64,000 nt of DNA from Halorarum halophilum (GTDB lineage Archaea; Halobacteriota; Halobacteria; Halobacteriales; Haloferacaceae): the NCBI RefSeq assembly GCF_013401515.1, contig NZ_CP058529.1, positions 434,001 to 498,000 on the forward strand, read 5' to 3'. A program made the translations under genes and the position numbers. Shown here piece by piece: positions 1 to 64,000 of the stretch (position 1 is its first letter; every line of letters begins with the position of its first letter). The notes under the pieces are model-generated. The model did not search any database. It was not told the DNA's origin and worked only from the letters and a program-made list of their open reading frames with translations.

Positions 1-790
1 AGGATCGCTCGATCTTCCGGAGCGCCCGGGCGAGCGCGAGCGGGCGGCCGGTGACCTCGACCGCGCGGTCGTCCGCGGCGTGCTCCTGTCGCCGGGAGTA
101 CGCCCGGACGAACACCGTCATCGCCAGCAGCAGCAGGGTCAGCGACTGCGCCAGCGCGACGTGGAGCCGTCCCGGCGTCGTCCGCTGCCAGTCGCTCGGC
201 CTTCCCCGAAGGAGGGCGAGCCCGGCGGCGAACCCCCGGAGGACGAACGAGAGCGGCACGAGCGCGAGGGAGACGACGCCGACGAGGGTGCGGACCCCGC
301 TGTAGGCGAGCGTCTGGGCCAACCCGTGTCCCGCCTCCAGATGGGCGAACTCGTGCGCGAGGACCGCCTCGAACTCGTCGGGTTCGAGCAGCGTGAACAG
401 CGAGTAGTCGACCACGGTCGCGGGCGTTCTCCCCCCGAGAACCAGCGCGTTTGGCTCCCCGAGTCTCGCGACGTACACCGACGGGGCGGGACAGTTCATC
501 GCATCAGCCAGGTCGTCGCGGATGCGGTAGACGCCGGGTGCCCTGTGGGGTGGGAGTTCCCGGGCGTCCAGGCCGGCCAGGGCGTTTCCCGTACCGAACC
601 GGTAGGTAAGGTACCCGGAGAGCAGTCCCGTCACGACGAGCAGGGCCACGAACGCCACCGGGTCCGGTCGGTTCGCCCAGAGCAGTCGGAGTGCGACCGT
701 GAGCAGGTACGCTGTGGCGACGTAGAACGCGAGGGTGAGGACTCCGACCACGGCCATCGCTACCCGGAGCCAGCTCCGCGCCGTATCCAT
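1..790 (-). CDS. M48-family membrane zinc metalloprotease (HtpX-like), 3' end cut by window edge
   Basis: Reading leftwards from ATG at 788-790, the frame stays open to the window edge, so at least 263 residues are present and the C-terminus is missing. The N-terminus has two hydrophobic segments (roughly residues 10-35 and 45-65). HEFAH at residues 146-150 (bases 341-355) is the HExxH zinc site, and a second conserved Glu lies in a QEHAADD motif near residue 243; both are typical of peptidase family M48. Further hydrophobic stretches lie between HEFAH and QEHAADD. Family members are membrane-bound endopeptidases, often involved in membrane-protein quality control; the specific role here is inferred. 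The gene is divergent from dph6. Confidence 0.85.
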   Translation of the reverse strand, partial: MDTARSWLRVAMAVVGVLTLAFYVATAYLLTVALRLLWANRPDPVAFVALLVVTGLLSGYLTYRFGTGNALAGLDARELPPHRAPGVYRIRDDLADAMNCPAPSVYVARLGEPNALVLGGRTPATVVDYSLFTLLEPDEFEAVLAHEFAHLEAGHGLAQTLAYSGVRTLVGVVSLALVPLSFVLRGFAAGLALLRGRPSDWQRTTPGRLHVALAQSLTLLLLAMTVFVRAYSRRQEHAADDRAVEVTGRPLALARALRKIERS

Positions 791-915
791 CGAACGACGG
801 TAGGGTCGCGCCGGCAGAAACGGTGTCGGTCGACCGTCGAACCGTCCTGGCCGTCCTGTGCCGTGCACCCGACCGAACCGCCACCCGTAAGTCGGGAACC
901 GACCGTAGCGTAGGT

Positions 916-1653
916 ATGACGAACGACGGCTCGACCCCGGACGAGGGCCGCGCGTGGGTGAGCCTCTTCTCGGGGGGTAAGGACTCGTCGTGGGCGCTGT
1001 ATCGGGCGCTCGAGTCGGGGCTCCCGGTCGAACGTCTCCTCACCGTCCACCCTGCCGGGGACTCCTACATGTACCACGTGCCGGAGACGCGCCTCGCCTC
1101 GCTCGCGGCCGAGAGCGTCGGAATCCCGCTGATTGAGGTGGAACCCGACGATTTCGGCGCGGACGCGGTCGTCGACGCGGGCGAGCAGGGCGACGCGGAA
1201 CTCGAACCCATGGAGGCGGCGCTCCGGGAACTCGCCGCCGATCTCCCGCTCGCGGGCGTCACCGCCGGCGCCGTCGAGAGCGAGTTCCAGACGTCCCGCA
1301 TCGAGGCGATGTGCGAGCGGCTGGGGATCGACCTGTTCGCCCCCCTCTGGCAGCGGGACCCCGCCGAACTCGGCGAGGCGATGCTGGAAGCCGGCTTCGA
1401 GATCACTATTCTGCAGGTCGCGGCCGCGGGCCTCGACGAGTCGTGGCTCGGTCGAACGCTCGACCGTTCGGCCCTCGAGGAACTGGCGGAGCTGAACGAG
1501 GAGTACGGGGTCCACGTGCTCGGGGAGGGCGGGGAGTTCGAGACGTTCGTCACCGACGGGCCGCACATGGACCGTGCCATCGACCTAGAGTACGACGTCG
1601 AGTGGGACGGGACACGCGGGCGGATTCGCGTGACGGACGCACGGCTCGAGTAG
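916..1653 (+). CDS. dph6: diphthine--ammonia ligase (Dph6-type ATP pyrophosphatase)
   Basis: 245 residues from ATG 916; the frame is open further upstream, but this start fits the family N-terminus. The PP-loop SGGKDS at residues 19-24 binds ATP, and EGGEFET at about 204-210 is the conserved C-terminal motif of the Dph6 family. The enzyme catalyses the last step of diphthamide formation on elongation factor 2, converting diphthine to diphthamide with ATP and ammonia. It acts in the cytoplasm. The gene stands alone, divergent from the M48 protease. Assignment rests on the two motifs and length (archaeal members are around 220-250 residues). Confidence 0.85.
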   Translation: MTNDGSTPDEGRAWVSLFSGGKDSSWALYRALESGLPVERLLTVHPAGDSYMYHVPETRLASLAAESVGIPLIEVEPDDFGADAVVDAGEQGDAELEPMEAALRELAADLPLAGVTAGAVESEFQTSRIEAMCERLGIDLFAPLWQRDPAELGEAMLEAGFEITILQVAAAGLDESWLGRTLDRSALEELAELNEEYGVHVLGEGGEFETFVTDGPHMDRAIDLEYDVEWDGTRGRIRVTDARLE

Positions 1654-1790
1654 CGACCCGGTCCGCTCGACGGAGCCCGGATTCGATGGCCGAACGGGAC
1701 AGTTCGCGCCCGTCAGCGCTCGTCCACGTCCGCCCGGTCTCGGCGACGTGAACACACCGGGTTCATGGACGCCGGCGGAGAGCGGCTCGC

Positions 1791-2309
1791 ATGGTCGAAC
1801 TCCAGTTGCTCGTCGGCGGCGTCGCCGCGACGGTCGTCCTGCTCGTGTTCAGCGCCTTCTTCTCGAGCAGCGAGATCGCCATCTTCTCGCTCGCGCCCGA
1901 GTGGATCGGCCAGCGCTCGGACGCCGGTGACGAGAGCGCGAGGGTCCTCGAATCGCTCCGTGCCGATCCGCACCGGCTGCTCGTGACCATCCTCGTCGGG
2001 AACAACGTCGTCAACGTCGCCGTCTCCAGCATCGTCACGCTCCTGCTCGCATCGTACCTGCCCGGTGGGGTCGCCGTGACCGTGGCGACGGCGCTCGTCA
2101 GCGCTGTCGTGCTCGTGTTCGGCGAGATCGTCCCGAAGGCGTACGGCCTGGGCAACAAGGAGGAGTGGGCGCTTCGCGTGGCGGTCCCGATTCGGTTGGT
2201 CGAGCGTACGCTCTCGCCGCTCGTGACCGTGTTCGACGTGGTCACCCGTCGGATGGCGGAGGCGATCGGGGGGAGCGGGGAGATCGAACTGCTGGTGGTC
2301 GACGAGTAG
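1791..2309 (+). CDS. DUF21 (CNNM-type) transmembrane protein without CBS domains
   Basis: 172 residues. Hydrophobic segments near residues 8-30, 60-90 and 90-115 match the DUF21/CNNM transmembrane domain, including a SSSEIAIFSL-type start and a FGEIVPKAYG motif. Full-length CNNM/CorC-like proteins continue into a CBS pair and a CorC/HlyC domain; here the protein ends soon after the transmembrane domain with an acidic tail (ELLVVDE). Family members are implicated in Mg2+ or other cation transport; that role is inferred. The stop lies 25 nt before the convergent nucleotidyltransferase. It may be a natural short form or a truncation; I see no CBS-like remnant in the short gap that follows. Confidence 0.7.
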   Translation: MVELQLLVGGVAATVVLLVFSAFFSSSEIAIFSLAPEWIGQRSDAGDESARVLESLRADPHRLLVTILVGNNVVNVAVSSIVTLLLASYLPGGVAVTVATALVSAVVLVFGEIVPKAYGLGNKEEWALRVAVPIRLVERTLSPLVTVFDVVTRRMAEAIGGSGEIELLVVDE

Positions 2310-2334
2310 GCGTTCAGGAGGGGGACGCACCGAC

Positions 2335-3303
2335 CTAGACGCCGTTCGTCAGGTGTGAGTGCGCGCCGATGAGCGCTCCCGCGAGGTCCAGCCCGGTGAC
2401 CGACGTCTCCTCGTCGATGATGGACCGGCGGACGTCGGCGTTGGAGATCGTGGCGTTGCGGAACACGACTGACTCGTCGAGCGACGAGTCGGTGATCTCC
2501 GCGCCGGCCATGACGAAGACGTTCTCGCCCAGCGTCGTGTTCTTCACCGTCGCGTCCGGGTGTACCAGGTTCTCGCCGTCGAGCTCCCAGGCGACCGCGT
2601 CGAGGTACGAGTCCGGCGTGCCGATGTCGAACCAGGCGCCGTCGAACGTGTACGCGAACACGTCGCGCCGGTTCTGGAGCCACTGGACGAACCACCCCGG
2701 CTCGTCGGGGTTGTTGCCGTCCGAGAGGTAGGTCTCGAGCAGGTCGAGGACCTCCCGCGGGTAGGCGTAGCAGGCGACCGAGACCAGCGTGCTGTTCGGG
2801 TCGTCGGGTTTCTCCTGGAAGTCGACGACCTGATCGCCGTCGAGTTCGACGAGCCCGTAGTTCTTCGCGCGCTCCCGGGACCCGACGTCGTACGCCGCGA
2901 TGGTCGTCTCGCCCTTGCGTTCGAAGTAGTCGACGAAGTCGGCGATGTCGAACGAGAGGAGGTTGTCGCCGGCGACGACGATCAGGTCGTCGTCGACGCC
3001 CTCGCGGTCGACGAGCTGTGCGAGCGCGCCGATGACGCCGAACTTCTCCGACTCCTCGGAGGTGTCCTCGATGGAGAGTTTGGGCTTCTCGAACCCGGAG
3101 TCAGCGAGGTATTCCTCGAACTGCTCCGCGAACCGTTCGTTCGTGGACACGAACACCTCGTCGACGCGGTCGTCGGCCTCGAGATCGGAGAATATCTGGT
3201 CGATGACCGTCCCCTCGCCGACGGGGAGGAACATCTTGGGCCTGTGACGCGTGATCGGCCACAGGCGCGTGGCGAAGCCGCCGGCGAGCACGACTGCCTT
3301 CAT
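2335..3303 (-). CDS. sugar-phosphate nucleotidyltransferase
   Basis: 322 residues from ATG 3303. The N-terminus carries GGFATRLWPITRHRPK (residues 8-23), the nucleotide-binding signature of NDP-sugar pyrophosphorylases, and VVAGDNLL is the conserved Mg2+/substrate strand. The C-terminal 80 residues (TVKNTTLGENVFVMAGAEI onward) look like left-handed beta-helix repeats. The reaction is NTP plus sugar-1-phosphate to NDP-sugar plus pyrophosphate; the usual substrate is glucose-1-phosphate, but base and sugar cannot be decided from sequence. Such enzymes supply surface N-glycosylation in haloarchaea. A TATA-like element 26 nt upstream supports a leaderless start. Confidence 0.8.
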   Translation of the reverse strand: MKAVVLAGGFATRLWPITRHRPKMFLPVGEGTVIDQIFSDLEADDRVDEVFVSTNERFAEQFEEYLADSGFEKPKLSIEDTSEESEKFGVIGALAQLVDREGVDDDLIVVAGDNLLSFDIADFVDYFERKGETTIAAYDVGSRERAKNYGLVELDGDQVVDFQEKPDDPNSTLVSVACYAYPREVLDLLETYLSDGNNPDEPGWFVQWLQNRRDVFAYTFDGAWFDIGTPDSYLDAVAWELDGENLVHPDATVKNTTLGENVFVMAGAEITDSSLDESVVFRNATISNADVRRSIIDEETSVTGLDLAGALIGAHSHLTNGV

Positions 3304-3325
3304 ACCTTTCGTAATCCGCTGGGGC

Positions 3326-3334
3326 GGTTAAGGC
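3326..3334 (-). promoter_or_regulatory. TATA-like element of the nucleotidyltransferase gene
   Basis: On the minus strand the sequence reads GCCTTAACC, centred about 27 nt before the ATG at 3303. This is the spacing expected for a haloarchaeal promoter driving a leaderless transcript. Confidence 0.45.
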
Positions 3335-3396
3335 CTTTTTCCTCTCGCCTGCCGGGTTGCGAAAGCGTCACCTTCCCCCGGCTGCTCCCGACAGGT

Positions 3397-3675
3397 ATGC
3401 CAGAGCGGACGACCCGTCAGCGGATCGCCGACGAGCTCCGGGAGGATGTGGCGACGGCCGGGGTCCTCTCGACCCGTCTCGACGTCCCGGCGCCCGAGGT
3501 GTACGAGCACGTCCGGCACGTGGCACGTTCCCTGGAGGACGAGGAGCTCCTCGTCTCCCCTCCGGAGTGTCGCGACTGTGGCTTCTCGGGGTTCGACGAC
3601 CCAGTGAACGCCCCCTCACGGTGTCCGGAGTGCCGGAGCGAGAACCTGGCCGAGGCCGCGTTCAAGATCGAGTGA
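3397..3675 (+). CDS. small transcriptional regulator, winged HTH plus Zn-ribbon
   Basis: 92 residues from ATG 3397. Residues 1-50 resemble a winged helix-turn-helix (TRQRIADELRED, then VLSTRLDVPAPEVYEHVRHVARSL). Residues 55-85 hold CRDCGF and CPECRSE, four cysteines in two CxxC knuckles typical of a zinc ribbon. This matches predicted archaeal HTH/Zn-ribbon regulators; the target is unknown. It is divergent from the nucleotidyltransferase with about 90 nt between them, so it might control that gene, but this is only inference. Confidence 0.7.
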   Translation: MPERTTRQRIADELREDVATAGVLSTRLDVPAPEVYEHVRHVARSLEDEELLVSPPECRDCGFSGFDDPVNAPSRCPECRSENLAEAAFKIE

Positions 3676-3787
3676 GGACGCTGCACGCCACGGCACGTAT
3701 CTTCGTCACGCCCGACCACGGTAGCGAGGCCCAGTCGTGTTCACGGTTGTCCACACGGGGTCGGATCGCTATTGTGTATACGTGGAG

Positions 3788-3796
3788 TCTTTAACC
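3788..3796 (+). promoter_or_regulatory. TATA-like element of the small membrane protein gene
   Basis: TCTTTAACC lies about 28 nt before ATG 3820. It supports that ATG over the in-frame GTG/ATG-like codons further upstream. Confidence 0.45.
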
Positions 3797-3819
3797 ACGC
3801 TGGCGACAGATCGGCACGT

Positions 3820-4095
3820 ATGGCACTCGAGACCCGATCGGTGTTCGCCATCGTCGGGGTGGTGTTCCTGTCGGTCGGAACCGCCCTCCACGCTTCCGAG
3901 CGCACTGGGCCGGGCCTGCTCTGCCTGACCGTTGGGTTCCTCTTCGCGGGTGGGTGGGCGTTCCTCGGGATGGAACTCGCGCGGAACGGCGAGGCAAGCA
4001 CGCCCGCGGAGACGTACCTCTCGGGGGGGATGGCGGCGATGACGTTGGCGCTGTACTTCGGGATCCGAACGCACGAAACGATGTTCAGTCGATGA
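3820..4095 (+). CDS. small membrane protein of unknown function
   Basis: 91 residues from ATG 3820. Three hydrophobic segments (about residues 7-22, 30-50 and 68-84) separated by short polar loops suggest an integral membrane protein. I recognise no family. The start was chosen because a TATA-like element lies at leaderless distance. It stands alone between the HTH/Zn-ribbon regulator and the peptide ABC operon. Confidence 0.65.
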   Translation: MALETRSVFAIVGVVFLSVGTALHASERTGPGLLCLTVGFLFAGGWAFLGMELARNGEASTPAETYLSGGMAAMTLALYFGIRTHETMFSR

Positions 4096-4201
4096 CCTCC
4101 GAGCGTCGTGGCGGCGAGGGCCCGTACCGTCGGTACGAACCCCTTACTGGTCCCAACCAGTCGGGTACGAAATGTATGGATTCGATATGGTTCAAATGCA
4201 C

Positions 4202-4213
4202 AAAGTTAAGTAA
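4202..4213 (+). promoter_or_regulatory. TATA-like promoter element of the peptide ABC transporter operon
   Basis: AAAGTTAAGTAA, inside an AT-rich stretch (about 4170-4225) that stands out from the GC-rich surroundings, lies about 29 nt before ATG 4237. It is the only good promoter candidate for the five-gene operon. Confidence 0.45.
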
Positions 4214-4236
4214 GACATTCTATAACGAGGGTGCGT

Positions 4237-6279
4237 ATGTCCGACAGTCAGACCGGTTCGAACCGCCGTCGATTCCTGAAAGGAACCGGCGCAGCAGCCG
4301 TCTCGCTCGGCCTCGCAGGCTGTAGCGAAGGCGGGGACAACACGCCCTCCGGTGAGGATACTCCCACCTCCGACACGACGCCGACAGACAACACCGTCGA
4401 CGAGAGCAACATCACGAAGGGCGGGAACTTCCGCATCGGGATGGATCAGGCCCCCGACGGCATCAACGTCTTGAACACGAACTCGGCGTACTCGAGCCTC
4501 TTCCTAGACCTGATTCACGAGTACGGGACGACGGTGGACCCGGTCACCGCCTCCGTCCGCCCGAACGTGTTCTCCGAATGGGAGGTCGAGGAGCTCGACG
4601 AGACGGGCGAGGACGACAAGCCGAACGTCCTCGTTCGGATCAAGGTCCGCGACGGGCTGACGTTCAACGACGGGAGCGACCTCTCCGTCTCGGACGTCGT
4701 CTTCTCGTACAACTACATCATGGAGCAGGAGCCTGGCGCCTTCGTCTCCTACATCGACCCCATCACGGAAGTGGTCGAATCCGACGCGAGCGACTGGGAC
4801 GTCGAGATGACGCTCGCTCAGCCGCTGGGGACCTACGACTCCGTCCAGCTCGGTTACATCCCGATCCTGGCCGAGAGCGAGTGGTCCGACGTGGACGACT
4901 ACCAGTCCTACGAGCCGAACCCCGAGAACGACGGCGAGATGCTCGGTCTCGGTCCCGGCGTCCTCACCCGCTACGAGCCCGACACCTCCATCGAGATCAG
5001 CTTCGCCGAGCGCGAGGGCGACTACCTGCTCTCGGACCTCGAGTGGCAGTCCGAGGTCAACGGCATCATCTCGGGCGGCCCGTTCGTGGACGCCGTCCGG
5101 ATCTTCGTGTACGGGAGCAATAACGCCCTCAACCAGGCGTTCCTCAACGGGGACATCGACACGATGTACGACAGCATCAACACCTCCCGAATCTCCGACG
5201 TGGAGGACGCCGACGGCCTGAGGCTCGTCGACGGGTTCGACACCGGCTACAGCCACTACTCGTTCAACCTCCGCAACCCACCGTTCGACGACATCACGTT
5301 CCGGCAGATCCTCGGCTTCGCGTTCGACGAGATCTACAAGACCGAACAGCTCAACCAGGGCTACCAGCAGGCCGGGGACTTCGTGATGCCGCCGGGCTAC
5401 ACGCAGGTCCGGCCGGAGTCCGAGACGGACACCGAGATCCTCACCGCCCCCGCCTCGGAGGCGTTCTCGTTCCGGCAGTCGGACCCGGGCGTAGTCGACG
5501 TCGAGGCGATCCGGACGTTCCTCACCGAGGGGAACGCCATCACCGGAGAGAGCGGCACCTTCGCGGGGTTCGAGTACCCGGGCAGCCACACCGGCGTGAC
5601 GGCGAGCCAGTCCGAGTCGAAGTACGACTACACCTTCGACTCCGTCGAGTCCGACGTCCTCTCGGACGCGGACACCGACCAGGAGATCCGCATCGACGGG
5701 CAGACCCTGACGGAGTTCCGCGACGGCGAACCGCTGACGTTCTACATCACCCCGGCCGAGGACGGCCCGCAGGCCGCGAAGATGATGGAGGACTTCATCT
5801 CCAAGCTCCGACAGGTCGGCATCCCGGTCCACCGGGAGGTCAACACGTTCAACACGATGTTGACGCAGGTGTACATCGAGGAGGACTTCGACCTCTTCCC
5901 GATGGGCTGGGTCAACCTCTCGCCGTTCGCGGTCAGCACGCTGTACGGGCTGTTCCACAGCTCCCAGGCGGACGACCACTCGGAGGGGAACTCCGACACG
6001 GACAAGAACAACCCGATGGGCTACGGGCTGTTCGAGGACGCCACCGCGGACGACCTCATCGAGCAGGCCCGGACGGAACTGGACGCGGAGAAGCGTAACT
6101 CCCTCGCCCGTCAGGCGGTCGAGAAGGTGTACCTGGACTTCCCGACGATGGTCACCAGCTACGACATCACGAAGTGGCCGGTGAACGACGCGAACTGGAA
6201 CGGCTTCCTCGGCAACATCCCCGGTCCGGGAACCACCTACCTGGGCTATCAGTTCATGCAGGTCCACAAGGCGGAGTAA
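4237..6279 (+). CDS. peptide-type ABC transporter substrate-binding lipoprotein (SBP family 5)
   Basis: 680 residues from ATG 4237. The N-terminus has a twin-arginine signal (RRRFLKG, residues 10-16), a hydrophobic stretch and the lipobox LAGC with Cys29, so it is probably Tat-exported and lipid-anchored on the outer face of the membrane. A Thr/Asp/Ser-rich linker (residues 31-55) follows. The mature part has the features of dipeptide/oligopeptide/nickel binding proteins: FRIGMDQAPDGINVLNT near the start, DGLTFNDGSDLSVSDVVFSYNYI and a C-terminal YLDFPTMVTSYDI. It is first in an operon with two permeases and two ATPases. Substrate is inferred as peptides, but other solutes are used by this family. 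Confidence 0.88.
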   Translation: MSDSQTGSNRRRFLKGTGAAAVSLGLAGCSEGGDNTPSGEDTPTSDTTPTDNTVDESNITKGGNFRIGMDQAPDGINVLNTNSAYSSLFLDLIHEYGTTVDPVTASVRPNVFSEWEVEELDETGEDDKPNVLVRIKVRDGLTFNDGSDLSVSDVVFSYNYIMEQEPGAFVSYIDPITEVVESDASDWDVEMTLAQPLGTYDSVQLGYIPILAESEWSDVDDYQSYEPNPENDGEMLGLGPGVLTRYEPDTSIEISFAEREGDYLLSDLEWQSEVNGIISGGPFVDAVRIFVYGSNNALNQAFLNGDIDTMYDSINTSRISDVEDADGLRLVDGFDTGYSHYSFNLRNPPFDDITFRQILGFAFDEIYKTEQLNQGYQQAGDFVMPPGYTQVRPESETDTEILTAPASEAFSFRQSDPGVVDVEAIRTFLTEGNAITGESGTFAGFEYPGSHTGVTASQSESKYDYTFDSVESDVLSDADTDQEIRIDGQTLTEFRDGEPLTFYITPAEDGPQAAKMMEDFISKLRQVGIPVHREVNTFNTMLTQVYIEEDFDLFPMGWVNLSPFAVSTLYGLFHSSQADDHSEGNSDTDKNNPMGYGLFEDATADDLIEQARTELDAEKRNSLARQAVEKVYLDFPTMVTSYDITKWPVNDANWNGFLGNIPGPGTTYLGYQFMQVHKAE

Positions 6280-6383
6280 ACTGCAGTTTCGGTTTCCGCA
6301 GTTTTATGAACGATACGTGCACCGTTTCAACAGATTCATATCCGGTCCGTTGCATATTCGGTCACATCGTGGTCTGACAACGC

Positions 6384-7370
6384 ATGACTAGAATCAGTGG
6401 AAAGTACCTCGCAAAACGGATCGTCGTTTCGTACCTGACGCTCCTCGTCATCATGTCCCTGCTGTTTCTCCTGCTTCGCAGCATGCCGGGGTCGTTCGTC
6501 ACCGGGATGATCACCCCGGGGATGACGTCCGAGCAGGTCGAGCGCATCCGGCAGGAGTGGGGGCTGAACGAGCCGATGTGGAAACAGTACGTCAACTTCA
6601 TGGTGAACTACCAGACGGGGAACTTCGGGCGTTCTCCGACGCACAAGACCGAGGTCTGGAGCCTCATCGTCCGTCGGATGCCGCGGACCATCGTCCTGTT
6701 CGGCTCGACGTTCCTCATCGGGTTCGTCATCGGGCCGCTGGTGGGGATGTACCTCGGCTGGTGGCGGGGCAGCACGAAGGACAAGAGCATCTTCAGCACC
6801 TCGCTGTTCGTCTACTCCATGCCCGCCTTCTGGATCGCCTGGCTGTTCATCTGGGTGTTCAACTACGAACTGGGGTGGTTACCGAGCGCGTACATGTTCA
6901 CCCAGTTCCCGGAGTTCGAGTGGAACGCGTTCACGGTGATGCGCGACGTGCTGTACCACATCGCGCTCCCCCTGATGAGCCTCACCTTCATCGGTTGGGT
7001 CGGATCGATGCTCATCATGCGGCCGACGATGAACAACGTCACCGACGAGGGGTACGTGTTCCTCGCGCGTGCGAAGGGGCTCTCTGAACGCACGGTGATG
7101 ATCAAACACGCGGCGCGGAACGCGCTCATCCCAGTGGTCACGGGGGCGATCATCAGCCTCGCGTTCCTCATCGACGGGGCGGTCATCATCGAACAGGTGT
7201 TCAACTGGCCCGGCATGGGCGCGCTGATCGTCGACGCGGTCCTGAACAACGACATGCCGGTCGCGCAGGCGACGTTCTTCATGATCGCGGTGATGGTCGT
7301 CATCATGCGCCTCCTCACTGACGTCGTGTACACGTACCTCGACCCGCGGATCAAATTCGGTGAGAACTGA
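6384..7370 (+). CDS. peptide-type ABC transporter permease (DppB-like)
   Basis: 328 residues. One N-terminal membrane segment (residues 10-31) is followed by a family-typical extracellular region with LNEPMWKQYVNFMVNYQTGNFG and then five or so membrane segments. The cytoplasmic EAA loop is visible as ARAKGLSERTVMIKHAARNALIPV. This is the DppB/OppB class of inner permease subunit, forming the channel with the DppC-like subunit encoded 2 nt downstream. The 104-nt gap after the binding protein gene is AT-rich at 6301-6370 and may allow processing or a secondary promoter. Confidence 0.9.
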   Translation: MTRISGKYLAKRIVVSYLTLLVIMSLLFLLLRSMPGSFVTGMITPGMTSEQVERIRQEWGLNEPMWKQYVNFMVNYQTGNFGRSPTHKTEVWSLIVRRMPRTIVLFGSTFLIGFVIGPLVGMYLGWWRGSTKDKSIFSTSLFVYSMPAFWIAWLFIWVFNYELGWLPSAYMFTQFPEFEWNAFTVMRDVLYHIALPLMSLTFIGWVGSMLIMRPTMNNVTDEGYVFLARAKGLSERTVMIKHAARNALIPVVTGAIISLAFLIDGAVIIEQVFNWPGMGALIVDAVLNNDMPVAQATFFMIAVMVVIMRLLTDVVYTYLDPRIKFGEN

Positions 7371-7372
7371 CA

Positions 7373-8332
7373 ATGGCGACCGAACAGGGGAACACGTCGA
7401 ACCTGGAATCGTTCAAGAAGCGCTGGGAACCGCGCGTAGAGCGTCTGCGCCGGAGCTGGGGCCGGTTCACCGAACACAGGATGGGGGTCGTCGGGCTGAT
7501 CATCCTCTTTATCTTCGGACTCTGGTCCCTCGTGCCGGAATTCTTCGCACCCCACTCGCTCGAGTGGGTCGCGTACCTCGGCGAACCGCCACACGAGGCG
7601 CGTCTCTCCGGCGAGCAGAGACGGACGCTCCCACACCCGCCGGCGTTCGGCGACCCGTTCTTCGCGCCGCTCGGCACGAACCAATACGGCGAAGGCATCC
7701 TCACGCTCGTCATCTACTCCGCGAGCACCGCGATGTACATCGGCCTCGCGGCCGGCCTGCTCTCCAGCCTCGTCGGCGTGCCGCTCGGGCTCATCTCCGG
7801 GTTCTACGGCGACACTTGGATCGACGAGACGATCCAGCGGGTGGTCGACGTGATGTACGGCCTGCCGTTCCTCCCGTTCCTCATCGTGCTGGTGGCCATC
7901 CGCGGCGTCAACACGACGAACATCATCATCGGCATCGCCGTCACCTCGTGGCTCAACAACTGCATCGTCATCCGGGGCGAGACGCTCTCGCTCCGCGAAC
8001 GCTCGTACGTCGAGTCGGCGAAGGTGGCGGGAGCGAGCGACACGCGAATCATCTTCAGGCACATCATGCCGAACGTCCTCCCCCTCTCGTTCGTGTTCCT
8101 CGCGCAGGACGCGGCCGGCGCCATCCTCGCCCAGGCGGCGCTTGCGTACCTCGGCCTCGCGGACTTCACCGCGAACTCCTGGGGTATCATGCTCCAGAAC
8201 ATCCAGGCGGGGGGGTACGTGTTCCAGGCGTGGTGGTGGCTCATCCCGCCGGGGCTCGCGATCACCCTGATCGCCGCGGCGTTCTACTTCATCGGCTTCT
8301 CGATGGAGGACGTGACCAACCCACAGCGATAA
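7373..8332 (+). CDS. peptide-type ABC transporter permease (DppC-like)
   Basis: 319 residues. The order is an N-terminal membrane segment near residues 38-58, a periplasmic-type loop with GTNQYGEGILTLVIYSAS, and a C-terminal permease domain with an EAA loop (AKVAGASDTRIIFRHIMPNVLPL). This is the DppC/OppC class, partner of the preceding DppB-like subunit. It is separated from it by 2 nt and from the downstream ATPase gene by 1 nt, indicating translational coupling. Confidence 0.9.
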   Translation: MATEQGNTSNLESFKKRWEPRVERLRRSWGRFTEHRMGVVGLIILFIFGLWSLVPEFFAPHSLEWVAYLGEPPHEARLSGEQRRTLPHPPAFGDPFFAPLGTNQYGEGILTLVIYSASTAMYIGLAAGLLSSLVGVPLGLISGFYGDTWIDETIQRVVDVMYGLPFLPFLIVLVAIRGVNTTNIIIGIAVTSWLNNCIVIRGETLSLRERSYVESAKVAGASDTRIIFRHIMPNVLPLSFVFLAQDAAGAILAQAALAYLGLADFTANSWGIMLQNIQAGGYVFQAWWWLIPPGLAITLIAAAFYFIGFSMEDVTNPQR

Positions 8333-9460
8333 CATGACACTACTGGAAGTCAACGACCTCTCGATACGATACGCGGTCGAGGACGGCTCGTCGGTCCACG
8401 CTGCCGACGACGTCTCCTTCACCGTCGAACGCGGCGAGACGTACGGCCTCGTCGGCGAGTCCGGGTGCGGGAAGACGACGCTCGCGAAGAGCCTCGTCCA
8501 CCTGCTGGACTCGAACGGCTACATCGAATCCGGGGAGGTGTGGTTCGACGCGACGCTCCCGGCGTGGGAGGACGACGACGGGAACCCGCGCCGCGAGATC
8601 GTCGAGGACGACAGCTACCCGGTTCGCGCGGACGGGAAGACGAACCTCGCGGCGCTCTCGACACAGCAGATTCGGGACATCCGCTGGCGCGACGTCGCGC
8701 TCATCCCGCAGAGCGCGATGAACGCGCTGAATCCCGTGTACAAGGTGGGCGACCAGATCGTCGAAGCCATCCTCAGACACGAACCGGGAACGACCAAGCG
8801 GGAGGCCGACGAACGCGCCAGGGACCTGCTCGAACGGGTCGGCATCGAACCCGACAGGGCCGACGACTACGCCCACCAGTTCTCCGGCGGGATGAAACAG
8901 CGCGCCGTCATCGCGATGGCGATGGCCTGCGGGCCGGACCTGCTCATCGCCGACGAGCCGACGACGGCGCTCGACGTCATCATCCAGGACCGCATCCTCG
9001 AGGAACTCGAGAAGCTCCAGGAGGAGTTCGGCGTTTCGATTCTCGTCATCAGCCACGACATCTCGGTGATGGCCGAGATCTGCGACCGGATGGCTGTGAT
9101 GTACGGGGGGAAGGTGATGGAGAGCGGCCCGAAGGAGGACATCTTCCAGCGGACAGCGAACCCGTACACGCTCGGGCTGAAGAACTCATTCCCGACCATC
9201 ACGCAGCGGAACCAGTCGCTCGTCTCCATCCCCGGGACGCCGCCGACGCTCCGGGACCCCGAGGAAGGGTGTCGCTTCCGGGACCGGTGCCCGTTCGTGG
9301 TCGAGGAGTGTCACGCGAGCCACCCACCGATGTACGACGTCGAGTCGGTGGAGTCCGAGGGGGTCCGCCGCGAGTCGGCGGACCAGCGGTCCCACCGGTC
9401 GGCGTGCTATCGCGTCGACGAGCTCGAACAGATCCGAACCGACGCAACCCAGGAGGACAC

Positions 9461-10852
<1,392 letters not shown>

Positions 10853-10856
10853 CGGG

Positions 10857-11339
10857 ATGGCGGCTCCCCGCTCCCAGCCCCTCCTCCCGGCCGCCCTCGG
10901 TCTCCTGCTCGTGACTGCCGGGACGGCGTTCGGACTCACGTTCGCGACCCAACTGGAGTGGCAACAGCGTGACGCCGTGACCGCGACGGTGAACGACGTG
11001 ACGCTTTCCGATCCCGCCGATACGGGTCCGCGAGTGGCGGCTAACCTGTCGGTTGGGAACCCGCTGGACCGGCCGATCGACGTGTCGTCGCTCCGCCTGC
11101 TCGTCTTCGAGGGCGACCCGCCACCGGACCGAGACGACCGGTTGAGCGTGCCTCGATCGGCCAGGATCGAGCAGGTAACCATCCCTGCCTGCGGAACCGT
11201 CACAGTCCGCGCACACGCCGACGTCCGCGACGAGGACGTCGACCGGACGCGGCGCGCGCTGGCGAACGGAACGGCGAACAGTCGGGGGCTACTGACGCTA
11301 CGACTCGCGGGTCGGGAGTTCGAGATCGATGTCGAGTAG
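10857..11339 (+). CDS. hypothetical exported or membrane-anchored protein
   Basis: 160 residues from ATG 10857, starting 5 nt after the DppF-like stop. One N-terminal hydrophobic segment (about residues 9-30) is followed by a beta-rich extracellular-looking region with the phrase VAANLSVGNPLDRPIDVSSL, resembling LEA/FxLYD-like domains that modify membrane proteins, but this is only a resemblance. No known family recognised with confidence. It overlaps the next gene by 11 nt, suggesting cotranscription. Confidence 0.65.
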   Translation: MAAPRSQPLLPAALGLLLVTAGTAFGLTFATQLEWQQRDAVTATVNDVTLSDPADTGPRVAANLSVGNPLDRPIDVSSLRLLVFEGDPPPDRDDRLSVPRSARIEQVTIPACGTVTVRAHADVRDEDVDRTRRALANGTANSRGLLTLRLAGREFEIDVE

Positions 11340-11793
11340 GGTCTCGACGCTCCGGTCCGTTCTCACCGATCCGGCGCGCGCTTCACGCAGGTCGCGGGCC
11401 GAGCGGTCGCTCGTCGTCCTGTTCGTCGGTCTCGCCACCGGCCTGCTCGCCGCGATGGCTCACTACGTCACCCTGCACGCCGAACTGGCGCCCGCGTGGG
11501 TCTCGAACGGTCCCGCGTTCGCGGTCGTCCTCCTCGCCGGGGTCCTCGCGAAACTCCTTGCCGCACAGATGCGGACCAGCGCCGCCGCGATCATCGTCGC
11601 GTGCGCCGCGGGGCTCGGCTTCTCGATCGCGTTCGAGGTCGCGCCGTACTACCTGCTCGGCATCGACACACTCGGCGGGTACGCGGTCGTCGTGCCGATC
11701 GGCGAGGCGACGCTGGCCTTCGTCGGCGAGCAGTTCCCGCTCCAGTTCCTCGGGTACATCCTCGGCGTGGTCTACCACGGGGTTACGGCGTGA
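11329..11793 (+). CDS. hypothetical polytopic membrane protein
   Basis: 154 residues from ATG 11329. About four hydrophobic segments (residues 28-46, 62-80, 85-103 and 110-150) follow a basic N-terminus (RASRRSRAERS), suggesting the N-terminus is cytoplasmic. No family recognised. Its start lies within the last 11 nt of the preceding gene, so the two are probably translated together. Confidence 0.65.
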   Translation: MSSRVSTLRSVLTDPARASRRSRAERSLVVLFVGLATGLLAAMAHYVTLHAELAPAWVSNGPAFAVVLLAGVLAKLLAAQMRTSAAAIIVACAAGLGFSIAFEVAPYYLLGIDTLGGYAVVVPIGEATLAFVGEQFPLQFLGYILGVVYHGVTA

Positions 11794-11881
11794 GACGCAG
11801 TCCGGAGACGAAAGCACGGTCGTGAGGGGGGGACGGGGTCGGTACGATAGACCTTTCCCGGTCCCGGCGGTATCCGTCGCC

Positions 11882-12142
11882 ATGTCGAGGGACCTTCCGA
11901 CCGAGGAGAGGCCGGTCAGGGAGCGGGGCACGTACGCGAAACACGGCCACGATCCGACGCTCGCCTCGTACGCCTCCTCCCTGTTCCTCCTGCTCTCCGT
12001 CCCGACGTTCGTGCTCCTCGCGTACGCGGGGTACTGGTGGGGGTACTACCCGGAGACGACGGTCGTTCCGGTGTTCGCGGGGTTGCTGGTCGGGTCACTC
12101 GCGGTCGCGTTCACGCTGATGCACGTGCTCACCGGGCGGTGA
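11882..12142 (+). CDS. small membrane protein
   Basis: 86 residues from ATG 11882. A charged N-terminal third (RDLPTEERPVRERGTYAKHGHDP) is followed by two hydrophobic segments (about residues 32-50 and 60-82). No family recognised. An element TAGACCTTTCC around 11848-11858 could be its promoter. It converges on the gene at 12201. Confidence 0.6.
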   Translation: MSRDLPTEERPVRERGTYAKHGHDPTLASYASSLFLLLSVPTFVLLAYAGYWWGYYPETTVVPVFAGLLVGSLAVAFTLMHVLTGR

Positions 12143-12200
12143 GCGGTCGGCGGAATCGGGAACTGTCGTCCGTGGAGGGGACGACTGACGGATCAGCGGG

Positions 12201-12740
12201 TCAGTACCACTTGTCCTCGTAGGCGCACGTGACGGGCTCGGTGACCACGTTGGTCGCGAGTGCCAGCGAGACGAGCGCCACGTCGTCGCCGTACACGCTC
12301 GGGTCGACGCCGTCGCCGCTCCAGCCGGCGAGCGCGACGCCGAGGTCGACGTGGTTGTCGAAGACGGTGACGAGCCACTCCTCCGGGAGTTCGCCCTCGA
12401 TATCGCCCTCCCGGATGAGCCGGAACAGGTACTTGAACGTCGTGTCGTCCCGATCGCTGACGTCGCCCCCGGCCTCGAAGCCGGGGACTTGGGGCGTTCC
12501 GAACAACTGGACGAGGCGGTAGAGCACCATTCCGATGTCGAGGCTGCTGCCGGGCTCGTCCGGGTCCGAGTTCAACTGGACGTATACGTCGTTGCGCTCC
12601 TCGCGGAGGTTCAGTTCGCGGAGTTCCTCGCCCGCCCCCACTCGCGTCTCGATCTCCTCGCGCGAGACGGGGACGAGCGTGAACTCGCGGAGTTCCTCGA
12701 TGGAGGGCGCGTCGGGGTGGTCGCGGATGTCGACCGGCAT
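12201..12740 (-). CDS. conserved-looking acidic protein of unknown function
   Basis: 179 residues from ATG 12740. The protein is acidic and probably cytoplasmic, with no signal sequence or membrane segment. The sequence ends VVTEPVTCAYEDKWY; the central part (IGMVLYRLVQLFGTPQVPGFEAGGD) looks like a folded helix-turn region. I recognise no family. Its ATG overlaps the TGA of the upstream membrane-protein gene by 1 nt, so the two form a bicistron. Confidence 0.65.
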   Translation of the reverse strand: MPVDIRDHPDAPSIEELREFTLVPVSREEIETRVGAGEELRELNLREERNDVYVQLNSDPDEPGSSLDIGMVLYRLVQLFGTPQVPGFEAGGDVSDRDDTTFKYLFRLIREGDIEGELPEEWLVTVFDNHVDLGVALAGWSGDGVDPSVYGDDVALVSLALATNVVTEPVTCAYEDKWY

Positions 12741-12985
12741 CAGGTGGCGAACCGCATGAAGCCCCTGTAGCCCAGGTAGGCGACGCCGATGAGGACGATC
12801 CCGGTGACCATGACGATGACCGCGTCGGTGCGGGTGACGCCGTCGAGCCCGTTCAGTTCGAAGAAGAGGGTGACGCCGATGACGGTGAAGATGTACCCCA
12901 GGACGATGCTGACGAGGCCCACGAGGAGGGAGACGACCCCGACGGGGCCGACGAGGCCGTTCGGAATCCGCTGTTCGACGGACAT
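12740..12985 (-). CDS. small two-helix membrane protein
   Basis: 81 residues from ATG 12985. Two hydrophobic segments (about residues 13-38 and 53-73) flank a short polar loop (FELNGLDGVTRTDA). No family recognised with certainty. The start is supported by a TATA-like ATATATTAGC 28 nt upstream. It is first of a bicistron with the gene at 12201. Confidence 0.65.
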   Translation of the reverse strand: MSVEQRIPNGLVGPVGVVSLLVGLVSIVLGYIFTVIGVTLFFELNGLDGVTRTDAVIVMVTGIVLIGVAYLGYRGFMRFAT

Positions 12986-13011
12986 CTCTACAGAACCCAC
13001 GGGTATGGGGG

Positions 13012-13020
13012 CTAATATAT
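13012..13020 (-). promoter_or_regulatory. TATA-like promoter of the 12985 bicistron
   Basis: Minus strand reads ATATATTAG, an unusually AT-rich run in GC-rich DNA, centred about 30 nt before ATG 12985. Confidence 0.5.
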
Positions 13021-13034
13021 CTCCCGCTCGATTC

Positions 13035-13538
13035 TCAGCTCCCGTCCTCCGATTCCCCGTCGCGTCCGTCGGTATTCCGACCAGTCCCCCCACCGTCTGC
13101 GCCGGACCCGAGGCGCTCGTCGTCCCGATGACGAACGTCGTCCTCGCGGCGGTCAGCGCTCCCGCCCTCACTGCGACCGCGTTCCGCGTCCCCCGGCGCG
13201 CTGTCGCCGAGCGGGCTCATGCTCGGGTCGAACTCAGTCTCCCGGTCCGGCCCGTGGGCGGACGTGTCCGTCGGGCCGTCGTCGGACGAGCCGGGACGTT
13301 CGTCCGTGTGGTCCCCGCGTTCGTCGCTCGTGAGGTCATACTGCTCCGCGACGGGTCGGCGGGCCCGGTAGCCGAGCGCGACGAGTACCAGTCCGACGAC
13401 GAACGTGAGGACGAACGCCGGCGAGGTGATGGACACCTGGCCGGTCACGACGGCGAGGTGGAGGGCCTGGCCGACGGCGAGCGCGCCGACCACGAGGAGT
13501 ACCGTGCTGAGCAGTCCGTAGAGCCGGGTCGAGGGCAT
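13035..13538 (-). CDS. membrane protein with acidic, low-complexity cytoplasmic tail
   Basis: 167 residues from ATG 13538; the open frame extends to 13604, but a TATA-like ACTTTTCA at about 13562-13570 lies at leaderless distance from 13538. Two hydrophobic segments (about residues 7-27 and 38-58) are followed by about 105 residues rich in Asp, Glu, Arg, Gly and Ser with no predicted fold (ending DGRDGESEDGS). Probably a membrane-anchored disordered tail. No family recognised. Confidence 0.55.
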   Translation of the reverse strand: MPSTRLYGLLSTVLLVVGALAVGQALHLAVVTGQVSITSPAFVLTFVVGLVLVALGYRARRPVAEQYDLTSDERGDHTDERPGSSDDGPTDTSAHGPDRETEFDPSMSPLGDSAPGDAERGRSEGGSADRREDDVRHRDDERLGSGADGGGTGRNTDGRDGESEDGS

Positions 13539-13647
13539 GACCGGGGCTGCGTTCGGGAGGATGAAAAGTACCCCGTCCGCCCCCGTCCGGTCAGTTCGAG
13601 CCATCTAGGGCTGGTCGGACCGAGAACGCGGGTCGCGTCGACGCCGC

Positions 13648-14214
13648 TCAGCCGTCGCCGAACTCGTCGACGATCACGACCTCGCCGTCGTCGACGGTGA
13701 CGTTGATGAGCGTCTTGACGGAGTAGTCGGTCTCGTCGAGCTTGTTGGGCCCGGCCTTCTTGATGACCGCGACGACGTCGACGATGTCCGCGCCTATGTG
13801 CGAGAGCGCGTCGAGGATGCCCTTCATCGTCCCGCCCGTCGAGAGTACGTCGTCGAGCACGAGCACCTTGTCGCCCTCGTACACGTCGTTGATGTACATC
13901 TCTGACTCCGAGTAACCCGTTTCCTGCGACAGCGACACCTCGCCATCGAGGCCGTACTCGCGCTTGCGGATGACGACGAGCGGGATGTCGGTCATCAGCG
14001 AGAGCGCGGTGGAGATGTGGATGCCCATCGCGGCCGGTGTGACGATCTTGTCGACGTCCTCGATCTCCGCCTTGCGGATGATGCGGATCACGATCTCCCG
14101 CAACAGTTCGGGCTCCAGCATCGGGACGCCGTCGCTGATGGGGTGGACGAAGTACTGGTACTCTCCCTTCTCGATGATGGGCGCGTCGAGCAAGGACTGC
14201 CGCAGTTGGTCCAT
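13648..14214 (-). CDS. hpt: purine-type phosphoribosyltransferase (haloarchaeal HGPRTase-like)
   Basis: 188 residues from ATG 14214. The PRPP-binding loop is [13 protein letters not shown] (about residues 117-129), preceded by [15 protein letters not shown], the pyrophosphate-binding region. The enzyme transfers phosphoribose from PRPP to a purine base in salvage; in haloarchaea this group is annotated as hypoxanthine/adenine phosphoribosyltransferase or HGPRTase-like, and the true base preference is not visible. A TATA-like TCTTTTACA at 14237-14245 supports the start. It is divergent from the mrp operon. Confidence 0.82.
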
Positions 14215-14236
14215 GTCGCCGGTACTCCGAGGGCGC

Positions 14237-14245
14237 TGTAAAAGA
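14237..14245 (-). promoter_or_regulatory. TATA-like element of the phosphoribosyltransferase gene
   Basis: Minus strand TCTTTTACA centred 27 nt before ATG 14214, as expected for a leaderless transcript. Confidence 0.45.
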
Positions 14246-14293
14246 CTGCGGATTCCTCGTGTGGTGACGGGAGCCGGTCGTCTCCAGCGTCGG

Positions 14294-14302
14294 TTTGATA
14301 AC
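14294..14302 (+). promoter_or_regulatory. TATA-like element of the mrp operon
   Basis: TTTGATAAC lies about 36 nt before GTG 14334, giving a very short leader. It is the only AT-rich element in the divergent gap between hpt and mrpA. Confidence 0.4.
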
Positions 14303-14333
14303 ACCTAAGTCCGCCTCCCCCTACCGAATTCGT

Positions 14334-16718
14334 GTGCTCGAAATCGTTCTCGCCATCGTGTTCCTCCCGTTCGCGGGGGCGGCGCTCACGCCGCTCGTCT
14401 TCCGGGTGGCCGGCGAGCGAACCGCCTACTACGCGGCGGGGGTCGCGGCGGTCTGTCTCGGGCTCGTCGGCCAGTTGTACGCGACCGGCGCCCACGGGCT
14501 GGCGAGTATCGAGTGGGTTCCCTCGCTCGGCATCTCGCTGGCCTTCTACGTCGACGGCCTCTCGCTGCTCATCTCGATGCTCGCCTCCGGGGTCGGCGTG
14601 CTCATCCTCGCCTACTCGGGCGGGTACATGCACGGCGAACCGGGCCAGGCGAAGTACTACGCGACGCTGCTGGCGTTCATGGGCTCGATGCTCGGCGTCG
14701 CGCTCGCGGCGGACCTGTTCGCGCTGTTCACCTTCTGGGAGCTGACGAGCCTCTCGTCGTTCCTCCTCATCGGCCACTACACGAGCGAGGGCTCCTCCCA
14801 GTACGCCGCCCGGAAGTCGATGCTCATCACCGTCGCCGGCGGCCTGTTCATGCTCGCAGGCTTCCTCCTCTTCGCGTGGGCCGGCGGGACGACGCTCATC
14901 GTCGGCGAGGGCTCGCTGACGGCGAACGCGGACGCGACCGTCGAGACGCTCCGGACGGCGGGGCTGTTCGTCCCCTCGCTGCTCCTCCTCGGGATCGGCG
15001 CGGCCACGAAGTCCGCGCAGGTGCCGTTCCACGTCTGGCTCCCGAACGCGATGGAGGCGCCGACGCCCGTCTCCGCGTTCCTCCACTCCGCGACGATGGT
15101 GAAGGCCGGCGTCTACCTCGTCGGTCGGTTCCGGCCGTTCTTCCTCGAGGCCGTCCCCGAGGGGACACACCTCCCCGAGTGGTCGCTCGTGTTCGTCACG
15201 CTCGGCCTGCTGACGATGACCGTCACGGCCATCCTCGCCGTCCAGGCGACCGACATCAAGGAACTGCTCGCCTACTCGACGGCCTCCCACCTCGGGCTCA
15301 TCGTCGCCGGGTTCGGCGTCGCCAACGCCTACGGCGCCGAGACGGGCGCGTTCCACATCCTCAACCACGCGTCGTTCAAGGCGGCGCTGTTCCTCGTCGC
15401 CGGGATCGTCGCCCACGAGGCCGGGACGCGCGACATCTCGAAGCTCCGGGGCCTCCGGCACGACCTCCCGGTGACGGCGCTCGTCGCCGGCCTGGCGTCG
15501 CTGTCGATGGCGGGCGTGCCGCCGTTCAACGGCTTCTACTCGAAGGAACTGCTGTTCGAGGCGACGTACGAACTCGCCCACGAGGTCGGCGGCCTGACGT
15601 GGCTGTTCCCGGTCGTCGCCGTGTTCGGCTCGGTGTTCACGTTCCTCTACTCGCTGAAGTTCCTCTCGCTGTTCCTCGGCGACCGGAACGACGACCTGGG
15701 ACACGTCCACCGGCCGCCGCTCGCGATGCTGGTGCCGCCGGCCGTCCTGGGCCTCCTCGTCACGGTCATCAGCGTCGACCCCCAACTGGCCGTTGACGCG
15801 CTCGTGGGCGAGGTGTACGGGAGCACGGTCCCCGGCGAGGCCCACGCGTTCTCCGTCGGCCTTCCGACGCACCTCACACCGCCGGTGGCCATGAGCGCGA
15901 TCACCATCGGCATCGGCGCGCTCCTCTGGCCGCAGTACGACCGGATCCACGACGGGATTCGCGCCCTGCTGCACGGGCCGGTCCGCGCGAACTGGTGGTA
16001 CGACGGGGGCGTCAAGGGACTGACGGCGGGGTCGAAGTCCGTCGCCTCCAGGGTCCAGACGGGGCTCCTCCGCACGTACGCGACGTGGGCGCTCGGGGCG
16101 ACGGCGGCGCTTGTCGTGGGCGGCTACCTCGTCGCGGGCGTCGGCTTCCCCCCGCTCGAACTCGCCGAGGGGATGACCGTCCCGATGGTACTCGTCCTGC
16201 TGGTCGCGCTCGTCGGCGCGGCCGCGGTGGGCGTGGCGCCGTCCCACATCGCCGGCGTGCTCACGCTGTCCATCGTCGGGTTCATGGTCGCCATCTTCTT
16301 CATCCTCGCCGACGCGCCCGACCTCGCGCTCACCCAGCTCGTCGTCGAGACGCTCGTGCTAGTGCTGTTCCTGCTCGTGCTCGACAGGCTGCCGGTCTAC
16401 TACGGGACCCCCCGGGTCTCGGTCGCCGTCCGCGACGCCGCGCTCTCGCTGATCGTCGGCGCGACGGTGTTCCTCACGGTCGTGTTCTCGACCGCGGGGA
16501 GCCCGGACACCATCGGCGGGAGCCTCTCGCGGCTGGCCGGCGTTCCGGGCGAGCACGCCACGTTCTTCATGGACTACGGGGGCGGGTACAACGTGGTGAA
16601 CGTCGTGCTCGTCGACTTCCGCGCCGTCGACACGCTCGGGGAGGTGACGGTGGTCGCCATGGCCGCCCTCTCCGTGCTCACGCTCGTCCGGATGCGCGAA
16701 CGGGGTGAGGCGCAGTGA
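14334..16718 (+). CDS. mrpA: Mrp-type Na+/H+ antiporter subunit A
   Basis: 794 residues from GTG 14334; a TTG further upstream is in frame but adds a charged stretch not expected here. The N-terminal two thirds resemble NuoL/MrpA proton-translocating subunits (FTFWELTSLSSFLLIGHY, VWLPNAMEAPTPVSAFLHSATMVKAGVYL, HASFKAALFLVAG). The C-terminal part carries the DUF4040-like region and the MbhE-like ending VDFRAVDTLGEVTVVAMAAL, which together mark MrpA rather than NuoL. It forms the membrane antiporter exporting Na+ in exchange for H+. First gene of seven; its stop overlaps the mrpB start. Confidence 0.9.
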   Translation: MLEIVLAIVFLPFAGAALTPLVFRVAGERTAYYAAGVAAVCLGLVGQLYATGAHGLASIEWVPSLGISLAFYVDGLSLLISMLASGVGVLILAYSGGYMHGEPGQAKYYATLLAFMGSMLGVALAADLFALFTFWELTSLSSFLLIGHYTSEGSSQYAARKSMLITVAGGLFMLAGFLLFAWAGGTTLIVGEGSLTANADATVETLRTAGLFVPSLLLLGIGAATKSAQVPFHVWLPNAMEAPTPVSAFLHSATMVKAGVYLVGRFRPFFLEAVPEGTHLPEWSLVFVTLGLLTMTVTAILAVQATDIKELLAYSTASHLGLIVAGFGVANAYGAETGAFHILNHASFKAALFLVAGIVAHEAGTRDISKLRGLRHDLPVTALVAGLASLSMAGVPPFNGFYSKELLFEATYELAHEVGGLTWLFPVVAVFGSVFTFLYSLKFLSLFLGDRNDDLGHVHRPPLAMLVPPAVLGLLVTVISVDPQLAVDALVGEVYGSTVPGEAHAFSVGLPTHLTPPVAMSAITIGIGALLWPQYDRIHDGIRALLHGPVRANWWYDGGVKGLTAGSKSVASRVQTGLLRTYATWALGATAALVVGGYLVAGVGFPPLELAEGMTVPMVLVLLVALVGAAAVGVAPSHIAGVLTLSIVGFMVAIFFILADAPDLALTQLVVETLVLVLFLLVLDRLPVYYGTPRVSVAVRDAALSLIVGATVFLTVVFSTAGSPDTIGGSLSRLAGVPGEHATFFMDYGGGYNVVNVVLVDFRAVDTLGEVTVVAMAALSVLTLVRMRERGEAQ

Positions 16719-17278
16719 CGAACGCATCGGGGTCCGAGACGGACCTCCCCGACGAGGCGGTCGAGGGGACCGACGAGCGGTCGGTCGTCGAGACGAGCAG
16801 CCCCGGTCGCGCGTACGACCACCGGACGACCGTCATCGCCCGGACCGTCGTCCGGGTGACCGTCCCCATCATCCTCGTCACGGCGCTCGCGCTCCTGCTA
16901 CAGGGGCACAACCAGCCCGGCGGCGGCTTCATCGGGGGCGTGCTCACCACGACGGCGTTCGTCCTCGTGTACGTCGTGTTCGGGCTGGAGTTCCTCCAGT
17001 CGGATCTGCTCGACGTCCGGAACGAGTCCGGCGAGTCCCACCACGCGGTCGAACTGTACCGGGTACTGTTCACCGTCGGCCTGACCATCGCGTTCGCGAG
17101 CGGCCTGGCGCCGATGCTCGCCGGGTTGCCGTTCCTCACGCAGGGAATCCTGTTCCTGGAGCACCTCCCGCTGTACGAGGAACTCGAGGTGGCCTCCGCG
17201 CTCGCTTTCGACCTCGGGGTGTACCTCGCGGTCGTCGGCGGCCTGCTCACCGTCATCGGGGAGGTGGGGAGCGAATGA
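16715..17278 (+). CDS. mrpB: Mrp-type Na+/H+ antiporter subunit B
   Basis: 187 residues from GTG 16715, overlapping the mrpA stop by 4 nt (GTGA). An acidic N-terminal extension of about 40 residues (EVEGTDERS-like region) precedes the MnhB domain, which is recognised by LLQGHNQPGGGFIGGVLTTTAF and four membrane segments. MrpB is a small membrane subunit of the antiporter. The N-terminal extension is longer than in bacterial MrpB and probably cytoplasmic. Confidence 0.88.
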   Translation: MTNASGSETDLPDEAVEGTDERSVVETSSPGRAYDHRTTVIARTVVRVTVPIILVTALALLLQGHNQPGGGFIGGVLTTTAFVLVYVVFGLEFLQSDLLDVRNESGESHHAVELYRVLFTVGLTIAFASGLAPMLAGLPFLTQGILFLEHLPLYEELEVASALAFDLGVYLAVVGGLLTVIGEVGSE

Positions 17279-17670
17279 CCCAGTGGGTGCTCGCGGGCGT
17301 GCTCGGCACGCTGTTCGCGCTCGGGACGTTCCTGGTGCTGCGCCGCGACGTCGTCAGGGTCGTCTGGGGCGTCACCATCATCGCGCAGGCGGCGAACGTC
17401 TACCTCGTCACGATGGGCGGGTTCGCCGGCCCGGCCCCCATCGGCAACTTCGTGGGCGCGGAGGAGGCGTCGCTGCCGACGGATCCGCTCGTCCAGGCGC
17501 TCGTCCTGACGGCCATCGTCATCGGCTTCGGGACGACCGCGCTGGCGCTCGTGCTCACCTTCCGGGTGTACGAGGAGCACGGCACCATTGACGTGTACCA
17601 GCTCGGCCGGAACGGCGGGACGCCCGGCGACGACGTAGGTGACGACGCGGGCGAGGGGGGTGACGTCTGA
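17275..17670 (+). CDS. mrpC: Mrp-type Na+/H+ antiporter subunit C
   Basis: 131 residues from ATG 17275, overlapping mrpB by 4 nt. Three membrane segments and the phrases GTFLVLRRDVVRVVWGVTIIAQAANVYL and DPLVQALVLTAIVIGFGTTA identify the NuoK-like MrpC. The C-terminal 20 residues are Gly/Asp-rich (GDDVGDDAGEGGDV), a haloarchaeal-type acidic tail. Its TGA overlaps the mrpD ATG by 1 nt. Confidence 0.88.
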   Translation: MTQWVLAGVLGTLFALGTFLVLRRDVVRVVWGVTIIAQAANVYLVTMGGFAGPAPIGNFVGAEEASLPTDPLVQALVLTAIVIGFGTTALALVLTFRVYEEHGTIDVYQLGRNGGTPGDDVGDDAGEGGDV

Positions 17671-19382
17671 TGTCGGCGCTGGTGCTCGCACCGCTGCTCG
17701 TCGCGTTCGGGACGGGCATCCTCACGCTGCTGCTCCGTTTCGACAGTCGGGTCCAGCGAGGGGTGAGCCTGCTCGGCAGCGTCGGCTACTTGGCGGTCGT
17801 CGCGCTGCTGTTCGACCGGGTCGTCCTCGGCCCCGGCGGGCCGGCGATCGTCCCGTACTACGTCTCCAACTGGCCGGCGCCGTTCGGCATCACACTCGTC
17901 GCCGACGCGCTGTCGGCGTTCATGCTCGGCCTCGCGGCGCTCGTCTCGCTGCCCGCGCTCGCGTTCGCGACGGTGTACATCGACGAGTTCGAACACCGGC
18001 TCTCGTTCGCGCCGCTGTTCCACTTCATGCTCGCCGGCGTGACGGGGTCGTTCCTCACCGCCGACCTGTTCAACCTGTTCGTCTGGTTCGAGGTGATGCT
18101 CATGGCGAGCTACATCCTCGTGCTGTTCTACTCCGGGCCGGAGCACACCCGCGCCGCGCTCGTCTACGTCGTCCTCAACCTGCTCGCGAGCGCGCTGATG
18201 CTCGTCGCGATCGGCGGCTTGTACGCGACCGTCGGCACGCTCAACATGGCCGACATGGCCCGCAGGCTGGCGAACCCGGCTGCGTACGGCGTCGAACTCG
18301 CGCCGACGCTGGGGCTCGCCTCGCTGCTGCTCTCCGTGTTCGCTCTGAAGGCCGGGCTGGTCCCGTTCCACTTCTGGGTTCCCTCGGCCTACCGGGCCGC
18401 GCCGGCGCCGGTGACCGCCGTGCTCGCCGGCGTCGTGAAGAAGGTCGGCGTGTACGCCATCGTCCGCCTGTTCTTCACCGTCTTCGCGGGCGCGGCGTAC
18501 GCGGAAGCGGGCACGTTCGCCTACGTCGGCCCCGTGCTCATCGTCGCCGCGGTCGCCTCGATCCTCTACGGGGGCGTCGCCGCGATCGGCCGCGAGGACG
18601 TGGACGGCCTGCTGGCGTTCTCCTCCGTCGGCCAGGTCGGCTTCATCGTCCTCCCGCTGGGCGTGGCGATGATGGCGCCCGACCTGGCGGTGGACTTCGG
18701 CGGCCCGGGCGTCGACGGCACGCTCGCGACCCTCGGCATCGCCGCGGCGCTCGTCTACGCCTTCAACCACGGCCTGGCCAAGGGGCTCCTGTTCCTCGCG
18801 TCCGGAACGATCTACTCGGCGGTCGGAACGACCGACTTCGAGGACCTCGGCGGGCTCGCCTCCCGGACGCCGCTCCTCGCGGCGTCGTTCCTGCTCGGCG
18901 GCCTCTCGCTCGTCGGCGTCCCGCCGCTGATCGGCTTCTTCGGGAAGCTCCTCGTGTTCCGGACGTCGGTCGACGGCCTCGCCGGCGCCGTCCCCGGGGC
19001 TGGGGTGGCGCTGGCCGCCGCGCTGGCCGGGGCGGTGCTCACGATCGCCTACGTCACGCGGATCTGGAACGCGGTGTTCTGGGGCGAACAGACCGAGACG
19101 GTGCTGGCCGCGCTGCCGACCCGCTGGAGTCGACGCGCCGAGGGCGTCGCGGCGGACGGGGGTCGAACGGATGCGACCCCGGTCGCGCTCGCCGTCCAGC
19201 TCACCGCCGTGATCGCGCTGGCGGGCTGTCTCGTCGGGTTCGGAGTCGGCGTCGAGTTCGTCCTCGAGGCCGCGACCCACGCCGCAGGCGCCGCGACGGA
19301 CACGGCCGGTTACGTCGACGCGGTCGCGCCGGAGGACGTGTTGACCGGGGCCGGCGGCGGGACCGGGGGAGGTGGACACTGA
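17670..19382 (+). CDS. mrpD: Mrp-type Na+/H+ antiporter subunit D
   Basis: 570 residues from ATG 17670. About 14 membrane segments. NuoN/MrpD-type motifs include LFVWFEVMLMASYILVLF, LKAGLVPFHFWVPSAYRAAP (with conserved Lys) and AFNHGLAKGLLFLASG. MrpD is the second large proton-channel-like subunit of the complex. A region near residues 478-500 (SRRAEGVAADGGRTD) is an inserted polar loop. The TGA overlaps the mrpE ATG by 1 nt. Confidence 0.9.
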   Translation: MSALVLAPLLVAFGTGILTLLLRFDSRVQRGVSLLGSVGYLAVVALLFDRVVLGPGGPAIVPYYVSNWPAPFGITLVADALSAFMLGLAALVSLPALAFATVYIDEFEHRLSFAPLFHFMLAGVTGSFLTADLFNLFVWFEVMLMASYILVLFYSGPEHTRAALVYVVLNLLASALMLVAIGGLYATVGTLNMADMARRLANPAAYGVELAPTLGLASLLLSVFALKAGLVPFHFWVPSAYRAAPAPVTAVLAGVVKKVGVYAIVRLFFTVFAGAAYAEAGTFAYVGPVLIVAAVASILYGGVAAIGREDVDGLLAFSSVGQVGFIVLPLGVAMMAPDLAVDFGGPGVDGTLATLGIAAALVYAFNHGLAKGLLFLASGTIYSAVGTTDFEDLGGLASRTPLLAASFLLGGLSLVGVPPLIGFFGKLLVFRTSVDGLAGAVPGAGVALAAALAGAVLTIAYVTRIWNAVFWGEQTETVLAALPTRWSRRAEGVAADGGRTDATPVALAVQLTAVIALAGCLVGFGVGVEFVLEAATHAAGAATDTAGYVDAVAPEDVLTGAGGGTGGGGH

Positions 19383-19930
19383 TGCGCCGGTGGATCATAA
19401 ACGCGCTCGCGATCGCGGTCCTCTGGCTGTTCGTCCGCGGCGTCCCCCTCGAAGCCACGCGAATCGCGGAGGAGGGGCTCATCGGCCTCGTCGTGAGCCT
19501 CCCGATCGCCTTCGGCCTCCGGCGGTTCTACGAGGGGCAGGCGACGGCACGGACGCTCCGGGTCGTCCCGTACGTCCTGCTGTACCTCCTGACGTTCCTC
19601 AAGGAACTGCTCGTGGCGAACGTGGAGGTCGCGCGGGTTGTCCTCTCGCCGTCGATGCCGATCCGACCGGCGGTCGTGGAGGTCCCCCTGCGGGTGGAGT
19701 CGGACGCCGCCATCACGACGATCGCCAACAGCCTCACGCTCACACCGGGTACACTGACGATGGACTACGACGCCGACGCCAACGCGCTGTACGTGCACAG
19801 TATCGCCGCGGACGATCCCGACGACGTGCTCGAACCCATCCGGAAGTGGGAGGACTACGCGCTCGTCATCTTCGACGAGGAACTCGGACCGGGCGACCCC
19901 GTCCAGAATCGGGGGGTGAGCGATGAGTAG
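19382..19930 (+). CDS. mrpE: Mrp-type Na+/H+ antiporter subunit E
   Basis: 182 residues from ATG 19382. Two N-terminal membrane segments plus LLYLLTFLKELLVANVEVARVVLSP and the typical IANSLTLTPGTLTMDYD identify MrpE. It overlaps mrpF by 8 nt. The C-terminal half is a soluble domain ending with an acidic tail. Confidence 0.88.
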   Translation: MRRWIINALAIAVLWLFVRGVPLEATRIAEEGLIGLVVSLPIAFGLRRFYEGQATARTLRVVPYVLLYLLTFLKELLVANVEVARVVLSPSMPIRPAVVEVPLRVESDAAITTIANSLTLTPGTLTMDYDADANALYVHSIAADDPDDVLEPIRKWEDYALVIFDEELGPGDPVQNRGVSDE

Positions 19931-20213
19931 CCACGTGGCCGGACTGATGGCGACGTTCCTGTCGGCGGCGCTCGTCCTCACGGCGGCGGTGACGCTCGCG
20001 GTGGGCTACCGGGTCATCATCGGCCCGACGACGCCCGATAGGGTCGTGGCGCTCGACGTCATCGCGACGAACGTCGTCGCCATCGCCCTCCTCTACGCGA
20101 TGTTCACGGGCCAGGGGTTCTTCCTCGACGTGAGCTTCGTGCTCGCCATCATCGGGTTCATCAGCACGGTCACCGTAGCCCGCTACGTGACCGAGGGGGA
20201 CATCATCGAATGA
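19923..20213 (+). CDS. mrpF: Mrp-type Na+/H+ antiporter subunit F
   Basis: 96 residues from ATG 19923. Three membrane segments with GYRVIIGPTTPDRVVALDVIATN, the standard MrpF signature. It overlaps mrpE by 8 nt and mrpG by 4 nt. Confidence 0.88.
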   Translation: MSSHVAGLMATFLSAALVLTAAVTLAVGYRVIIGPTTPDRVVALDVIATNVVAIALLYAMFTGQGFFLDVSFVLAIIGFISTVTVARYVTEGDIIE

Positions 20214-20599
20214 TCGCCGCCGAAACCGCGGGCGCCGTGACGGTCGGCCCGATTCAGGCCGTCCTCGTCGCGGTGCTGGTGTTCATCGGGTCGTTCTTCC
20301 TGGTCGTCGGGACCGTCGGGCTGCTCCGGCTCCCGAACGTGTACAACCGCCTACACGCGACCTCGAAGGCGACGACGATCGGCGTCTCCGGCATCGCGCT
20401 CGCCGCCTGGGTGTACTTCGGGCCCGCGGGGGAGGGTCTGAAGGGGCTCGTCACCATCCTCTTTCTGTTCCTGACCGCGCCGACCGGGAGCCACATGATC
20501 TCGCGGGCGGCCCAGCGGATGGGCGTGGAGTTCGAGGAGGGCGTCACCTGGCCGGGTCACACGGACTCGGAACCAGAAGAGCCGGCCGACACCGACTAA
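20210..20599 (+). CDS. mrpG: Mrp-type Na+/H+ antiporter subunit G
   Basis: 129 residues from ATG 20210. MrpG/PhaG motifs: GSFFLVVGTVGLLRLPNVYNRLHATSKATT and LFLFLTAPTGSHMISRAA. Last gene of the operon. The C-terminus is acidic (EPEEPADTD). It converges on coaBC with 14 nt between the genes. Confidence 0.88.
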   Translation: MIAAETAGAVTVGPIQAVLVAVLVFIGSFFLVVGTVGLLRLPNVYNRLHATSKATTIGVSGIALAAWVYFGPAGEGLKGLVTILFLFLTAPTGSHMISRAAQRMGVEFEEGVTWPGHTDSEPEEPADTD

Positions 20600-20613
20600 C
20601 TTCTCCGGCCGGG

Positions 20614-21795
20614 TCAGTTCGAGTTCGCCGCGATTTCTCCCGCCAGTTCGTCGGCGACGCGCAACCCCAGCTCGAGCTTCGACCCCTCGAACGCCTCGCT
20701 CGCGTCCTCCCCGCGGACGACGAACGCCCGCGTCCCTTCCTCGCCCATCACCGAGGCGTCGTTGGCGACGACGAACGACAGTCCCGCCCGGTCGAGGATC
20801 TCGCGCGCCCTCCCGACGAGCGCCTCGTCGTCGCCCTCGGTCTCCGCCTTGAACCCGACGATGGCGAGGTCGGGGTACTCCTCGCGGACGGTGTCGACGA
20901 GTTTCGGCGTCGGCGTCAGTTCGATCGTGAGCGACTCGGCGCCCGACCTGATCTTCTCGTCGCTGCCGTCGACCGTGTAATCGGAGATCGCCGCGGCCGA
21001 GACGAGCGCGTCGGCGTCCTCGCAGGCGACCACGGCGGCCTCGGTCATCTCGGCGGTCGACGTGACCGACACCACCTCCGCGTAGGGGACCTCGCCGCCG
21101 TCGTGGAGCAGGGTCACGTCGGCCCCCCTGGCGTAGCAGGCGCGGGCGACCGCCCGCCCGGTCCGCCCCGACGCGCGGTTCGTGAGCACGCGGATCGGGT
21201 CGAGCCGCTCGCTCGTGGCCCCGGACGTGACGACCACGTGCTTCCCGTCGAGCGGCCGGTCGCCGGCGACCCTGGCCGTCTCGGTGACGATGGCCTCCTC
21301 CGTAGCGAGTTTCGCCTTCCCCTCCTCGACGCGCGGGTCGACGAACCGCACGCCCCATGATTCGACGCGCTCGATGGCGTCGAGGACGCCGGGGTGGTCG
21401 TACATCGGCTCGTGCATCGCCGGCGCGACGACGACCGGGACGCCGGCGCCGAGCGCGGTCGTCGCACAGGTCGTGACGGGCGTGTCGTCGATGGCGGCGG
21501 CCACCTTCCCGACCGTGTTCGCCGTCGCCGGCGCGAGTAAGAGTACGTCTGCCCAGCCGTCCCGGCCGCACAGTTCGACGTGCTCCACGGCGCCGGTGAT
21601 CTCGGTGACGACGTCGACGTCCGTCGCGAATTCGACTGCCCATGGGTGGACGATGCCCCGAGACGCCTCGGTCGTCACCGCCCGGACCGATGCGCCGTGT
21701 CGGCGGAGTTCGTGGGCGAGTTCGACGACCTTCACCGCCGCGATGCTCCCGGAGACGCCGAGGGCGACGTTCGTGTCCGCGAGGAGGTCGGTCAT
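20614..21795 (-). CDS. coaBC: bifunctional phosphopantothenoylcysteine decarboxylase/phosphopantothenate--cysteine ligase
   Basis: 393 residues from ATG 21795. The N-terminal CoaC flavoprotein domain shows LGVSGSIAAVKVVELAHELRR, the substrate-clamp region LAPATANTVGK and the catalytic-site PAMHEPMYDHP. The C-terminal CoaB domain shows VVTSGATSERLDPIRVLTNRASGRTG and SAAISDYT. The enzyme ligates cysteine to phosphopantothenate and decarboxylates the product in coenzyme A synthesis; archaeal enzymes usually use CTP. A TATA-like GATTTAAC at 21820-21827 supports the start. Confidence 0.9.
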   Translation of the reverse strand: MTDLLADTNVALGVSGSIAAVKVVELAHELRRHGASVRAVTTEASRGIVHPWAVEFATDVDVVTEITGAVEHVELCGRDGWADVLLLAPATANTVGKVAAAIDDTPVTTCATTALGAGVPVVVAPAMHEPMYDHPGVLDAIERVESWGVRFVDPRVEEGKAKLATEEAIVTETARVAGDRPLDGKHVVVTSGATSERLDPIRVLTNRASGRTGRAVARACYARGADVTLLHDGGEVPYAEVVSVTSTAEMTEAAVVACEDADALVSAAAISDYTVDGSDEKIRSGAESLTIELTPTPKLVDTVREEYPDLAIVGFKAETEGDDEALVGRAREILDRAGLSFVVANDASVMGEEGTRAFVVRGEDASEAFEGSKLELGLRVADELAGEIAANSN

Positions 21796-21819
21796 TACGG
21801 GTTCCTTCGGGCAGGAGGT

Positions 21820-21827
21820 GTTAAATC
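21820..21827 (-). promoter_or_regulatory. TATA-like element of coaBC
   Basis: Minus strand GATTTAAC lies about 28 nt before ATG 21795. Confidence 0.45.
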
Positions 21828-21949
21828 GTGGTTGTCCTTCGGGACGTTCTCGTCCGTGCCATCCGCATCCGCGCCAACGTGTGACGACCATGAATGTGGT
21901 CGGTCAGTTTCCGTCCTCCAGTCGGTCGATAGACGGGCGTCGTCCGCGG

Positions 21950-22690
21950 TCAGTCGTTCTCGGCGACGCTCGGGTGCTGTTCCGGCCTATCGGAGCGCGG
22001 TTCGGCGAAGTACTCCCGCATGACCGCCAGCGATTCCTCCTCCCGTTCGCGGCGCTCCTCCTCGTCGATTTCCTCGCAGCCGGGCGGCACCTCCCGACCG
22101 CGCCCGGTGAAGTACCCCTCCGGCGCGACCCAATCGTGATAGAACGGCCGGTCGTCGTCCTCGAGGATCGTCACCGCCACCTCGGTACCATGTCCGGCGG
22201 CGACGGTCACCTGATGGGGTTTCCCCGCCAGACGTCCCGCCGCGTAGAGGCCGTCGACGCCCGTCCGACCGCGCTCGTCCGTGGCCACGAACGTCTTGCC
22301 CCGTTCCACGAACTCGACGTCGTCGACTCCGTCGAGATAGTCGGTCGTGTTCTTCGTCGCGGCGACCACGTACGTCGAGCGGTACCGTCCCCCGTCCTCC
22401 GTCTCGACGTCGAACCCGTCGTCGACCTCGCTCACCCGCGTTACCTCCGCCTGCCGATTCTCACACCCCACGCGCGCCGCCTGGTCCCGCATCATATCCA
22501 GGTACAGGCGCGAGTTCACGCCGGCGGGGAATCCGGGAACGTTCTCCAGGTGGGCGTTTCGACGGAGGAGCGAGCCCCCCGCGTCGAGGACGACCGTGTC
22601 GAACCCGTGTCTGGCGGTGAAGATCCCCGCCGACCGGCCGGCCACACCGCCGCCGACGATCACGACGTCGCAACTGGTTTCGTCTGCCAT
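21950..22690 (-). CDS. short FAD-dependent oxidoreductase (thioredoxin-reductase-like fold, no CxxC)
   Basis: 246 residues from ATG 22690. The Rossmann dinucleotide site is VVIVGGGVAG (residues 9-18), and the C-terminal FAD motif is TGVDGLYAAGRLAGKPHQVTVAAGHG. This layout matches thioredoxin-reductase-like flavoproteins, but the central NAD(P)H domain and the redox CxxC are absent; the protein is a single FAD domain plus a charged tail (EEIDEEERREREEES). Such short forms are annotated as FAD-dependent oxidoreductases in haloarchaea; substrate unknown. The 146 nt after its end hold no visible gene. Confidence 0.72.
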   Translation of the reverse strand: MADETSCDVVIVGGGVAGRSAGIFTARHGFDTVVLDAGGSLLRRNAHLENVPGFPAGVNSRLYLDMMRDQAARVGCENRQAEVTRVSEVDDGFDVETEDGGRYRSTYVVAATKNTTDYLDGVDDVEFVERGKTFVATDERGRTGVDGLYAAGRLAGKPHQVTVAAGHGTEVAVTILEDDDRPFYHDWVAPEGYFTGRGREVPPGCEEIDEEERREREEESLAVMREYFAEPRSDRPEQHPSVAEND

Positions 22691-22836
22691 GTCTCGGTTC
22701 GGTCGTTCTACCGGGTGTCCAATAGCTGTGTGGACGTCGGACGACGTCCGGCACTCGGGGGGAGAAACGCGATCGACACATGCGGGGGGTTCTCGGCCGA
22801 TTGAATGGGGGAGCCTGGTCGGCCGATTCGGCGGCC

Positions 22837-23805
22837 TCACCCGAAGTCGAGTGCGCGGCCGATACCGGCGGCGATGCGGTCGGCGTCGGGCAGGTAGGCG
22901 TCCTCGCGCGCGAACATCGGGACGGGTACGTCGTAGCCGGTCACCCGTTCGACCGGGGCTTCGAGGTGGAGGAACGCCTCCTCGTTGATGCGGGCGGTGA
23001 TCTCGCCGGCCATCCCGGAGGTTCTTGGCGCCTCGTGGACGACGACGCACCGGCCGGTCTTCCGCACCGACTCGGTGATGGTCTCGGTGTCCAGCGGGTA
23101 GATCGTCCGGGGGTCGATTACCTCGACGCTCGCATCGACGTCCCCGACCGCGTCGAGCGTCTCGCGCAGCATCGACCCCCAGGCGACGACCGTGACGTCG
23201 TCGCCGGCGTCGACTACGCGGGCCTCGCCGAGCGGAATCTCGTGCTCGTCGGGGACCTCCTCGCGGAACGACCGGTAGAGCCGCGTCGGCTCCATGAACA
23301 CGACCGGGTCGGGGTCGCGGACGGCTGACGTGAGCAGCCCCTTCGTCTCGGCGGGCGACGAGGGGAAGACGACTTTCAGCCCGGGGACGTGGGCGAACCC
23401 GGCCTCGAAGCTCTCGGAGTGGAGCTCCAGCGCGTGGATGCCGCCGCCGTACGGCGTCCGGATCGTCATCGGACAGCCGACTGTGCCCCGGGTTCGGCTC
23501 CGGATGCGCGCGACGTGCTGGGCGAGCTGGTGGAACCCCTGGTAGAGGAAGCTCTGGAACTGGATCTCCGGCACCGGCGTCAACCCTGTGGCCGCGAGGC
23601 CGACCCCGAGCCCGACGATGCCGGCTTCCGCGACCGGCGCGTCGAACACCCGATCGGGGTAGTCGTCCATCAGTCCCTGCGTGGACCGGAACACCCCGCC
23701 CGCGCGGCCGACGTCCTCGCCGTAGACGACGACGCCGTCGTCGCGTTCCAGCTCCGCGCGTAGCGTCTCGCGAACGGCCTCGACCATCCGGAGCTGTTCA
23801 GCCAT
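22837..23805 (-). CDS. 2-oxoacid dehydrogenase E1 component, beta subunit
   Basis: 322 residues from ATG 23805. It has the transketolase-type pyrimidine domain (VVVYGEDVGRAGGVF, APVAEAGIVGLGVGLA) and C-terminal domain (VTVVAWGSMLRETLDAV, EVIDPRTIYPLDTETI). With the alpha subunit it forms a thiamine-diphosphate E1 that decarboxylates a 2-oxoacid and passes the acyl group to a lipoyl E2. Closest class is the pyruvate/branched-chain E1-beta; substrate is not decidable. Its start overlaps the alpha gene by 8 nt, and no E2 or E3 gene is nearby. Confidence 0.85.
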   Translation of the reverse strand: MAEQLRMVEAVRETLRAELERDDGVVVYGEDVGRAGGVFRSTQGLMDDYPDRVFDAPVAEAGIVGLGVGLAATGLTPVPEIQFQSFLYQGFHQLAQHVARIRSRTRGTVGCPMTIRTPYGGGIHALELHSESFEAGFAHVPGLKVVFPSSPAETKGLLTSAVRDPDPVVFMEPTRLYRSFREEVPDEHEIPLGEARVVDAGDDVTVVAWGSMLRETLDAVGDVDASVEVIDPRTIYPLDTETITESVRKTGRCVVVHEAPRTSGMAGEITARINEEAFLHLEAPVERVTGYDVPVPMFAREDAYLPDADRIAAGIGRALDFG

Positions 23806-24871
23806 CCGCACCACCTCCGAACGCATCGAACTGCCGTTCGAGTTCCGGCGGCATCTCGGCGTACGCGTACCTGAACATGTCCGCTGGATCGACCTCCTCT
23901 CGACTCTCCCTGGCCCGGTCGATCGCCTCGGCGATCTCGGCGTCGATCCGCTCGTCGATCTCCGACTTCGTCCCCTCGTCGAGGACGCCCCGGTCATCGA
24001 GATACACCTGAAGGCGGACGATCGGGTCGCGTGCCTCCCACTCGTCCTCCTCCGCGGACTCGCGGTAGACGGAGGGGTCGTCGGAGGTGGTGTGCATCGA
24101 CCGCCGGTAGGTGAGCGCCTCGATCAGGACTGGCTCACCCTCGCGGGCCCGCTCGATGGCCTCGCTGGCGACGCGGTAGACGCCGAGCGCGTCGTTGCCG
24201 TCGACCCTGATCCCCTCGATGCCCGCCGCGATGGCCTTCTGGGCGAGCGTCTCCGCGTTGGTCTGGTTCTCGAGCCGCGTCGAGATGGCGTACCGGTTGT
24301 TCTGGCAGACGAACACGGTCTGGGCGTCGTAGACGCCGGCGAGGTTGAGCGCCTCGTAGACGTCCCCCTCGCTGGTCGCGCCGTCCCCGAAGTACGTGAC
24401 CGCGACGTTCGACCGGCCCTGTAGCGCCTCCCCCCAGCCGACGCCGACGGCGTGTAGCGGCTGGCTGCCGACGGGGATCGCCGGCGGCAGCGCTCCCTCG
24501 CCGCCCGGAATCTCGGCGCCCTCCTCCATCCCCAGCGCATACTGGAGGATCCTGTGGGGTGGCGTCCCCCTGGCCAACAGCGCCGGCGACTCGCGGAACG
24601 ACGGGACGATCCAGTCGTCGTCCGCCATGGCGAGCGCGCTCCCGACCTGTGCCGCCTCCTGGCCGATCGCCGGCGCGTACGTCCCGAGTTCGCCGCGGCG
24701 CTGGAGCAGGATGGCGCGCTCGTCGAGGCGGCGCGAGCGCTTCATGCCCTCGTACAGGTCGAGCAACTGGTCGTCGGTCAGCGAGGGGACCAACCCCTCG
24801 TCGACGGTTCCGTCCTCCGAGAGCACCTGCACGGACTCGATCGTGAACTGAGCGACGTCCTCGCGAGGCAT
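23798..24871 (-). CDS. 2-oxoacid dehydrogenase E1 component, alpha subunit
   Basis: 357 residues from ATG 24871. The thiamine diphosphate motif runs from GDG (162-164) to NN (191-192). The phosphorylation-loop region of the family is visible as YRRSMHTTSDDPSVYR. It pairs with the beta subunit encoded downstream and overlapping by 8 nt. A TATA-like CGTTAAGC at 24894-24901 lies at leaderless distance. It could act on pyruvate or branched-chain 2-oxoacids. Confidence 0.87.
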   Translation of the reverse strand: MPREDVAQFTIESVQVLSEDGTVDEGLVPSLTDDQLLDLYEGMKRSRRLDERAILLQRRGELGTYAPAIGQEAAQVGSALAMADDDWIVPSFRESPALLARGTPPHRILQYALGMEEGAEIPGGEGALPPAIPVGSQPLHAVGVGWGEALQGRSNVAVTYFGDGATSEGDVYEALNLAGVYDAQTVFVCQNNRYAISTRLENQTNAETLAQKAIAAGIEGIRVDGNDALGVYRVASEAIERAREGEPVLIEALTYRRSMHTTSDDPSVYRESAEEDEWEARDPIVRLQVYLDDRGVLDEGTKSEIDERIDAEIAEAIDRARESREEVDPADMFRYAYAEMPPELERQFDAFGGGADG

Positions 24872-24893
24872 GGCGTCACTTCTCGTTCCAGGG

Positions 24894-24901
24894 GCTTAAC
24901 G
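24894..24901 (-). promoter_or_regulatory. TATA-like element of the E1 alpha/beta operon
   Basis: Minus strand CGTTAAGC lies about 26 nt before ATG 24871. The rest of the 313-nt gap 24872-25184 shows no convincing gene; it holds the two divergent promoters. Confidence 0.4.
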
Positions 24902-25184
24902 CGCCTCCCGGACATCGACGCCCTGACGCCCTGCACGGGGACTCGGACGTCGGTCGAACCGGACCCGTCTCCCCGGCCTTCCACACGGAGACTATCCCAC
25001 TCTTCGCGCGTACCGAGACCGTCGGTATAACTTCCCATTGGTGGTCGACGGTGCGACACGGAACGCTGGAATAGGCCAGCTACGTCGCGCTCAGCACGCT
25101 CTCTCACACGCTGATGGAGGTCTCTAAGGTGGTGTCGTACCCTCGGCAAAAAGACCTTTCAGAGCCGAAGGCGGAGGGGAAATC

Positions 25185-25472
25185 ATGTCCACGTACACCG
25201 TCCTGGCTGACGTCAACGAGGACGAGTTCCAGAATGCGCAGGAACTCGTGTCGATCTGGGGGGAAATCCGGGAGGACATCGAGCGTCTGGGTGGGGACCT
25301 CCTCGACAGCTACGCGCTCATCGGCGGCTACGACTTCCTCCTCACGTTCGAGGTCGAGGAGGAGGACGCCGCGATGCAGATCGCGATGGCGATCGAACGG
25401 CACGGGCTGGACACCCAGACGATGCGCGCGATGTCAATCGACCGGATGGGCGAACTCGTCGACGACATCTGA
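25185..25472 (+). CDS. GYD-domain protein
   Basis: 95 residues from ATG 25185. The family motif is seen as LDSYALIGGYDFLLTFEVEEEDAAMQIAMAIERHG, giving a small alpha/beta ferredoxin-like fold. GYD proteins are of unknown function and are often small cytoplasmic proteins. A candidate promoter (AAAAAGACCTTTC) lies at about 25148-25160. It converges with the formate/nitrite-type channel gene 7 nt away. Confidence 0.75.
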   Translation: MSTYTVLADVNEDEFQNAQELVSIWGEIREDIERLGGDLLDSYALIGGYDFLLTFEVEEEDAAMQIAMAIERHGLDTQTMRAMSIDRMGELVDDI

Positions 25473-25479
25473 TCGGGGG

Positions 25480-26268
25480 TCAGCCGCCGGATTCGCGCGC
25501 GCCCCTCGCCTGCGCGACGTGGGTGAGCGTCACGAGCCCGAGGCCCCCGGCGAGGTTCCCGACCGTGACGACGGCTATCGTCACGGCCACCGCACTGACG
25601 CCGACCTCCGCCCCGAAGAGAACGCCGAAGAGGACGTGGAGCCCGGTGACGACGACGTGGTCGAACGGGCCGAGCGCCAGGAGGAACCCGACTAGGTAGG
25701 AGAGGGTGATCCGGCTCCCGACGCCGTTCACGGCGCTCAGCAGGAAGGACAGGAGCGTCACGAGGACGCCCCCCGCGAACGAGTCGGCGAACTCCGCCGG
25801 CGCGCCTCGGTGAACGATCTCCTCGGCCGCCGTCCGAAACGCGTGCCCCGCCTCGGACGGGAGCGCCCCGTCGACCGAGAAGATCAGGACCATGAGCGCG
25901 CCGCCGACGAGGTTGAAGACGAGCGTGACGATCCAGAGCCGAACGAGCGGCCGGAGCATCCAGGATCCGGACTCCTCGATCGCTCGCGCGACCGGGTCGA
26001 AGAAGTTCTCGTTGAACAGTTCCGCCCGCCCGACGACCAGGAACACGACGCCGGGGCCGAACGCGAGCGCGCCGGCGATCTTGGCGAGGTCGGCGTTGTG
26101 CGGTCCGACCAGCCCCTCGACGATCCCGAGGGCGACGATGCCGAAGACGACGGTGAACCCCGCGATGAACCCGGTCGAGACCAGTTCGAGCGTCGACTGT
26201 TCGAGTCGCCGGTCGCCTTCCTCGACCGCGCGGTTGTAGATCTCGGACGGATCGGGAGCGACGGGCAC
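25480..26268 (-). CDS. formate/nitrite transporter (FNT) family channel
   Basis: 262 residues from GTG 26268. The frame is open up to a GTG at 26310, but a TATA-like GCTTTTCC at about 26291-26298 fits the inner start, and VPVAPDPSEIYNRAVEEG reads as a natural N-terminus. Six membrane segments with FNT-type motifs GFIAGFTVVFGIVALG, NENFFDPVARA and FADSFAGGVLVTLLSF. The family forms pentameric channels for formate, nitrite or related small anions; which one is not visible here. It follows the ABC exporter gene by 85 nt on the same strand. Confidence 0.75.
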   Translation of the reverse strand: MPVAPDPSEIYNRAVEEGDRRLEQSTLELVSTGFIAGFTVVFGIVALGIVEGLVGPHNADLAKIAGALAFGPGVVFLVVGRAELFNENFFDPVARAIEESGSWMLRPLVRLWIVTLVFNLVGGALMVLIFSVDGALPSEAGHAFRTAAEEIVHRGAPAEFADSFAGGVLVTLLSFLLSAVNGVGSRITLSYLVGFLLALGPFDHVVVTGLHVLFGVLFGAEVGVSAVAVTIAVVTVGNLAGGLGLVTLTHVAQARGARESGG

Positions 26269-26352
26269 GCGTGAAGCGTCGTCGGAGACGAGGAAAAGCG
26301 TCGTGGCCACCGCAGAGCGGTCGAGGCGGACGCGCCACCGAGTCGACGCCCT

Positions 26353-28335
26353 TCAGCCGTCCTCGTTCGTGAGTACCGTCTCGGCCTGCCGGCTCCGCGC
26401 CCGTTCGACGAACTCCTCCGGGAGCGACTCGATCTCGCCGGCCTGGACGCCCCAGAGTTTGGCGTAGAGGCCGTCCGCCGAGAGGAGTTCCCCGTGTTGC
26501 CCACGTTCGACCACCTCGCCGCCCTCGAGGACGAGGATCTCGTCTGCGTCCTTCACCGTCGAGAGCCGGTGGGCGATGACGAACGTCGTGCGGTCGGCCG
26601 CGAGGCGGTCGAGCGAGCGCTGGATGAGCAGCTCAGTCTCCGTGTCCACCGCGGACGTCGCCTCGTCGAGGACGAGGACGTCGGGGTCCTGGAGCACGGT
26701 CCGGGCGATGGAGAGCCGCTGGCGCTGGCCGCCCGAGAGCTTCACGCCGCGCTCGCCGATGCGCGTCTCGTAGCCGTCCGGCAGGTTGGTGATGAACTCG
26801 TGGGCCTCGGCCGCCTCGGCGGCGTCCAGGACGTCCTCGAGGTCGGCGTCGAACCGGCCGTAGCGGACGTTATCGAAGACGGTCCCGTCGAAGAGGAACG
26901 CGTCCTGGCTCACGTAGCCGACCGACCGTCGGAGGCTCCGCGCGGTCACGTCGCGAACGTCGTGGCCGTCGACGCGCACAGCGCCACGGTCGACGTCGTA
27001 CAGCCGCAACAGGAGCTTCAGGAGCGTCGACTTGCCCGCCCCCGTCGGTCCGACGAGCGCGATCGTGTCGCCGGGCTCCGCCGTGAACGAGACGTCGCGG
27101 AGGATCCAGCTGCCCTGGCGGTCCGGCTCGTCCGCGGGCTCGGCGCGGTCGGCCTCGCCGGGGTCGCCGTCGGCGTAACGGAACGACACGTCGTCGTACT
27201 CGACCTTCCCCTCGACCTCGTCCAGTTCGACGGCGTCGGATCGGTCGGTCACTCGCCTGGGGATGTCCTGCAGCCCGAACACGCGCTCGCAGGACGCCTT
27301 GGCGTTCTCGTACTGGGAGACGATGTTCGATACCTCCGCCAGCGGCGTGACGAACCGCTGGGAGAGGAAGAGGAACGTGACGAACGCCCCGGCAGTGAGC
27401 TCGCCCGTGAGCGGCCCCGGGGCGACGCCGGTGATGATCCAGAGCCCCCCGACGACGAACGTCACCGCGAACGAGACGCCGGCGAGCAGTTCCATCCCCG
27501 GCCGGTAGACGTAGTTGAGCCTGAGCATCGCGAGCGTCTTGCGGTAGTAGCTGTGGGAGCTCTCCCGGACGCGGTCGGTCTCGAACTCCTCCGTCCCGGA
27601 CGTCTTCACGAGCTGGATGCCGCCCAGTGCGTTCTCCAGCACCGTGTTGAGGTCGCCGACCGCCTCGCGCTGGGCGGCGTACCGCGGCTCGACCGCCTTC
27701 ATGAACCAGTACGTGAAGCCGATCATCGCCGGGACGGCGACGAGGGTGACGACAGCGAGCTGTGCGTTCTCGAGGAAGAGCACGATGCCGATGCCGAGCA
27801 GCATTACCCCGATGCGCACGGAGTTCTGGAGCGCGTCGTCGAGGAATCGTTCGAGGTTCGTCGCGTCGTTGTTCAGGACTGACATCACCTCGCCGGTCTG
27901 CTTGTCGTCGAAGAACCACATGTCCAGCTCCTGCATCTTGGCGTACGAGTCCGTCCGGACGGCGTGCATCACGCTGTGGGCGAAGTTGTTCGCGGAGACG
28001 CCGTACACCCAGGTGAGCACGGCCGTGACGAGGAACGAGCCGACGATGACCGCGACGGAGAACCAGAACTGCTCGACGTCCGTCGCGTTCGTCGGGAGCA
28101 GCGACGCCGGGATCAACGGGAGGGCGTACGGGTCCTCGCCCTGGAACGCGCTGTCGATGGCCGCCCCGAGCACGACCGGCGGGAGCAGGCTCGCGGCGCG
28201 GGCGACGACGTTCGCGGTCATCCCGAGCACGAGCCAGCGCCACTCGTCGGTGCCGTACTCCGTGAACAGCCGGTAGAGCGGCCTGCTGACCCGGTCGCGG
28301 TAGACGTCGAAAACGCTGTCCTCCTCCGCACTCAT
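26353..28335 (-). CDS. ABC transporter, fused permease and ATPase (MsbA/BmrA-like exporter)
   Basis: 660 residues from ATG 28335. An N-terminal transmembrane domain of about six helices (residues 30-350) is followed by a nucleotide-binding domain: Walker A GPTGAGKST (about 427-435), signature LSGGQRQR, Walker B VLVLDEATSAVD and switch His in VIAHRLSTV. A linker near residues 385-410 (GDPGEADRAEPADEPDRQG) is unusually acidic and inserted between two strands of the ATPase domain. Half-transporter expected to act as a dimer exporting lipids or drugs; substrate unknown. A TATA-like CATAAGTC lies at 28363-28370. Confidence 0.87.
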   Translation of the reverse strand: MSAEEDSVFDVYRDRVSRPLYRLFTEYGTDEWRWLVLGMTANVVARAASLLPPVVLGAAIDSAFQGEDPYALPLIPASLLPTNATDVEQFWFSVAVIVGSFLVTAVLTWVYGVSANNFAHSVMHAVRTDSYAKMQELDMWFFDDKQTGEVMSVLNNDATNLERFLDDALQNSVRIGVMLLGIGIVLFLENAQLAVVTLVAVPAMIGFTYWFMKAVEPRYAAQREAVGDLNTVLENALGGIQLVKTSGTEEFETDRVRESSHSYYRKTLAMLRLNYVYRPGMELLAGVSFAVTFVVGGLWIITGVAPGPLTGELTAGAFVTFLFLSQRFVTPLAEVSNIVSQYENAKASCERVFGLQDIPRRVTDRSDAVELDEVEGKVEYDDVSFRYADGDPGEADRAEPADEPDRQGSWILRDVSFTAEPGDTIALVGPTGAGKSTLLKLLLRLYDVDRGAVRVDGHDVRDVTARSLRRSVGYVSQDAFLFDGTVFDNVRYGRFDADLEDVLDAAEAAEAHEFITNLPDGYETRIGERGVKLSGGQRQRLSIARTVLQDPDVLVLDEATSAVDTETELLIQRSLDRLAADRTTFVIAHRLSTVKDADEILVLEGGEVVERGQHGELLSADGLYAKLWGVQAGEIESLPEEFVERARSRQAETVLTNEDG

Positions 28336-28449
28336 TCGTTACGAATCGAAACCCGACGGACCGACTTATGTTCCCCGGCTTTCAGTCGGCCCGGGACCCG
28401 CCTCCGGTATCGCCTCACCGCGGTCTCGCGCAACAGACTCCCGGTCGAG

Positions 28450-29313
28450 CTAGTCCCCGTCCGACTCCTCGTCGAGCGCGCGCCGGGGCGTCACGGTCGG
28501 CCCCTCCGGTCCGAAGCCGACGTCAGCCTCGACGCCGAACACCTCGCGGACGAGGTCGGTCGTCACCACCTCGTCCGGCGGCCCCCAGTCGTACGGCTCG
28601 CCGTCTTTCAGCGCGACGAGATTGTCGGCGAACCGCGCCGCCTGGCCGATGTCGTGGAGGACGACGGCGACGGTGACGCCGCGGTCGGCGTTCAGCTGTC
28701 GGACCGCGTCGAGCACGCGGAGCTGGTGGTGGAGGTCGAGGTACGTCGTCGGCTCGTCGAGCAGCAGCACCTCCGTCTCCTGTGCGAGCACCATCGCCAG
28801 CCAGGCGAGCTGTTTCTGTCCGCCCGAGAGGTCGCCGACCGGCCAGTCGGAGAGGCCGTCGACGCCGACCAGTTCGAGCGCCCGGTCGACCGCCTGCTCG
28901 TCGCTCTCGTCCACCGGCTCGAAGAAGCCCCGGTGCGGGTACCGCCCGTGCATCGCCAGTTCGCGCACCGACGTCGACTCCGGCGCGACGTTCTCCTGGG
29001 ACAGCATCCCGAGTTCGCGAGCGAGTTCCTTCGCCGCGAAGGAGTGGACCTCCTTGCCGTCGAGCAGCACCGACCCGCGGTCGGGGTCCATCTCGCCGGC
29101 CATCGCGCGCAGGAGCGTCGACTTCCCGCTCCCGTTCGGCCCGACGAGCGCGGTCACCTCGCCGGCGGGGACGACGAGCGTCTCGGCCTCTACGACCGGC
29201 TCAGCACCGTCGTAGGAGAGCGCCACGTCGTCGACGAATAGCTCCGAGGTGCCAACGTCGTCCGCCTCCGGCCGTTCGACCGGCTCGCGGTCGGGGTCGC
29301 CGAGCGAGCTCAT
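28450..29313 (-). CDS. iron-siderophore/cobalamin-type ABC transporter ATP-binding protein
   Basis: 287 residues from ATG 29313. Walker A is GPNGSGKST, signature LSGGQKQLAWLAM and Walker B VLLLDEPTTYLDLHHQ, the last typical of FepC/BtuD ATPases. A 25-residue acidic N-terminal extension precedes the domain. It overlaps the permease gene by 4 nt (ATGA). It would energise uptake of an iron chelate or cobalamin through the downstream-numbered permease gene at 29310-30461. Confidence 0.87.
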   Translation of the reverse strand: MSSLGDPDREPVERPEADDVGTSELFVDDVALSYDGAEPVVEAETLVVPAGEVTALVGPNGSGKSTLLRAMAGEMDPDRGSVLLDGKEVHSFAAKELARELGMLSQENVAPESTSVRELAMHGRYPHRGFFEPVDESDEQAVDRALELVGVDGLSDWPVGDLSGGQKQLAWLAMVLAQETEVLLLDEPTTYLDLHHQLRVLDAVRQLNADRGVTVAVVLHDIGQAARFADNLVALKDGEPYDWGPPDEVVTTDLVREVFGVEADVGFGPEGPTVTPRRALDEESDGD

Positions 29314-30461
29314 AGGTCCCCCAGCGCCTCCTTCTTCCGCATCAGGTAGAGGAAGTACGGGCCGCCGATGAGGCCCGTGACGATGCCGACCGGCACCTGC
29401 GCCGGGCTCAGCGCGAGGCGCGCGCCGACGTCGGCGACCGCCATCAGCGCCGGCCCGGCGAAGATGCAGCCCACGATGAGCCGCTTGTAGTCGCTCCCCA
29501 CGAGCTGGCGGACCATGTGCGGGACGATCAGGCCGACGAAGCCGACGATACCGGCGACCGCGATGGCGGTAGAGGCGGCGAGGATGGCGACGCCCGACAG
29601 CAGGAACCGGGTCCGTTCGACCCGCATCCCGAGCGAGCGGGCAGTCCGCTCGCCGAGCAGGAGCACGTTCAGCTGACGGGAGCCGATGAGCGCCAGTATG
29701 AGCGCGAGGACGGTCCATGGCAGGGAGACCCGGACCTGCTCCCAGTCGACGCCCGTGAGCGACCCGGTCGTCCAGGCGATCGCCGTCTGCACGACGCCGA
29801 GGTCGTCGGCGACGAGGAACAGCCCGGTCTGGAGCGACTGGAACACCGTGCTGACGATGACGCCGGCGAGCACCAGTCGGACGGGGCTCGTCCCGCCCTT
29901 CCACGCGATGGCGTACACGAGGAGGAACGCGAGCGCGCCGCCGAGCGCTGCGATGACCGGGAGGAGCTGCGAGAGGCCGCTGAAGACGACGAGCGTGAGG
30001 AGGATGGCGAGGCCGGCGCCGGAGGAGACGCCGAGGATGTAGGGGGAGGCGAGTTCGTTCCGCGTCACGGCCTGGAACACCGCCCCGGAGGCCGCGAGGT
30101 TCGCGCCGACGATCACGGCGACGATGACGCGCGGCATTCGGATCTGCCAGACGACCAGCGACTCGCGGGACAGTTCGACCTCCGCCGTCGAGAGACCGAG
30201 CACGCGCGCGAGTTCGGTCCCGAAGCCGTCGCCGAGGAACAGTCGGAAGAGGAACTGGGGGTTGCTCCAGACGACCGGGTCGAACACGGCGCGCCAGGCC
30301 GCCGGGATGGACATCGTGAACGCGCCGAAACTGACCTGGATCAGGCCGGAGACGAACACGATGGCGAGGCTCCCGAGGACGACGGTCAGGAGCGGTCCGT
30401 CGACCCACGAGAGGCGGTCCTGTATGGTGCTCACCCGGTGGGACCGCGTCTCACCGGCCAT
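29310..30461 (-). CDS. iron-siderophore/cobalamin-type ABC transporter permease (FecCD family)
   Basis: 383 residues from ATG 30461. About ten membrane segments with FecCD motifs: WQIRMPRVIVAVIVGANLAASGAVFQAVTRNELASPYILG and GIVGFVGLIVPHMVRQLVGSD. A single permease gene implies a homodimer, as for BtuC. The intergenic region before it (30462-30608) holds an iron-box-like palindrome, so it may have its own promoter in addition to read-through from the binding-protein gene. Confidence 0.9.
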   Translation of the reverse strand: MAGETRSHRVSTIQDRLSWVDGPLLTVVLGSLAIVFVSGLIQVSFGAFTMSIPAAWRAVFDPVVWSNPQFLFRLFLGDGFGTELARVLGLSTAEVELSRESLVVWQIRMPRVIVAVIVGANLAASGAVFQAVTRNELASPYILGVSSGAGLAILLTLVVFSGLSQLLPVIAALGGALAFLLVYAIAWKGGTSPVRLVLAGVIVSTVFQSLQTGLFLVADDLGVVQTAIAWTTGSLTGVDWEQVRVSLPWTVLALILALIGSRQLNVLLLGERTARSLGMRVERTRFLLSGVAILAASTAIAVAGIVGFVGLIVPHMVRQLVGSDYKRLIVGCIFAGPALMAVADVGARLALSPAQVPVGIVTGLIGGPYFLYLMRKKEALGDL

Positions 30462-30495
30462 CAGCGACCTCCCTCGCTCCGACAGTACATATCAT

Positions 30496-30509
30496 TTAGG
30501 CGGCCCTAA
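30496..30509. promoter_or_regulatory. iron-box-like inverted repeat upstream of the FecCD permease gene
   Basis: TTAGGCGGCCCTAA, a 14-bp near-palindrome 35-48 nt upstream of ATG 30461. It matches two further sites upstream of the binding-protein gene in having TTxGGC, two bases and (G/C)CCTAA. The architecture suggests control by a DtxR/SirR-type metal regulator; the regulator assignment is inference. Confidence 0.5.
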
Positions 30510-30608
30510 TTCAGGAAAAGGGCTTCGGTCCGCCGTTCAGCTCCAGTCCGAGTCCCGGCCTCGATTCGGATCCGTCGCGGGCCGGTCACCACCCCTCTCA
30601 CGGTCGCC

Positions 30609-31769
30609 TCAGACGTCCCCGTTGACGATGTCGGCGACCCGGCCCCGGTCGAACAGTTCGCCCTCGAAGCCGTACACCTGACTCGCGGCGCGTTCGGTGA
30701 GGACGAGGTTCGTGATCGGCCCCTGGTACAGCGACCCGCCACGGTATACGTCGCCGTTCTGGACGGCCGTCAGCGAACTCGCCACGTCGTGGTTCTCCAT
30801 GAACGAGACGACGGTGTTCCGGAACTCGTCGGCGGTCTTCGCCTCCTGCCCGCGGAGGAGGAGCACGTCCGGGTCGATCTCCAACAGCGTCTCGTAGTCG
30901 ATCTCGCCGCGGTTGCTGTGGAAGTCCTGTACGTCGGTCTCGGCGAGCGCGTCCCTCACCTGCAGGTCGCGCCACTGCTTGAAGCTCGTCCCCTCGCTGA
31001 TGAGGTACGGCGAGAACGTATCGGGCTGGTCGCCGCCGGCCCACACGATGGCGACAGCGGGCCGTTCACCCTCCGCGGGGACGACATCGGACAGCGAGCT
31101 CTGGAACTCGTCGTGGAGGGCGCTGAACGCCTCGTACCGGTCGGTGCGCTGGAAGAGCTGCGCGAGCTTCCCGAAGGCCTCGTAGAGGGTGTAGTACTGG
31201 TAGTCCTCGTGCCACGCGTACCCCTGCGAGAAGATGCTGTTCCCGAAGAACGGCCCGACCTGCTCGCTTATCTCGTCGACGTCCGACTGTTCCCAGCCCT
31301 TGAAGCGGTTCATCAGGAAGTTCGGGTCGATGACGTGGACGTCCGCGTCGAGTTCCAGCAGGAGTTCCTTGCTGACGCCGTCCTGGTACAGGTCCACCAT
31401 CCCGCTCGTGTCGACCGACACCCCGTCGACCTCGTCGTAGTACTGGGTGTGATAGCGGCTGGTGAGCCAGACACCCTTCGGCGGTTCGACGCCGAGCGCG
31501 ACGCCCATGTCCGCCCAGCTCCCGTTGTTCGCGACCCACGTCTCGGGGACCGCGTCGAAGGAGACCTCGCCGACCGGATCGATCGACACCGTGTAGCTCC
31601 CGCCCTCCGAGCCGTCCGTTTCGGTTCCCGCGTCGCTCCCGGTATCCGTCGGAGCGTCGGTGGTCCCGTCCGTCGGCGTTCCGGTCGCCGGGTCGTTCGT
31701 GCCCGCACAGCCGGCCAGTCCAGTCGCGAGCGCCCCGGCGCCGATACCGATGAAGTCTCGTCGTCGCAT
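30609..31769 (-). CDS. iron-siderophore/cobalamin-type ABC transporter substrate-binding lipoprotein
   Basis: 386 residues from ATG 31769. A Tat signal RRRDFIGIGAG at residues 2-12 leads to the lipobox LAGC (Cys21); a Thr/Asp/Gly-rich spacer runs to about residue 60. The mature protein has two-lobe TroA-like features (FDAVPETWVANNGSWADMGVALGV, ELLLELDADVHVIDPNFL, TLLEIDPDVLLLRGQ). Ligand is inferred as an Fe(III) chelate because of the iron-box-like sites at its promoter; cobalamin is an alternative. First gene of the uptake cluster. Confidence 0.87.
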   Translation of the reverse strand: MRRRDFIGIGAGALATGLAGCAGTNDPATGTPTDGTTDAPTDTGSDAGTETDGSEGGSYTVSIDPVGEVSFDAVPETWVANNGSWADMGVALGVEPPKGVWLTSRYHTQYYDEVDGVSVDTSGMVDLYQDGVSKELLLELDADVHVIDPNFLMNRFKGWEQSDVDEISEQVGPFFGNSIFSQGYAWHEDYQYYTLYEAFGKLAQLFQRTDRYEAFSALHDEFQSSLSDVVPAEGERPAVAIVWAGGDQPDTFSPYLISEGTSFKQWRDLQVRDALAETDVQDFHSNRGEIDYETLLEIDPDVLLLRGQEAKTADEFRNTVVSFMENHDVASSLTAVQNGDVYRGGSLYQGPITNLVLTERAASQVYGFEGELFDRGRVADIVNGDV

Positions 31770-31773
31770 GCCT

Positions 31774-31787
31774 TTTGGCTCGCCTAA
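31774..31787. promoter_or_regulatory. iron-box-like inverted repeat between TATA box and start of the binding-protein gene
   Basis: TTTGGCTCGCCTAA (14 bp; near-perfect dyad) starts 5 nt upstream of ATG 31769. Placed there, a bound repressor would cover the expected transcription start of a leaderless mRNA. Confidence 0.5.
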
Positions 31788-31790
31788 ACA

Positions 31791-31798
31791 TTCATAAG
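31791..31798 (-). promoter_or_regulatory. TATA-like element of the iron-uptake binding-protein gene
   Basis: Minus strand CTTATGAA, centred about 26 nt before ATG 31769 and flanked on both sides by iron-box-like repeats. Confidence 0.5.
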
Positions 31799-31809
31799 CC
31801 CGTCGGTCT

Positions 31810-31823
31810 TTCGGCGGGCCTAA
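31810..31823. promoter_or_regulatory. iron-box-like inverted repeat upstream of the binding-protein TATA box
   Basis: TTCGGCGGGCCTAA (14 bp) lies just upstream of the TATA-like element and about 100 nt before the divergent GTG 31920. One mismatch to a perfect TTAGGCnnGCCTAA dyad. Confidence 0.45.
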
Positions 31824-31919
31824 TCCCCCCTGTCACGCGCTCCCATCCGCCCGAGCACGGTTCCCGTCCCGCGGGGCGTCGCCCAGAACGCTTACCTTGG
31901 CCCGAGCGGACCGTGGCCT

Positions 31920-32462
31920 GTGGACGAACTCGTCGTCTCGACAGACGTGTACGTGCCGCCCGACGAGGTGTACGAGTTCCTGCGGGACTTCGAGGGCTAC
32001 TCGCGGTTCACCGAGTATCTGAAGCGGGTAGAACGTATCCACGGGGACGGCGGCGTCGGTAGCCGCTACGCGCTCCGGTTCGCGTGGTGGAAGCTCACCT
32101 ACACCGCCCGCTCGGAGGTGACCGAGGTGGACCCGCCCCGACGGATCGACTGGCGGGTGACGAAGGACATCGACGCTCACGGCTTCTGGCGGATCGACCC
32201 GTTCGAGGAGCTCCCCGCGACTGCGCCCGAGTACGCCGACGAGGGCTGCCGGGTCACGTTCGAGGTCCGCTTCGACGCCGAGTCGGCCGACACCTCCGCG
32301 GTGTCGCTCCCGCGGTTCGTCTCGTTCGACCGGGTACTGGGCATGGTTCGACCGAAGGTACAGGAGGAGGCCGAGCGCATCGTGCGGCGAGCGGTCCGGG
32401 AACTCGAGGGGCGCGACCGGGACGTTCGACTGGAGGTGCGAAGCGACGGTGGCCTCGTATGA
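31920..32462 (+). CDS. SRPBCC-superfamily (polyketide cyclase/START-like) protein
   Basis: 180 residues from GTG 31920. The pattern of N-terminal strand (ELVVSTDVYVPPDEVYEFLRDFEGYSRFTEYLKRVERI), central beta sheet and C-terminal helix (MVRPKVQEEAERIVRRAVREL) fits the helix-grip SRPBCC fold, which binds hydrophobic ligands. Specific ligand unknown. It is divergent from the iron-uptake cluster and 84 nt before trkA; the shared upstream iron-box-like site may also influence it. Confidence 0.7.
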   Translation: MDELVVSTDVYVPPDEVYEFLRDFEGYSRFTEYLKRVERIHGDGGVGSRYALRFAWWKLTYTARSEVTEVDPPRRIDWRVTKDIDAHGFWRIDPFEELPATAPEYADEGCRVTFEVRFDAESADTSAVSLPRFVSFDRVLGMVRPKVQEEAERIVRRAVRELEGRDRDVRLEVRSDGGLV

Positions 32463-32546
32463 GACACAGCCGACTAGGGAGATGCTCCCGGAACCCTCAT
32501 ACCGCCCCCGCCTGTCAAGCCACGTAATGAACGGGGTGACCGCCTA

Positions 32547-33884
32547 GTGCGCGTCGTCGTCATCGGCGCCGGACAGGTCGGCGAGTCGATCGCGGCGGAC
32601 CTCGACGACTCGAACGAGGTCGTCGTCATCGAGCGGGACCCGGATCGCTGCGAGGAGTTGACCTACGACCTCGACGTGCTGACGATCAACGGGGACGGCA
32701 CGTCCGTCGAGACGCTGGAGGAGGCTGGCGTGATGGACGCGGACATGGTCATCGCCTCGACGGACGACGACGAGACGAACATCGTCGCCTGCTCGACGGT
32801 GAAGGCGATCAGCGACGCGTTCACCATCGCTCGCGTGAAGGAGACGGAGTACCTGAAGACCTGGCGGCGCTCCAACACGGCGTTCGGCATCGACTTCATG
32901 GTGTGCACCAACCTGCTCACGGCCCAGTCGGTCGTGCGCGTCGTCGGCCTGCCGGCGGCCATCGACGTGGATCCTTTCGCGGGGGGGAAGGTCCAGATGG
33001 CCGAGTTCGAGATCGCCGAGGGAAGCGGCGTCGCGGGCGAGACCGTCTCGGAGGCCGACCGGTTCGACTCGCTCACGTTCGCCGCGCTGCTCCGGGGGGA
33101 GGAGGTCGTCATCCCGACCGGGGAGACGGTCATCCAGCAGGACGACCGGATCATCGTCATCGGAAGCCCCCGGAGCGTGCGCGAGTTCGCGTCGACGGTC
33201 GCCAGCGGCGACGCGCGGAACGACGTGACGAAGGCGGTCATCGTCGGCGGTTCACAGATCGGATACCACGTGGCGCGCCTGTTCGAGGAGCGGGACATCT
33301 CCGTGCGCCTCATCGAACAGGACGCCAACAGGGCACGGCGCCTCGCGGAGGACCTGCCAGGATCCGTCGTCCTCCAGTCGGACGCGACCGACGTGGACTT
33401 CCTCGAACGCGAGCACGTCGGCGACGCCGACGTGCTCGTCGGCGCGCTCGACTCCGACGAGAAGAACCTCCTGGCGTGTCTGCTCGCCAAGCGCCTCGGC
33501 GTCGGCCGGACCGTCTCGATCGTGGACAGCGATCCCTACATCGACCTGTTCGAGACGGTCGGCGTCGACGTGGCGATCAGCCCGCGGGCGGTCGTCGCGG
33601 AGGAGATCACGCGGTTCACCCGGGAGGGCGGCGCGGAGAACGTCGCGCTCATCGAGTCACACAAGGCGGAGGTGATCGAGATCGAGGTCGAACCCGACAG
33701 CCCGCTCGCGGGCCAGACCATCCGCGAGTCGGTCGCGAGCCTCCCGGAGCGGGTCGTCTTCGGCGCCATCACCAGGAACGGGACGTTCATCACGCCGCGC
33801 GGGGACACCGTTATCGAGGTCGGCGACCACGTCGTCGCGTTCGCGCCCGCGGACGTCGCTGAGGAACTGACCGCCCGGTTGTAG
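32547..33884 (+). CDS. trkA: Trk K+ uptake system regulatory NAD-binding protein TrkA
   Basis: 445 residues from GTG 32547. Two RCK units: the first begins VVVIGAGQVGESIA (GxGxxG at residues 7-12), the second KAVIVGGSQIGYHVARLF near residue 231. Each is followed by a TrkA-C domain (for example SPLAGQTIRESVASLPERVVFGAI). TrkA binds NAD(H) on the cytoplasmic side of the membrane and gates the TrkH K+ channel encoded immediately downstream, here with a 57-nt gap. K+ uptake is central to haloarchaeal osmoadaptation. Confidence 0.93.
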   Translation: MRVVVIGAGQVGESIAADLDDSNEVVVIERDPDRCEELTYDLDVLTINGDGTSVETLEEAGVMDADMVIASTDDDETNIVACSTVKAISDAFTIARVKETEYLKTWRRSNTAFGIDFMVCTNLLTAQSVVRVVGLPAAIDVDPFAGGKVQMAEFEIAEGSGVAGETVSEADRFDSLTFAALLRGEEVVIPTGETVIQQDDRIIVIGSPRSVREFASTVASGDARNDVTKAVIVGGSQIGYHVARLFEERDISVRLIEQDANRARRLAEDLPGSVVLQSDATDVDFLEREHVGDADVLVGALDSDEKNLLACLLAKRLGVGRTVSIVDSDPYIDLFETVGVDVAISPRAVVAEEITRFTREGGAENVALIESHKAEVIEIEVEPDSPLAGQTIRESVASLPERVVFGAITRNGTFITPRGDTVIEVGDHVVAFAPADVAEELTARL

Positions 33885-33941
33885 GTCCCACCCCATTCGG
33901 AATCCGGCGCCTTCTTACCGTTCACAGGAGTGGCAGTTTGT

Positions 33942-35582
33942 ATGTCGCGCACCGGGTGGTCGCTCACCGTCCGCTACCGTGCGAGTCTCAGTCTCGTCGG
34001 GACGGTTCTGCGCTATCTCGCCGTTCCGCTTCTCGTCCCCCTCGTCGTCGCCGTCTACTACGGGGAGACCATCGCGCCGTTCGTCGTCACCATCCTCCTC
34101 ACGGCGACGGTCGGCACCGCGCTCGAACGGCTCGACCCGGACCCGGACATCGGCGCACGAGAGGGGCTGTTGATGGTCGCGCTCACCTGGCTCATGGTCG
34201 CGCTGGTCGGGGCCGTCCCGTACCTGGTCGAGGCGCACGGGATCCCCGGCATCGACCCCGCGGCTCACCCCGGGTCGACCCTCGGCCACCCGTCGAACGC
34301 CCTCTTCGAGTCCATGTCCGGGTTCACGACGACGGGGGCGACCGTCGTCGGGGAGATATCGTTCGACGCGCATACGCGCGGGGTGCTGTTGTGGCGCCAA
34401 CTCACGCAGTGGCTCGGCGGGATGGGGATCGTCGTCCTCGCGGTGGCGATCCTCCCGCAGCTGTCGGTCGGGGGGGCACAGCTCATGGACGCGGAGGCGC
34501 CCGGCCCGGGAATCGAGAAGCTCACACCACGGATCGCCGAGACCGCGCGTGTACTCTGGGGCGCGTACCTCGGGCTCACGCTCCTCGAGATCACCCTCCT
34601 GTACGGCCTCCACGTCGCCGGTCCCCCTCTGGGTATGCCCGGTCTCGCGCCGAACATGGACCTGTACAACGCCGTCGCGCACGGGCTGACGACGATGCCG
34701 ACGGGAGGGTTCTCCCCGGAAGCGCGCTCGATCGAGGCGTTCTCGGCGACCGTCCAGTGGGTCATCATCCCGTTCATGATCGCGGCGGGGACCAACTTCG
34801 CCCTGTTCTGGCACGCCCTGACGGGCAACCCCGACCGACTGTTCGAGGATCAGGAGTGGCGGGTGTTCCTCGGCGCGATAGGCGTGTTGACGGCCGTCGT
34901 CGCGGGGATGCTGTTCGCGGGGGCCGGCTTCGTCGAGACAGCCCCGGCCCAGGAGACGTTCGGATCGACCTATCTGGAGGAGATCATCGAGACCATCCCC
35001 GGGAACGCGGAACCGGCGCTCCGACACGCGCTGTTCCAGGTCGTCTCCATCGTGACGACGACGGGGTACGCGAGCATCGACTTCAACGCGTGGAGCCCTC
35101 CCCTCAAGTACGCGCTGCTGTTCGGGATGTTCGTCGGCGGATCCGCGGGGTCGACCGGCGGCGCGGTGAAGGTCGTCCGCTGGTACGTCATCCTCAAGAC
35201 CGTCCGTCGGGAGCTGTTCACGACGGCCCACCCCCGGGCGGTCAGACCCGTCAGGCTGAACGGCCGTCCCCTCGACGAACGCGCGATCCGCGGTATCTTC
35301 GCGTTCACCCTCCTCTACTTGGTGCTGTTCTTCGTCGGCACGCTCGTACTGTTCCTCGACACGGTCCGGGTCCACGACGGGATGACCGTCCTGGAGGCGA
35401 TGAGCGCGGTCGCGGCGACGCTGGGGAACGTCGGTCCGGGGTTCGGCAGCGTCGGCCCGATGGGGAGCTACCGATCGTTCTCCGGGGCGGGGAAACTGCT
35501 GATGGTAGTGCTGATGTGGATCGGCCGGCTGGAGATTATCCCCGTGCTGGCGTGTCTCACGCCGGAGTTCTGGCGCCGGTGA
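33942..35582 (+). CDS. trkH: Trk-type K+ transporter membrane subunit TrkH
   Basis: 546 residues from ATG 33942. Membrane helices with four pore-loop units are recognisable, including FESMSGFTTTGATVVGE, AVAHGLTTMPTGGFSPEARSI, SIVTTTGYASIDFNAWSP and ATLGNVGPGFGSVGPMGSY; the conserved pore glycines are present. It forms the K+ channel/transporter partner of TrkA. A GC-rich hairpin and T-run follow its stop. Confidence 0.92.
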   Translation: MSRTGWSLTVRYRASLSLVGTVLRYLAVPLLVPLVVAVYYGETIAPFVVTILLTATVGTALERLDPDPDIGAREGLLMVALTWLMVALVGAVPYLVEAHGIPGIDPAAHPGSTLGHPSNALFESMSGFTTTGATVVGEISFDAHTRGVLLWRQLTQWLGGMGIVVLAVAILPQLSVGGAQLMDAEAPGPGIEKLTPRIAETARVLWGAYLGLTLLEITLLYGLHVAGPPLGMPGLAPNMDLYNAVAHGLTTMPTGGFSPEARSIEAFSATVQWVIIPFMIAAGTNFALFWHALTGNPDRLFEDQEWRVFLGAIGVLTAVVAGMLFAGAGFVETAPAQETFGSTYLEEIIETIPGNAEPALRHALFQVVSIVTTTGYASIDFNAWSPPLKYALLFGMFVGGSAGSTGGAVKVVRWYVILKTVRRELFTTAHPRAVRPVRLNGRPLDERAIRGIFAFTLLYLVLFFVGTLVLFLDTVRVHDGMTVLEAMSAVAATLGNVGPGFGSVGPMGSYRSFSGAGKLLMVVLMWIGRLEIIPVLACLTPEFWRR

Positions 35583-35613
35583 GGCGGAATCCGCCGATGC
35601 ACGTAACGTTTTT
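35583..35613 (+). terminator. possible terminator after trkH
   Basis: GGCGG at 35583-35587 pairs with CCGCC at 35591-35595, followed after 13 nt by a run of five T at 35609-35613. It separates trkA-trkH from the CHAT-like gene. The pairing is short, so this is tentative. Confidence 0.35.
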
Positions 35614-35713
35614 GTCGGATCTCGGGAATCGGATAGTGGGAAATGCATAGACGACGGGGGGACCGGGACCGAGCCGATCGTCGCATCCGTAGCCGATACG
35701 GCGGGCGAACGCC

Positions 35714-37789
35714 GTGATCAAGTTCGGACGCGACGGCGAGGACCTCCTCGTCCAGGACGACATCGAGGACGTCGTCTTCCGTATCGACACTCGCGGCGCA
35801 GAGACGCGGTCGGCGGACCCGGACCGGTTCGTGTTCCCGGTCGACTCGGCCGTGGCGTTCGAGACCGACCACCTGGCGTTCCGAAAGCCCGTCTCGGTGT
35901 ACGTCCGTCGCGACGGGGAACTCGTCAACTCCTGCCCGCCGGGGCAGACGACGACCGTCTCGGACGGCCGGTACGAACTCGAGATCTCCCCCGCGCCGAT
36001 GAAGCTGTACATCAGGCTCGACGGCTCGCTCGAAGTGGGGAGCGAGGGCGGCCGTACTCACCTCCGCTTCGACGGGGCCCGGACCGTCCGGGTCGGCGCA
36101 CGGTCGTTCCACGGTCGGCCGGCCGGGACGGTAACGGTGCCCGAGTCGCCCTCTGGGCTCATGGAGGCGGTCTCGACGTTCGGGTCCGCGCTTGCGACGA
36201 CGTCGCCGGAACGGTCGTTCCCGACGCTCCGCGGTCACCCGCCGCTGGTCGCGTTCGGTGAGGAACGGGACGTCCCGTCGTTCGCCGCCCCGCCGTCGAC
36301 GGGCGTCACGATCGAAGTGCCCGAGGACTGGGGGTCGGTGTACACGGTGGCGACGCTTGCGTACTACCTCGGCGCCTCGGTGGTCCCGGGTGAACGCCCC
36401 CGCGTGACCGCGGCGGGCGCCTCGCACTCCCTCGCCGACGGCCGACTCGCCGAGAACGCGCAGTCGCTCCTCGAACACGTCTTCCTGCTCGACTGCGTGG
36501 TCCGCACGGAGGGGTTCTACGACGTCGACCTGCACGAACGACGGGCGGTCGAGCGTGAGGTCGACATCGACCCCGAAGCGCTGTACGACCTGCCGATCGA
36601 CGAGCGCCTCGCACGCTACCTCGAGATCCCCATCGACCCCCTCTCGGGGTTGCTCGACTGGCACCTCACGACCGACATGGCGGCCGAGCCGGCGAGCGCG
36701 GAACTGCTCCCGTTCGTCGTCAACGACCTCTCCGCCATCAGGGACCCCGCGTCCGTCCCGGAGACGGGGGACCACTACACTGAGTCGCTCGGCGACTTCT
36801 ACCGCTCGGACGACGGCGAGGAGGACGACGAGGACGTTCCGACGGGACGGGTCGACAGGACCGCGTTCCAGGACGAGACGGTCGTCACCCCGGAGCCGGT
36901 CGACACCGTCGGCCACACCTGGATCGGCGACGGCTACCCGGTCGGCGCGTCGAAGCCCACCGTCGGCGCGTACCGCCGGCGCATCGACCAGCCTGCCTCG
37001 GAGTCGCGCGTCATCGACGTCCAGGTCGTCTGCAACGAGGCGGAGATGCGCGAGGAGACAGAACAGCTGTACGGCTTCCGGGACTACCTCGAGTTCGAGA
37101 TCGACATCGTCTACGACCTCGCGCGCGAGGAGCTCCGCGAACTCCTCGCCGACGACCACGACTTCTTCCACTTCGTCGGCCACGTCGACGCCGAGGGCAT
37201 GAAGTGTACTGACGGCTACCTCGACCTCCACACGCTGGAGGAGACGGGCGTGAAGGCGTTCCTGCTGAACGCCTGCACTTCGTACGCGCAGGGGATGCAG
37301 CTGGTCCACGCCGGCAGCATCGGCGGTCTCGTGACGACGACCGACGTTGGGAACATCATGGCGACGAACGCCGGCCGGACGATGGCGCGCCTGCTCGACT
37401 ACGGCTTCGACCTCCACGGCGTGCTGGACGTGGTGAAGAAGGTCCACGTCGTCGGCGGTGCGTACTCGGTCGTCGGCGACGCCGGTGTGACGCTCTGTCA
37501 GGCGAGTAGCGGAACGCCAGCACTCGTCGAGATCAACACGCGGGAGAAGCCCTCCGAGGATTCGTTCGAGTTGCTACATCGCGTGTACACGACGAGGAAC
37601 TACAACGTCGGGAGCCTGTTCGTAGACCACTTCGCCGGTGGCGGAACCCACTACGTCGTCGGTGGCCCACCGCATTCACTCGTAGTGTCAAGGGAGGAAC
37701 TCAGACGTTCTGCGACGGAACGACGGACACCAGTAATACTCGATCACGAACTGCGGTGGTCGGACGAACTGAACTTCGACGAATTCTGA
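35714..37789 (+). CDS. large protein with C-terminal CHAT-like (caspase-family) protease domain
   Basis: 691 residues from GTG 35714. Residues 1-130 look beta-rich (FRIDTRGAETR, VSVYVRRDGELVNS). A middle region of unclear fold (130-430) includes an acidic linker near 366-376. Residues about 430-600 resemble a CHAT domain: FFHFVGH with His490, then AFLLNACTSYAQGMQLVHAGSIGGLVTT with Cys521, the order and spacing of the caspase-type dyad. CHAT proteins are predicted cysteine proteases, some used in bacterial gasdermin or CRISPR-associated immunity. No membrane segment seen. The last ~40 codons are lower in GC. The stop touches the convergent small gene. Function unknown; CHAT call is by motif only. 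Confidence 0.75.
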   Translation: MIKFGRDGEDLLVQDDIEDVVFRIDTRGAETRSADPDRFVFPVDSAVAFETDHLAFRKPVSVYVRRDGELVNSCPPGQTTTVSDGRYELEISPAPMKLYIRLDGSLEVGSEGGRTHLRFDGARTVRVGARSFHGRPAGTVTVPESPSGLMEAVSTFGSALATTSPERSFPTLRGHPPLVAFGEERDVPSFAAPPSTGVTIEVPEDWGSVYTVATLAYYLGASVVPGERPRVTAAGASHSLADGRLAENAQSLLEHVFLLDCVVRTEGFYDVDLHERRAVEREVDIDPEALYDLPIDERLARYLEIPIDPLSGLLDWHLTTDMAAEPASAELLPFVVNDLSAIRDPASVPETGDHYTESLGDFYRSDDGEEDDEDVPTGRVDRTAFQDETVVTPEPVDTVGHTWIGDGYPVGASKPTVGAYRRRIDQPASESRVIDVQVVCNEAEMREETEQLYGFRDYLEFEIDIVYDLAREELRELLADDHDFFHFVGHVDAEGMKCTDGYLDLHTLEETGVKAFLLNACTSYAQGMQLVHAGSIGGLVTTTDVGNIMATNAGRTMARLLDYGFDLHGVLDVVKKVHVVGGAYSVVGDAGVTLCQASSGTPALVEINTREKPSEDSFELLHRVYTTRNYNVGSLFVDHFAGGGTHYVVGGPPHSLVVSREELRRSATERRTPVILDHELRWSDELNFDEF

Positions 37790-37921
37790 TTACGGGCCGT
37801 TGACCGCCGAGACGGTCGCTGCTGCGTTGCTCGCGCTGGCGAGCAGCATGGTCATCATGAAGACGGCGCCGCATGCCTTCGGGTGCTCCGCGAGGTACGT
37901 CTTGACCGGGTTGTCGGACAT
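37790..37921 (-). CDS. 43-residue hydrophobic small protein, convergent with the CHAT-like gene
   Basis: ATG 37919-37921 to TAA at 37790-37792, whose bases begin directly after the stop of the CHAT-like gene. The product has a polar start (MSDNPVKTYLAEHPKACG), one hydrophobic stretch (about residues 19-37, with MMTMLLASASNAAA) and ends VNGP. A single membrane helix or an exported peptide is likely. It resembles, from memory, very short haloarchaeal proteins of the DUF7503 kind; this is unverified. Its promoter carries an exact 20-bp palindrome. It is too short for most gene finders but has good codon bias and a clear promoter. Confidence 0.7.
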   Translation of the reverse strand: MSDNPVKTYLAEHPKACGAVFMMTMLLASASNAAATVSAVNGP

Positions 37922-37949
37922 GACGTTTTGTTCGGGGCGAGATAACGAC

Positions 37950-37969
37950 GAATATTTACCTAAATATTC
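37950..37969. promoter_or_regulatory. perfect 20-bp palindrome overlapping the TATA box of the small-protein gene
   Basis: GAATATTTACCTAAATATTC is an exact inverted repeat (9-bp arms around CC/GG) lying 29-48 nt upstream of ATG 37921. It contains a TATA-like core and would be a natural operator for a dimeric repressor. A partial copy (TATTTAGGTAA) is found at 38063-38073. Confidence 0.6.
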
Positions 37970-38267
37970 CCGGGAGCTTCGATGTTGAATCGAACTGAAA
38001 AATCAGAACGACCTGAATGTAGGCCGAGAAGCACAGGAAGGAGTGCTCTACACCTTATTATCTATTTAGGTAACGAGAGTACATAAATAGAATGTAATAA
38101 ATCACTCACATTCCGTCTACTGGCCCATCCAGACCAGGAACGATCACGCAAAGGCGATGCTCGACGTGAACGCGCCCGCACACTCGGTCGTGTGCGTCGG
38201 AAACACGGGCACGGCTGGGCGATAAACACACTCCGGGAGGCTGTTCGAGGTCGAAAAGGCGGGGCGT
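37970..38267. other. AT-rich intergenic region, no confident gene
   Basis: The 298 bases between the palindrome and gatA hold no convincing gene. 37970-38120 is strikingly AT-rich compared with the rest of the window and contains TATTTAGGTAA (38063-38073) and ATAAATAG-like elements. A 22-codon frame at 38158-38226 has no family resemblance and no promoter at a fitting distance. The stretch may be the residue of a decayed insertion. Confidence 0.5.
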
Positions 38268-39539
38268 CTACTCCTCGACCGCGCTCGCGGCGCGGATGAT
38301 CGTCTCCTCGCCGAACTTCGGGCCGACGAACTGCATCCCGACGGGGAGCCCCTCGGCCTCGCCCGCCGGGACCGAGATGGCGGGGAGGTCAGCGAGGTTC
38401 ACGGGCACCGTGTTGGCGTCCATCAGGTACAGCGAGAGCGGGTCGTCGAGGCTCTCGCCTCGCTTCGGCGGGAGGACGGGCATCGTCGGCGTCGCGAGCA
38501 CGTCGGCCTCGTCGAGCGCCTCGTCGAAGTCCCGCTTCACCCACGCGCGGGCGTCCTGCGCCTTCTTGTAGTACTTGTCGTGGTAACCGGCCGAGAGCGC
38601 GTACGTTCCGAGCAGGACCCGCCGCTTCACCTCGGCGCCGAAGCCCTCCTCGCGGGCGCGGGCGAACGACTCGTTCCAGTTGCCCTCGCCGCCGTCGACC
38701 CCGTAGCGAACGCCGTCGAACCGCGCGAGGTTCGAGGAGGCCTCCGACATCGCGATGACGTAGTACGCCTGCACGGCGTGCTCGACCGAGGGGAGCGACA
38801 CTTCGACCGTTTCGACGCCCCGGGATTCGAGGTCCACGAGCGCGGCCTCGAAGACCTCCGCCACCTCGTCGTCGGCGCCCTTGACGAGTTCCGTCGGGAC
38901 GCCGACCGTCAGCTCGTCCACGTCGCCGTCGGCGGCCGAGGCGTAGTCGGAGTCGGCGCCTTCGGACCGGGTCGTCGCGTCGTTCTCGTCGGGACCCGCG
39001 ATGGCGTCGAGCAGGGCGGCGGCGTCCTCGACGGTCGAGGCGAGCGGACCGATCTGTTCGAGGGAGTTCGCGTACGCGACGAGACCGTATCGGGAGACCA
39101 GCCCGTAGGTCGGCTTGATGCCGACGACGCCGCAGAACGCCGCCGGGTTCCGGACGGACCCGCCCGTGTCGGAGCCGAGCGCGAGGTCGGCCTCCCCGGC
39201 CGCGACCGCTGCGGCCGACCCGCCGGAGGAACCGCCCGGGACACGCTCCGGGTCCATGGGGTTCTTCGTCGGCCCCCAGGCCGACGTCTCGGTGGTGCCG
39301 CCCATCCCGAACTCGTCCATGTTGGCCTTGCCGACGATGGTGGCGCCCGCCTCCGTCAGGCGGTCCACGACCGTGGCGGAGTAGGGCGGGACGTACTCCT
39401 CGAGCATCGCGGACCCACACGTGGTTCGGATCCCTTCGGTGGTGATGTTGTCCTTGACGGCGACGGTCTTCCCGGCGAGCGGTCCGTCGTCGTCGCCCTC
39501 CACGGTCGCCTCCGTGACGATCGCGTTGTACTCGGCCAT
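38268..39539 (-). CDS. gatA: Asp-tRNA(Asn)/Glu-tRNA(Gln) amidotransferase subunit A
   Basis: 423 residues from ATG 39539. Amidase-signature catalytic elements are present: Lys29 in AVKDNITTEG, the Ser of GGSSGGSAAAV and the Ser/Gly loop GSDTGGSVRNPAAFCG. GatA releases ammonia from glutamine for amidation of mischarged tRNA by the GatCAB complex. It directly follows gatC with zero spacing; gatB is not in this window. In haloarchaea the tRNA-Asn route is the expected physiological role because tRNA-Gln uses GatDE. Confidence 0.92.
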   Translation of the reverse strand: MAEYNAIVTEATVEGDDDGPLAGKTVAVKDNITTEGIRTTCGSAMLEEYVPPYSATVVDRLTEAGATIVGKANMDEFGMGGTTETSAWGPTKNPMDPERVPGGSSGGSAAAVAAGEADLALGSDTGGSVRNPAAFCGVVGIKPTYGLVSRYGLVAYANSLEQIGPLASTVEDAAALLDAIAGPDENDATTRSEGADSDYASAADGDVDELTVGVPTELVKGADDEVAEVFEAALVDLESRGVETVEVSLPSVEHAVQAYYVIAMSEASSNLARFDGVRYGVDGGEGNWNESFARAREEGFGAEVKRRVLLGTYALSAGYHDKYYKKAQDARAWVKRDFDEALDEADVLATPTMPVLPPKRGESLDDPLSLYLMDANTVPVNLADLPAISVPAGEAEGLPVGMQFVGPKFGEETIIRAASAVEE

Positions 39540-39833
39540 CTACGACACCCGCGGCCCCTTGAAGTAGCCACCCTCGGACTCGGGCGCGTTCGCGAGCGCC
39601 TCCTCCTGGTCGAGTCCCTCGCGGACCTCGTCGGTCCGCATGACGTTCACGAGGTCCGGCTCGTCCTCGACCTCCGGCACCTCGTCGAGGGCTTCGAAGT
39701 ACGAGAGCACGTCCGTGAACTGTTCGGCGAACGACGCCGCCTCCTCGTCGGTCAGGTCCACGCGCACCAGTTCGGCGACGTGGTGGACCTCCGCGGGGTC
39801 GACGGCGTCGCCCGCGTCGGAGGTGTCAGTCAT
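39540..39833 (-). CDS. gatC: Asp-tRNA(Asn)/Glu-tRNA(Gln) amidotransferase subunit C
   Basis: 97 residues from ATG 39833. The family pattern is VHHVAELVRVDLTDEEAASFAEQFTDVLSYFEALDEV and a C-terminal EREGL/ANAPESEGGYFKGPRV. GatC stabilises the GatA-GatB interface. It ends one base before the gatA start codon, so the two are co-translated. The 278-nt gap to tfb contains both divergent promoters. Confidence 0.9.
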   Translation of the reverse strand: MTDTSDAGDAVDPAEVHHVAELVRVDLTDEEAASFAEQFTDVLSYFEALDEVPEVEDEPDLVNVMRTDEVREGLDQEEALANAPESEGGYFKGPRVS

Positions 39834-40111
39834 GTTCGTGGGGTACCCCGGACCGGGAGTAAGGGTTTCGATAGCGACCACCCCCGGGACGTCGACCACG
39901 CCGGCGGGGGTGTACGTCGACCGACTTCGTTTCGGGATCCGATCGACCCAACGCTGAGACACCCCGGCGCCGTCTGGTAACTTTACGCTCTCATATTCCC
40001 GGAATCAGCCACCACCGTTAAGTCGCTTCCGACCCAACAGAGTTATACGACGATCGCGTTGGAGAGGCATCACTCCGATCCCAACCCACCCACACCCACC
40101 CCCCCCAAATA

Positions 40112-41089
40112 ATGAGTGAGAACGTCCGAGATTACACGGACGAACGAGCAGGAGAGCGCGAGACAGACGGGACCGAGGAGCAGCGGGAGGACCTCTCGTG
40201 TCCCGAGTGCGGCGGCGACCTCGTGGCGGACTCCGAACGAGGCGAGACCGTCTGCCGCGACTGCGGCCTCGTCGTCGAGGAGGACGAGATCGACCACGGT
40301 CCCGAGTGGCGCGCGTTCGACTCCGCCGAGAAAGACGAGAAGTCCCGGGTCGGCGCGCCGACGACGAACATGATGCACGACAAGGGCCTGTCGACCAACA
40401 TCGGCTGGCAGAACAAGGACGCCTACGGCAACCAGCTATCCGGTCGCCAGCGCGAGAAGATGCAGCGGCTCCGAACCTGGAACGAGCGGTTCCGGACGCG
40501 CGACTCGAAGGAGCGCAACCTCAAGCAGGCGCTCGGCGAGATCGACCGCATGGCCTCCGCGCTCGGCCTCCCCGAGAACGTCCGCGAGACCGCCTCCGTC
40601 ATCTACCGCCGCGCGCTCGAGGACGACCTCCTCCCAGGTCGCTCCATCGAGGGCGTCGCGACCTCCTGCCTGTACGCCGCCGCTCGACAGGCTGGAACCC
40701 CCAGGTCGCTCGACGAGATCGCGAACGTCTCGCGGGTCGACAAGGACGAGATCGCACGCACGTATCGCTACGTCGTCCGCGAGCTGAAACTCGAGATCCA
40801 GCCAGCTGACCCGGAGAGCTACGTCCCGCGGTTCGCCTCGGAACTCGGCCTCTCGGACGAGGCAGAGCGACGCGCGCGGACGCTCCTCAAGACGGCGAAG
40901 GAGGCGGGTGTCCACTCCGGGAAGTCCCCGGTCGGCCTCGCCGCGGCGGCCGTCTACGCCGCGTCGCTGCTCACCAACGAGAAGGTGACCCAGAGCCAGG
41001 TGAGCGAGGTGGCGAACATCTCCGAGGTCACCATCCGAAACCGGTACCACGAGCTGCTGGAAGCGGAAGGAAAGGTCGAACTCCGTTGA
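40112..41089 (+). CDS. tfb: transcription initiation factor IIB (TFB)
   Basis: 325 residues from ATG 40112. The N-terminal zinc ribbon has Cys30, Cys33, Cys48 and Cys51 (CPEC, CRDC). The B-reader region follows (EWRAFDSAEKDEKSRVGAPTT), then two cyclin-like repeats (about residues 125-215 and 225-315). TFB bridges TBP-bound promoter DNA and RNA polymerase. Haloarchaea carry several TFB paralogues; which one this is cannot be told here. Its ATG follows an odd C-rich leader (CACCCACCCCCCCCAAATA-like, 40090-40111). Confidence 0.93.
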   Translation: MSENVRDYTDERAGERETDGTEEQREDLSCPECGGDLVADSERGETVCRDCGLVVEEDEIDHGPEWRAFDSAEKDEKSRVGAPTTNMMHDKGLSTNIGWQNKDAYGNQLSGRQREKMQRLRTWNERFRTRDSKERNLKQALGEIDRMASALGLPENVRETASVIYRRALEDDLLPGRSIEGVATSCLYAAARQAGTPRSLDEIANVSRVDKDEIARTYRYVVRELKLEIQPADPESYVPRFASELGLSDEAERRARTLLKTAKEAGVHSGKSPVGLAAAAVYAASLLTNEKVTQSQVSEVANISEVTIRNRYHELLEAEGKVELR

Positions 41090-41181
41090 ACTCTCCCCGT
41101 CACGTTCTCGGCCGGTCCGTCCTCTGACCCGTCGCGGAGGGGCATCGAAACCGCGAAGTTGCCGACTCGCGACCCGCGGGT

Positions 41182-41661
41182 ATGGAGTGTACCCGTCACA
41201 TCACAGCGACGGTCTACGTCGTCGACGGCGACGCGACCGCCCTCCACGAGCATCCGAGACTGGGTATCAGGGTTCCTCCCGGCGGACACGTCGGTCGCGA
41301 CGAACTCCCGCACGAGGCCGGCCTCCGGGAGGTCCGCGAGGAGACCGGCCTCGACCCGGTCCTCGTCGACGACACGCCCGAAGTCGACGCGCCGGCCGGC
41401 CGGACGCTCCCGGACCCCCGCCACACGATGCTGTACGACATCAACGTCCACAAGGACGGTTCGGTCGGCCACCAGCACGTCGACCTGATCTACTTCGCTA
41501 GCGTCGACTCCCGGACGATCGACCCCCCAGTCGTCGCCGACGAGGCGCCCGCGGACGGGTGGGAGTGGTACACCGCCGACGAACTCCGCGCGAGCAACGT
41601 GGACGCTGACACGACCGAGTTCGGCGTCGAGGCGATCGAGGCGGTGTCCGCCGCGGAGTGA
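41182..41661 (+). CDS. Nudix hydrolase
   Basis: 159 residues from ATG 41182. The Nudix box starts at about residue 34: GGHVGRDELPHEAGLREVREETGL, matching GX5EX7REUXEEXGU. These enzymes hydrolyse nucleoside diphosphates linked to other moieties; the substrate is unknown. It follows tfb by 92 nt on the same strand and ends 127 nt before the convergent asparagine-synthase-like gene. Confidence 0.85.
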   Translation: MECTRHITATVYVVDGDATALHEHPRLGIRVPPGGHVGRDELPHEAGLREVREETGLDPVLVDDTPEVDAPAGRTLPDPRHTMLYDINVHKDGSVGHQHVDLIYFASVDSRTIDPPVVADEAPADGWEWYTADELRASNVDADTTEFGVEAIEAVSAAE

Positions 41662-41787
41662 ACAGCACGTGGTGAAGGTTCAAGTACGAAACGGGGTCCA
41701 GACCGGGCGTGACCTGAGACGCGCCGGACGGCGCCGCGCGGGTGTGTGGTGCAACGCCGTCCGGATGCCCGCACCACCTGTTCGCCA

Positions 41788-42888
41788 TCACTCCAGCAGC
41801 GATCCGATGTACTGGCCCACGTGGTCCTCCATCCGGCGCTTGAACCCCGCCCGCCGAGCCAGCCGGTCGAGTTCCCGAGACACGTAGGTGCCGTACTGGA
41901 CCGCCTTCTTGTCCGCCGCTCGCACCGACTCCGGGACCAGTCCCTCGGCCGCCGCGCGGAGTGCAACCTTCCGCTCCGAGTCGGCCGCGATGAGTTCGTC
42001 CGGGAGTGCCAGCGCCGCCCGAACCACGCGGTCGTGGAGCAGCGGCGCGACCGGTTTAACACCTGCCGCGCGGAGCGCGAGCACGTCCCGTTCGAGCTGT
42101 TCGGGGAGCGTCAGCACCGTCTCGCGGCGCGCCCCCCTGACCGTCTCCGCGTCGACGCGGTGGTCCGACGCGGGGTCGACCACCTTCGCGTAGCCGCCGA
42201 ACAGTTCGTCCGCACCCTGTCCCAACGCGAACCGGTCGAACCCCTCGGCCGCGGCCCGCTCGGCGACGAGGTACAGCGGGAGGGCGATCGCGACGTCCAT
42301 CGGGTTCGTCCGTCGAGTCGCGATCGCGACCTCCGGCACCGCGCGCCGAAGGTCCTCGTGGGTCAACTCCACGACGTGCAGGTCGCGGTCCATCGCCGCC
42401 GCGGCGCTCCGCGCCGCCGCAACGTCGTGAGAATCTTCGAACCCCGTGACGAACAGCGGTGCGTCCGGTACGCCGGCCGCGACGAGCGCCGAGTCGACGC
42501 CGCCGGAGAAGGCGACGGCGAGGCCGTCGGAGTCCAGGTTCCGAACGGACGACGTGACGGCCGCGGTGACCGCCGCCTGCGCGTCGGCCCGGGATTCGGG
42601 TTCCGGGTCGGGAAGCGTCCACACCTCCCGCTCCCCCGTCTCGTCACGGACGTGGCCGGCAGGGACGGACGCAGGCTCCCGGAGGTCAGTCGGATCGAAG
42701 CTCCACGCTCCCGGGTCGTCGGCCTCGGAGAACACCGGGCGGCGACCGACCACGTCACGAACGAGCGTGCCGTCGAGTTCGCCCGCGAACCCGATCGTTC
42801 CGGGGAGCGGGTCGCCGTCGGCCAGCGCCTCGCGGACGAGTTCGGCCGAGGCACCGTCGAGGTGCGACACGTTACAGGAGTTCTCCAA
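41788..42888 (-). CDS. asparagine-synthase-like protein lacking the N-terminal glutaminase cysteine
   Basis: 366 residues from TTG 42886-42888 as start. The ATP-pyrophosphatase domain is clear: AVAFSGGVDSALVA (about residues 123-136), with GQGADELFGGY downstream as in AsnB. The N-terminus (about 1-60) keeps only a short relic of the class-II glutamine amidotransferase fold (TIGFAGELDGTLVRDVVGRRPVFSE) without the Cys2 nucleophile. It therefore probably uses free ammonia or has another acceptor. It overlaps the PHP gene by 17 nt, with the PHP gene first, so they are co-translated. Confidence 0.78.
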   Translation of the reverse strand: MENSCNVSHLDGASAELVREALADGDPLPGTIGFAGELDGTLVRDVVGRRPVFSEADDPGAWSFDPTDLREPASVPAGHVRDETGEREVWTLPDPEPESRADAQAAVTAAVTSSVRNLDSDGLAVAFSGGVDSALVAAGVPDAPLFVTGFEDSHDVAAARSAAAAMDRDLHVVELTHEDLRRAVPEVAIATRRTNPMDVAIALPLYLVAERAAAEGFDRFALGQGADELFGGYAKVVDPASDHRVDAETVRGARRETVLTLPEQLERDVLALRAAGVKPVAPLLHDRVVRAALALPDELIAADSERKVALRAAAEGLVPESVRAADKKAVQYGTYVSRELDRLARRAGFKRRMEDHVGQYIGSLLE

Positions 42889-43555
42889 TGCGGCGTCTCA
42901 CGCGGCGCTTCGCTCCGCCGGCGAACTGGCGGAAGGAGATCCGCCACGGGGTTCGACTGCCGACGACGCTCGTACGGCCGTCCCGGATCGCCTCGAGAAC
43001 GGCGTCCTGGCTGCGGTCCTCCGCACCGACCTCGGTGACGGCCTGGCCGACCATCTCTGCGATGTGGGCGTCGCTGCCCGCGGTCATCGGGACGCCGTGG
43101 TCGAGCGCGAACGCTTCGGCCTGCCGGTTCGCCCGGCCGGTGAGGAGCCGCGAGTTGTACACCTCGATGGCGTCCGCGCGGGCCAGTTGCTCGTCGGTGA
43201 TGTGGGGCTGGACCCCGTGTCTGGACTTCTGGAACGGGTGGGGGATGACCGAGAGGCCGCCCTGATCGGCGATGTGGTCGAGGGTGTCGTCGAACGAGAG
43301 CCCCGTCGGGACCGGTTCCTCGATGCCGAGCGCGAGGACGTGGCCGGCTGCGCTCGTCACCTCCATTCCGGTGATACCGACGAGGCCGTACTCGTCGGCC
43401 AGGTCGGCGGCCTCGAGGCTCGCCTCGAGCTGGTCGTGGTCCGTGACGGCGAGCGCGTCCATCCCGACGGCGGCCGCCTGTTCGAGCAGCATGTCGACGG
43501 GGTCGCGGCCGTCGTGGGAGAGCTCCGAGTGACAGTGCAGCTCGACCGATAGCAC
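42872..43555 (-). CDS. PHP-domain metal-dependent phosphoesterase
   Basis: 227 residues from GTG 43555. Metal-binding motifs: ELHCHSELSHDG near the N-terminus, VTDHDQLE, GMEVTSAAGHVLALG, VIPHPFQKS and a C-terminal SDAHIAEMVG. The frame is open to 43642, but TTTTTCTACC at about 43575-43585 acts as a promoter for the inner start. PHP proteins cleave phosphoesters, including nucleoside phosphates and nucleic acid ends; substrate unknown. First of a pair with the asparagine-synthase-like gene. Confidence 0.8.
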   Translation of the reverse strand: MLSVELHCHSELSHDGRDPVDMLLEQAAAVGMDALAVTDHDQLEASLEAADLADEYGLVGITGMEVTSAAGHVLALGIEEPVPTGLSFDDTLDHIADQGGLSVIPHPFQKSRHGVQPHITDEQLARADAIEVYNSRLLTGRANRQAEAFALDHGVPMTAGSDAHIAEMVGQAVTEVGAEDRSQDAVLEAIRDGRTSVVGSRTPWRISFRQFAGGAKRRVRRRIGELL

Positions 43556-43671
43556 GAACCCGGCTTGTCGGGGACGGTAGAAAAAGGTGCGCAGTCCGAG
43601 GCGCCGCCGGAGATGAGCACGTGCGTGCACATGGAAAGCCATTTGCCCGCCGGTTCTGAACGTGAGTATGG

Positions 43672-45792
43672 ATGAGTCTCCCCGACGCGGACCGCGAACT
43701 CGTGACCGCGGAGCTAGGCCGCGACCCGACGCCTGCCGAGGCGGCGCTGTTCGAGAACCTGTGGAGCGAGCACTGCGCGTACCGATCCTCCCGTCCCCTG
43801 CTCGGGGCGTTCGAGAGCGAAGGTGACCAGGTCGTCATCGGCCCCGGCGACGACGCGGCGGTCGTCGCGCTCGACGACGAGACGTACGTCACGCTCGGCA
43901 TCGAGAGCCACAACCACCCCTCATACGTCGACCCGTTCGACGGCGCCGCGACGGGCGTCGGCGGTATCGTCCGCGACACGATGAGCATGGGCGCGTACCC
44001 CGTCGCGCTGACCGACTCGCTCTACTTCGGGGAGTTCGACCGGGAACACTCCCGGTACCTGTTCGAAGGTGTCGTCGAGGGTATCAGCCACTACGGCAAC
44101 TGCATCGGCGTCCCGACGGTCGGCGGCTCGGTGGCGTTCCACGAGGGGTACGAGGGGAACCCGCTCGTCAACGTCGCCTGCCTCGGACTCACGTCGGCGG
44201 ACCGGCTGGTCACGGCGGTCGCCCAGGAGCCGGGGAACAAGCTCGTGCTCGTCGGAAACGGCACCGGCCGCGACGGCCTCGGCGGGGCCTCGTTCGCCTC
44301 CGAGGACCTGGCCGCGAACGCCGAGACCAAGGACCGGCCGGCGGTCCAGGTCGGCGATCCGTACGCCGAGAAGCGCCTCATCGAGGCAAACGAGCAACTG
44401 GTGGACGAGCGACTCCTCGTCTCCGCGCGCGACCTCGGCGCCGCGGGCCTTGGCGGGGCGTCCTCGGAACTCGTCGCGAAGGGCGGTCTCGGGGCCGACA
44501 TCGACCTCGACGCGGTCCACCAGCGCGAGCCGAACATGAACGCGCTGGAGATCCTCCTCGCCGAGTCACAGGAGCGGATGTGCTACGAGGTTCGTCCGGA
44601 GGACGTGGAGCGCGTCGCGGCCATCGCGGAGCGCTTCGACCTCGGCTGCTCGGTCATCGGCGACGTCACCGACGGGAACTACGTCTGCACCTTCGCGGGC
44701 GACGGCGACCGGGAGACGGTCGTCGACGTGCCGGCGGAGTACCTCGCGGACGGCGCTCCGATGAACGACCTCAACGCGGAGGCGCCGAGCCAGCCCGAAC
44801 GCGACCTCCCCGACGCCGACCTCGGCGAGGCAGTCAAGGCCGTGGTCGGGAACCCGAACACGGCGAGCAAGCGCTGGGTGTACCGCCAGTACGACCACCA
44901 GGTCGGGACGCGGACCGGCGTCCTCCCCGGTGACGACGCGGCGGTCATCGCGATTCGGGAGGCGGGCCTCGGCGTCGCGCTCTCGGCGGGGGCGGAGCCG
45001 CGCTGGACCGAGATCGCGCCCTACGAGGGCGCCCGCGCCGTCGCGCTGGAGAACGCGACGAACCTCGCCGCGAAGGGCGCTACGCCGCTGGCCGCGGTCG
45101 ACTGCCTGAACGGCGGGAACCCCGAGAAGCCGGACGTGTACGGCGGATTCTCTGCAGCGGTGGACGGCCTGGCGGACATGTGCGCCCACCTCTCGGTCCC
45201 CGTGGTCGGCGGCAACGTCTCGCTGTACAACGACTCCGCGGCCGGACCCATTCCGCCGACGCCGACGCTCGCGATGGTGGGCACGACCGAGGGGTACACT
45301 GCCCCACCCGCCACCGTCTCCGGGGACGGGGACCTCCTCCTCGTCGGAGCGACGGGCGGCGCGCTCGGGGGCTCGGAGTACCTCGCCCACGCGGGCGGGT
45401 CGGACCGCTTCCCGGACCTCCCCGACGACGCCGCCTCCGTCCTGAACGCGCTCGCGGACGTCGCGGGACTCGAATCGACGCTCGCGGTCCACGACGTGAG
45501 CCACGGCGGGCTCGCGGTGACGCTCGCCGAGATGGTGGGCACGGACGCCGGCGTCGAGGCGACGCTCGCCGACGACCTCGCCCTGTTCGAGGAGACGCCC
45601 GGGCGGGCGGTCGTCGAGACGGCCGACCCCGACGCGGTCCGGGACGCCTTCGACGGCGTCGCCCCGGTCGAGCACATCGGAACGGCGACGGACGAGGGAG
45701 CACTCTCGCTGACGGTCGGCGACGAGACGCTCCGGTACTCGGCCGAGCGGATCCGGGAGCTCCGGAGCGTCATCGAGCGCGAACTGGCGTGA
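43672..45792 (+). CDS. purL: phosphoribosylformylglycinamidine synthase subunit PurL (short type)
   Basis: 706 residues from ATG 43672. Family motifs: [61 protein letters not shown], and a repeat of the ATP-binding half ([10 protein letters not shown]). It is the short PurL that works with separate PurS and PurQ subunits in purine synthesis, converting FGAR to FGAM with ATP and glutamine-derived ammonia. Neither purS nor purQ is in this window. It is divergent from the PHP gene. Confidence 0.93.
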
Positions 45793-45848
45793 CTGATCGC
45801 CCCGGCTCGCCCCCGTAGGCTTACGCCAGTTCGGCCCGATACGCCGGT

Positions 45849-47159
45849 ATGCGTCCGCCGGCAGTCGTCCTCGTCGTGCTCCTCCTCGTTCTCGCCGGCT
45901 GTGCGGCCGGCGGACAGTTAGTCTCCCCTGGGAACCCTGCGAACCCGGACTCCGTATCTCAGAGTTCCGAGTACGCGACCTCGACCGCCGGAACGACAAC
46001 CTCGGGGACTGCTTCGCCCACCGGGACGCCGGCCGACCGCTCGCCCCGATCGCTCGCCGCATCGTACGAGATCGAGGTCGAGGGGGGCGACCTCCCGGTG
46101 AACTACTCGCTCGTCTACGCCCGGGTCGTGGTCATGCTGAACCGGACCGAGGTCGACCCGCCGCGGCGGGTCGACATCGAGCCGGACTCCAGGATGGGTA
46201 TCGGAACGTCGCGTTACCCCGAGTTCTACCGCTTGCTCGGCATCCGTGTCCCTGATGGGCGGGATCGAACGCTCACGGCCGCAGCGTACGTCGCCTCGCC
46301 CAACACGGTGACGGTGAACCGCCGGATCCTCAACCGGACCGGCTTCACCGAGCGGACGCTTGCCCACGAGTCCGTCCACGTCGTCCAATTCCGAACGAAC
46401 GCGTTCAACCGGGTCGCGTCCGGCGTGGCCGAGGGCCGCCGGACGACGGACGATTCGCTGGTGAGCCGGAGCATCACAGAGGGCGTCGCGACGTACACGG
46501 AGGCGTCCTACGCAGCGCGCTACGGCACGGGGAACGCCACGCCGATCCGGACGATGGGCGACCGCTACCGGAACGCCAGCGGGGCGGCGAAGCTCGGGCT
46601 CGCGCCGTACTACTTCGGCGGCCGCTACGCCGACGACCGGGTCGACTCGCCCGCCGAGAGCAGGGAGATCTACGGCGAACCGCCGCGGACGACCGAGGAG
46701 TTGATCCACGGGCTCCCGGCCGGCTCCGAACCAGTCGCGGACCTGAACGTCTCCGGAATCGACGATGACGGCTGGGAACTCGTCCCGACGTCGCGCGACG
46801 GCTTCGGCGAACTGTTCCTCCGCGTCGTCCTCGGGAGCGAACTGAACGAGTCCAGGGCCGCAGCCGGCGCGGACGGCTGGGCAGCCGACAAGCGAGTCGC
46901 GTTCCGGAGCGAGGCCGAGGACGACGAGGGCACCGGCTACGCCTGGGTGCTCCGGTTCGACGACCCGGCGAACGCGACGGAGTTCGAGGAGGTCTTCGGC
47001 GAGTGGCGCGACGCGCGCGAGGGCGACGGGCCAGTCGCGACGGAACGCCTGGATGACCGGACCGTGGCGGTGTACCTCGGGGACGAGTCGTTCGTCACCG
47101 ACGCGTCCGCGAGCGACGAGGACGACACGGTCACGGTCCGCGTCGGGGAGACGGGGTAG
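45849..47159 (+). CDS. lipid-anchored surface protein with zincin-like HExxH (Hvo_1808-type)
   Basis: 436 residues from ATG 45849. A Sec-type signal with lipobox LAGC (Cys18) is followed by a Ser/Thr-rich stretch (about 25-70), typical of haloarchaeal cell-surface anchoring. The mature domain contains HESVH at about residues 178-182, a HExxH-type motif, within TLAHESVHVVQFRTNAF, and EGVATYTEASYAARYG further on supplies a possible third Glu. It looks like the Hvo_1808 family of surface proteins; peptidase activity is not proven. It ends 2 nt before the convergent small gene. Confidence 0.75.
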   Translation: MRPPAVVLVVLLLVLAGCAAGGQLVSPGNPANPDSVSQSSEYATSTAGTTTSGTASPTGTPADRSPRSLAASYEIEVEGGDLPVNYSLVYARVVVMLNRTEVDPPRRVDIEPDSRMGIGTSRYPEFYRLLGIRVPDGRDRTLTAAAYVASPNTVTVNRRILNRTGFTERTLAHESVHVVQFRTNAFNRVASGVAEGRRTTDDSLVSRSITEGVATYTEASYAARYGTGNATPIRTMGDRYRNASGAAKLGLAPYYFGGRYADDRVDSPAESREIYGEPPRTTEELIHGLPAGSEPVADLNVSGIDDDGWELVPTSRDGFGELFLRVVLGSELNESRAAAGADGWAADKRVAFRSEAEDDEGTGYAWVLRFDDPANATEFEEVFGEWRDAREGDGPVATERLDDRTVAVYLGDESFVTDASASDEDDTVTVRVGETG

Positions 47160-47161
47160 AC

Positions 47162-47323
47162 TTACAGGGAGAACAGCAGCGGGAGCCCGAACGCGATGAC
47201 GATGCCGACGAGCGCGACGAGCGCGCCGGTCGTGACCTGCCCGGTGGTGTACCCCTGCATGGGCGACGTGATGCGTTCGTCCGCGAACTCGCGGTAGTGT
47301 TCGTGATCGTGGTGGTCGGCCAT
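47162..47323 (-). CDS. small membrane protein with His/Asp-rich N-terminus
   Basis: 53 residues from ATG 47323. It begins MADHHDHEHYREFADERI, then MQGYTTGQVTTGALVALVGIVIAFGLPLLFSL, a single membrane helix at the C-terminus. Resembles short haloarchaeal proteins annotated DUF7550 (from memory). The histidine cluster could bind metal, but this is inference. A minus-strand GATTAAGTAC near 47345-47355 is a good TATA-like promoter for this start. Confidence 0.7.
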   Translation of the reverse strand: MADHHDHEHYREFADERITSPMQGYTTGQVTTGALVALVGIVIAFGLPLLFSL

Positions 47324-47483
47324 AGCCGTGAGTGGCACGCGGCCGTACTTAATCACTCGTGAAACGCCGCCGGCGTCGATGGTCGCGCAGGCGTCGTGGG
47401 TACGGATCCTCGCGAAGTAGGGCGAGCCCTGTCACGGACAGGTACGGAATAACAAGGAATCGCTGCGCTGTCCAGTGGGACAC

Positions 47484-48872
47484 ATGCGAGAGACACGAGA
47501 GCCCGAGAACGCGGCGGGCGTCGACAGGCGGTTCGTCCTCCGGACGCTCGGCGGATCCATCGCGCTGGGCTCCCTCGCGACGGAGGTCGAGGGCGAGACC
47601 GATTCCGACGGGGACGAGGAGTACGCCGTCGTCCAGGACGACGAGTGCGTGCCCGTCGTTCCCCTGTCGGGCGACCGGACGGTCGAGGAGCTGTACGACC
47701 TCCGGATTCCCGACCGGTTCGTCGGGGACAACGGCGCGACCGACCCGGGGAGCGGACCGTACTACCAGTCCAACGGGACCTCGGACCTCCAGCGGGAGAA
47801 CACGACGATCACGTTCCTCTACGAGGGTCCCGACGGCCTGAGCCTCGTCGTCGTCCACGACAGACCGGAAGGTACGGACGGCGGCTCGGTCAGTTGGACG
47901 CTCGAGGACGTGCCGTCCGACGCGGCGTGGGTCGTCAAGGACGACCTGTACATCGATCCCGATACAGACGACGAGGTCAATTTCGACCAGTGGTCGGTCG
48001 ACGGGAGCGAGCACGTCGTCGACTGGACGTGGGGGAGCGCGGGGACCGACGGCGGCGCGCTCGGTCCCCTCGAGGACGACTTCAGCATCGGGCTCGACCC
48101 GGCGTTCAACGAACAGTCCGCGCTCTGGGGGGAACACTACGCGGAGGACCCGATCACCGACTGGCAAGTGCTATCGTTCCCCGACGGGCGGGAGGAGCCG
48201 GAGCGTACCTCCCTGGCGCTCGACGAGCGAGTCACGATCCGAGCGGAGGCGTGCGACGAGGGCGATTCCGCCGGCAAGATCGCCGATCCGGACGAGGGGG
48301 ACGAGGACCGGAAGGACGAAGATGACCACGAAAAGGACGAGGACGACGAGAAGGAAGACGAGGACCGGAAAGACAGGGATTCGGACCGAGACGAGAAGGA
48401 GGACGACGAGAAGGATGGGCACGAGGACGAAGGGGAGGATACCGACGAAGACGAGGAGGAAGGAGTCGAGAGTGACGAGAAGGGGGAGATAGAGGACGAA
48501 GGGGAGGACGAGGACGACAACGACGGGAAAGACGACGACGAGGACGAGGACGATGGGGAGGACACCAACGAGGACGAAGAAGAGGGGGGCGAGAAGGACG
48601 ACGATGAGGACGGCGAGGAGGAGGAGAAAGATGAGGAAGACAACGCGGACGAAGAGGAGGACGAGAAGGACGATGACGATGATGACGATGATGACGACGA
48701 GGAAGACGAGGACGAGGAGGAGGAGGAGGAGGAGGAAGGCGACGAAGACGATGAGGACGACGACGAAAAGGAACGCGGACGAGGAAACGGTCGCGGGAAC
48801 GGCCGTGGCGACGGGGGAGGAGGTAACGGAAACGGCCGCGGCGGCGGGACCGGTCGCGGTAACGATCGGTAA
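47484..48872 (+). CDS. Tat-exported protein with very long Asp/Glu/Lys-rich tail and Gly-Arg-Asn terminus
   Basis: 462 residues from ATG 47484. RRFVLRTLGGSIALGSLATEVEG (from residue 13) looks like a Tat signal without a lipobox. Residues 40-260 form a globular domain (VSWTLEDVPSDAAWVVKDDLYIDPDTDDEVNFDQWSVDG; similar to a haloarchaeal surface-protein module). From about residue 267 to 429 the chain is almost only Asp, Glu and Lys, including a run of ten Asp. The last 33 residues are Gly/Arg/Asn repeats. The tail DNA is a GAN-rich degenerate microsatellite and may vary in length. Function unknown. Confidence 0.75.
   Translation: MRETREPENAAGVDRRFVLRTLGGSIALGSLATEVEGETDSDGDEEYAVVQDDECVPVVPLSGDRTVEELYDLRIPDRFVGDNGATDPGSGPYYQSNGTSDLQRENTTITFLYEGPDGLSLVVVHDRPEGTDGGSVSWTLEDVPSDAAWVVKDDLYIDPDTDDEVNFDQWSVDGSEHVVDWTWGSAGTDGGALGPLEDDFSIGLDPAFNEQSALWGEHYAEDPITDWQVLSFPDGREEPERTSLALDERVTIRAEACDEGDSAGKIADPDEGDEDRKDEDDHEKDEDDEKEDEDRKDRDSDRDEKEDDEKDGHEDEGEDTDEDEEEGVESDEKGEIEDEGEDEDDNDGKDDDEDEDDGEDTNEDEEEGGEKDDDEDGEEEEKDEEDNADEEEDEKDDDDDDDDDDEEDEDEEEEEEEEGDEDDEDDDEKERGRGNGRGNGRGDGGGGNGNGRGGGTGRGNDR
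48290..48785 (+). repeat. GAC/GAG/AAG-rich low-complexity tract inside the acidic-tail gene
   Basis: About 500 bases made nearly only of GAC, GAT, GAG, GAA and AAG codons. No fixed period, but short units such as GACGAGGAC and GATGACGAT recur. Slippage here would change tail length in steps of three without breaking the frame. Confidence 0.7.
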
Positions 48873-49092
48873 TCCGGGCTGCTGACCGTCGACCGACTCA
48901 CTTCTTTCCGGATTGGCGACTGCTGACGGTTCGGACTCGGTCGAACCGGGACGCCCGCCGCTTCCGACCGTCGAACCGTCTCACCGAACCGCCGAAACAG
49001 GCCACGACCAACAGGCTAATACCCCGAAACGGTCTGATTTCAGGTGTGACCGAATCCCGGGAATCCGTCCCGAACGACACCCAGAACACCTC

Positions 49093-49908
49093 ATGCCACT
49101 GACCAAGCGCATCATCCCCTGCATCGACGTGGACCTCGACGAGAACGGGGACGCCGCCGTCTACACCGGGGTCAACTTCGAGGACCTCCGGTACACCGGC
49201 GACCCCGTCGAGATGGCGAAGAAGTACAACGCCGCCGGCGCCGACGAGTTCGTCTTCCTCGACATCACCGCCTCCGCGGAGGGCCGGGAGACGATGCTCG
49301 ATACCGTCTCGGCGGTCGCGGACGAGTGCTTCATCCCGCTCACCGTCGGCGGCGGCATCCGCACACGCGAGGACATCAAGGAGACGCTCCGGGCCGGCGC
49401 GGACAAGGTGTCCATCAACTCGGGCGCCATCGCGAACCCCGAACTCGTCACGAAGGGGGCCGAGTCGTTCGGGAGCCAGTGCATCGTCATCTCCGTTGAC
49501 TCGAAGCGCCGCTTCGACGAGCGCGGCGAGCACTACGTCGAGGTGGACGGCGAGTCCTGCTGGTTCGAGTGCACGGTCAAGGGCGGTCGCGAGGGGACCG
49601 GCCTGGACGTGGTCGAGTGGGCCGTCGAGGCCGAGGAACGCGGCGCCGGCGAACTGTTCGTCAACTCCATCGACGCCGATGGCACCGAGGAGGGGTACGA
49701 CATCCCCCTCACGGCGGCCGTCTGTGACGCCGTCTCGACGCCGGTGATCGCCTCGTCGGGCTGTGGCGGCCCCGAGGACATGTACGAGGTGTTCACCGAC
49801 GCGGGCGCCGACGCGGCGCTCGCCGCCTCGATCTTTCACTTCGACGAGTACGGCATCGACGAGGTGAAGGCGTACCTCGACGAGCACGGCCTCCCGATCC
49901 GACTGTAA
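49093..49908 (+). CDS. hisF: imidazole glycerol phosphate synthase cyclase subunit HisF
   Basis: 271 residues from ATG 49093; the frame is open upstream but this start gives the canonical [14 protein letters not shown]. (beta/alpha)8 barrel motifs: CIDVD near residue 10, [16 protein letters not shown], and [13 protein letters not shown], with IASSGCGG near the C-terminus binding phosphate. HisF uses ammonia from HisH to make imidazole glycerol phosphate and AICAR in histidine synthesis. The insertion [20 protein letters not shown] extends one barrel loop. No other his gene is adjacent. Confidence 0.93.
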
Positions 49909-50012
49909 TCCGAAGCACCACGTCCGCCGGGTCCCGAGCGACTCGCCGGTTCTCACACGGATATACCCTGACCGATACGCTTTTGCTCGGGTCGCGTACC
50001 TGGGGGTACGTA

Positions 50013-50471
50013 GTGACGTTCGAGCACCGGGTCGACGGCCGCCTCGCCGTCTGGGACCTGACCGAGGTCGTCGAACCGACGGACGCCGAAACGGCCGCGC
50101 TGCTCGAGGATTTTCGCACCGTCACGTCCTCGAGTGACCTCGTCGGCGTCGTCTTCGAACTGTACGACGGGGACGAGATCTCCGGCGACAGTTTCGACGA
50201 CATCCCATCGTTCGTCGCGGTCGCGGAGCAGAGCAGCATCGAGCGTGTCGCGATCGCCTCGGGGGGAGACGCGTCGGTCGTCGTCTTCGGGCGAGTCCAC
50301 GGCGCCGACCTCGAGATCAGTGTCTTTGACGACGTCGAGGACGCGATCGAGTGGACACGACGAGCGGACGATTCGGGGACGCGAGCGGACACGGGCAGGG
50401 AGCGACCGACGGATCCCGACGTCGAACGCGACGCGCTCGACGGCCGGTCGTCGCTCGAACACGGCCGCTGA
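50013..50471 (+). CDS. hypothetical cytoplasmic protein
   Basis: 152 residues from GTG 50013. The first 110 residues (FEHRVDGRLAVWDLTEVVEPTDAETAALLEDF, VFELYDGDEISGDSFDDIPSF, SVVVFGRVHGADLEISVFDDVEDAIEWTRR) have an alternating alpha/beta pattern that could be STAS/SpoIIAA-like; this is a guess. The last 30 residues are charged and disordered. A TATA-like GCTTTTGC lies at 49979-49986, about 30 nt upstream. Confidence 0.55.
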   Translation: MTFEHRVDGRLAVWDLTEVVEPTDAETAALLEDFRTVTSSSDLVGVVFELYDGDEISGDSFDDIPSFVAVAEQSSIERVAIASGGDASVVVFGRVHGADLEISVFDDVEDAIEWTRRADDSGTRADTGRERPTDPDVERDALDGRSSLEHGR

Positions 50472-50504
50472 AGGTTGAAGCCCCAGCGTCGCGTAGAGCC
50501 GAGC

Positions 50505-51059
50505 ATGAGCGACGACGTCGGTCGATTCTACGTCGAACGGGTTCGCGAGCGACGCCGACACAAGGATGAGTTCTTCGCCGACCACCCCCAGTCGCCGATC
50601 CCGACGGCCGAGCGGTCCGACTTCGAGGGCCTCCGGTACTTCGATCCGGATCCGGACTATCGCGTCGAGGCCGAACTCCGCGAGCACGACGAACCGGAGG
50701 AGATCGCCGTGGAGACGACGGGCGAAGGCGAGCGTCGGTACCGGAACGTCGGCGAGTTTCGGTTCAGGCTGGCGGGCGAGGACGTGACCCTCAATGCGTA
50801 CCGGTCGCCCGGCGACGACAGTCGGCTGTGGGTCCCCTTCCGCGATGGGACGAGCGGCGACGGGACGTACCCGGCCGGGCGGTATCTCGACCTCGAGGAT
50901 CCCGACGACCGGACGGAGGGCGGCGCCTGGGTCCTGGACTTCAACGAGGCGTACAGCCCCTATTGCGCGTACTCGGAGGCGTACGAGTGTCCGCTGGTCC
51001 CGATTGAGAACTGGCTGGATGTGTCGGTGCGCGCCGGGGAGAAAACGCCGGAGAAGTGA
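50505..51059 (+). CDS. DUF1684-family protein
   Basis: 184 residues from ATG 50505. Typical DUF1684 features: RERRRHKDEFFADHPQSPI near the N-terminus, FGLRYFDPDPDYRVEA-type segment, and the C-terminal LDFNEAYSPYCAYSEAYECPLVPIENWLDV. Family function is unknown. The gene is 33 nt downstream of the preceding hypothetical gene on the same strand, so may be cotranscribed. Confidence 0.75.
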   Translation: MSDDVGRFYVERVRERRRHKDEFFADHPQSPIPTAERSDFEGLRYFDPDPDYRVEAELREHDEPEEIAVETTGEGERRYRNVGEFRFRLAGEDVTLNAYRSPGDDSRLWVPFRDGTSGDGTYPAGRYLDLEDPDDRTEGGAWVLDFNEAYSPYCAYSEAYECPLVPIENWLDVSVRAGEKTPEK

Positions 51060-51068
51060 ACTGGCGAG

Positions 51069-51365
51069 TTACGCGGCCGAGGCGAACGCGTCCTCGATGT
51101 TCCGGTACAGCGTCCCCATCCGGTCGCTCACCGAGTCGGAGGCCGTCTCGAGCGCGTCGAGCGGGTCGACGCTGTCCTCCGTCTTGATCGAGAGAATGGG
51201 CTCGGTCTGGCCGCCGGACTGCTCCGGGTTCATGTCGTAGGTCGCCGCGGCGACGCCGTCGGTCTCGAGCAGCGCGCCCTTGAGGACGTTCATGAACGTG
51301 TGGTCCTCGCCGGCGACCTCGATGCGAAGTTCCTCGTCCGTCTTCTCGAGAACGCGGAGTTCCAT
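51069..51365 (-). CDS. rpoL: DNA-directed RNA polymerase subunit L
   Basis: 98 residues from ATG 51365; an upstream in-frame ATG at 51419 would overlap the promoter. [33 protein letters not shown] matches the Rpb11/Rpo11 family, which heterodimerises with subunit D at the base of the polymerase. The dimerisation helix and strand order fit. It converges on the DUF1684 gene with 9 nt between them. A TATA-like CTAAAAC lies at about 51388-51394. Confidence 0.9.
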
Positions 51366-51473
51366 GGCGAGCGATTCGCCGAGGGCGCGTTTTAGTGTTG
51401 TGTTCCTTGGTTGTCCCACTAATCCACGGGTGCTCTAGCGGAGGCCGTCGGTGAGTTCAGTCCAACTAGACCC

Positions 51474-52472
51474 TCACTCCTCGAACTCGACGACGCGGTC
51501 GATGCCGACGTCGGGGAACAGCGCGTCGACGTCGGGGTCCGACTCGACGAGGACGTACTCCCGGCCGTCGCGTTCGGCGACGCCGTCGGCCGCGAGGTGG
51601 TCGAGGTGCGCGAACGCCTCCCCCGGCCCGTGGAGGATGTGGATGGATTCGAGGTCGCCGAACAGGTTGGCGCTCACCTCCCAGGGCGTGCTCGGGCCGT
51701 TCCGGTCGAGCGCGTCCACTACGTTTTCGGTGCGCTCCCGGTGGTGCCGGAGGATGGTCGCCGCACGACCGGCCGGGTCGTCGATGCGGTCGCGGTGACC
51801 TGGCCAGGCACGGTCCCAGTCCCGGTCGACGATTTCGACGAGGCTGGCGACGTACTTCGCGAGTGGGGCCTCTACCCTGACGTCCGCGCCGCCGACGTTC
51901 GGCGTGTACTTCGGGAGGATCGCGTCGCCGACGAACGCCTCGTCCGCGTCGGCGTCGGCGAACGCGGTCAGGCCGGCGGCGTGGCCGGGCAGGTGGACCG
52001 CCTCGAGCGTCCGTCCGTTCACCTCGAAGGTGTCCCCGTCCACGAACGGCGTCACGTCCGCCGGCGAACCGGCGAGTTCGATGTTCCGCCGGAGCACTCC
52101 CACCAGCTCCTCCTGCGAGTCGTCGGGGATGCCCCACTCGTCGAACGTGGCCCGCTGCTGACGGGAGTCGGCGAGGAACGAGTCCCGGACGTTCGAGACG
52201 AGCGGGGCGTCGGCCTTGTGGACGTGAACGCTCGCGCCCGAGGCGTCCTGGATCTCCCCGGCGAGTCCGGCGTGGTCCGAGTGCCAGTGGGTGAGGAACA
52301 GCCGATCGATGTCCGCGAGTTCGAGGCCGTGTTCGGCGAGTCCCTCCGTCAGTTCGGTTCGGACCTCGGGGTGGGAGACGCCGGCGTCGATGAGGACCGT
52401 CTCGTCGCCCACGAGGAGATAGACGTTGTTCAACCCCTCGAAGGCTGTGTTGTGCAGCCGGATGCGTTCCAT
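51474..52472 (-). CDS. metallo-beta-lactamase-fold hydrolase
   Basis: 332 residues from ATG 52472. The metal site THWHSDHAG (His62, His64, Asp66, His67) is intact, with further ligands in VHLPGHAAG and AFVGDAIL. The C-terminal 80 residues (HHRERTENVVDALDRNGPSTPWEVSANLFGDLESIHILHGPGEAFAHLDHL) look like a winged-helix domain, as in LACTB2/glyoxalase II-like hydrolases. Substrate unknown; a thioester or RNA is possible. Confidence 0.82.
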   Translation of the reverse strand: MERIRLHNTAFEGLNNVYLLVGDETVLIDAGVSHPEVRTELTEGLAEHGLELADIDRLFLTHWHSDHAGLAGEIQDASGASVHVHKADAPLVSNVRDSFLADSRQQRATFDEWGIPDDSQEELVGVLRRNIELAGSPADVTPFVDGDTFEVNGRTLEAVHLPGHAAGLTAFADADADEAFVGDAILPKYTPNVGGADVRVEAPLAKYVASLVEIVDRDWDRAWPGHRDRIDDPAGRAATILRHHRERTENVVDALDRNGPSTPWEVSANLFGDLESIHILHGPGEAFAHLDHLAADGVAERDGREYVLVESDPDVDALFPDVGIDRVVEFEE

Positions 52473-52831
52473 GCCACGGGATGGGCCAGCGCGGGGCAAG
52501 AGGGTTCCCATCCCTGCCACCCGACGGTGTTTCCTGCCTGGACCGCCATACATTCTCGAAATCAGACGTGACGGCCGGTAGATAAATGTCGGATGATCGC
52601 GCCGCTAGTCGGGCCTCATGTCGGAACAGGTGATCGCCGGCCGTCGGGTCACGGTCGGCGAACACCGATCAGGGACGGTCGATCGCACCGATACGCGTGC
52701 GGTCTGACAGTCAGACGCGTCCGGGTGACCGCCGACGGGGGGGTCGTCTCGGGGCGACAAAAAACCGCGGTGAGGCGTCAAAACTTGTCGCCCCCCGAAC
52801 CGATGGAGGGGGGCTTCCGGAACGGCGCCCC
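52473..52831. other. 359-base gap with paired inverted repeats
   Basis: No convincing gene. Small frames (for example 52618-52707, 29 codons) have no recognisable product. The right part carries two mutually exclusive hairpins (52751-52794 and 52790-52814) downstream of the uracil-DNA glycosylase gene. Confidence 0.5.
52751..52814 (-). terminator. alternative hairpins downstream of the uracil-DNA glycosylase gene
   Basis: Hairpin A pairs GGGGCGACAA (52751-52760) with TTGTCGCCCC (52785-52794), ten base pairs without mismatch. Hairpin B pairs GCCCCCC (52790-52796) with GGGGGGC (52808-52814). They share bases 52790-52794, so only one can form. On the minus strand a TTTTTTGTC run follows (52758-52764), fitting a terminator for the gene ending at 52832. 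Confidence 0.45.
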
Positions 52832-53461
52832 TCACCGAACCAGGTACGGGTCGGCCCCGGCGATGAACCGACCGAGGTCGGACTCACGGCGGTAGTCGGT
52901 CGCGCGGAGCATGTCGATCGCCGCGACGAGGTCCGGGCCGTCCGTCTCGTCCCACTCTCGAGGGTCGCGCACGGGGAGGACGAGCCAGCCGGACCCGCGG
53001 AGTTCGCGACCGTGGAGCGCCTCCATATCGATCTCCGTCTTCCACGCTTGCGCGGTGTACGTCTCGAGGACGTGTTCGGTCGCGCGCTCTCCGACCGGGA
53101 GCAGGACGTGTGCGGAGATGGCGCGGAGCTCCGCGTCGAAGAACCGCTCCATGTCGTCGTACGACGCCTCCGTGGGCTCGCCGTCCGGGACGCACATGTG
53201 GAGATACGAGAGGAACGTGGAGTCGACTTCGGGCGCGTCACCTGTCGTCCGGAGCAACCCAGCCTCGGCGAGGGCGTCCTGGAGCCGTTCGGCGGCGGGA
53301 GTGCCGGTGAACGGGATGCCGGTCTCGGCGCCGCCGTGGACGCCGGGGTGGTCGCCGACGACGTGGAAGTCCGCGTTGGCGTCGCCGTAGCCCGGGACGT
53401 ACCGCGAGCAGTCCGGTTCCATCCCGAACGGGTTCGAGATGCGGTCGGTGACGTTCTTCAC
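52832..53461 (-). CDS. uracil-DNA glycosylase-superfamily protein
   Basis: 209 residues from GTG 53461; other in-frame starts lie much further up, and this start gives VKNVTDRISNPFGMEPDC. The active-site-like strand is FHVVGDHPGVHGGAETGIPFTG, matching motif 1 of the family, and VLLPVGERATEHVLE occupies the position of the C-terminal motif. The catalytic identity of each residue is not certain, so it might be a diverged member acting on other substrates. Base-excision repair role inferred. Confidence 0.72.
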   Translation of the reverse strand: MKNVTDRISNPFGMEPDCSRYVPGYGDANADFHVVGDHPGVHGGAETGIPFTGTPAAERLQDALAEAGLLRTTGDAPEVDSTFLSYLHMCVPDGEPTEASYDDMERFFDAELRAISAHVLLPVGERATEHVLETYTAQAWKTEIDMEALHGRELRGSGWLVLPVRDPREWDETDGPDLVAAIDMLRATDYRRESDLGRFIAGADPYLVR

Positions 53462-53588
53462 GGGGCCGTGTACGGTCGGTTCGGCCCATGTCGTTTGCGG
53501 TTCGTCGGTGAGCGGACGATCCCGTCCGATCGAGTCGAGAGGTGACGGCGACCGTCCCACCGGGTCGAAGAACGGCGCGGCCGTCCGC

Positions 53589-54062
53589 TCACAGTTCGAC
53601 GCCGGACGGGATGAGGCTCTCGCGGCGGAGCAGGTTCCCGTCGGGGTCGTACACGAGGAACGTCTCCTTCTCGTAGGTGACGAGCGGCTTCCCGTCGACG
53701 GTGATCTCGACCCGGAAGCTCCCGTCGTCACCGTCGCGTCGGCCGTACTCGCGGGCCGCGCGGATGAACCGGAGGACGTCGTCGGCGTCCTCGTTGAGTT
53801 CGAGGACGAAGTCGCCAGTGATCCGGTTCGTCACGCCAACGACGCCCGTCGCGTCCGGATCGCGTTCGTGGGACCCCTGGAGGCGGAAGGCGACGTCCGT
53901 CTCTTCGGCGACCAGCAGGTCGCCCTCGGTCCCGGTGAGGCGCTCTCGGAGCAGATCATCCGGCCCGTGGAAGTCGATATACACGAGGGGTTTCCGCGGC
54001 TCCCCGTCCGTGTCCACCCACTCGACGTGCTCCACGTTCAGTTCGAAGTAGTCGCGCCTCAT
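53589..54062 (-). CDS. conserved haloarchaeal protein of unknown function
   Basis: 157 residues from ATG 54062. Mostly beta-strand pattern: LVYIDFHGPDDLLRERL, VAFRLQGSHERD, GDFVLELNEDADDVLRFIRAAREYG, FRVEITVDGKPLVTYEKETFLVYD, suggesting a single compact domain. It resembles, from memory, the haloarchaeal DUF5793 group; unverified. The region between it and the glycosylase gene (53462-53588) shows no gene. Confidence 0.65.
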   Translation of the reverse strand: MRRDYFELNVEHVEWVDTDGEPRKPLVYIDFHGPDDLLRERLTGTEGDLLVAEETDVAFRLQGSHERDPDATGVVGVTNRITGDFVLELNEDADDVLRFIRAAREYGRRDGDDGSFRVEITVDGKPLVTYEKETFLVYDPDGNLLRRESLIPSGVEL

Positions 54063-54200
54063 TCCCTACGCGTGAATTTGTGGTACGCGGGTATCAACGT
54101 AACGCCACCGGCCCCGTGCCTGGGCCGGGTATCCCGGCACGGAGTCGACGCGAGGAGGACCGCGGAGCGCGACCATCGGCCCGCGAGGAGGGTTCGCACG

Positions 54201-54208
54201 GTTTTATG
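54201..54208 (+). promoter_or_regulatory. TATA-like element of the membrane protein at 54232
   Basis: GTTTTATG lies about 28 nt before ATG 54232, supporting that start. Confidence 0.45.
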
Positions 54209-54231
54209 TCGCCCGGGGTTCCCGGCGTCGT

Positions 54232-54765
54232 ATGGTCTGGGTCCGCTCGGAGTACGCGGGGGAACTTGCGGTGCTCTCGACGTGGTTCTCCGCGCTCATC
54301 CCGTGGAACGTCTTCCTCGGCTCGGTCGCGGGCGGGAGCATCGTGCTCGTCCGCTTCCCGCTGCTCGAGGTCCAGTACGCGTTCGGCGTTCCGCTCGCCC
54401 GGGGGACCAGCGTCCGTGACCCGGTGTCCGCCTACCAGCTCCAGGCGGGACAGACGGTCGCCAGCGCCTACGCCGCGTGGCTCGTCGGCGCGGCACTCCT
54501 CCTCGCCGCCATCGCGGTCTCCGTCTACTACTACCGGGCGGAGGAGCGGGCTGAGGCGTGGTCGGTCGACCCGGTGAGCGTCCTCGGCGCGCTTCTCGCG
54601 GTCTGTGGCGTCGTCTTCGCGGTCGCGTCGCTGCTGTTGACCGGCGGGTTCCTGGGGGTCGACCTCGGCGTCGGGGGCGGCCTCGACGGGATCTCGATCC
54701 CCGTCGGCGTCGTCTTCTACCTAACCTTCGGGGCGCTGCTGCTCCGTGCCGAACAGGTCGGCTGA
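54232..54765 (+). CDS. polytopic membrane protein of unknown function
   Basis: 177 residues from ATG 54232. About four membrane segments (residues 14-40, 82-102, 120-140 and 155-172), with a polar loop near residues 60-78 (ARGTSVRDPVSAYQLQAGQ). No family recognised with certainty. It stands alone with its own promoter. Confidence 0.65.
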   Translation: MVWVRSEYAGELAVLSTWFSALIPWNVFLGSVAGGSIVLVRFPLLEVQYAFGVPLARGTSVRDPVSAYQLQAGQTVASAYAAWLVGAALLLAAIAVSVYYYRAEERAEAWSVDPVSVLGALLAVCGVVFAVASLLLTGGFLGVDLGVGGGLDGISIPVGVVFYLTFGALLLRAEQVG

Positions 54766-54901
54766 GTCGGATTCAGATCGCCCTGTCGGGTTCAGGGAAA
54801 CCCTCCCCGGGCGACGCGGGATGCGCGAACGTTCGAGGACCACCCCGCGGAGCAAACCGATCGACCGGGGGTGATTCCGACACGTGATACTCGGCGGTGC
54901 C

Positions 54902-54910
54902 GGATTTAAG
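54902..54910 (+). promoter_or_regulatory. TATA-like promoter of the tad-like operon
   Basis: GGATTTAAG around 54902-54910 lies about 36 nt before ATG 54942 and 45 nt after a G/C-rich stretch; it is the best promoter candidate for the operon. Confidence 0.45.
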
Positions 54911-54941
54911 TACGGGTGCGTCGAACCACCGACGAAACGTC

Positions 54942-56684
54942 ATGTCCGGGGATCTGGTGGGAGCGGCGGGGTCTGAGGAGGGGCGACTGGGGGCGCTCCG
55001 CCGCCGGATCGCCCGTACGGTGGAACTCCTCCGCGGGGTGGACATCGAGCCCCGGCCGTTCCGCCCCGGCGAGGACGGCCCGCTCGCGTCGTTCAGCGTT
55101 CCGCAGGGTCACGAGGAGGTGGCTCGGTACTGGGTCAACGCCCCGTACGCGTACGTCGTCGTCAGCTACGACCCCGACGCGAGCGAGCACCAGTACCACG
55201 CAGTCGAACCGGAACTCGACGACTTCCAGGAACGGCTCCTGCGGCGCGTCGTGGACGACATCCGCGACCCGCTGCTGTACCGGTCGGACGCCGGGCAGGC
55301 CGACGTGGAGACGCTCCGGGAGGAACTGGAGTCGCTCCTCGAGCAGTACGGCGTCGATTCGGACATGGAGACGTTCTACACGCTGCTGTACTACATCAAG
55401 CGCGACTTCAGGGGGTACGGCAAGGTCGACCCGCTCTTGAATGACCGCCACATCGAGGACGTCTCGTGTGACGGATACGACCTCCCCATCTTCGTCTACC
55501 ACGACGAGTACACCGACATCCAGACGAACGTCGTGTTCGCCAGGGAGGAACTGGACAACTACGTCATCCGCCTCGCCCAGCAGTCGGGCCGACACATCTC
55601 GGTCGGCGACCCCATCGTCGAGACGACGCTGCCGGACGGCTCCCGCGCCGAACTCGCCCTCGGCGAGGAGGTGACCCCGCGCGGGTCGGCGTTCACCATC
55701 CGCCAGTACGCCGACGAGCCGTTCACGCCGATCGACCTGATCGAGTACGGGACGTTCAGCGTCGAGCAGATGGCGTACTTCTGGCTCTGCATCGAGCACA
55801 ACAAGAGCCTCATCTTCGCGGGCGGCACGGCCTCGGGCAAGACGACGTCGATGAACGCCGTGTCGATGTTCATCCCGCCGCGCTCGAAGGTGCTCACCAT
55901 CGAGGACACCCGGGAGCTGTCGCTGTACCACGACAACTGGCTCTCGTCGGTGACGAGGGAGCGCCTCCATAAAGGGACCGACATCGACATGTACGACCTC
56001 CTGCGCTCCGCGCTCCGGCATCGGCCGGAGTACATCATCGTCGGCGAGGTGCGCGGGGCCGAGGCGGTCACCCTGTTCCAGGCGATGAACACGGGTCACA
56101 CGACGTTCTCCACGATGCACGCGGACTCCATCGAGACGGTCATCAACCGACTGGAGAACGAGCCGATCAACGTCCCGCGAGCGATGGTCCAGAGCCTCGA
56201 CATGCTCTCGATCCAGACGCTCACCCGCTTCAGCGACGAGCGGGTCCGTCGGGCCCGGACGATTGGCGAGATCGGCGGCATCGACCAGCGGACGGGCGAA
56301 CTCGACTACTCCTCCGCGTTCTCGTGGGACCCCGAGACCGACTCGTTCCGGAAGAACGAGTCCGACCTGCTCGCGGAGATCCAGGACGAACGGGGCTGGT
56401 CGCGCGCGGAACTGCTCCGCGAACTCCGGAACCGTGAGACGTTCCTCGAACACCTCCGCGAGCGGGGAATCACCGACTACCGGCGGTTCACGGCGCTGGT
56501 GAACGAGTACTACTCGAACCCCGGTCGGGTCATGGAGCGCATCGAGGACGAGGGGTACGGGACGGCGACGGACGATGCCGAGTCGGAGGACTCCGGCGAG
56601 TCCGGTGATCCCGCCGACGACCTCGTGGCACCGTCCGACGGCTCCGACTCCCTCGCGGACGACGCGGGTGCGGGCGGTCCGTAA
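54942..56684 (+). CDS. type IV pilus/secretion ATPase (TadA/PilB-like)
   Basis: 580 residues from ATG 54942. A secretion ATPase with Walker A GGTASGKTT (residues 294-302), Asp box and Walker B region VLTIEDTRELSLYHDNW, His box GHTTFSTMHADS and a preceding N-terminal domain with VEPELDDFQERLLRRVVDDIRDP. These drive assembly or retraction of type IV-pilus-like filaments or related secretion from the cytoplasmic face. It is followed 3 nt later by the TadC-like gene; no pilin gene is adjacent. It could be an adhesion-pilus ATPase (PilB-type) or an archaeal Tad-like system. Confidence 0.87.
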   Translation: MSGDLVGAAGSEEGRLGALRRRIARTVELLRGVDIEPRPFRPGEDGPLASFSVPQGHEEVARYWVNAPYAYVVVSYDPDASEHQYHAVEPELDDFQERLLRRVVDDIRDPLLYRSDAGQADVETLREELESLLEQYGVDSDMETFYTLLYYIKRDFRGYGKVDPLLNDRHIEDVSCDGYDLPIFVYHDEYTDIQTNVVFAREELDNYVIRLAQQSGRHISVGDPIVETTLPDGSRAELALGEEVTPRGSAFTIRQYADEPFTPIDLIEYGTFSVEQMAYFWLCIEHNKSLIFAGGTASGKTTSMNAVSMFIPPRSKVLTIEDTRELSLYHDNWLSSVTRERLHKGTDIDMYDLLRSALRHRPEYIIVGEVRGAEAVTLFQAMNTGHTTFSTMHADSIETVINRLENEPINVPRAMVQSLDMLSIQTLTRFSDERVRRARTIGEIGGIDQRTGELDYSSAFSWDPETDSFRKNESDLLAEIQDERGWSRAELLRELRNRETFLEHLRERGITDYRRFTALVNEYYSNPGRVMERIEDEGYGTATDDAESEDSGESGDPADDLVAPSDGSDSLADDAGAGGP

Positions 56685-56687
56685 CCG

Positions 56688-58802
56688 ATGCTCGGGTTCG
56701 CCGTCGTCCCGCTCCTGCTCGTCGCCGTCCTGCTCGCGCCCATCGTGCTCGCCTCGTTCCATCCGCGGGTCGACCTCGCCGTGACGCGGACGGCGCTGGG
56801 ATTCTTCGGGGAGTACGTCGCCGCCGAGAGCCCGCGGAAGCGCGACCAGCAGGAGCGCATCCGATCGGCCCACGCGGGCGTCACCCACCGGGTGTACGCG
56901 TCGAGGACGCTCCTCTACGCCGGGATCGCCGGGGTTGCCGGGAGCATCCTCGGTGTCTACGGCATGGGGATCCTGCTCGCGCTTCTCAGCATCAGCGGGG
57001 AGGAACTACGGGCGGCGCTCCCGTCGGCCCTCTCGTTCCTGGCGGACCTCACCAGGGCCGGGGAACTCGGCGTCGGCGACCTGTTCCCGCTGTTGCTGAT
57101 CTCCTCGGCCACCGTCGGCGCCGGGTCGGCGCTGGTCGTCTACGTACTCCGGTGGGAACTGCTCGACCAGCAGGCGAACGCCCGGGCGAGCCACGTCGAG
57201 GCGACGCTCCCCCGGACAGTCGCGTTCGTCTACGCGCTCTCGCGGTCGGGGATGTCCTTCCCGCGGGTGCTGGACACCCTCGCCGAGAACGAGGAGGTGT
57301 ACGGCGAGGCGGCGAGGGAACTCGGCGTGGCCGTCCGCGACATGAACACGTTCGGGACGGACGTCCTCACGGCGATGGAACGGATGGCCGAACGGACACC
57401 CTCCGAGAACATGAGCGAGTTCGGCGAGAACCTCGCGTCCGTCCTCGGGAGCGGCCAGAGCCTCTCGGCGTACCTGAAGACGCAGTACAACCGGTACCAG
57501 GAGGAGGCCGAGGCCCAGCAGGAGCAGTACCTCGAACTGCTCGCGACGTTCGCCGAGGCGTACGTGACCGTGCTCGTCGCCGGGCCGCTGTTCTTCGTCA
57601 CCATCCTCGTCGTCATCGGCCTCGTCCTCCAGGACACGACGCGCCTGCTCCAGGTCGTCGTCTACGTCGGCCTCCCGCTCGCCAGCGCGGCGTTCGTCGT
57701 CTACGTCGACTCCATCACCCGGACCGCCGAAAGCGTCCAGCGGGGCGAGGAGACGCTCGACCCGCGCCGTCTCCGCGCCGCGAACGTCAACGGCGGAACC
57801 GGAGGGTCGGCCGGGCGGACGGACGGCGGCATCGCCGGCACGGACGACCGCTGGTTCGACAGTCGGGAACGGCTCGACGCCTACGAGCGGGTAGAGCGCG
57901 TTCTCAACCTGCTGAAACGGCCGGGCGATGCCCTGCTCGCCCGGCCGGAGGTGACGCTGCTCGCCACGGTGCCAGTCGGCCTTTGGTGGATCTGGATGCG
58001 CGCCGGGGCCCTCCCGCTCGCCCCGATGCCCGCTCTGCGGACGTTCGACTCGCCGGTCGTCGAGGCGACGTTGCTCGCCCTCGTCGGGTACGGGATCGTG
58101 TACGAACTCGGCAAGCGTCGGACGAGGGCCATCGAGCGGGCCGTGCCGGACTTCCTCGACCGGATGGCGAGCATCAACGAGGCGGGAATGACGGTCGTCG
58201 AGAGCATCCGTCGGCTCACGCGCTCCGACCTGGACAGGCTGACGCCCGAGATACGGCGGACCTGGAATGACATCGAGTGGGGGGCGGACGCCGCGACGGC
58301 GCTGAAACGGATGGACGACCGCGTCGATTCTCCCATGGTCTCGCGGGCGGTCGCGCTCGTCACGAACGCCATCTCGGCCAGCGGCGAGGTGTCGCCCGTC
58401 CTCGAGATCGCCGCGGACGAGACGCGGGCGACCCAGCGACTCCGGCGGGAACGGCGACAGGTGATGCTCACCTACCTCGTGGTCATCTACGTCTCGTTCG
58501 CCGTGTTCCTCGGTATCGTGGCGGCGCTGTCCGTGTCGTTCGTCCCGGCCATCGAGAACGCTGGGATCTCCGGGGCCCCGGGCGACGTCCCGGGCGGCGC
58601 GTCGTTGGGCGTGTTCGGCAGCCTCGGCGACGTCTCGACGGCGGGGTACGTCCTCCTGTTCTACCACGCCGCGGCGATCCAGGGGGTCTGCTCGGGGGTC
58701 ATCGCCGGCCAGCTCGGCGAGGGTCGCGTCTCCGACGGCGTGAAACACGCGAGCGTGATGCTTTTGCTGGCGTACGTCGCCTTCGCGTTCATCGGCACAT
58801 GA
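56688..58802 (+). CDS. type II/IV secretion membrane platform protein (TadC/PilC-like)
   Basis: 704 residues from ATG 56688. Two T2SSF-type halves, each with paired membrane segments and the conserved pattern (RASHVEATLPRTVAFVYALSRSGMSFPRVLDTLAEN and ERAVPDFLDRMASINEAGMTVVESIRRLTRSDLDRL), separated by a polar loop near residue 370-410. It forms the inner-membrane platform that the ATPase works on. Its stop overlaps the start of the methyltransferase gene by 4 nt. Confidence 0.85.
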   Translation: MLGFAVVPLLLVAVLLAPIVLASFHPRVDLAVTRTALGFFGEYVAAESPRKRDQQERIRSAHAGVTHRVYASRTLLYAGIAGVAGSILGVYGMGILLALLSISGEELRAALPSALSFLADLTRAGELGVGDLFPLLLISSATVGAGSALVVYVLRWELLDQQANARASHVEATLPRTVAFVYALSRSGMSFPRVLDTLAENEEVYGEAARELGVAVRDMNTFGTDVLTAMERMAERTPSENMSEFGENLASVLGSGQSLSAYLKTQYNRYQEEAEAQQEQYLELLATFAEAYVTVLVAGPLFFVTILVVIGLVLQDTTRLLQVVVYVGLPLASAAFVVYVDSITRTAESVQRGEETLDPRRLRAANVNGGTGGSAGRTDGGIAGTDDRWFDSRERLDAYERVERVLNLLKRPGDALLARPEVTLLATVPVGLWWIWMRAGALPLAPMPALRTFDSPVVEATLLALVGYGIVYELGKRRTRAIERAVPDFLDRMASINEAGMTVVESIRRLTRSDLDRLTPEIRRTWNDIEWGADAATALKRMDDRVDSPMVSRAVALVTNAISASGEVSPVLEIAADETRATQRLRRERRQVMLTYLVVIYVSFAVFLGIVAALSVSFVPAIENAGISGAPGDVPGGASLGVFGSLGDVSTAGYVLLFYHAAAIQGVCSGVIAGQLGEGRVSDGVKHASVMLLLAYVAFAFIGT

Positions 58803-59551
58803 ACGACGGCGACGATCCGAACGGGGACGGCCGGGGTGGAGATGATCCAGTCGGGGACGGCTCAGACGAGGATGGCCCGGCCGGAAACGTGGACGGAGAC
58901 GGGGACGAACCGACGAGTACCGCCCGGACCGTCGGCGAGACGTACGACCGGATCGCCTCCCACTTCGCCCGAACGAGGGAGTACCCCTGGCCGGAGGTGG
59001 AGTCGTTCCTCGACGGGCGGTCGGGTGGACTCGGACTCGATCTCGGCTGCGGGAACGGTCGGCACGCGAAACCCCTCGCGGCCAGGATGGAGGATGTCGT
59101 CGGCGTCGACGTGAGCCGGAACCTCCTCCGCGAGGCGACCGACCGGGCAAGGGAACGCGGGTACGGGGACTCGTTCGCGGCGGTCCTCGGCGACGCCGCC
59201 GCGCTCCCCCTCCGACGCGATATCGTCGACGTGGCCGTCTACGTCGCCGCGCTCCACCACCTGCGTCCGCGCGAGCGGCGCGTCGCCTCGCTCTCCGAAC
59301 TCGCGCGCGTCCTGACCCCGGACGGCCGGGCGCTCGTGAGCGCGTGGTGTACCAGGAGCGACCGGTTCGATCGGACGGAGGGGTTCGACACGGAGGTGGA
59401 CTGGACCCTTCCCGGGGGACGGACCGTCCCCCGGTTCTACCACATCTACGACCCGGAGGAGTTCCGCGCGGACCTCGACGCGAGCGCCCTCCGGACCGTC
59501 GAGGTGTTCGTCTCCAGCGGCAACTGCTACGCGGTGGTCGCCGCGGAGTGA
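58799..59551 (+). CDS. class I methyltransferase of the Trm9/ALKBH8 type
   Basis: 250 residues from ATG 58799, overlapping the TadC-like stop. A 45-residue Asp/Gly-rich N-terminal extension comes first. Then YDRIASHFARTREYPWPEVESFL (about 49-71) matches the Trm9 signature, and the SAM-binding site LDLGCGNG is at residues 80-87. Trm9-type enzymes methylate the carboxymethyl group of wobble uridine in tRNA; in archaea the substrate is not settled. Its place in a tad-like operon is unexpected and may be only chance cotranscription. Confidence 0.75.
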   Translation: MNDGDDPNGDGRGGDDPVGDGSDEDGPAGNVDGDGDEPTSTARTVGETYDRIASHFARTREYPWPEVESFLDGRSGGLGLDLGCGNGRHAKPLAARMEDVVGVDVSRNLLREATDRARERGYGDSFAAVLGDAAALPLRRDIVDVAVYVAALHHLRPRERRVASLSELARVLTPDGRALVSAWCTRSDRFDRTEGFDTEVDWTLPGGRTVPRFYHIYDPEEFRADLDASALRTVEVFVSSGNCYAVVAAE

Positions 59552-59586
59552 GGCGTTCGCTCGTCCTCGACGCACATCCGGAGGCG

Positions 59587-59595
59587 ACTTTAACC
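59587..59595 (+). promoter_or_regulatory. TATA-like element of the thioredoxin-reductase-like gene
   Basis: ACTTTAACC, centred about 27 nt before ATG 59618, giving a leaderless transcript. Confidence 0.45.
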
Positions 59596-59617
59596 GTTCA
59601 CGGTCGTACGTCCGCAC

Positions 59618-60739
59618 ATGAGCCAGGAGTTCGACTACGACGTAGTCGTCGTTGGCGGCGGACCCGCTGGACTGTCCGCTGCGCTGTACACGGTCAGGCT
59701 GGGGCTCGAGACGGCCGTCTTCGACCGCGGTGGCGGCCGGGCCGCGATGATGCAGGATACGCACAACGTCATCGGTGTCACCGAGGAGACGAGCGGCGCT
59801 GAGTTCCTGCGCACCGCGCGCGAGCAGGTCGAGTCGTACGGCGGCGACCACCAGCAGGCGCTCGTCGAGGAGGTAACGTCCCTGGCCGACGATGCTGGCG
59901 AAGGGGACGCCGCCGACGACGGTGCCGGGGAGCGGGACAGTGACGCCGACCTCGGCTTCCGCGTCGTCGCAGGTGGGGAAGAGTACGACGCCCGCCGGGT
60001 CGTGCTCGCGACAGGGTTCACCGACGAGCGCCCCGACCCGCCCCTCCCGCGGACCGGTCGCGGACTCCACTACTGTCTCCACTGCGACGCGTACATGTTC
60101 GTCGACGAGCCGGTGTACGTGATGGGGACCGGCGACTCGGCGGCGTACGTCGCCATGATCATGCTCAACTTCACCGGCGAGGTCGACGTGCTCACCCGCG
60201 GCGCGGAACCGGAGTGGAGCGAGGACACGGCGACGATGCTGGAGAACCACCCGGTCGACGTGATCCGCGAGGAGATCGCCGGGATGAACAGGGACGGGAA
60301 CGGCTGGCTGGAGTCGTTCGAGTTCGAGGACGGGACGACCCGAGAGTACCGCGGCGGGTTCCCCATGTACGGGTCAGACTACCACGCCGAACTCGCCGAC
60401 GCGCTGGGGCTGGAGCGCAACGACGACGGGACGGTCGCGGTGGACGACCACGGGCGGACGAGCCGCGACGGCGTCTACGCCGTCGGCGACCTCACGCCGG
60501 GACACAATCAGATTCCCGTCGCGATGGGCGAGGGGGCGAACGCCGGCATCGCCGTCCACATGGACCTCCGTCCGTTCCCCCGGTCGACCGGGGGGATCGA
60601 GGAACTCGGCCCGGTGAGCGAGTCGGACGTGCCCGCCATCTCCCCCGAGTTGCTGGCCACGGCAGTCACCCACGAGGGTCACGCCGCTGGACCGCGCGAG
60701 GGCGTCGAACCTGAGGAGGAAGCGGCCGCGGACGACTGA
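59618..60739 (+). CDS. thioredoxin-reductase-like FAD/NAD(P)-dependent oxidoreductase
   Basis: 373 residues from ATG 59618. The FAD site is VVVVGGGPAGLSAAL (residues 9-23), the redox pair is CLHC (Cys153, Cys156) in HYCLHCDAYM, and the second dinucleotide site is VYVMGTGDSAAYVAM. An acidic insertion of about 20 residues (91-111) sits before the first strand of the next domain and is not seen in usual thioredoxin reductases. The C-terminal FAD motif is DGVYAVGDLTPGHNQIPVAMGEGANAGIA. It reduces a dithiol partner or another acceptor; partner unknown. Its 373 residues exceed the usual about 320. Confidence 0.82.
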   Translation: MSQEFDYDVVVVGGGPAGLSAALYTVRLGLETAVFDRGGGRAAMMQDTHNVIGVTEETSGAEFLRTAREQVESYGGDHQQALVEEVTSLADDAGEGDAADDGAGERDSDADLGFRVVAGGEEYDARRVVLATGFTDERPDPPLPRTGRGLHYCLHCDAYMFVDEPVYVMGTGDSAAYVAMIMLNFTGEVDVLTRGAEPEWSEDTATMLENHPVDVIREEIAGMNRDGNGWLESFEFEDGTTREYRGGFPMYGSDYHAELADALGLERNDDGTVAVDDHGRTSRDGVYAVGDLTPGHNQIPVAMGEGANAGIAVHMDLRPFPRSTGGIEELGPVSESDVPAISPELLATAVTHEGHAAGPREGVEPEEEAAADD

Positions 60740-60793
60740 TCGCAAAGGGTAACGCCCTTATCCCTGCTGCGGATACTACAGCATGACTCGCGA

Positions 60794-60804
60794 GCGCCGG
60801 TGGT
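60794..60804 (+). repeat. partial copy of the tRNA-Gly 5' end
   Basis: GCGCCGGTGGT, identical to the first 11 bases of the tRNA (60859-60869), occurs 65 bases upstream and is followed by a hairpin (60807-60825). Confidence 0.6.
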
Positions 60805-60806
60805 GA

Positions 60807-60825
60807 GCGAATCCTTCGGATTCGC
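60807..60825 (+). repeat. perfect inverted repeat upstream of the tRNA
   Basis: GCGAATCC (60807-60814) pairs with GGATTCGC (60818-60825) around a 3-base loop TTC. It sits between the 5' tRNA fragment and the tRNA gene. Confidence 0.6.
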
Positions 60826-60858
60826 GACGTACGGCGCGCGAGGAACGAAGCGACGAGC

Positions 60859-60930
60859 GCGCCGGTGGTCTAGCTGGTATGACTTTGGCCTTCCAAGCCA
60901 ACGACCCGGGTTCAAATCCCGGCCGGCGCA
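60859..60930 (+). tRNA. tRNA-Gly(TCC)
   Basis: The acceptor stem GCGCCGG (60859-60865) pairs with CCGGCGC (60923-60929), followed by discriminator A. The anticodon arm is TTGGC-CTTCCAA-GCCAA with anticodon TCC at 60892-60894. The T arm is CCGGG-TTCAAAT-CCCGG. No CCA is encoded and no intron is seen. Parts of this gene are repeated on both sides. Confidence 0.9.
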
Positions 60931-61006
60931 TATTCTGCCGAACGTAGTGAAGCGAAATCGCTACGCCGGCGATTCGAATCAGGGAGCGAGAGGTGCGAGC
61001 GACCGA

Positions 61007-61029
61007 GGTTCAAATCCCGGCCGGCGCAT
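61007..61029 (+). repeat. direct repeat of the tRNA-Gly 3' end (att-like)
   Basis: A 23-base segment starting GGTTCAAATCCCGG and ending CGGCGCAT is identical to 60909-60931, which is the 3' end of the tRNA gene plus one flanking base. The two copies are 98 bases apart. tRNA 3' ends are common sites for archaeal integrases, so this could be an attachment-site scar. Confidence 0.65.
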
Positions 61030-61151
61030 TCTTCGAGGGACGGACGTGACGACAGAACGCGCCTCCGACGGGACTCGATCGGGGAGTCAGGGCGTCGAGC
61101 GGTGCGAATTGCGGGCGACGTGAGCAATCCCGAGGCAGGGAGACGACTCGG

Positions 61152-62453
61152 TCAGTCGTCGCCCGTCGGAGCCGTCGTTCCCGTCCCCCCAGCACGCGCG
61201 GCGAAGTGAGACTGGACGACGAACGCCGCCGTCGCGAAGGCGATGAAGCCGGCCGCGAGCAGGAACCCCGCCTCGGTCGAGACGAAGTCCATCACGGTGC
61301 CGACGAGGACCGGGCCGACGACCTGACCGACCTTCCAGGAGATGGAGCGCAGCGACATCGCGCTCGCCACCGAGTCGTACTGTTCGCCCTCCTCGACGAA
61401 CAGCGACATGCTGGCCGGCAAGCGGATGGAGTCCGCGATGCCGAGGATCGAGTAGGCGCCGAACAGGGCGAAGAACGCGCCGCCGAGCACCTGGGTGTCG
61501 CCGAGGTAGGAGATGGACACCGGGTCGAGCGTCCCCTCGAAGTACGCCGCGAGCGGGATGGCCGCCGTCCCGAGCCCGTAGGTGAGCGCCCCCACGGCGA
61601 CGAAGAGGTGCTTTCTGCCCAGCCGGTCGGTGAGGTCCCCGACGAACCCCTGCGTCAGCGCCTTCGTCGCCTTTCCGCCGGCCATGATCCAGCCGATGGC
61701 GAACGCGGAGATGCCGAACTCCGTCCGGGCGTAGATGGGGAGGAAGATGATGACAGCCATCTTGCCGACGCTGAAAGTGAAGCGGAACGTGACCAGCGCG
61801 CGGAGCATCCGGAGGCCGACGAGCGAGCGGAATGTCTCGATCCCGCCCGCCTCCTCCGGGTCCTTCCGTCCGCCCGGGTTGTCGCGGAGGAAGGCGTACA
61901 CGAGTCCGAACGTCGCCAGCGTGATGAGCGTGAGGACCGCGTACGTCTCGGTGAACCCGTACGCGTAGAGGAGGTAGCCGCCGAGCAGGTCACCGGCCAG
62001 CGAGGAGATGGAGGCGAACTGGTTGTAGGAACCGAGCCAGCGCCCGCGCTGCCCGTCGGGGCTGATCTCCCCGATGATGGTCGCGCCGGTGATCCACAGG
62101 ATCGAGGCGCCGAGCCCCTGGACCATCCGGACGAGGATGACGTGGACGGGGCTCTGGACGAGCATGAAGCCCAGGAACACCGCGACGTTGATGAGAAAGC
62201 CCGCGAGGAGGTACCGCTTCGCGTTGCCGGTGTCGACCTTCCGGCCGAGCGGGAGCACGATGCAGAGCTGGACGAGCGCAAACGCGGTCCCGAACAGGCC
62301 CTCGACGAACCCCGTCGTCCCGAACGCCTCCGCGTACAGCGCGATGGCGATGAGGATCGTCGAGTACGCCTGGCTGCGTGCGAACGCCGTCCCCGCGAGC
62401 GCCGCGAACTCCCTGTCCCGGAGGAGCGCGACGGAGCTGCCGAATCGTGCCAC
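61152..62453 (-). CDS. major facilitator superfamily transporter
   Basis: 433 residues from GTG 62453. Twelve hydrophobic segments fit an MFS carrier; the loop between helices 2 and 3 has LGRKVDTGNAKRYLLAG, a variant of motif A, and DLTDRLGRKHLF recurs in the second half. Substrate cannot be told. It stands alone, with the tRNA region downstream. Confidence 0.85.
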   Translation of the reverse strand: MARFGSSVALLRDREFAALAGTAFARSQAYSTILIAIALYAEAFGTTGFVEGLFGTAFALVQLCIVLPLGRKVDTGNAKRYLLAGFLINVAVFLGFMLVQSPVHVILVRMVQGLGASILWITGATIIGEISPDGQRGRWLGSYNQFASISSLAGDLLGGYLLYAYGFTETYAVLTLITLATFGLVYAFLRDNPGGRKDPEEAGGIETFRSLVGLRMLRALVTFRFTFSVGKMAVIIFLPIYARTEFGISAFAIGWIMAGGKATKALTQGFVGDLTDRLGRKHLFVAVGALTYGLGTAAIPLAAYFEGTLDPVSISYLGDTQVLGGAFFALFGAYSILGIADSIRLPASMSLFVEEGEQYDSVASAMSLRSISWKVGQVVGPVLVGTVMDFVSTEAGFLLAAGFIAFATAAFVVQSHFAARAGGTGTTAPTGDD

Positions 62454-62530
62454 CTGTAGCTATCCTCTTTCGGTTCGAAACACCGCTCCCGCGTTCAAAA
62501 GCGTCTCGAAACCGGTAGCGCGGAGTGCCG

Positions 62531-63361
62531 CTACAGCTCGATCCGCTCGACGAGCTGGTCGTCGGCCTTCGTGTTGATGGCGACGATGCGGACGTGCTCG
62601 TCGATGAGCGAGTTGTGGAGCTTCGCCTTAAGGAGGTTGTCGACCTGGTAGACGCCCGCGGCGTTGACCATCTCGATGTCGACGAGCACCGGGACGTCCT
62701 CGTTCTCGACGGAGCCGGGGTTGAGTTCGACGTGCTTGATGGCCTGCGAGGAGAGGGTGTTGATGCCGCGCCCGCCCTTCTCGTAGGGCATGCGCGACCT
62801 GCCGCGCTCCATGTCGAGGCCGTCGGCGACGCGGATGACGCCCGCCTCGCGCGTGAGTGGGTCCTCCTCGGTGTGGTGACAGAGGATGGCGTGGAGCACC
62901 TCCCCCTTGACCCGGACCGTCTCGGACGTGTCGTAGAAGTCGGCGAGGAAGCGGTCGAGCACGTCGGCGGCGAGGGGGATGGAGTAGTAGGCGTGCTCGT
63001 CGCGGTGGACGACGTGCCCGATGTCGTGGAGGGTCGCGGCGAGCGCGACGATGACGGGCTCGTCGGCCTCGGCGAGCCCCTGCTGGGCCGCGCCGTTGAA
63101 CTCGACGCCGCCACGTTTGAGGAGGTCGTACAGCCGGAGGGCGTGGTTCCGGACGATCTCGATGTGCTTCGCGCCGTGATCGTTGTACCCCTTCCGGGTC
63201 ACGGCGTTCACGTTCTGCGCGCGAAGGTAGGTGTGGATTTCCGGGTCGTCGCGGAGCGCCTCCATGACCTCGTTCAGCTTCTCGTCGGGGTAGGCGTGGT
63301 CGGCGTCAGGGTCGTACCGTCTCCCGCCGGCGTCGGCCGTGGCCTGGCTATCGTCGCTCAT
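62531..63361 (-). CDS. HD-domain phosphohydrolase
   Basis: 276 residues from ATG 63361. The HD motif appears as ATLHDIGHVVHRDEHAYYS, with a His upstream in GYNDHGAKHIEIVRNHALRLYDLL and the downstream ligands near EVLHAILCHHTEEDP and RVADGLDMER. Metal-dependent phosphohydrolases of this type cleave nucleotides or phosphodiesters. A C-terminal domain (residues 190-276) looks like a mixed alpha/beta module. Substrate unknown. Candidate promoter GTTTTTGC at about 63385-63392. Confidence 0.83.
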   Translation of the reverse strand: MSDDSQATADAGGRRYDPDADHAYPDEKLNEVMEALRDDPEIHTYLRAQNVNAVTRKGYNDHGAKHIEIVRNHALRLYDLLKRGGVEFNGAAQQGLAEADEPVIVALAATLHDIGHVVHRDEHAYYSIPLAADVLDRFLADFYDTSETVRVKGEVLHAILCHHTEEDPLTREAGVIRVADGLDMERGRSRMPYEKGGRGINTLSSQAIKHVELNPGSVENEDVPVLVDIEMVNAAGVYQVDNLLKAKLHNSLIDEHVRIVAINTKADDQLVERIEL

Positions 63362-63603
63362 GTCCTCCCCGTGGAGGGCGTCGCGCAAAAACGCTCGCAC
63401 CTCGTCGTACTGTTCGGCCCCCGGTCGAGCGGCGGTGTCGGATCGAACGCGACGACGGGTCGGACGAACTTCCGGGGCGTGGCCGCTCGGTCGGACGCTA
63501 TCCGGGCGGTAAACCGCCACCTGGCCCGGACCCTGGGCCGCCGATTCCCCGCAGAATCGGGTGAACGAGACCCGAACCCGGGGACCTGGCCCGTCCAAAA
63601 AGC

Positions 63604-63610
63604 CTATAAT
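63604..63610 (+). promoter_or_regulatory. TATA-like element of tatA
   Basis: CTATAAT, about 30 nt before ATG 63637. Confidence 0.5.
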
Positions 63611-63636
63611 CGCCACCGGGTAAGGCCGAGGTAGAG

Positions 63637-63960
63637 ATGCTCACCACAGTACCCCTGTTCGGTGCGATCCCGGGCGGGCCGGAGATGCTCATCATCCTCC
63701 TCGTGCTCGTCCTGCTGTTCGGCGCGAACAAGATCCCCAAGCTCGCCCGGTCGACGGGTCAGGCGATGGGCGAGTTCAAGAAGGGACGCGAGGAAGTCGA
63801 GGACGAACTCCAGCAGATGCAGGAGGGGGCGACCGGAACCGGCGACCGAGAGGAAGAGACGCGCGAAGAAGACTCCGAACCCCAGCCGGAGATCGGCGCC
63901 GACGCCGACTCCGAACCGGAACCGGAGATCGGTACCGAAACCGAGTCCGAACGAAACTGA
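63637..63960 (+). CDS. tatA: twin-arginine translocase subunit TatA
   Basis: 107 residues from ATG 63637. One N-terminal membrane helix (GGPEMLIILLVLVLLFG, residues 13-29), the hinge FGANKIPKLARSTGQAMGEFKKG and an acidic disordered tail (EEDSEPQPEIGADADSEPEPEIG). TatA forms the pore for folded proteins with Tat signals, which are seen on several proteins of this window. TatC is not in the window. A run of five T at 63983-63987 follows as a possible terminator. Confidence 0.88.
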   Translation: MLTTVPLFGAIPGGPEMLIILLVLVLLFGANKIPKLARSTGQAMGEFKKGREEVEDELQQMQEGATGTGDREEETREEDSEPQPEIGADADSEPEPEIGTETESERN

Positions 63961-63982
63961 GACGCCGGCCCGCTCCGCACCG

Positions 63983-63987
63983 TTTTT
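63983..63987 (+). terminator. T-run after tatA
   Basis: Five consecutive T, 22 bases after the tatA stop, in otherwise GC-rich sequence. Archaeal termination commonly uses such oligo-T runs. Confidence 0.35.
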
Positions 63988-64000
63988 CTACCGGCCACCC

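Follow-up and report, generated by a model that had tools for sequence, protein, structure and literature searches.

The window, a 64,000-nt stretch of the Halorarum halophilum genome, contains a predicted CHAT-type cysteine protease gene and, converging on it, a gene for a 43-residue micro-protein of the family DUF7503. The two proteins are almost certainly partners, because the same tail-to-tail and often stop-to-stop pairing is found in nearly all of the salt-loving archaea sampled; perhaps they are related as protease and substrate. Both open reading frames and their junction lie exactly where the original prediction had placed them (Table 1): the TGA of the protease gene ends at position 37789 and the TTA of the small gene (TAA on the minus strand) begins at 37790, so that the stop codons abut with a gap of 0. 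The flanking genes, named from sequence, agree with the trkH and gatA reported earlier: a gene for a TrkH-like membrane protein precedes the pair, and one for a GatA-like amidase follows it. This setting is incidental, and the recurrent neighbor at other loci is an upstream DUF7504 gene. Comparison of the small open reading frame with its closest relative, from a genome of the same genus, gave a dN of 0.064 against a dS of 0.55, and it is therefore regarded as a constrained protein-coding gene.

Table 1. Positions of the protease and DUF7503 features within the 64,000-nt window
Feature	Position	Strand	Remarks
CHAT-type (caspase-fold) cysteine protease gene, predicted	35714..37789	+	691 aa, GTG start, stop TGA
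N-terminal half, residues 1-350	35714..36763	+	Beta-rich domain and alpha/beta domain; AlphaFold2 pLDDT 94.5
CHAT/caspase-fold protease domain	36881..37513	+	About residues 390-600; Foldseek and hhalign
Predicted catalytic His490 codon (HFVGH)	37181..37183	+	Directly after strand 482-488
Predicted catalytic Cys521 codon (LLNAC)	37274..37276	+	Directly after strand 513-519
DUF7503 micro-protein gene	37790..37921	-	43 aa, ATG start, single hydrophobic helix, convergent with the protease gene
C-terminal Gly-Pro of the micro-protein	37793..37798	-	GP end in 158/168 pairs
Hydrophobic helix, residues 16-35	37817..37876	-	Consensus MxGxLFTxxLLLSQAGxxAA
E-H-P-K motif, residues 12-15	37877..37888	-	Just ahead of the helix; putative cleavage site
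AT-rich inverted repeat GAATATTTA-cc-TAAATATTC	37950..37969	-	Perfect 9-bp arms, -48 to -29 of the small gene

The structure of the large protein was modeled with AlphaFold2 from 64 sequences (pLDDT 89.4, pTM 0.89). A Foldseek search with this model retrieved gingipain R, separase, SAVED-CHAT, and TPR-CHAT at E-values of 3e-6 to 1e-4, and caspases were also matched at weaker E-values. Profile-profile comparison with archaeal CHAT proteins using hhalign (probability 97.1, E-value 7e-11) aligned the HFVGH and LLNAC sequences with the His and Cys motifs of those proteins. In the model, the His (xGH) and the Cys (NxC) each follow a core strand, and the two strands are consecutive, as in caspases; H490 and C521 were invariant in 190 of the 190 relatives scored. 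The Pfam CHAT model (PF12770) matched 12 of 37 relatives, the best with an E-value of 4e-4 and 20.3 bits against a cut-off of 24, and both relatives with scores shown fell under the curated cut-off. The protein of the window itself was unmatched by Pfam CHAT and is unnamed by Pfam and NCBIfam, and no real match came from searching the PDB sequences with either the protein or its profile. On the strength of the model, the profile comparison, and the total conservation of the two residues, the large protein is assigned a CHAT/caspase fold with a His/Cys dyad, and peptidase activity is predicted. Both the caspase-type region and the His490/Cys521 pair named in the original prediction were thus recovered in the model.

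The N-terminal half of the protein, which carries the near-invariant motifs GxRSxH and PERSxPTLRGHPP, probably has a regulatory role. A fold search with this half gave no PDB match at E<=0.001, and the weak matches were mostly to beta-rich enzymes. This search lent no support to the idea, which we had considered, that the N-terminal half is a second, inactive caspase domain.

Among 147 Halobacteriales genomes, the protease family was found in 130 (88%) and DUF7503 in 123; both were present in 122 genomes, the protease only in 8, DUF7503 only in 1 (a marginal match), and neither in 16. Where the two matches lay close together, 91 of the 93 listed were convergent. For 40 DUF7503 genes that had no listed protease, the loci were fetched, and a convergent protease gene was located alongside in 39, the remaining locus being at a contig end. 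Conversely, the small gene was present at 74 of 80 named loci chosen by the protease alone. The pairing has persisted in deeply diverged lineages, from many families and dozens of genera, even as the other flanking genes change (neighboring genes were clustered using codon-bias gene calls). The partnership, for which the original prediction had proposed a test, is therefore fixed across the Halobacteria, and a small gene living free of the large one is the exception. Five protease paralogues are encoded in the genome from which the window comes; three of them face a DUF7503 gene, and a fourth is opposed by a diverged version of 63 aa that overlaps the protease stop by 4 bases. In the remaining paralogue, both dyad residues have been lost, and the gene facing it is unrelated. 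Beyond the Halobacteriales, distant relatives of the protease were found in only one family of the phylum sample. The protease is also encoded on 25 plasmid records; its annotation there is mostly hypothetical protein, with one record labeled caspase family and another CHAT domain-containing.

Several loci depart from the usual arrangement. Twenty-four dyad-bearing relatives have no adjacent small gene, including a subfamily (B) in genomes without a DUF7503 match (e.g., G003 and G098); the protease must therefore do other work or act in trans. Two co-directional protease copies in tandem, with an intact dyad and without a small gene, were observed at five loci (L133, L134, L140, L187, and L195). 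Tandem DUF7503 genes, two at one locus, occur at the contig end of G089 (L067/L080), and two neighboring DUF7503 copies lie beside a single protease gene in G056. At L111, L119, and L132, the facing open reading frames end in CTYSGP with a 16-base stop overlap and lack the usual in-frame helix; these could represent alternative small genes or the result of a frameshift. Finally, the protease gene of L243 (G133; 1962-4040, plus strand) is followed at its 3' side by a convergent 106-aa open reading frame with HPR and a helix, in which a longer acidic tail replaces the GP end.

The stop-to-stop distance in 168 distinct pairs had a median of 0, with peaks at -4 (42 pairs), 0 (32 pairs), and +1 (18 pairs). 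The stops lay within -4 to +2 bases of each other in 99 of these pairs, compared with 7 of 95 other convergent pairs taken both from the named loci and from the window (Fisher p about 4e-18), whose median distance was 96; this baseline is approximate, since its genes were called by a simple codon-bias script. So tight a tail-to-tail junction goes well beyond what chance would give, and some protease/DUF7503 pairs have gaps of 50-260 bases.

The region from -80 to -24 upstream of the 168 small genes is AT-rich. In the window, it contains the inverted repeat listed in Table 1, which is nearly kept in the same-genus relative. Inverted repeats were found upstream of 33 of 167 small genes against a shuffled expectation of about 15 of 167; no shared motif was found among the repeats upstream of these 167 genes, and we therefore claim no family-wide operator. 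Judging from its upstream sequence, the small gene of the window has its own promoter, possibly including an operator. On the protease side, 56 of 151 testable pairs have a DUF7504 gene (PF24336) immediately upstream, in the same orientation as the protease gene (e.g., L165, 3117-3881, plus strand), and in the window this place is taken by the TrkH-like gene. DUF7504 is a multi-copy haloarchaeal family. It may be a third member of the module, but the idea that it is an obligate one was rejected, given its upstream presence in only 56/151 pairs and its many copies elsewhere.

The small protein matched the Pfam family DUF7503 (PF24335) with 49.2 bits against a curated cut-off of 27, and it matched no other family. 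Motif conservation was counted over 168 non-redundant sequences: Pro14 was conserved in 100%, Arg or Lys at the next position in 98%, and Phe21 in 99%, while Glu or Asp was found three residues ahead of the Arg/Lys, at the P4 place, in 59%. The remainder after the Arg/Lys was 29 residues long in 119 of 166 sequences and free of charged residues in 124 of 166. Residues 33-35 read A/V-x-A (A35 in 90%) and are followed by a variable tail that runs to a near-fixed GP; the region ahead of the helix is net acidic. An N-terminus of variable length was dropped as a feature of the family when several starts proved to have been called too far downstream. Two further readings of the sequence are a membrane anchor and a signal peptide in which an A-x-A site precedes a short tail ending in GP; the positive-inside rule would likewise yield an Arg or Lys ahead of a helix.

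Association of the small gene with the catalytic half of the large protein was seen in two comparisons. The small gene was present beside 173 of 197 dyad-bearing proteases (168 by profile and five diverged versions by inspection) and beside none of 11 dyad-less paralogues, which keep the N-terminal half and have lost both His and Cys; ten of the latter form one clade and one is a separate row on the tree, so that about two events underlie this correlation. The pairwise divergence of DUF7503 was correlated more strongly with that of the CHAT domain (r 0.48) than with that of the N-terminal half (r 0.375), with a bootstrap difference of 0.09 (95% 0.04-0.15), and for distant pairs the correlations were 0.16 and 0.01, respectively, although this modest mirror-tree difference could in part be due to the CHAT domain carrying the better tree signal. 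Residue-level covariation between the protease and DUF7503 gave no clear contact map, and co-divergence was therefore used at the level of domains. These sequence comparisons are supportive of a link between the small protein and catalysis, albeit not decisively. One of the paralogues with a degenerate protease half is encoded elsewhere in the same genome as the window (L142, C1:2139000-2146000; 1689-3779, minus strand); it and L232-L240 have kept the N-terminal half (SPERSWPTLRGHPP), while the His and Cys are gone. To judge from these sequences, the subfamily represents a lineage of pseudo-proteases shared by several genera.

Substrate, toxin, and sensor roles had all been conjectured for the small protein, and several of our observations favor a protease-substrate link. 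In the reading that we prefer, to which we give about an even chance of being correct, a cytosolic CHAT protease cuts the tiny membrane protein at the invariant P-[R/K] just ahead of its helix. The pair would then constitute a protease-effector module of the Halobacteria. The large protein, with its caspase-type fold and dyad, would reside in the cytosol, where its N-terminal half would hold it in check, as would the upstream DUF7504 protein at many loci; the single helix of the micro-protein would be embedded in the membrane, with the N-terminus on the cytosolic side. Once activated, the protease would cut after the Arg/Lys of [E/D]-x-P-[R/K] at the membrane edge and thereby free or re-shape a helix, about 29 residues long and ending in a fixed Gly-Pro, that might then alter the membrane or relay a signal. 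We infer the substrate relation, the membrane topology, and the outcome. The convergent layout would provide the small gene with a promoter of its own, and the transcripts are probably coupled at their tails. The proposed cleavage site is suggested by the conservation of the motif, by the report that separase cuts after ExxR (PMC9729208), and by the cleavage of bacterial gasdermins after Leu or Arg by neighboring caspase-like proteases (PMC9612521).

The same partnership data and the CHAT-biased co-divergence would also be expected if DUF7503 were a regulator, inhibitor, or membrane anchor that recruits the protease to the membrane or blocks its active site, the true substrate being elsewhere. 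The conserved helix and GP end suit binding, and securin-type regulators of separase are known; however, the dyad is kept in proteases without an adjacent small gene, which would be unexpected unless the regulator acted in trans, and we consider this explanation unlikely. Improbable in our view is a secreted peptide-signal precursor, in which a hydrophobic region and a signal-peptidase-like A-x-A site would release a variable, GP-ended tail of approximately 8 residues to be sensed by the paired receptor in a Rap-Phr-like manner. The A/V-x-A at residues 33-35, the variable tail, and the almost fixed GP end would fit such a precursor, as would the several paralogous receptor-precursor pairs per genome, but the net-acidic N-region is unlike that of usual signal peptides, the N-terminal half of the large protein shows no TPR fold, and both the dyad link and the invariant P-[R/K] would be left unexplained.

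The junction itself raises the question of coupling at the RNA level, since abutting stops would give overlapping 3' ends, so that the mRNA of one gene would act as antisense to that of the other, and the helix peptide would be a type I-like toxin. The piling up of stop distances at -4, 0, and +1 against a median of 96 in other convergent pairs, the separate AT-rich upstream region of the small gene, and the type I toxin-like size of the helix peptide are consistent with this arrangement. Nevertheless, it appears quite improbable: the small protein is strongly constrained at the protein level, pairs with gaps of 50-260 bases exist, and RNA coupling alone fails to explain the absence of the small gene from dyad-less paralogues. 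This absence also speaks against a merely inherited neighborhood, in which an ancestral two-gene block was copied or transferred whole without any functional tie. Several paralogous blocks per genome, the presence of the protease on plasmids, and the co-directional DUF7504 that rides along at many loci would fit such a history, which we nonetheless regard as very improbable, as the pair has been kept across deep divergence while other flanking genes change and the junction is tight with many separate spacings.

An immune role of the kind cited in the original prediction for bacterial CHAT proteases found no support here. PADLOC profiles gave only two isolated weak matches to 37 family members (best E-value 0.04), and no relative of the protease was found in the viral contig collection, so that the protease is not phage-borne in the collection searched; moreover, the protease is present in the majority of genomes and lacks the patchy distribution of a defense gene. 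The original statement that no archaeal system of this form has been described agrees with our finding of no mention of DUF7503, DUF7504, or a CHAT domain together with haloarchaea in the literature searched, most subscription journals and preprints lying outside the search. Metacaspases were present in 5 of 114 archaeal genomes surveyed (PMC3501461), and strong caspase-like activity with a "lack of gene homologues" has been reported for Haloferax volcanii, where it cuts after Asp (LEVD, VEID, and IETD substrates) and its gene is unknown (PMC3615174). H. volcanii carries DUF7503. The protease is perhaps unlikely to be identical with that activity, because the motif found here points to Arg/Lys rather than Asp. 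Carrying the preferred cleavage reading further, the pair could be an archaeal counterpart of the caspase-gasdermin systems, in which a stress or invader signal would lead the CHAT protease to cut the 43-residue micro-protein at [E/D]xP[R/K] and the helix to permeabilize the membrane or signal, and the family could be a major component of the caspase machinery that has long been missing in haloarchaea; we regard this extension as doubtful at present. The caspase literature holds archaea to be largely without caspase homologues, yet a caspase-fold family with a conserved dyad is present in 88% of the Halobacteriales genomes sampled, where it is mostly annotated as hypothetical and is coupled to the DUF7503 micro-protein. 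The pair offers a genetically tractable system for asking about archaeal caspase-like proteolysis in stress or death and about the role of DUF7503.

The Rap-Phr (RRNPP) cassettes of Bacillus combine a paralogous large receptor with a private 40-50-aa precursor at each locus. A paralogous large protein with a private small protein per locus is found here too; however, the large protein is a predicted protease without a detected TPR, the genes are convergent, and secretion is hypothetical. As in the bacterial gasdermin systems with an adjacent caspase-like or CHAT protease (PMC9612521), a protease gene lies beside that of a putative membrane-acting partner, and cleavage after Leu or Arg there fits the Arg/Lys here, whereas the partner there has a gasdermin fold and the systems are patchy defense genes. 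In the Halobacteria, the partner is a 43-aa single helix that matched DUF7503 and showed no gasdermin fold, the genes are convergent and near-universal, and cleavage is proposed from the motif. TPR-CHAT (Csx29), which acts with Csx30 in the type III-E CRISPR Craspase (PMC9729208; Foldseek match 7zoq), shares the CHAT fold, the His/Cys dyad, and a dedicated partner; it differs in the TPR repeats and gRAMP, which are absent here, and in the unrelated N-terminal fold and partner. The SAVED-CHAT (CalpL-type) proteases of type III CRISPR were matched through 8tl0 over about 196 columns, but no SAVED sensor match, anti-sigma partner, or CRISPR context was seen here. Eukaryotic separase, which is regulated by securin, is among the closest solved folds, and its ExxR resembles the ExPR/K of DUF7503, although the identity is about 12%, its role is in the eukaryotic cell cycle, and no cohesin-like substrate or securin is known here. 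Compared with separase and the CHAT-gasdermin pairs, the partner, the gene layout, and the N-terminal fold are new, and the order-wide module of protease and micro-protein is new as a system, assembled from a known kind of protease and a family of unknown function.
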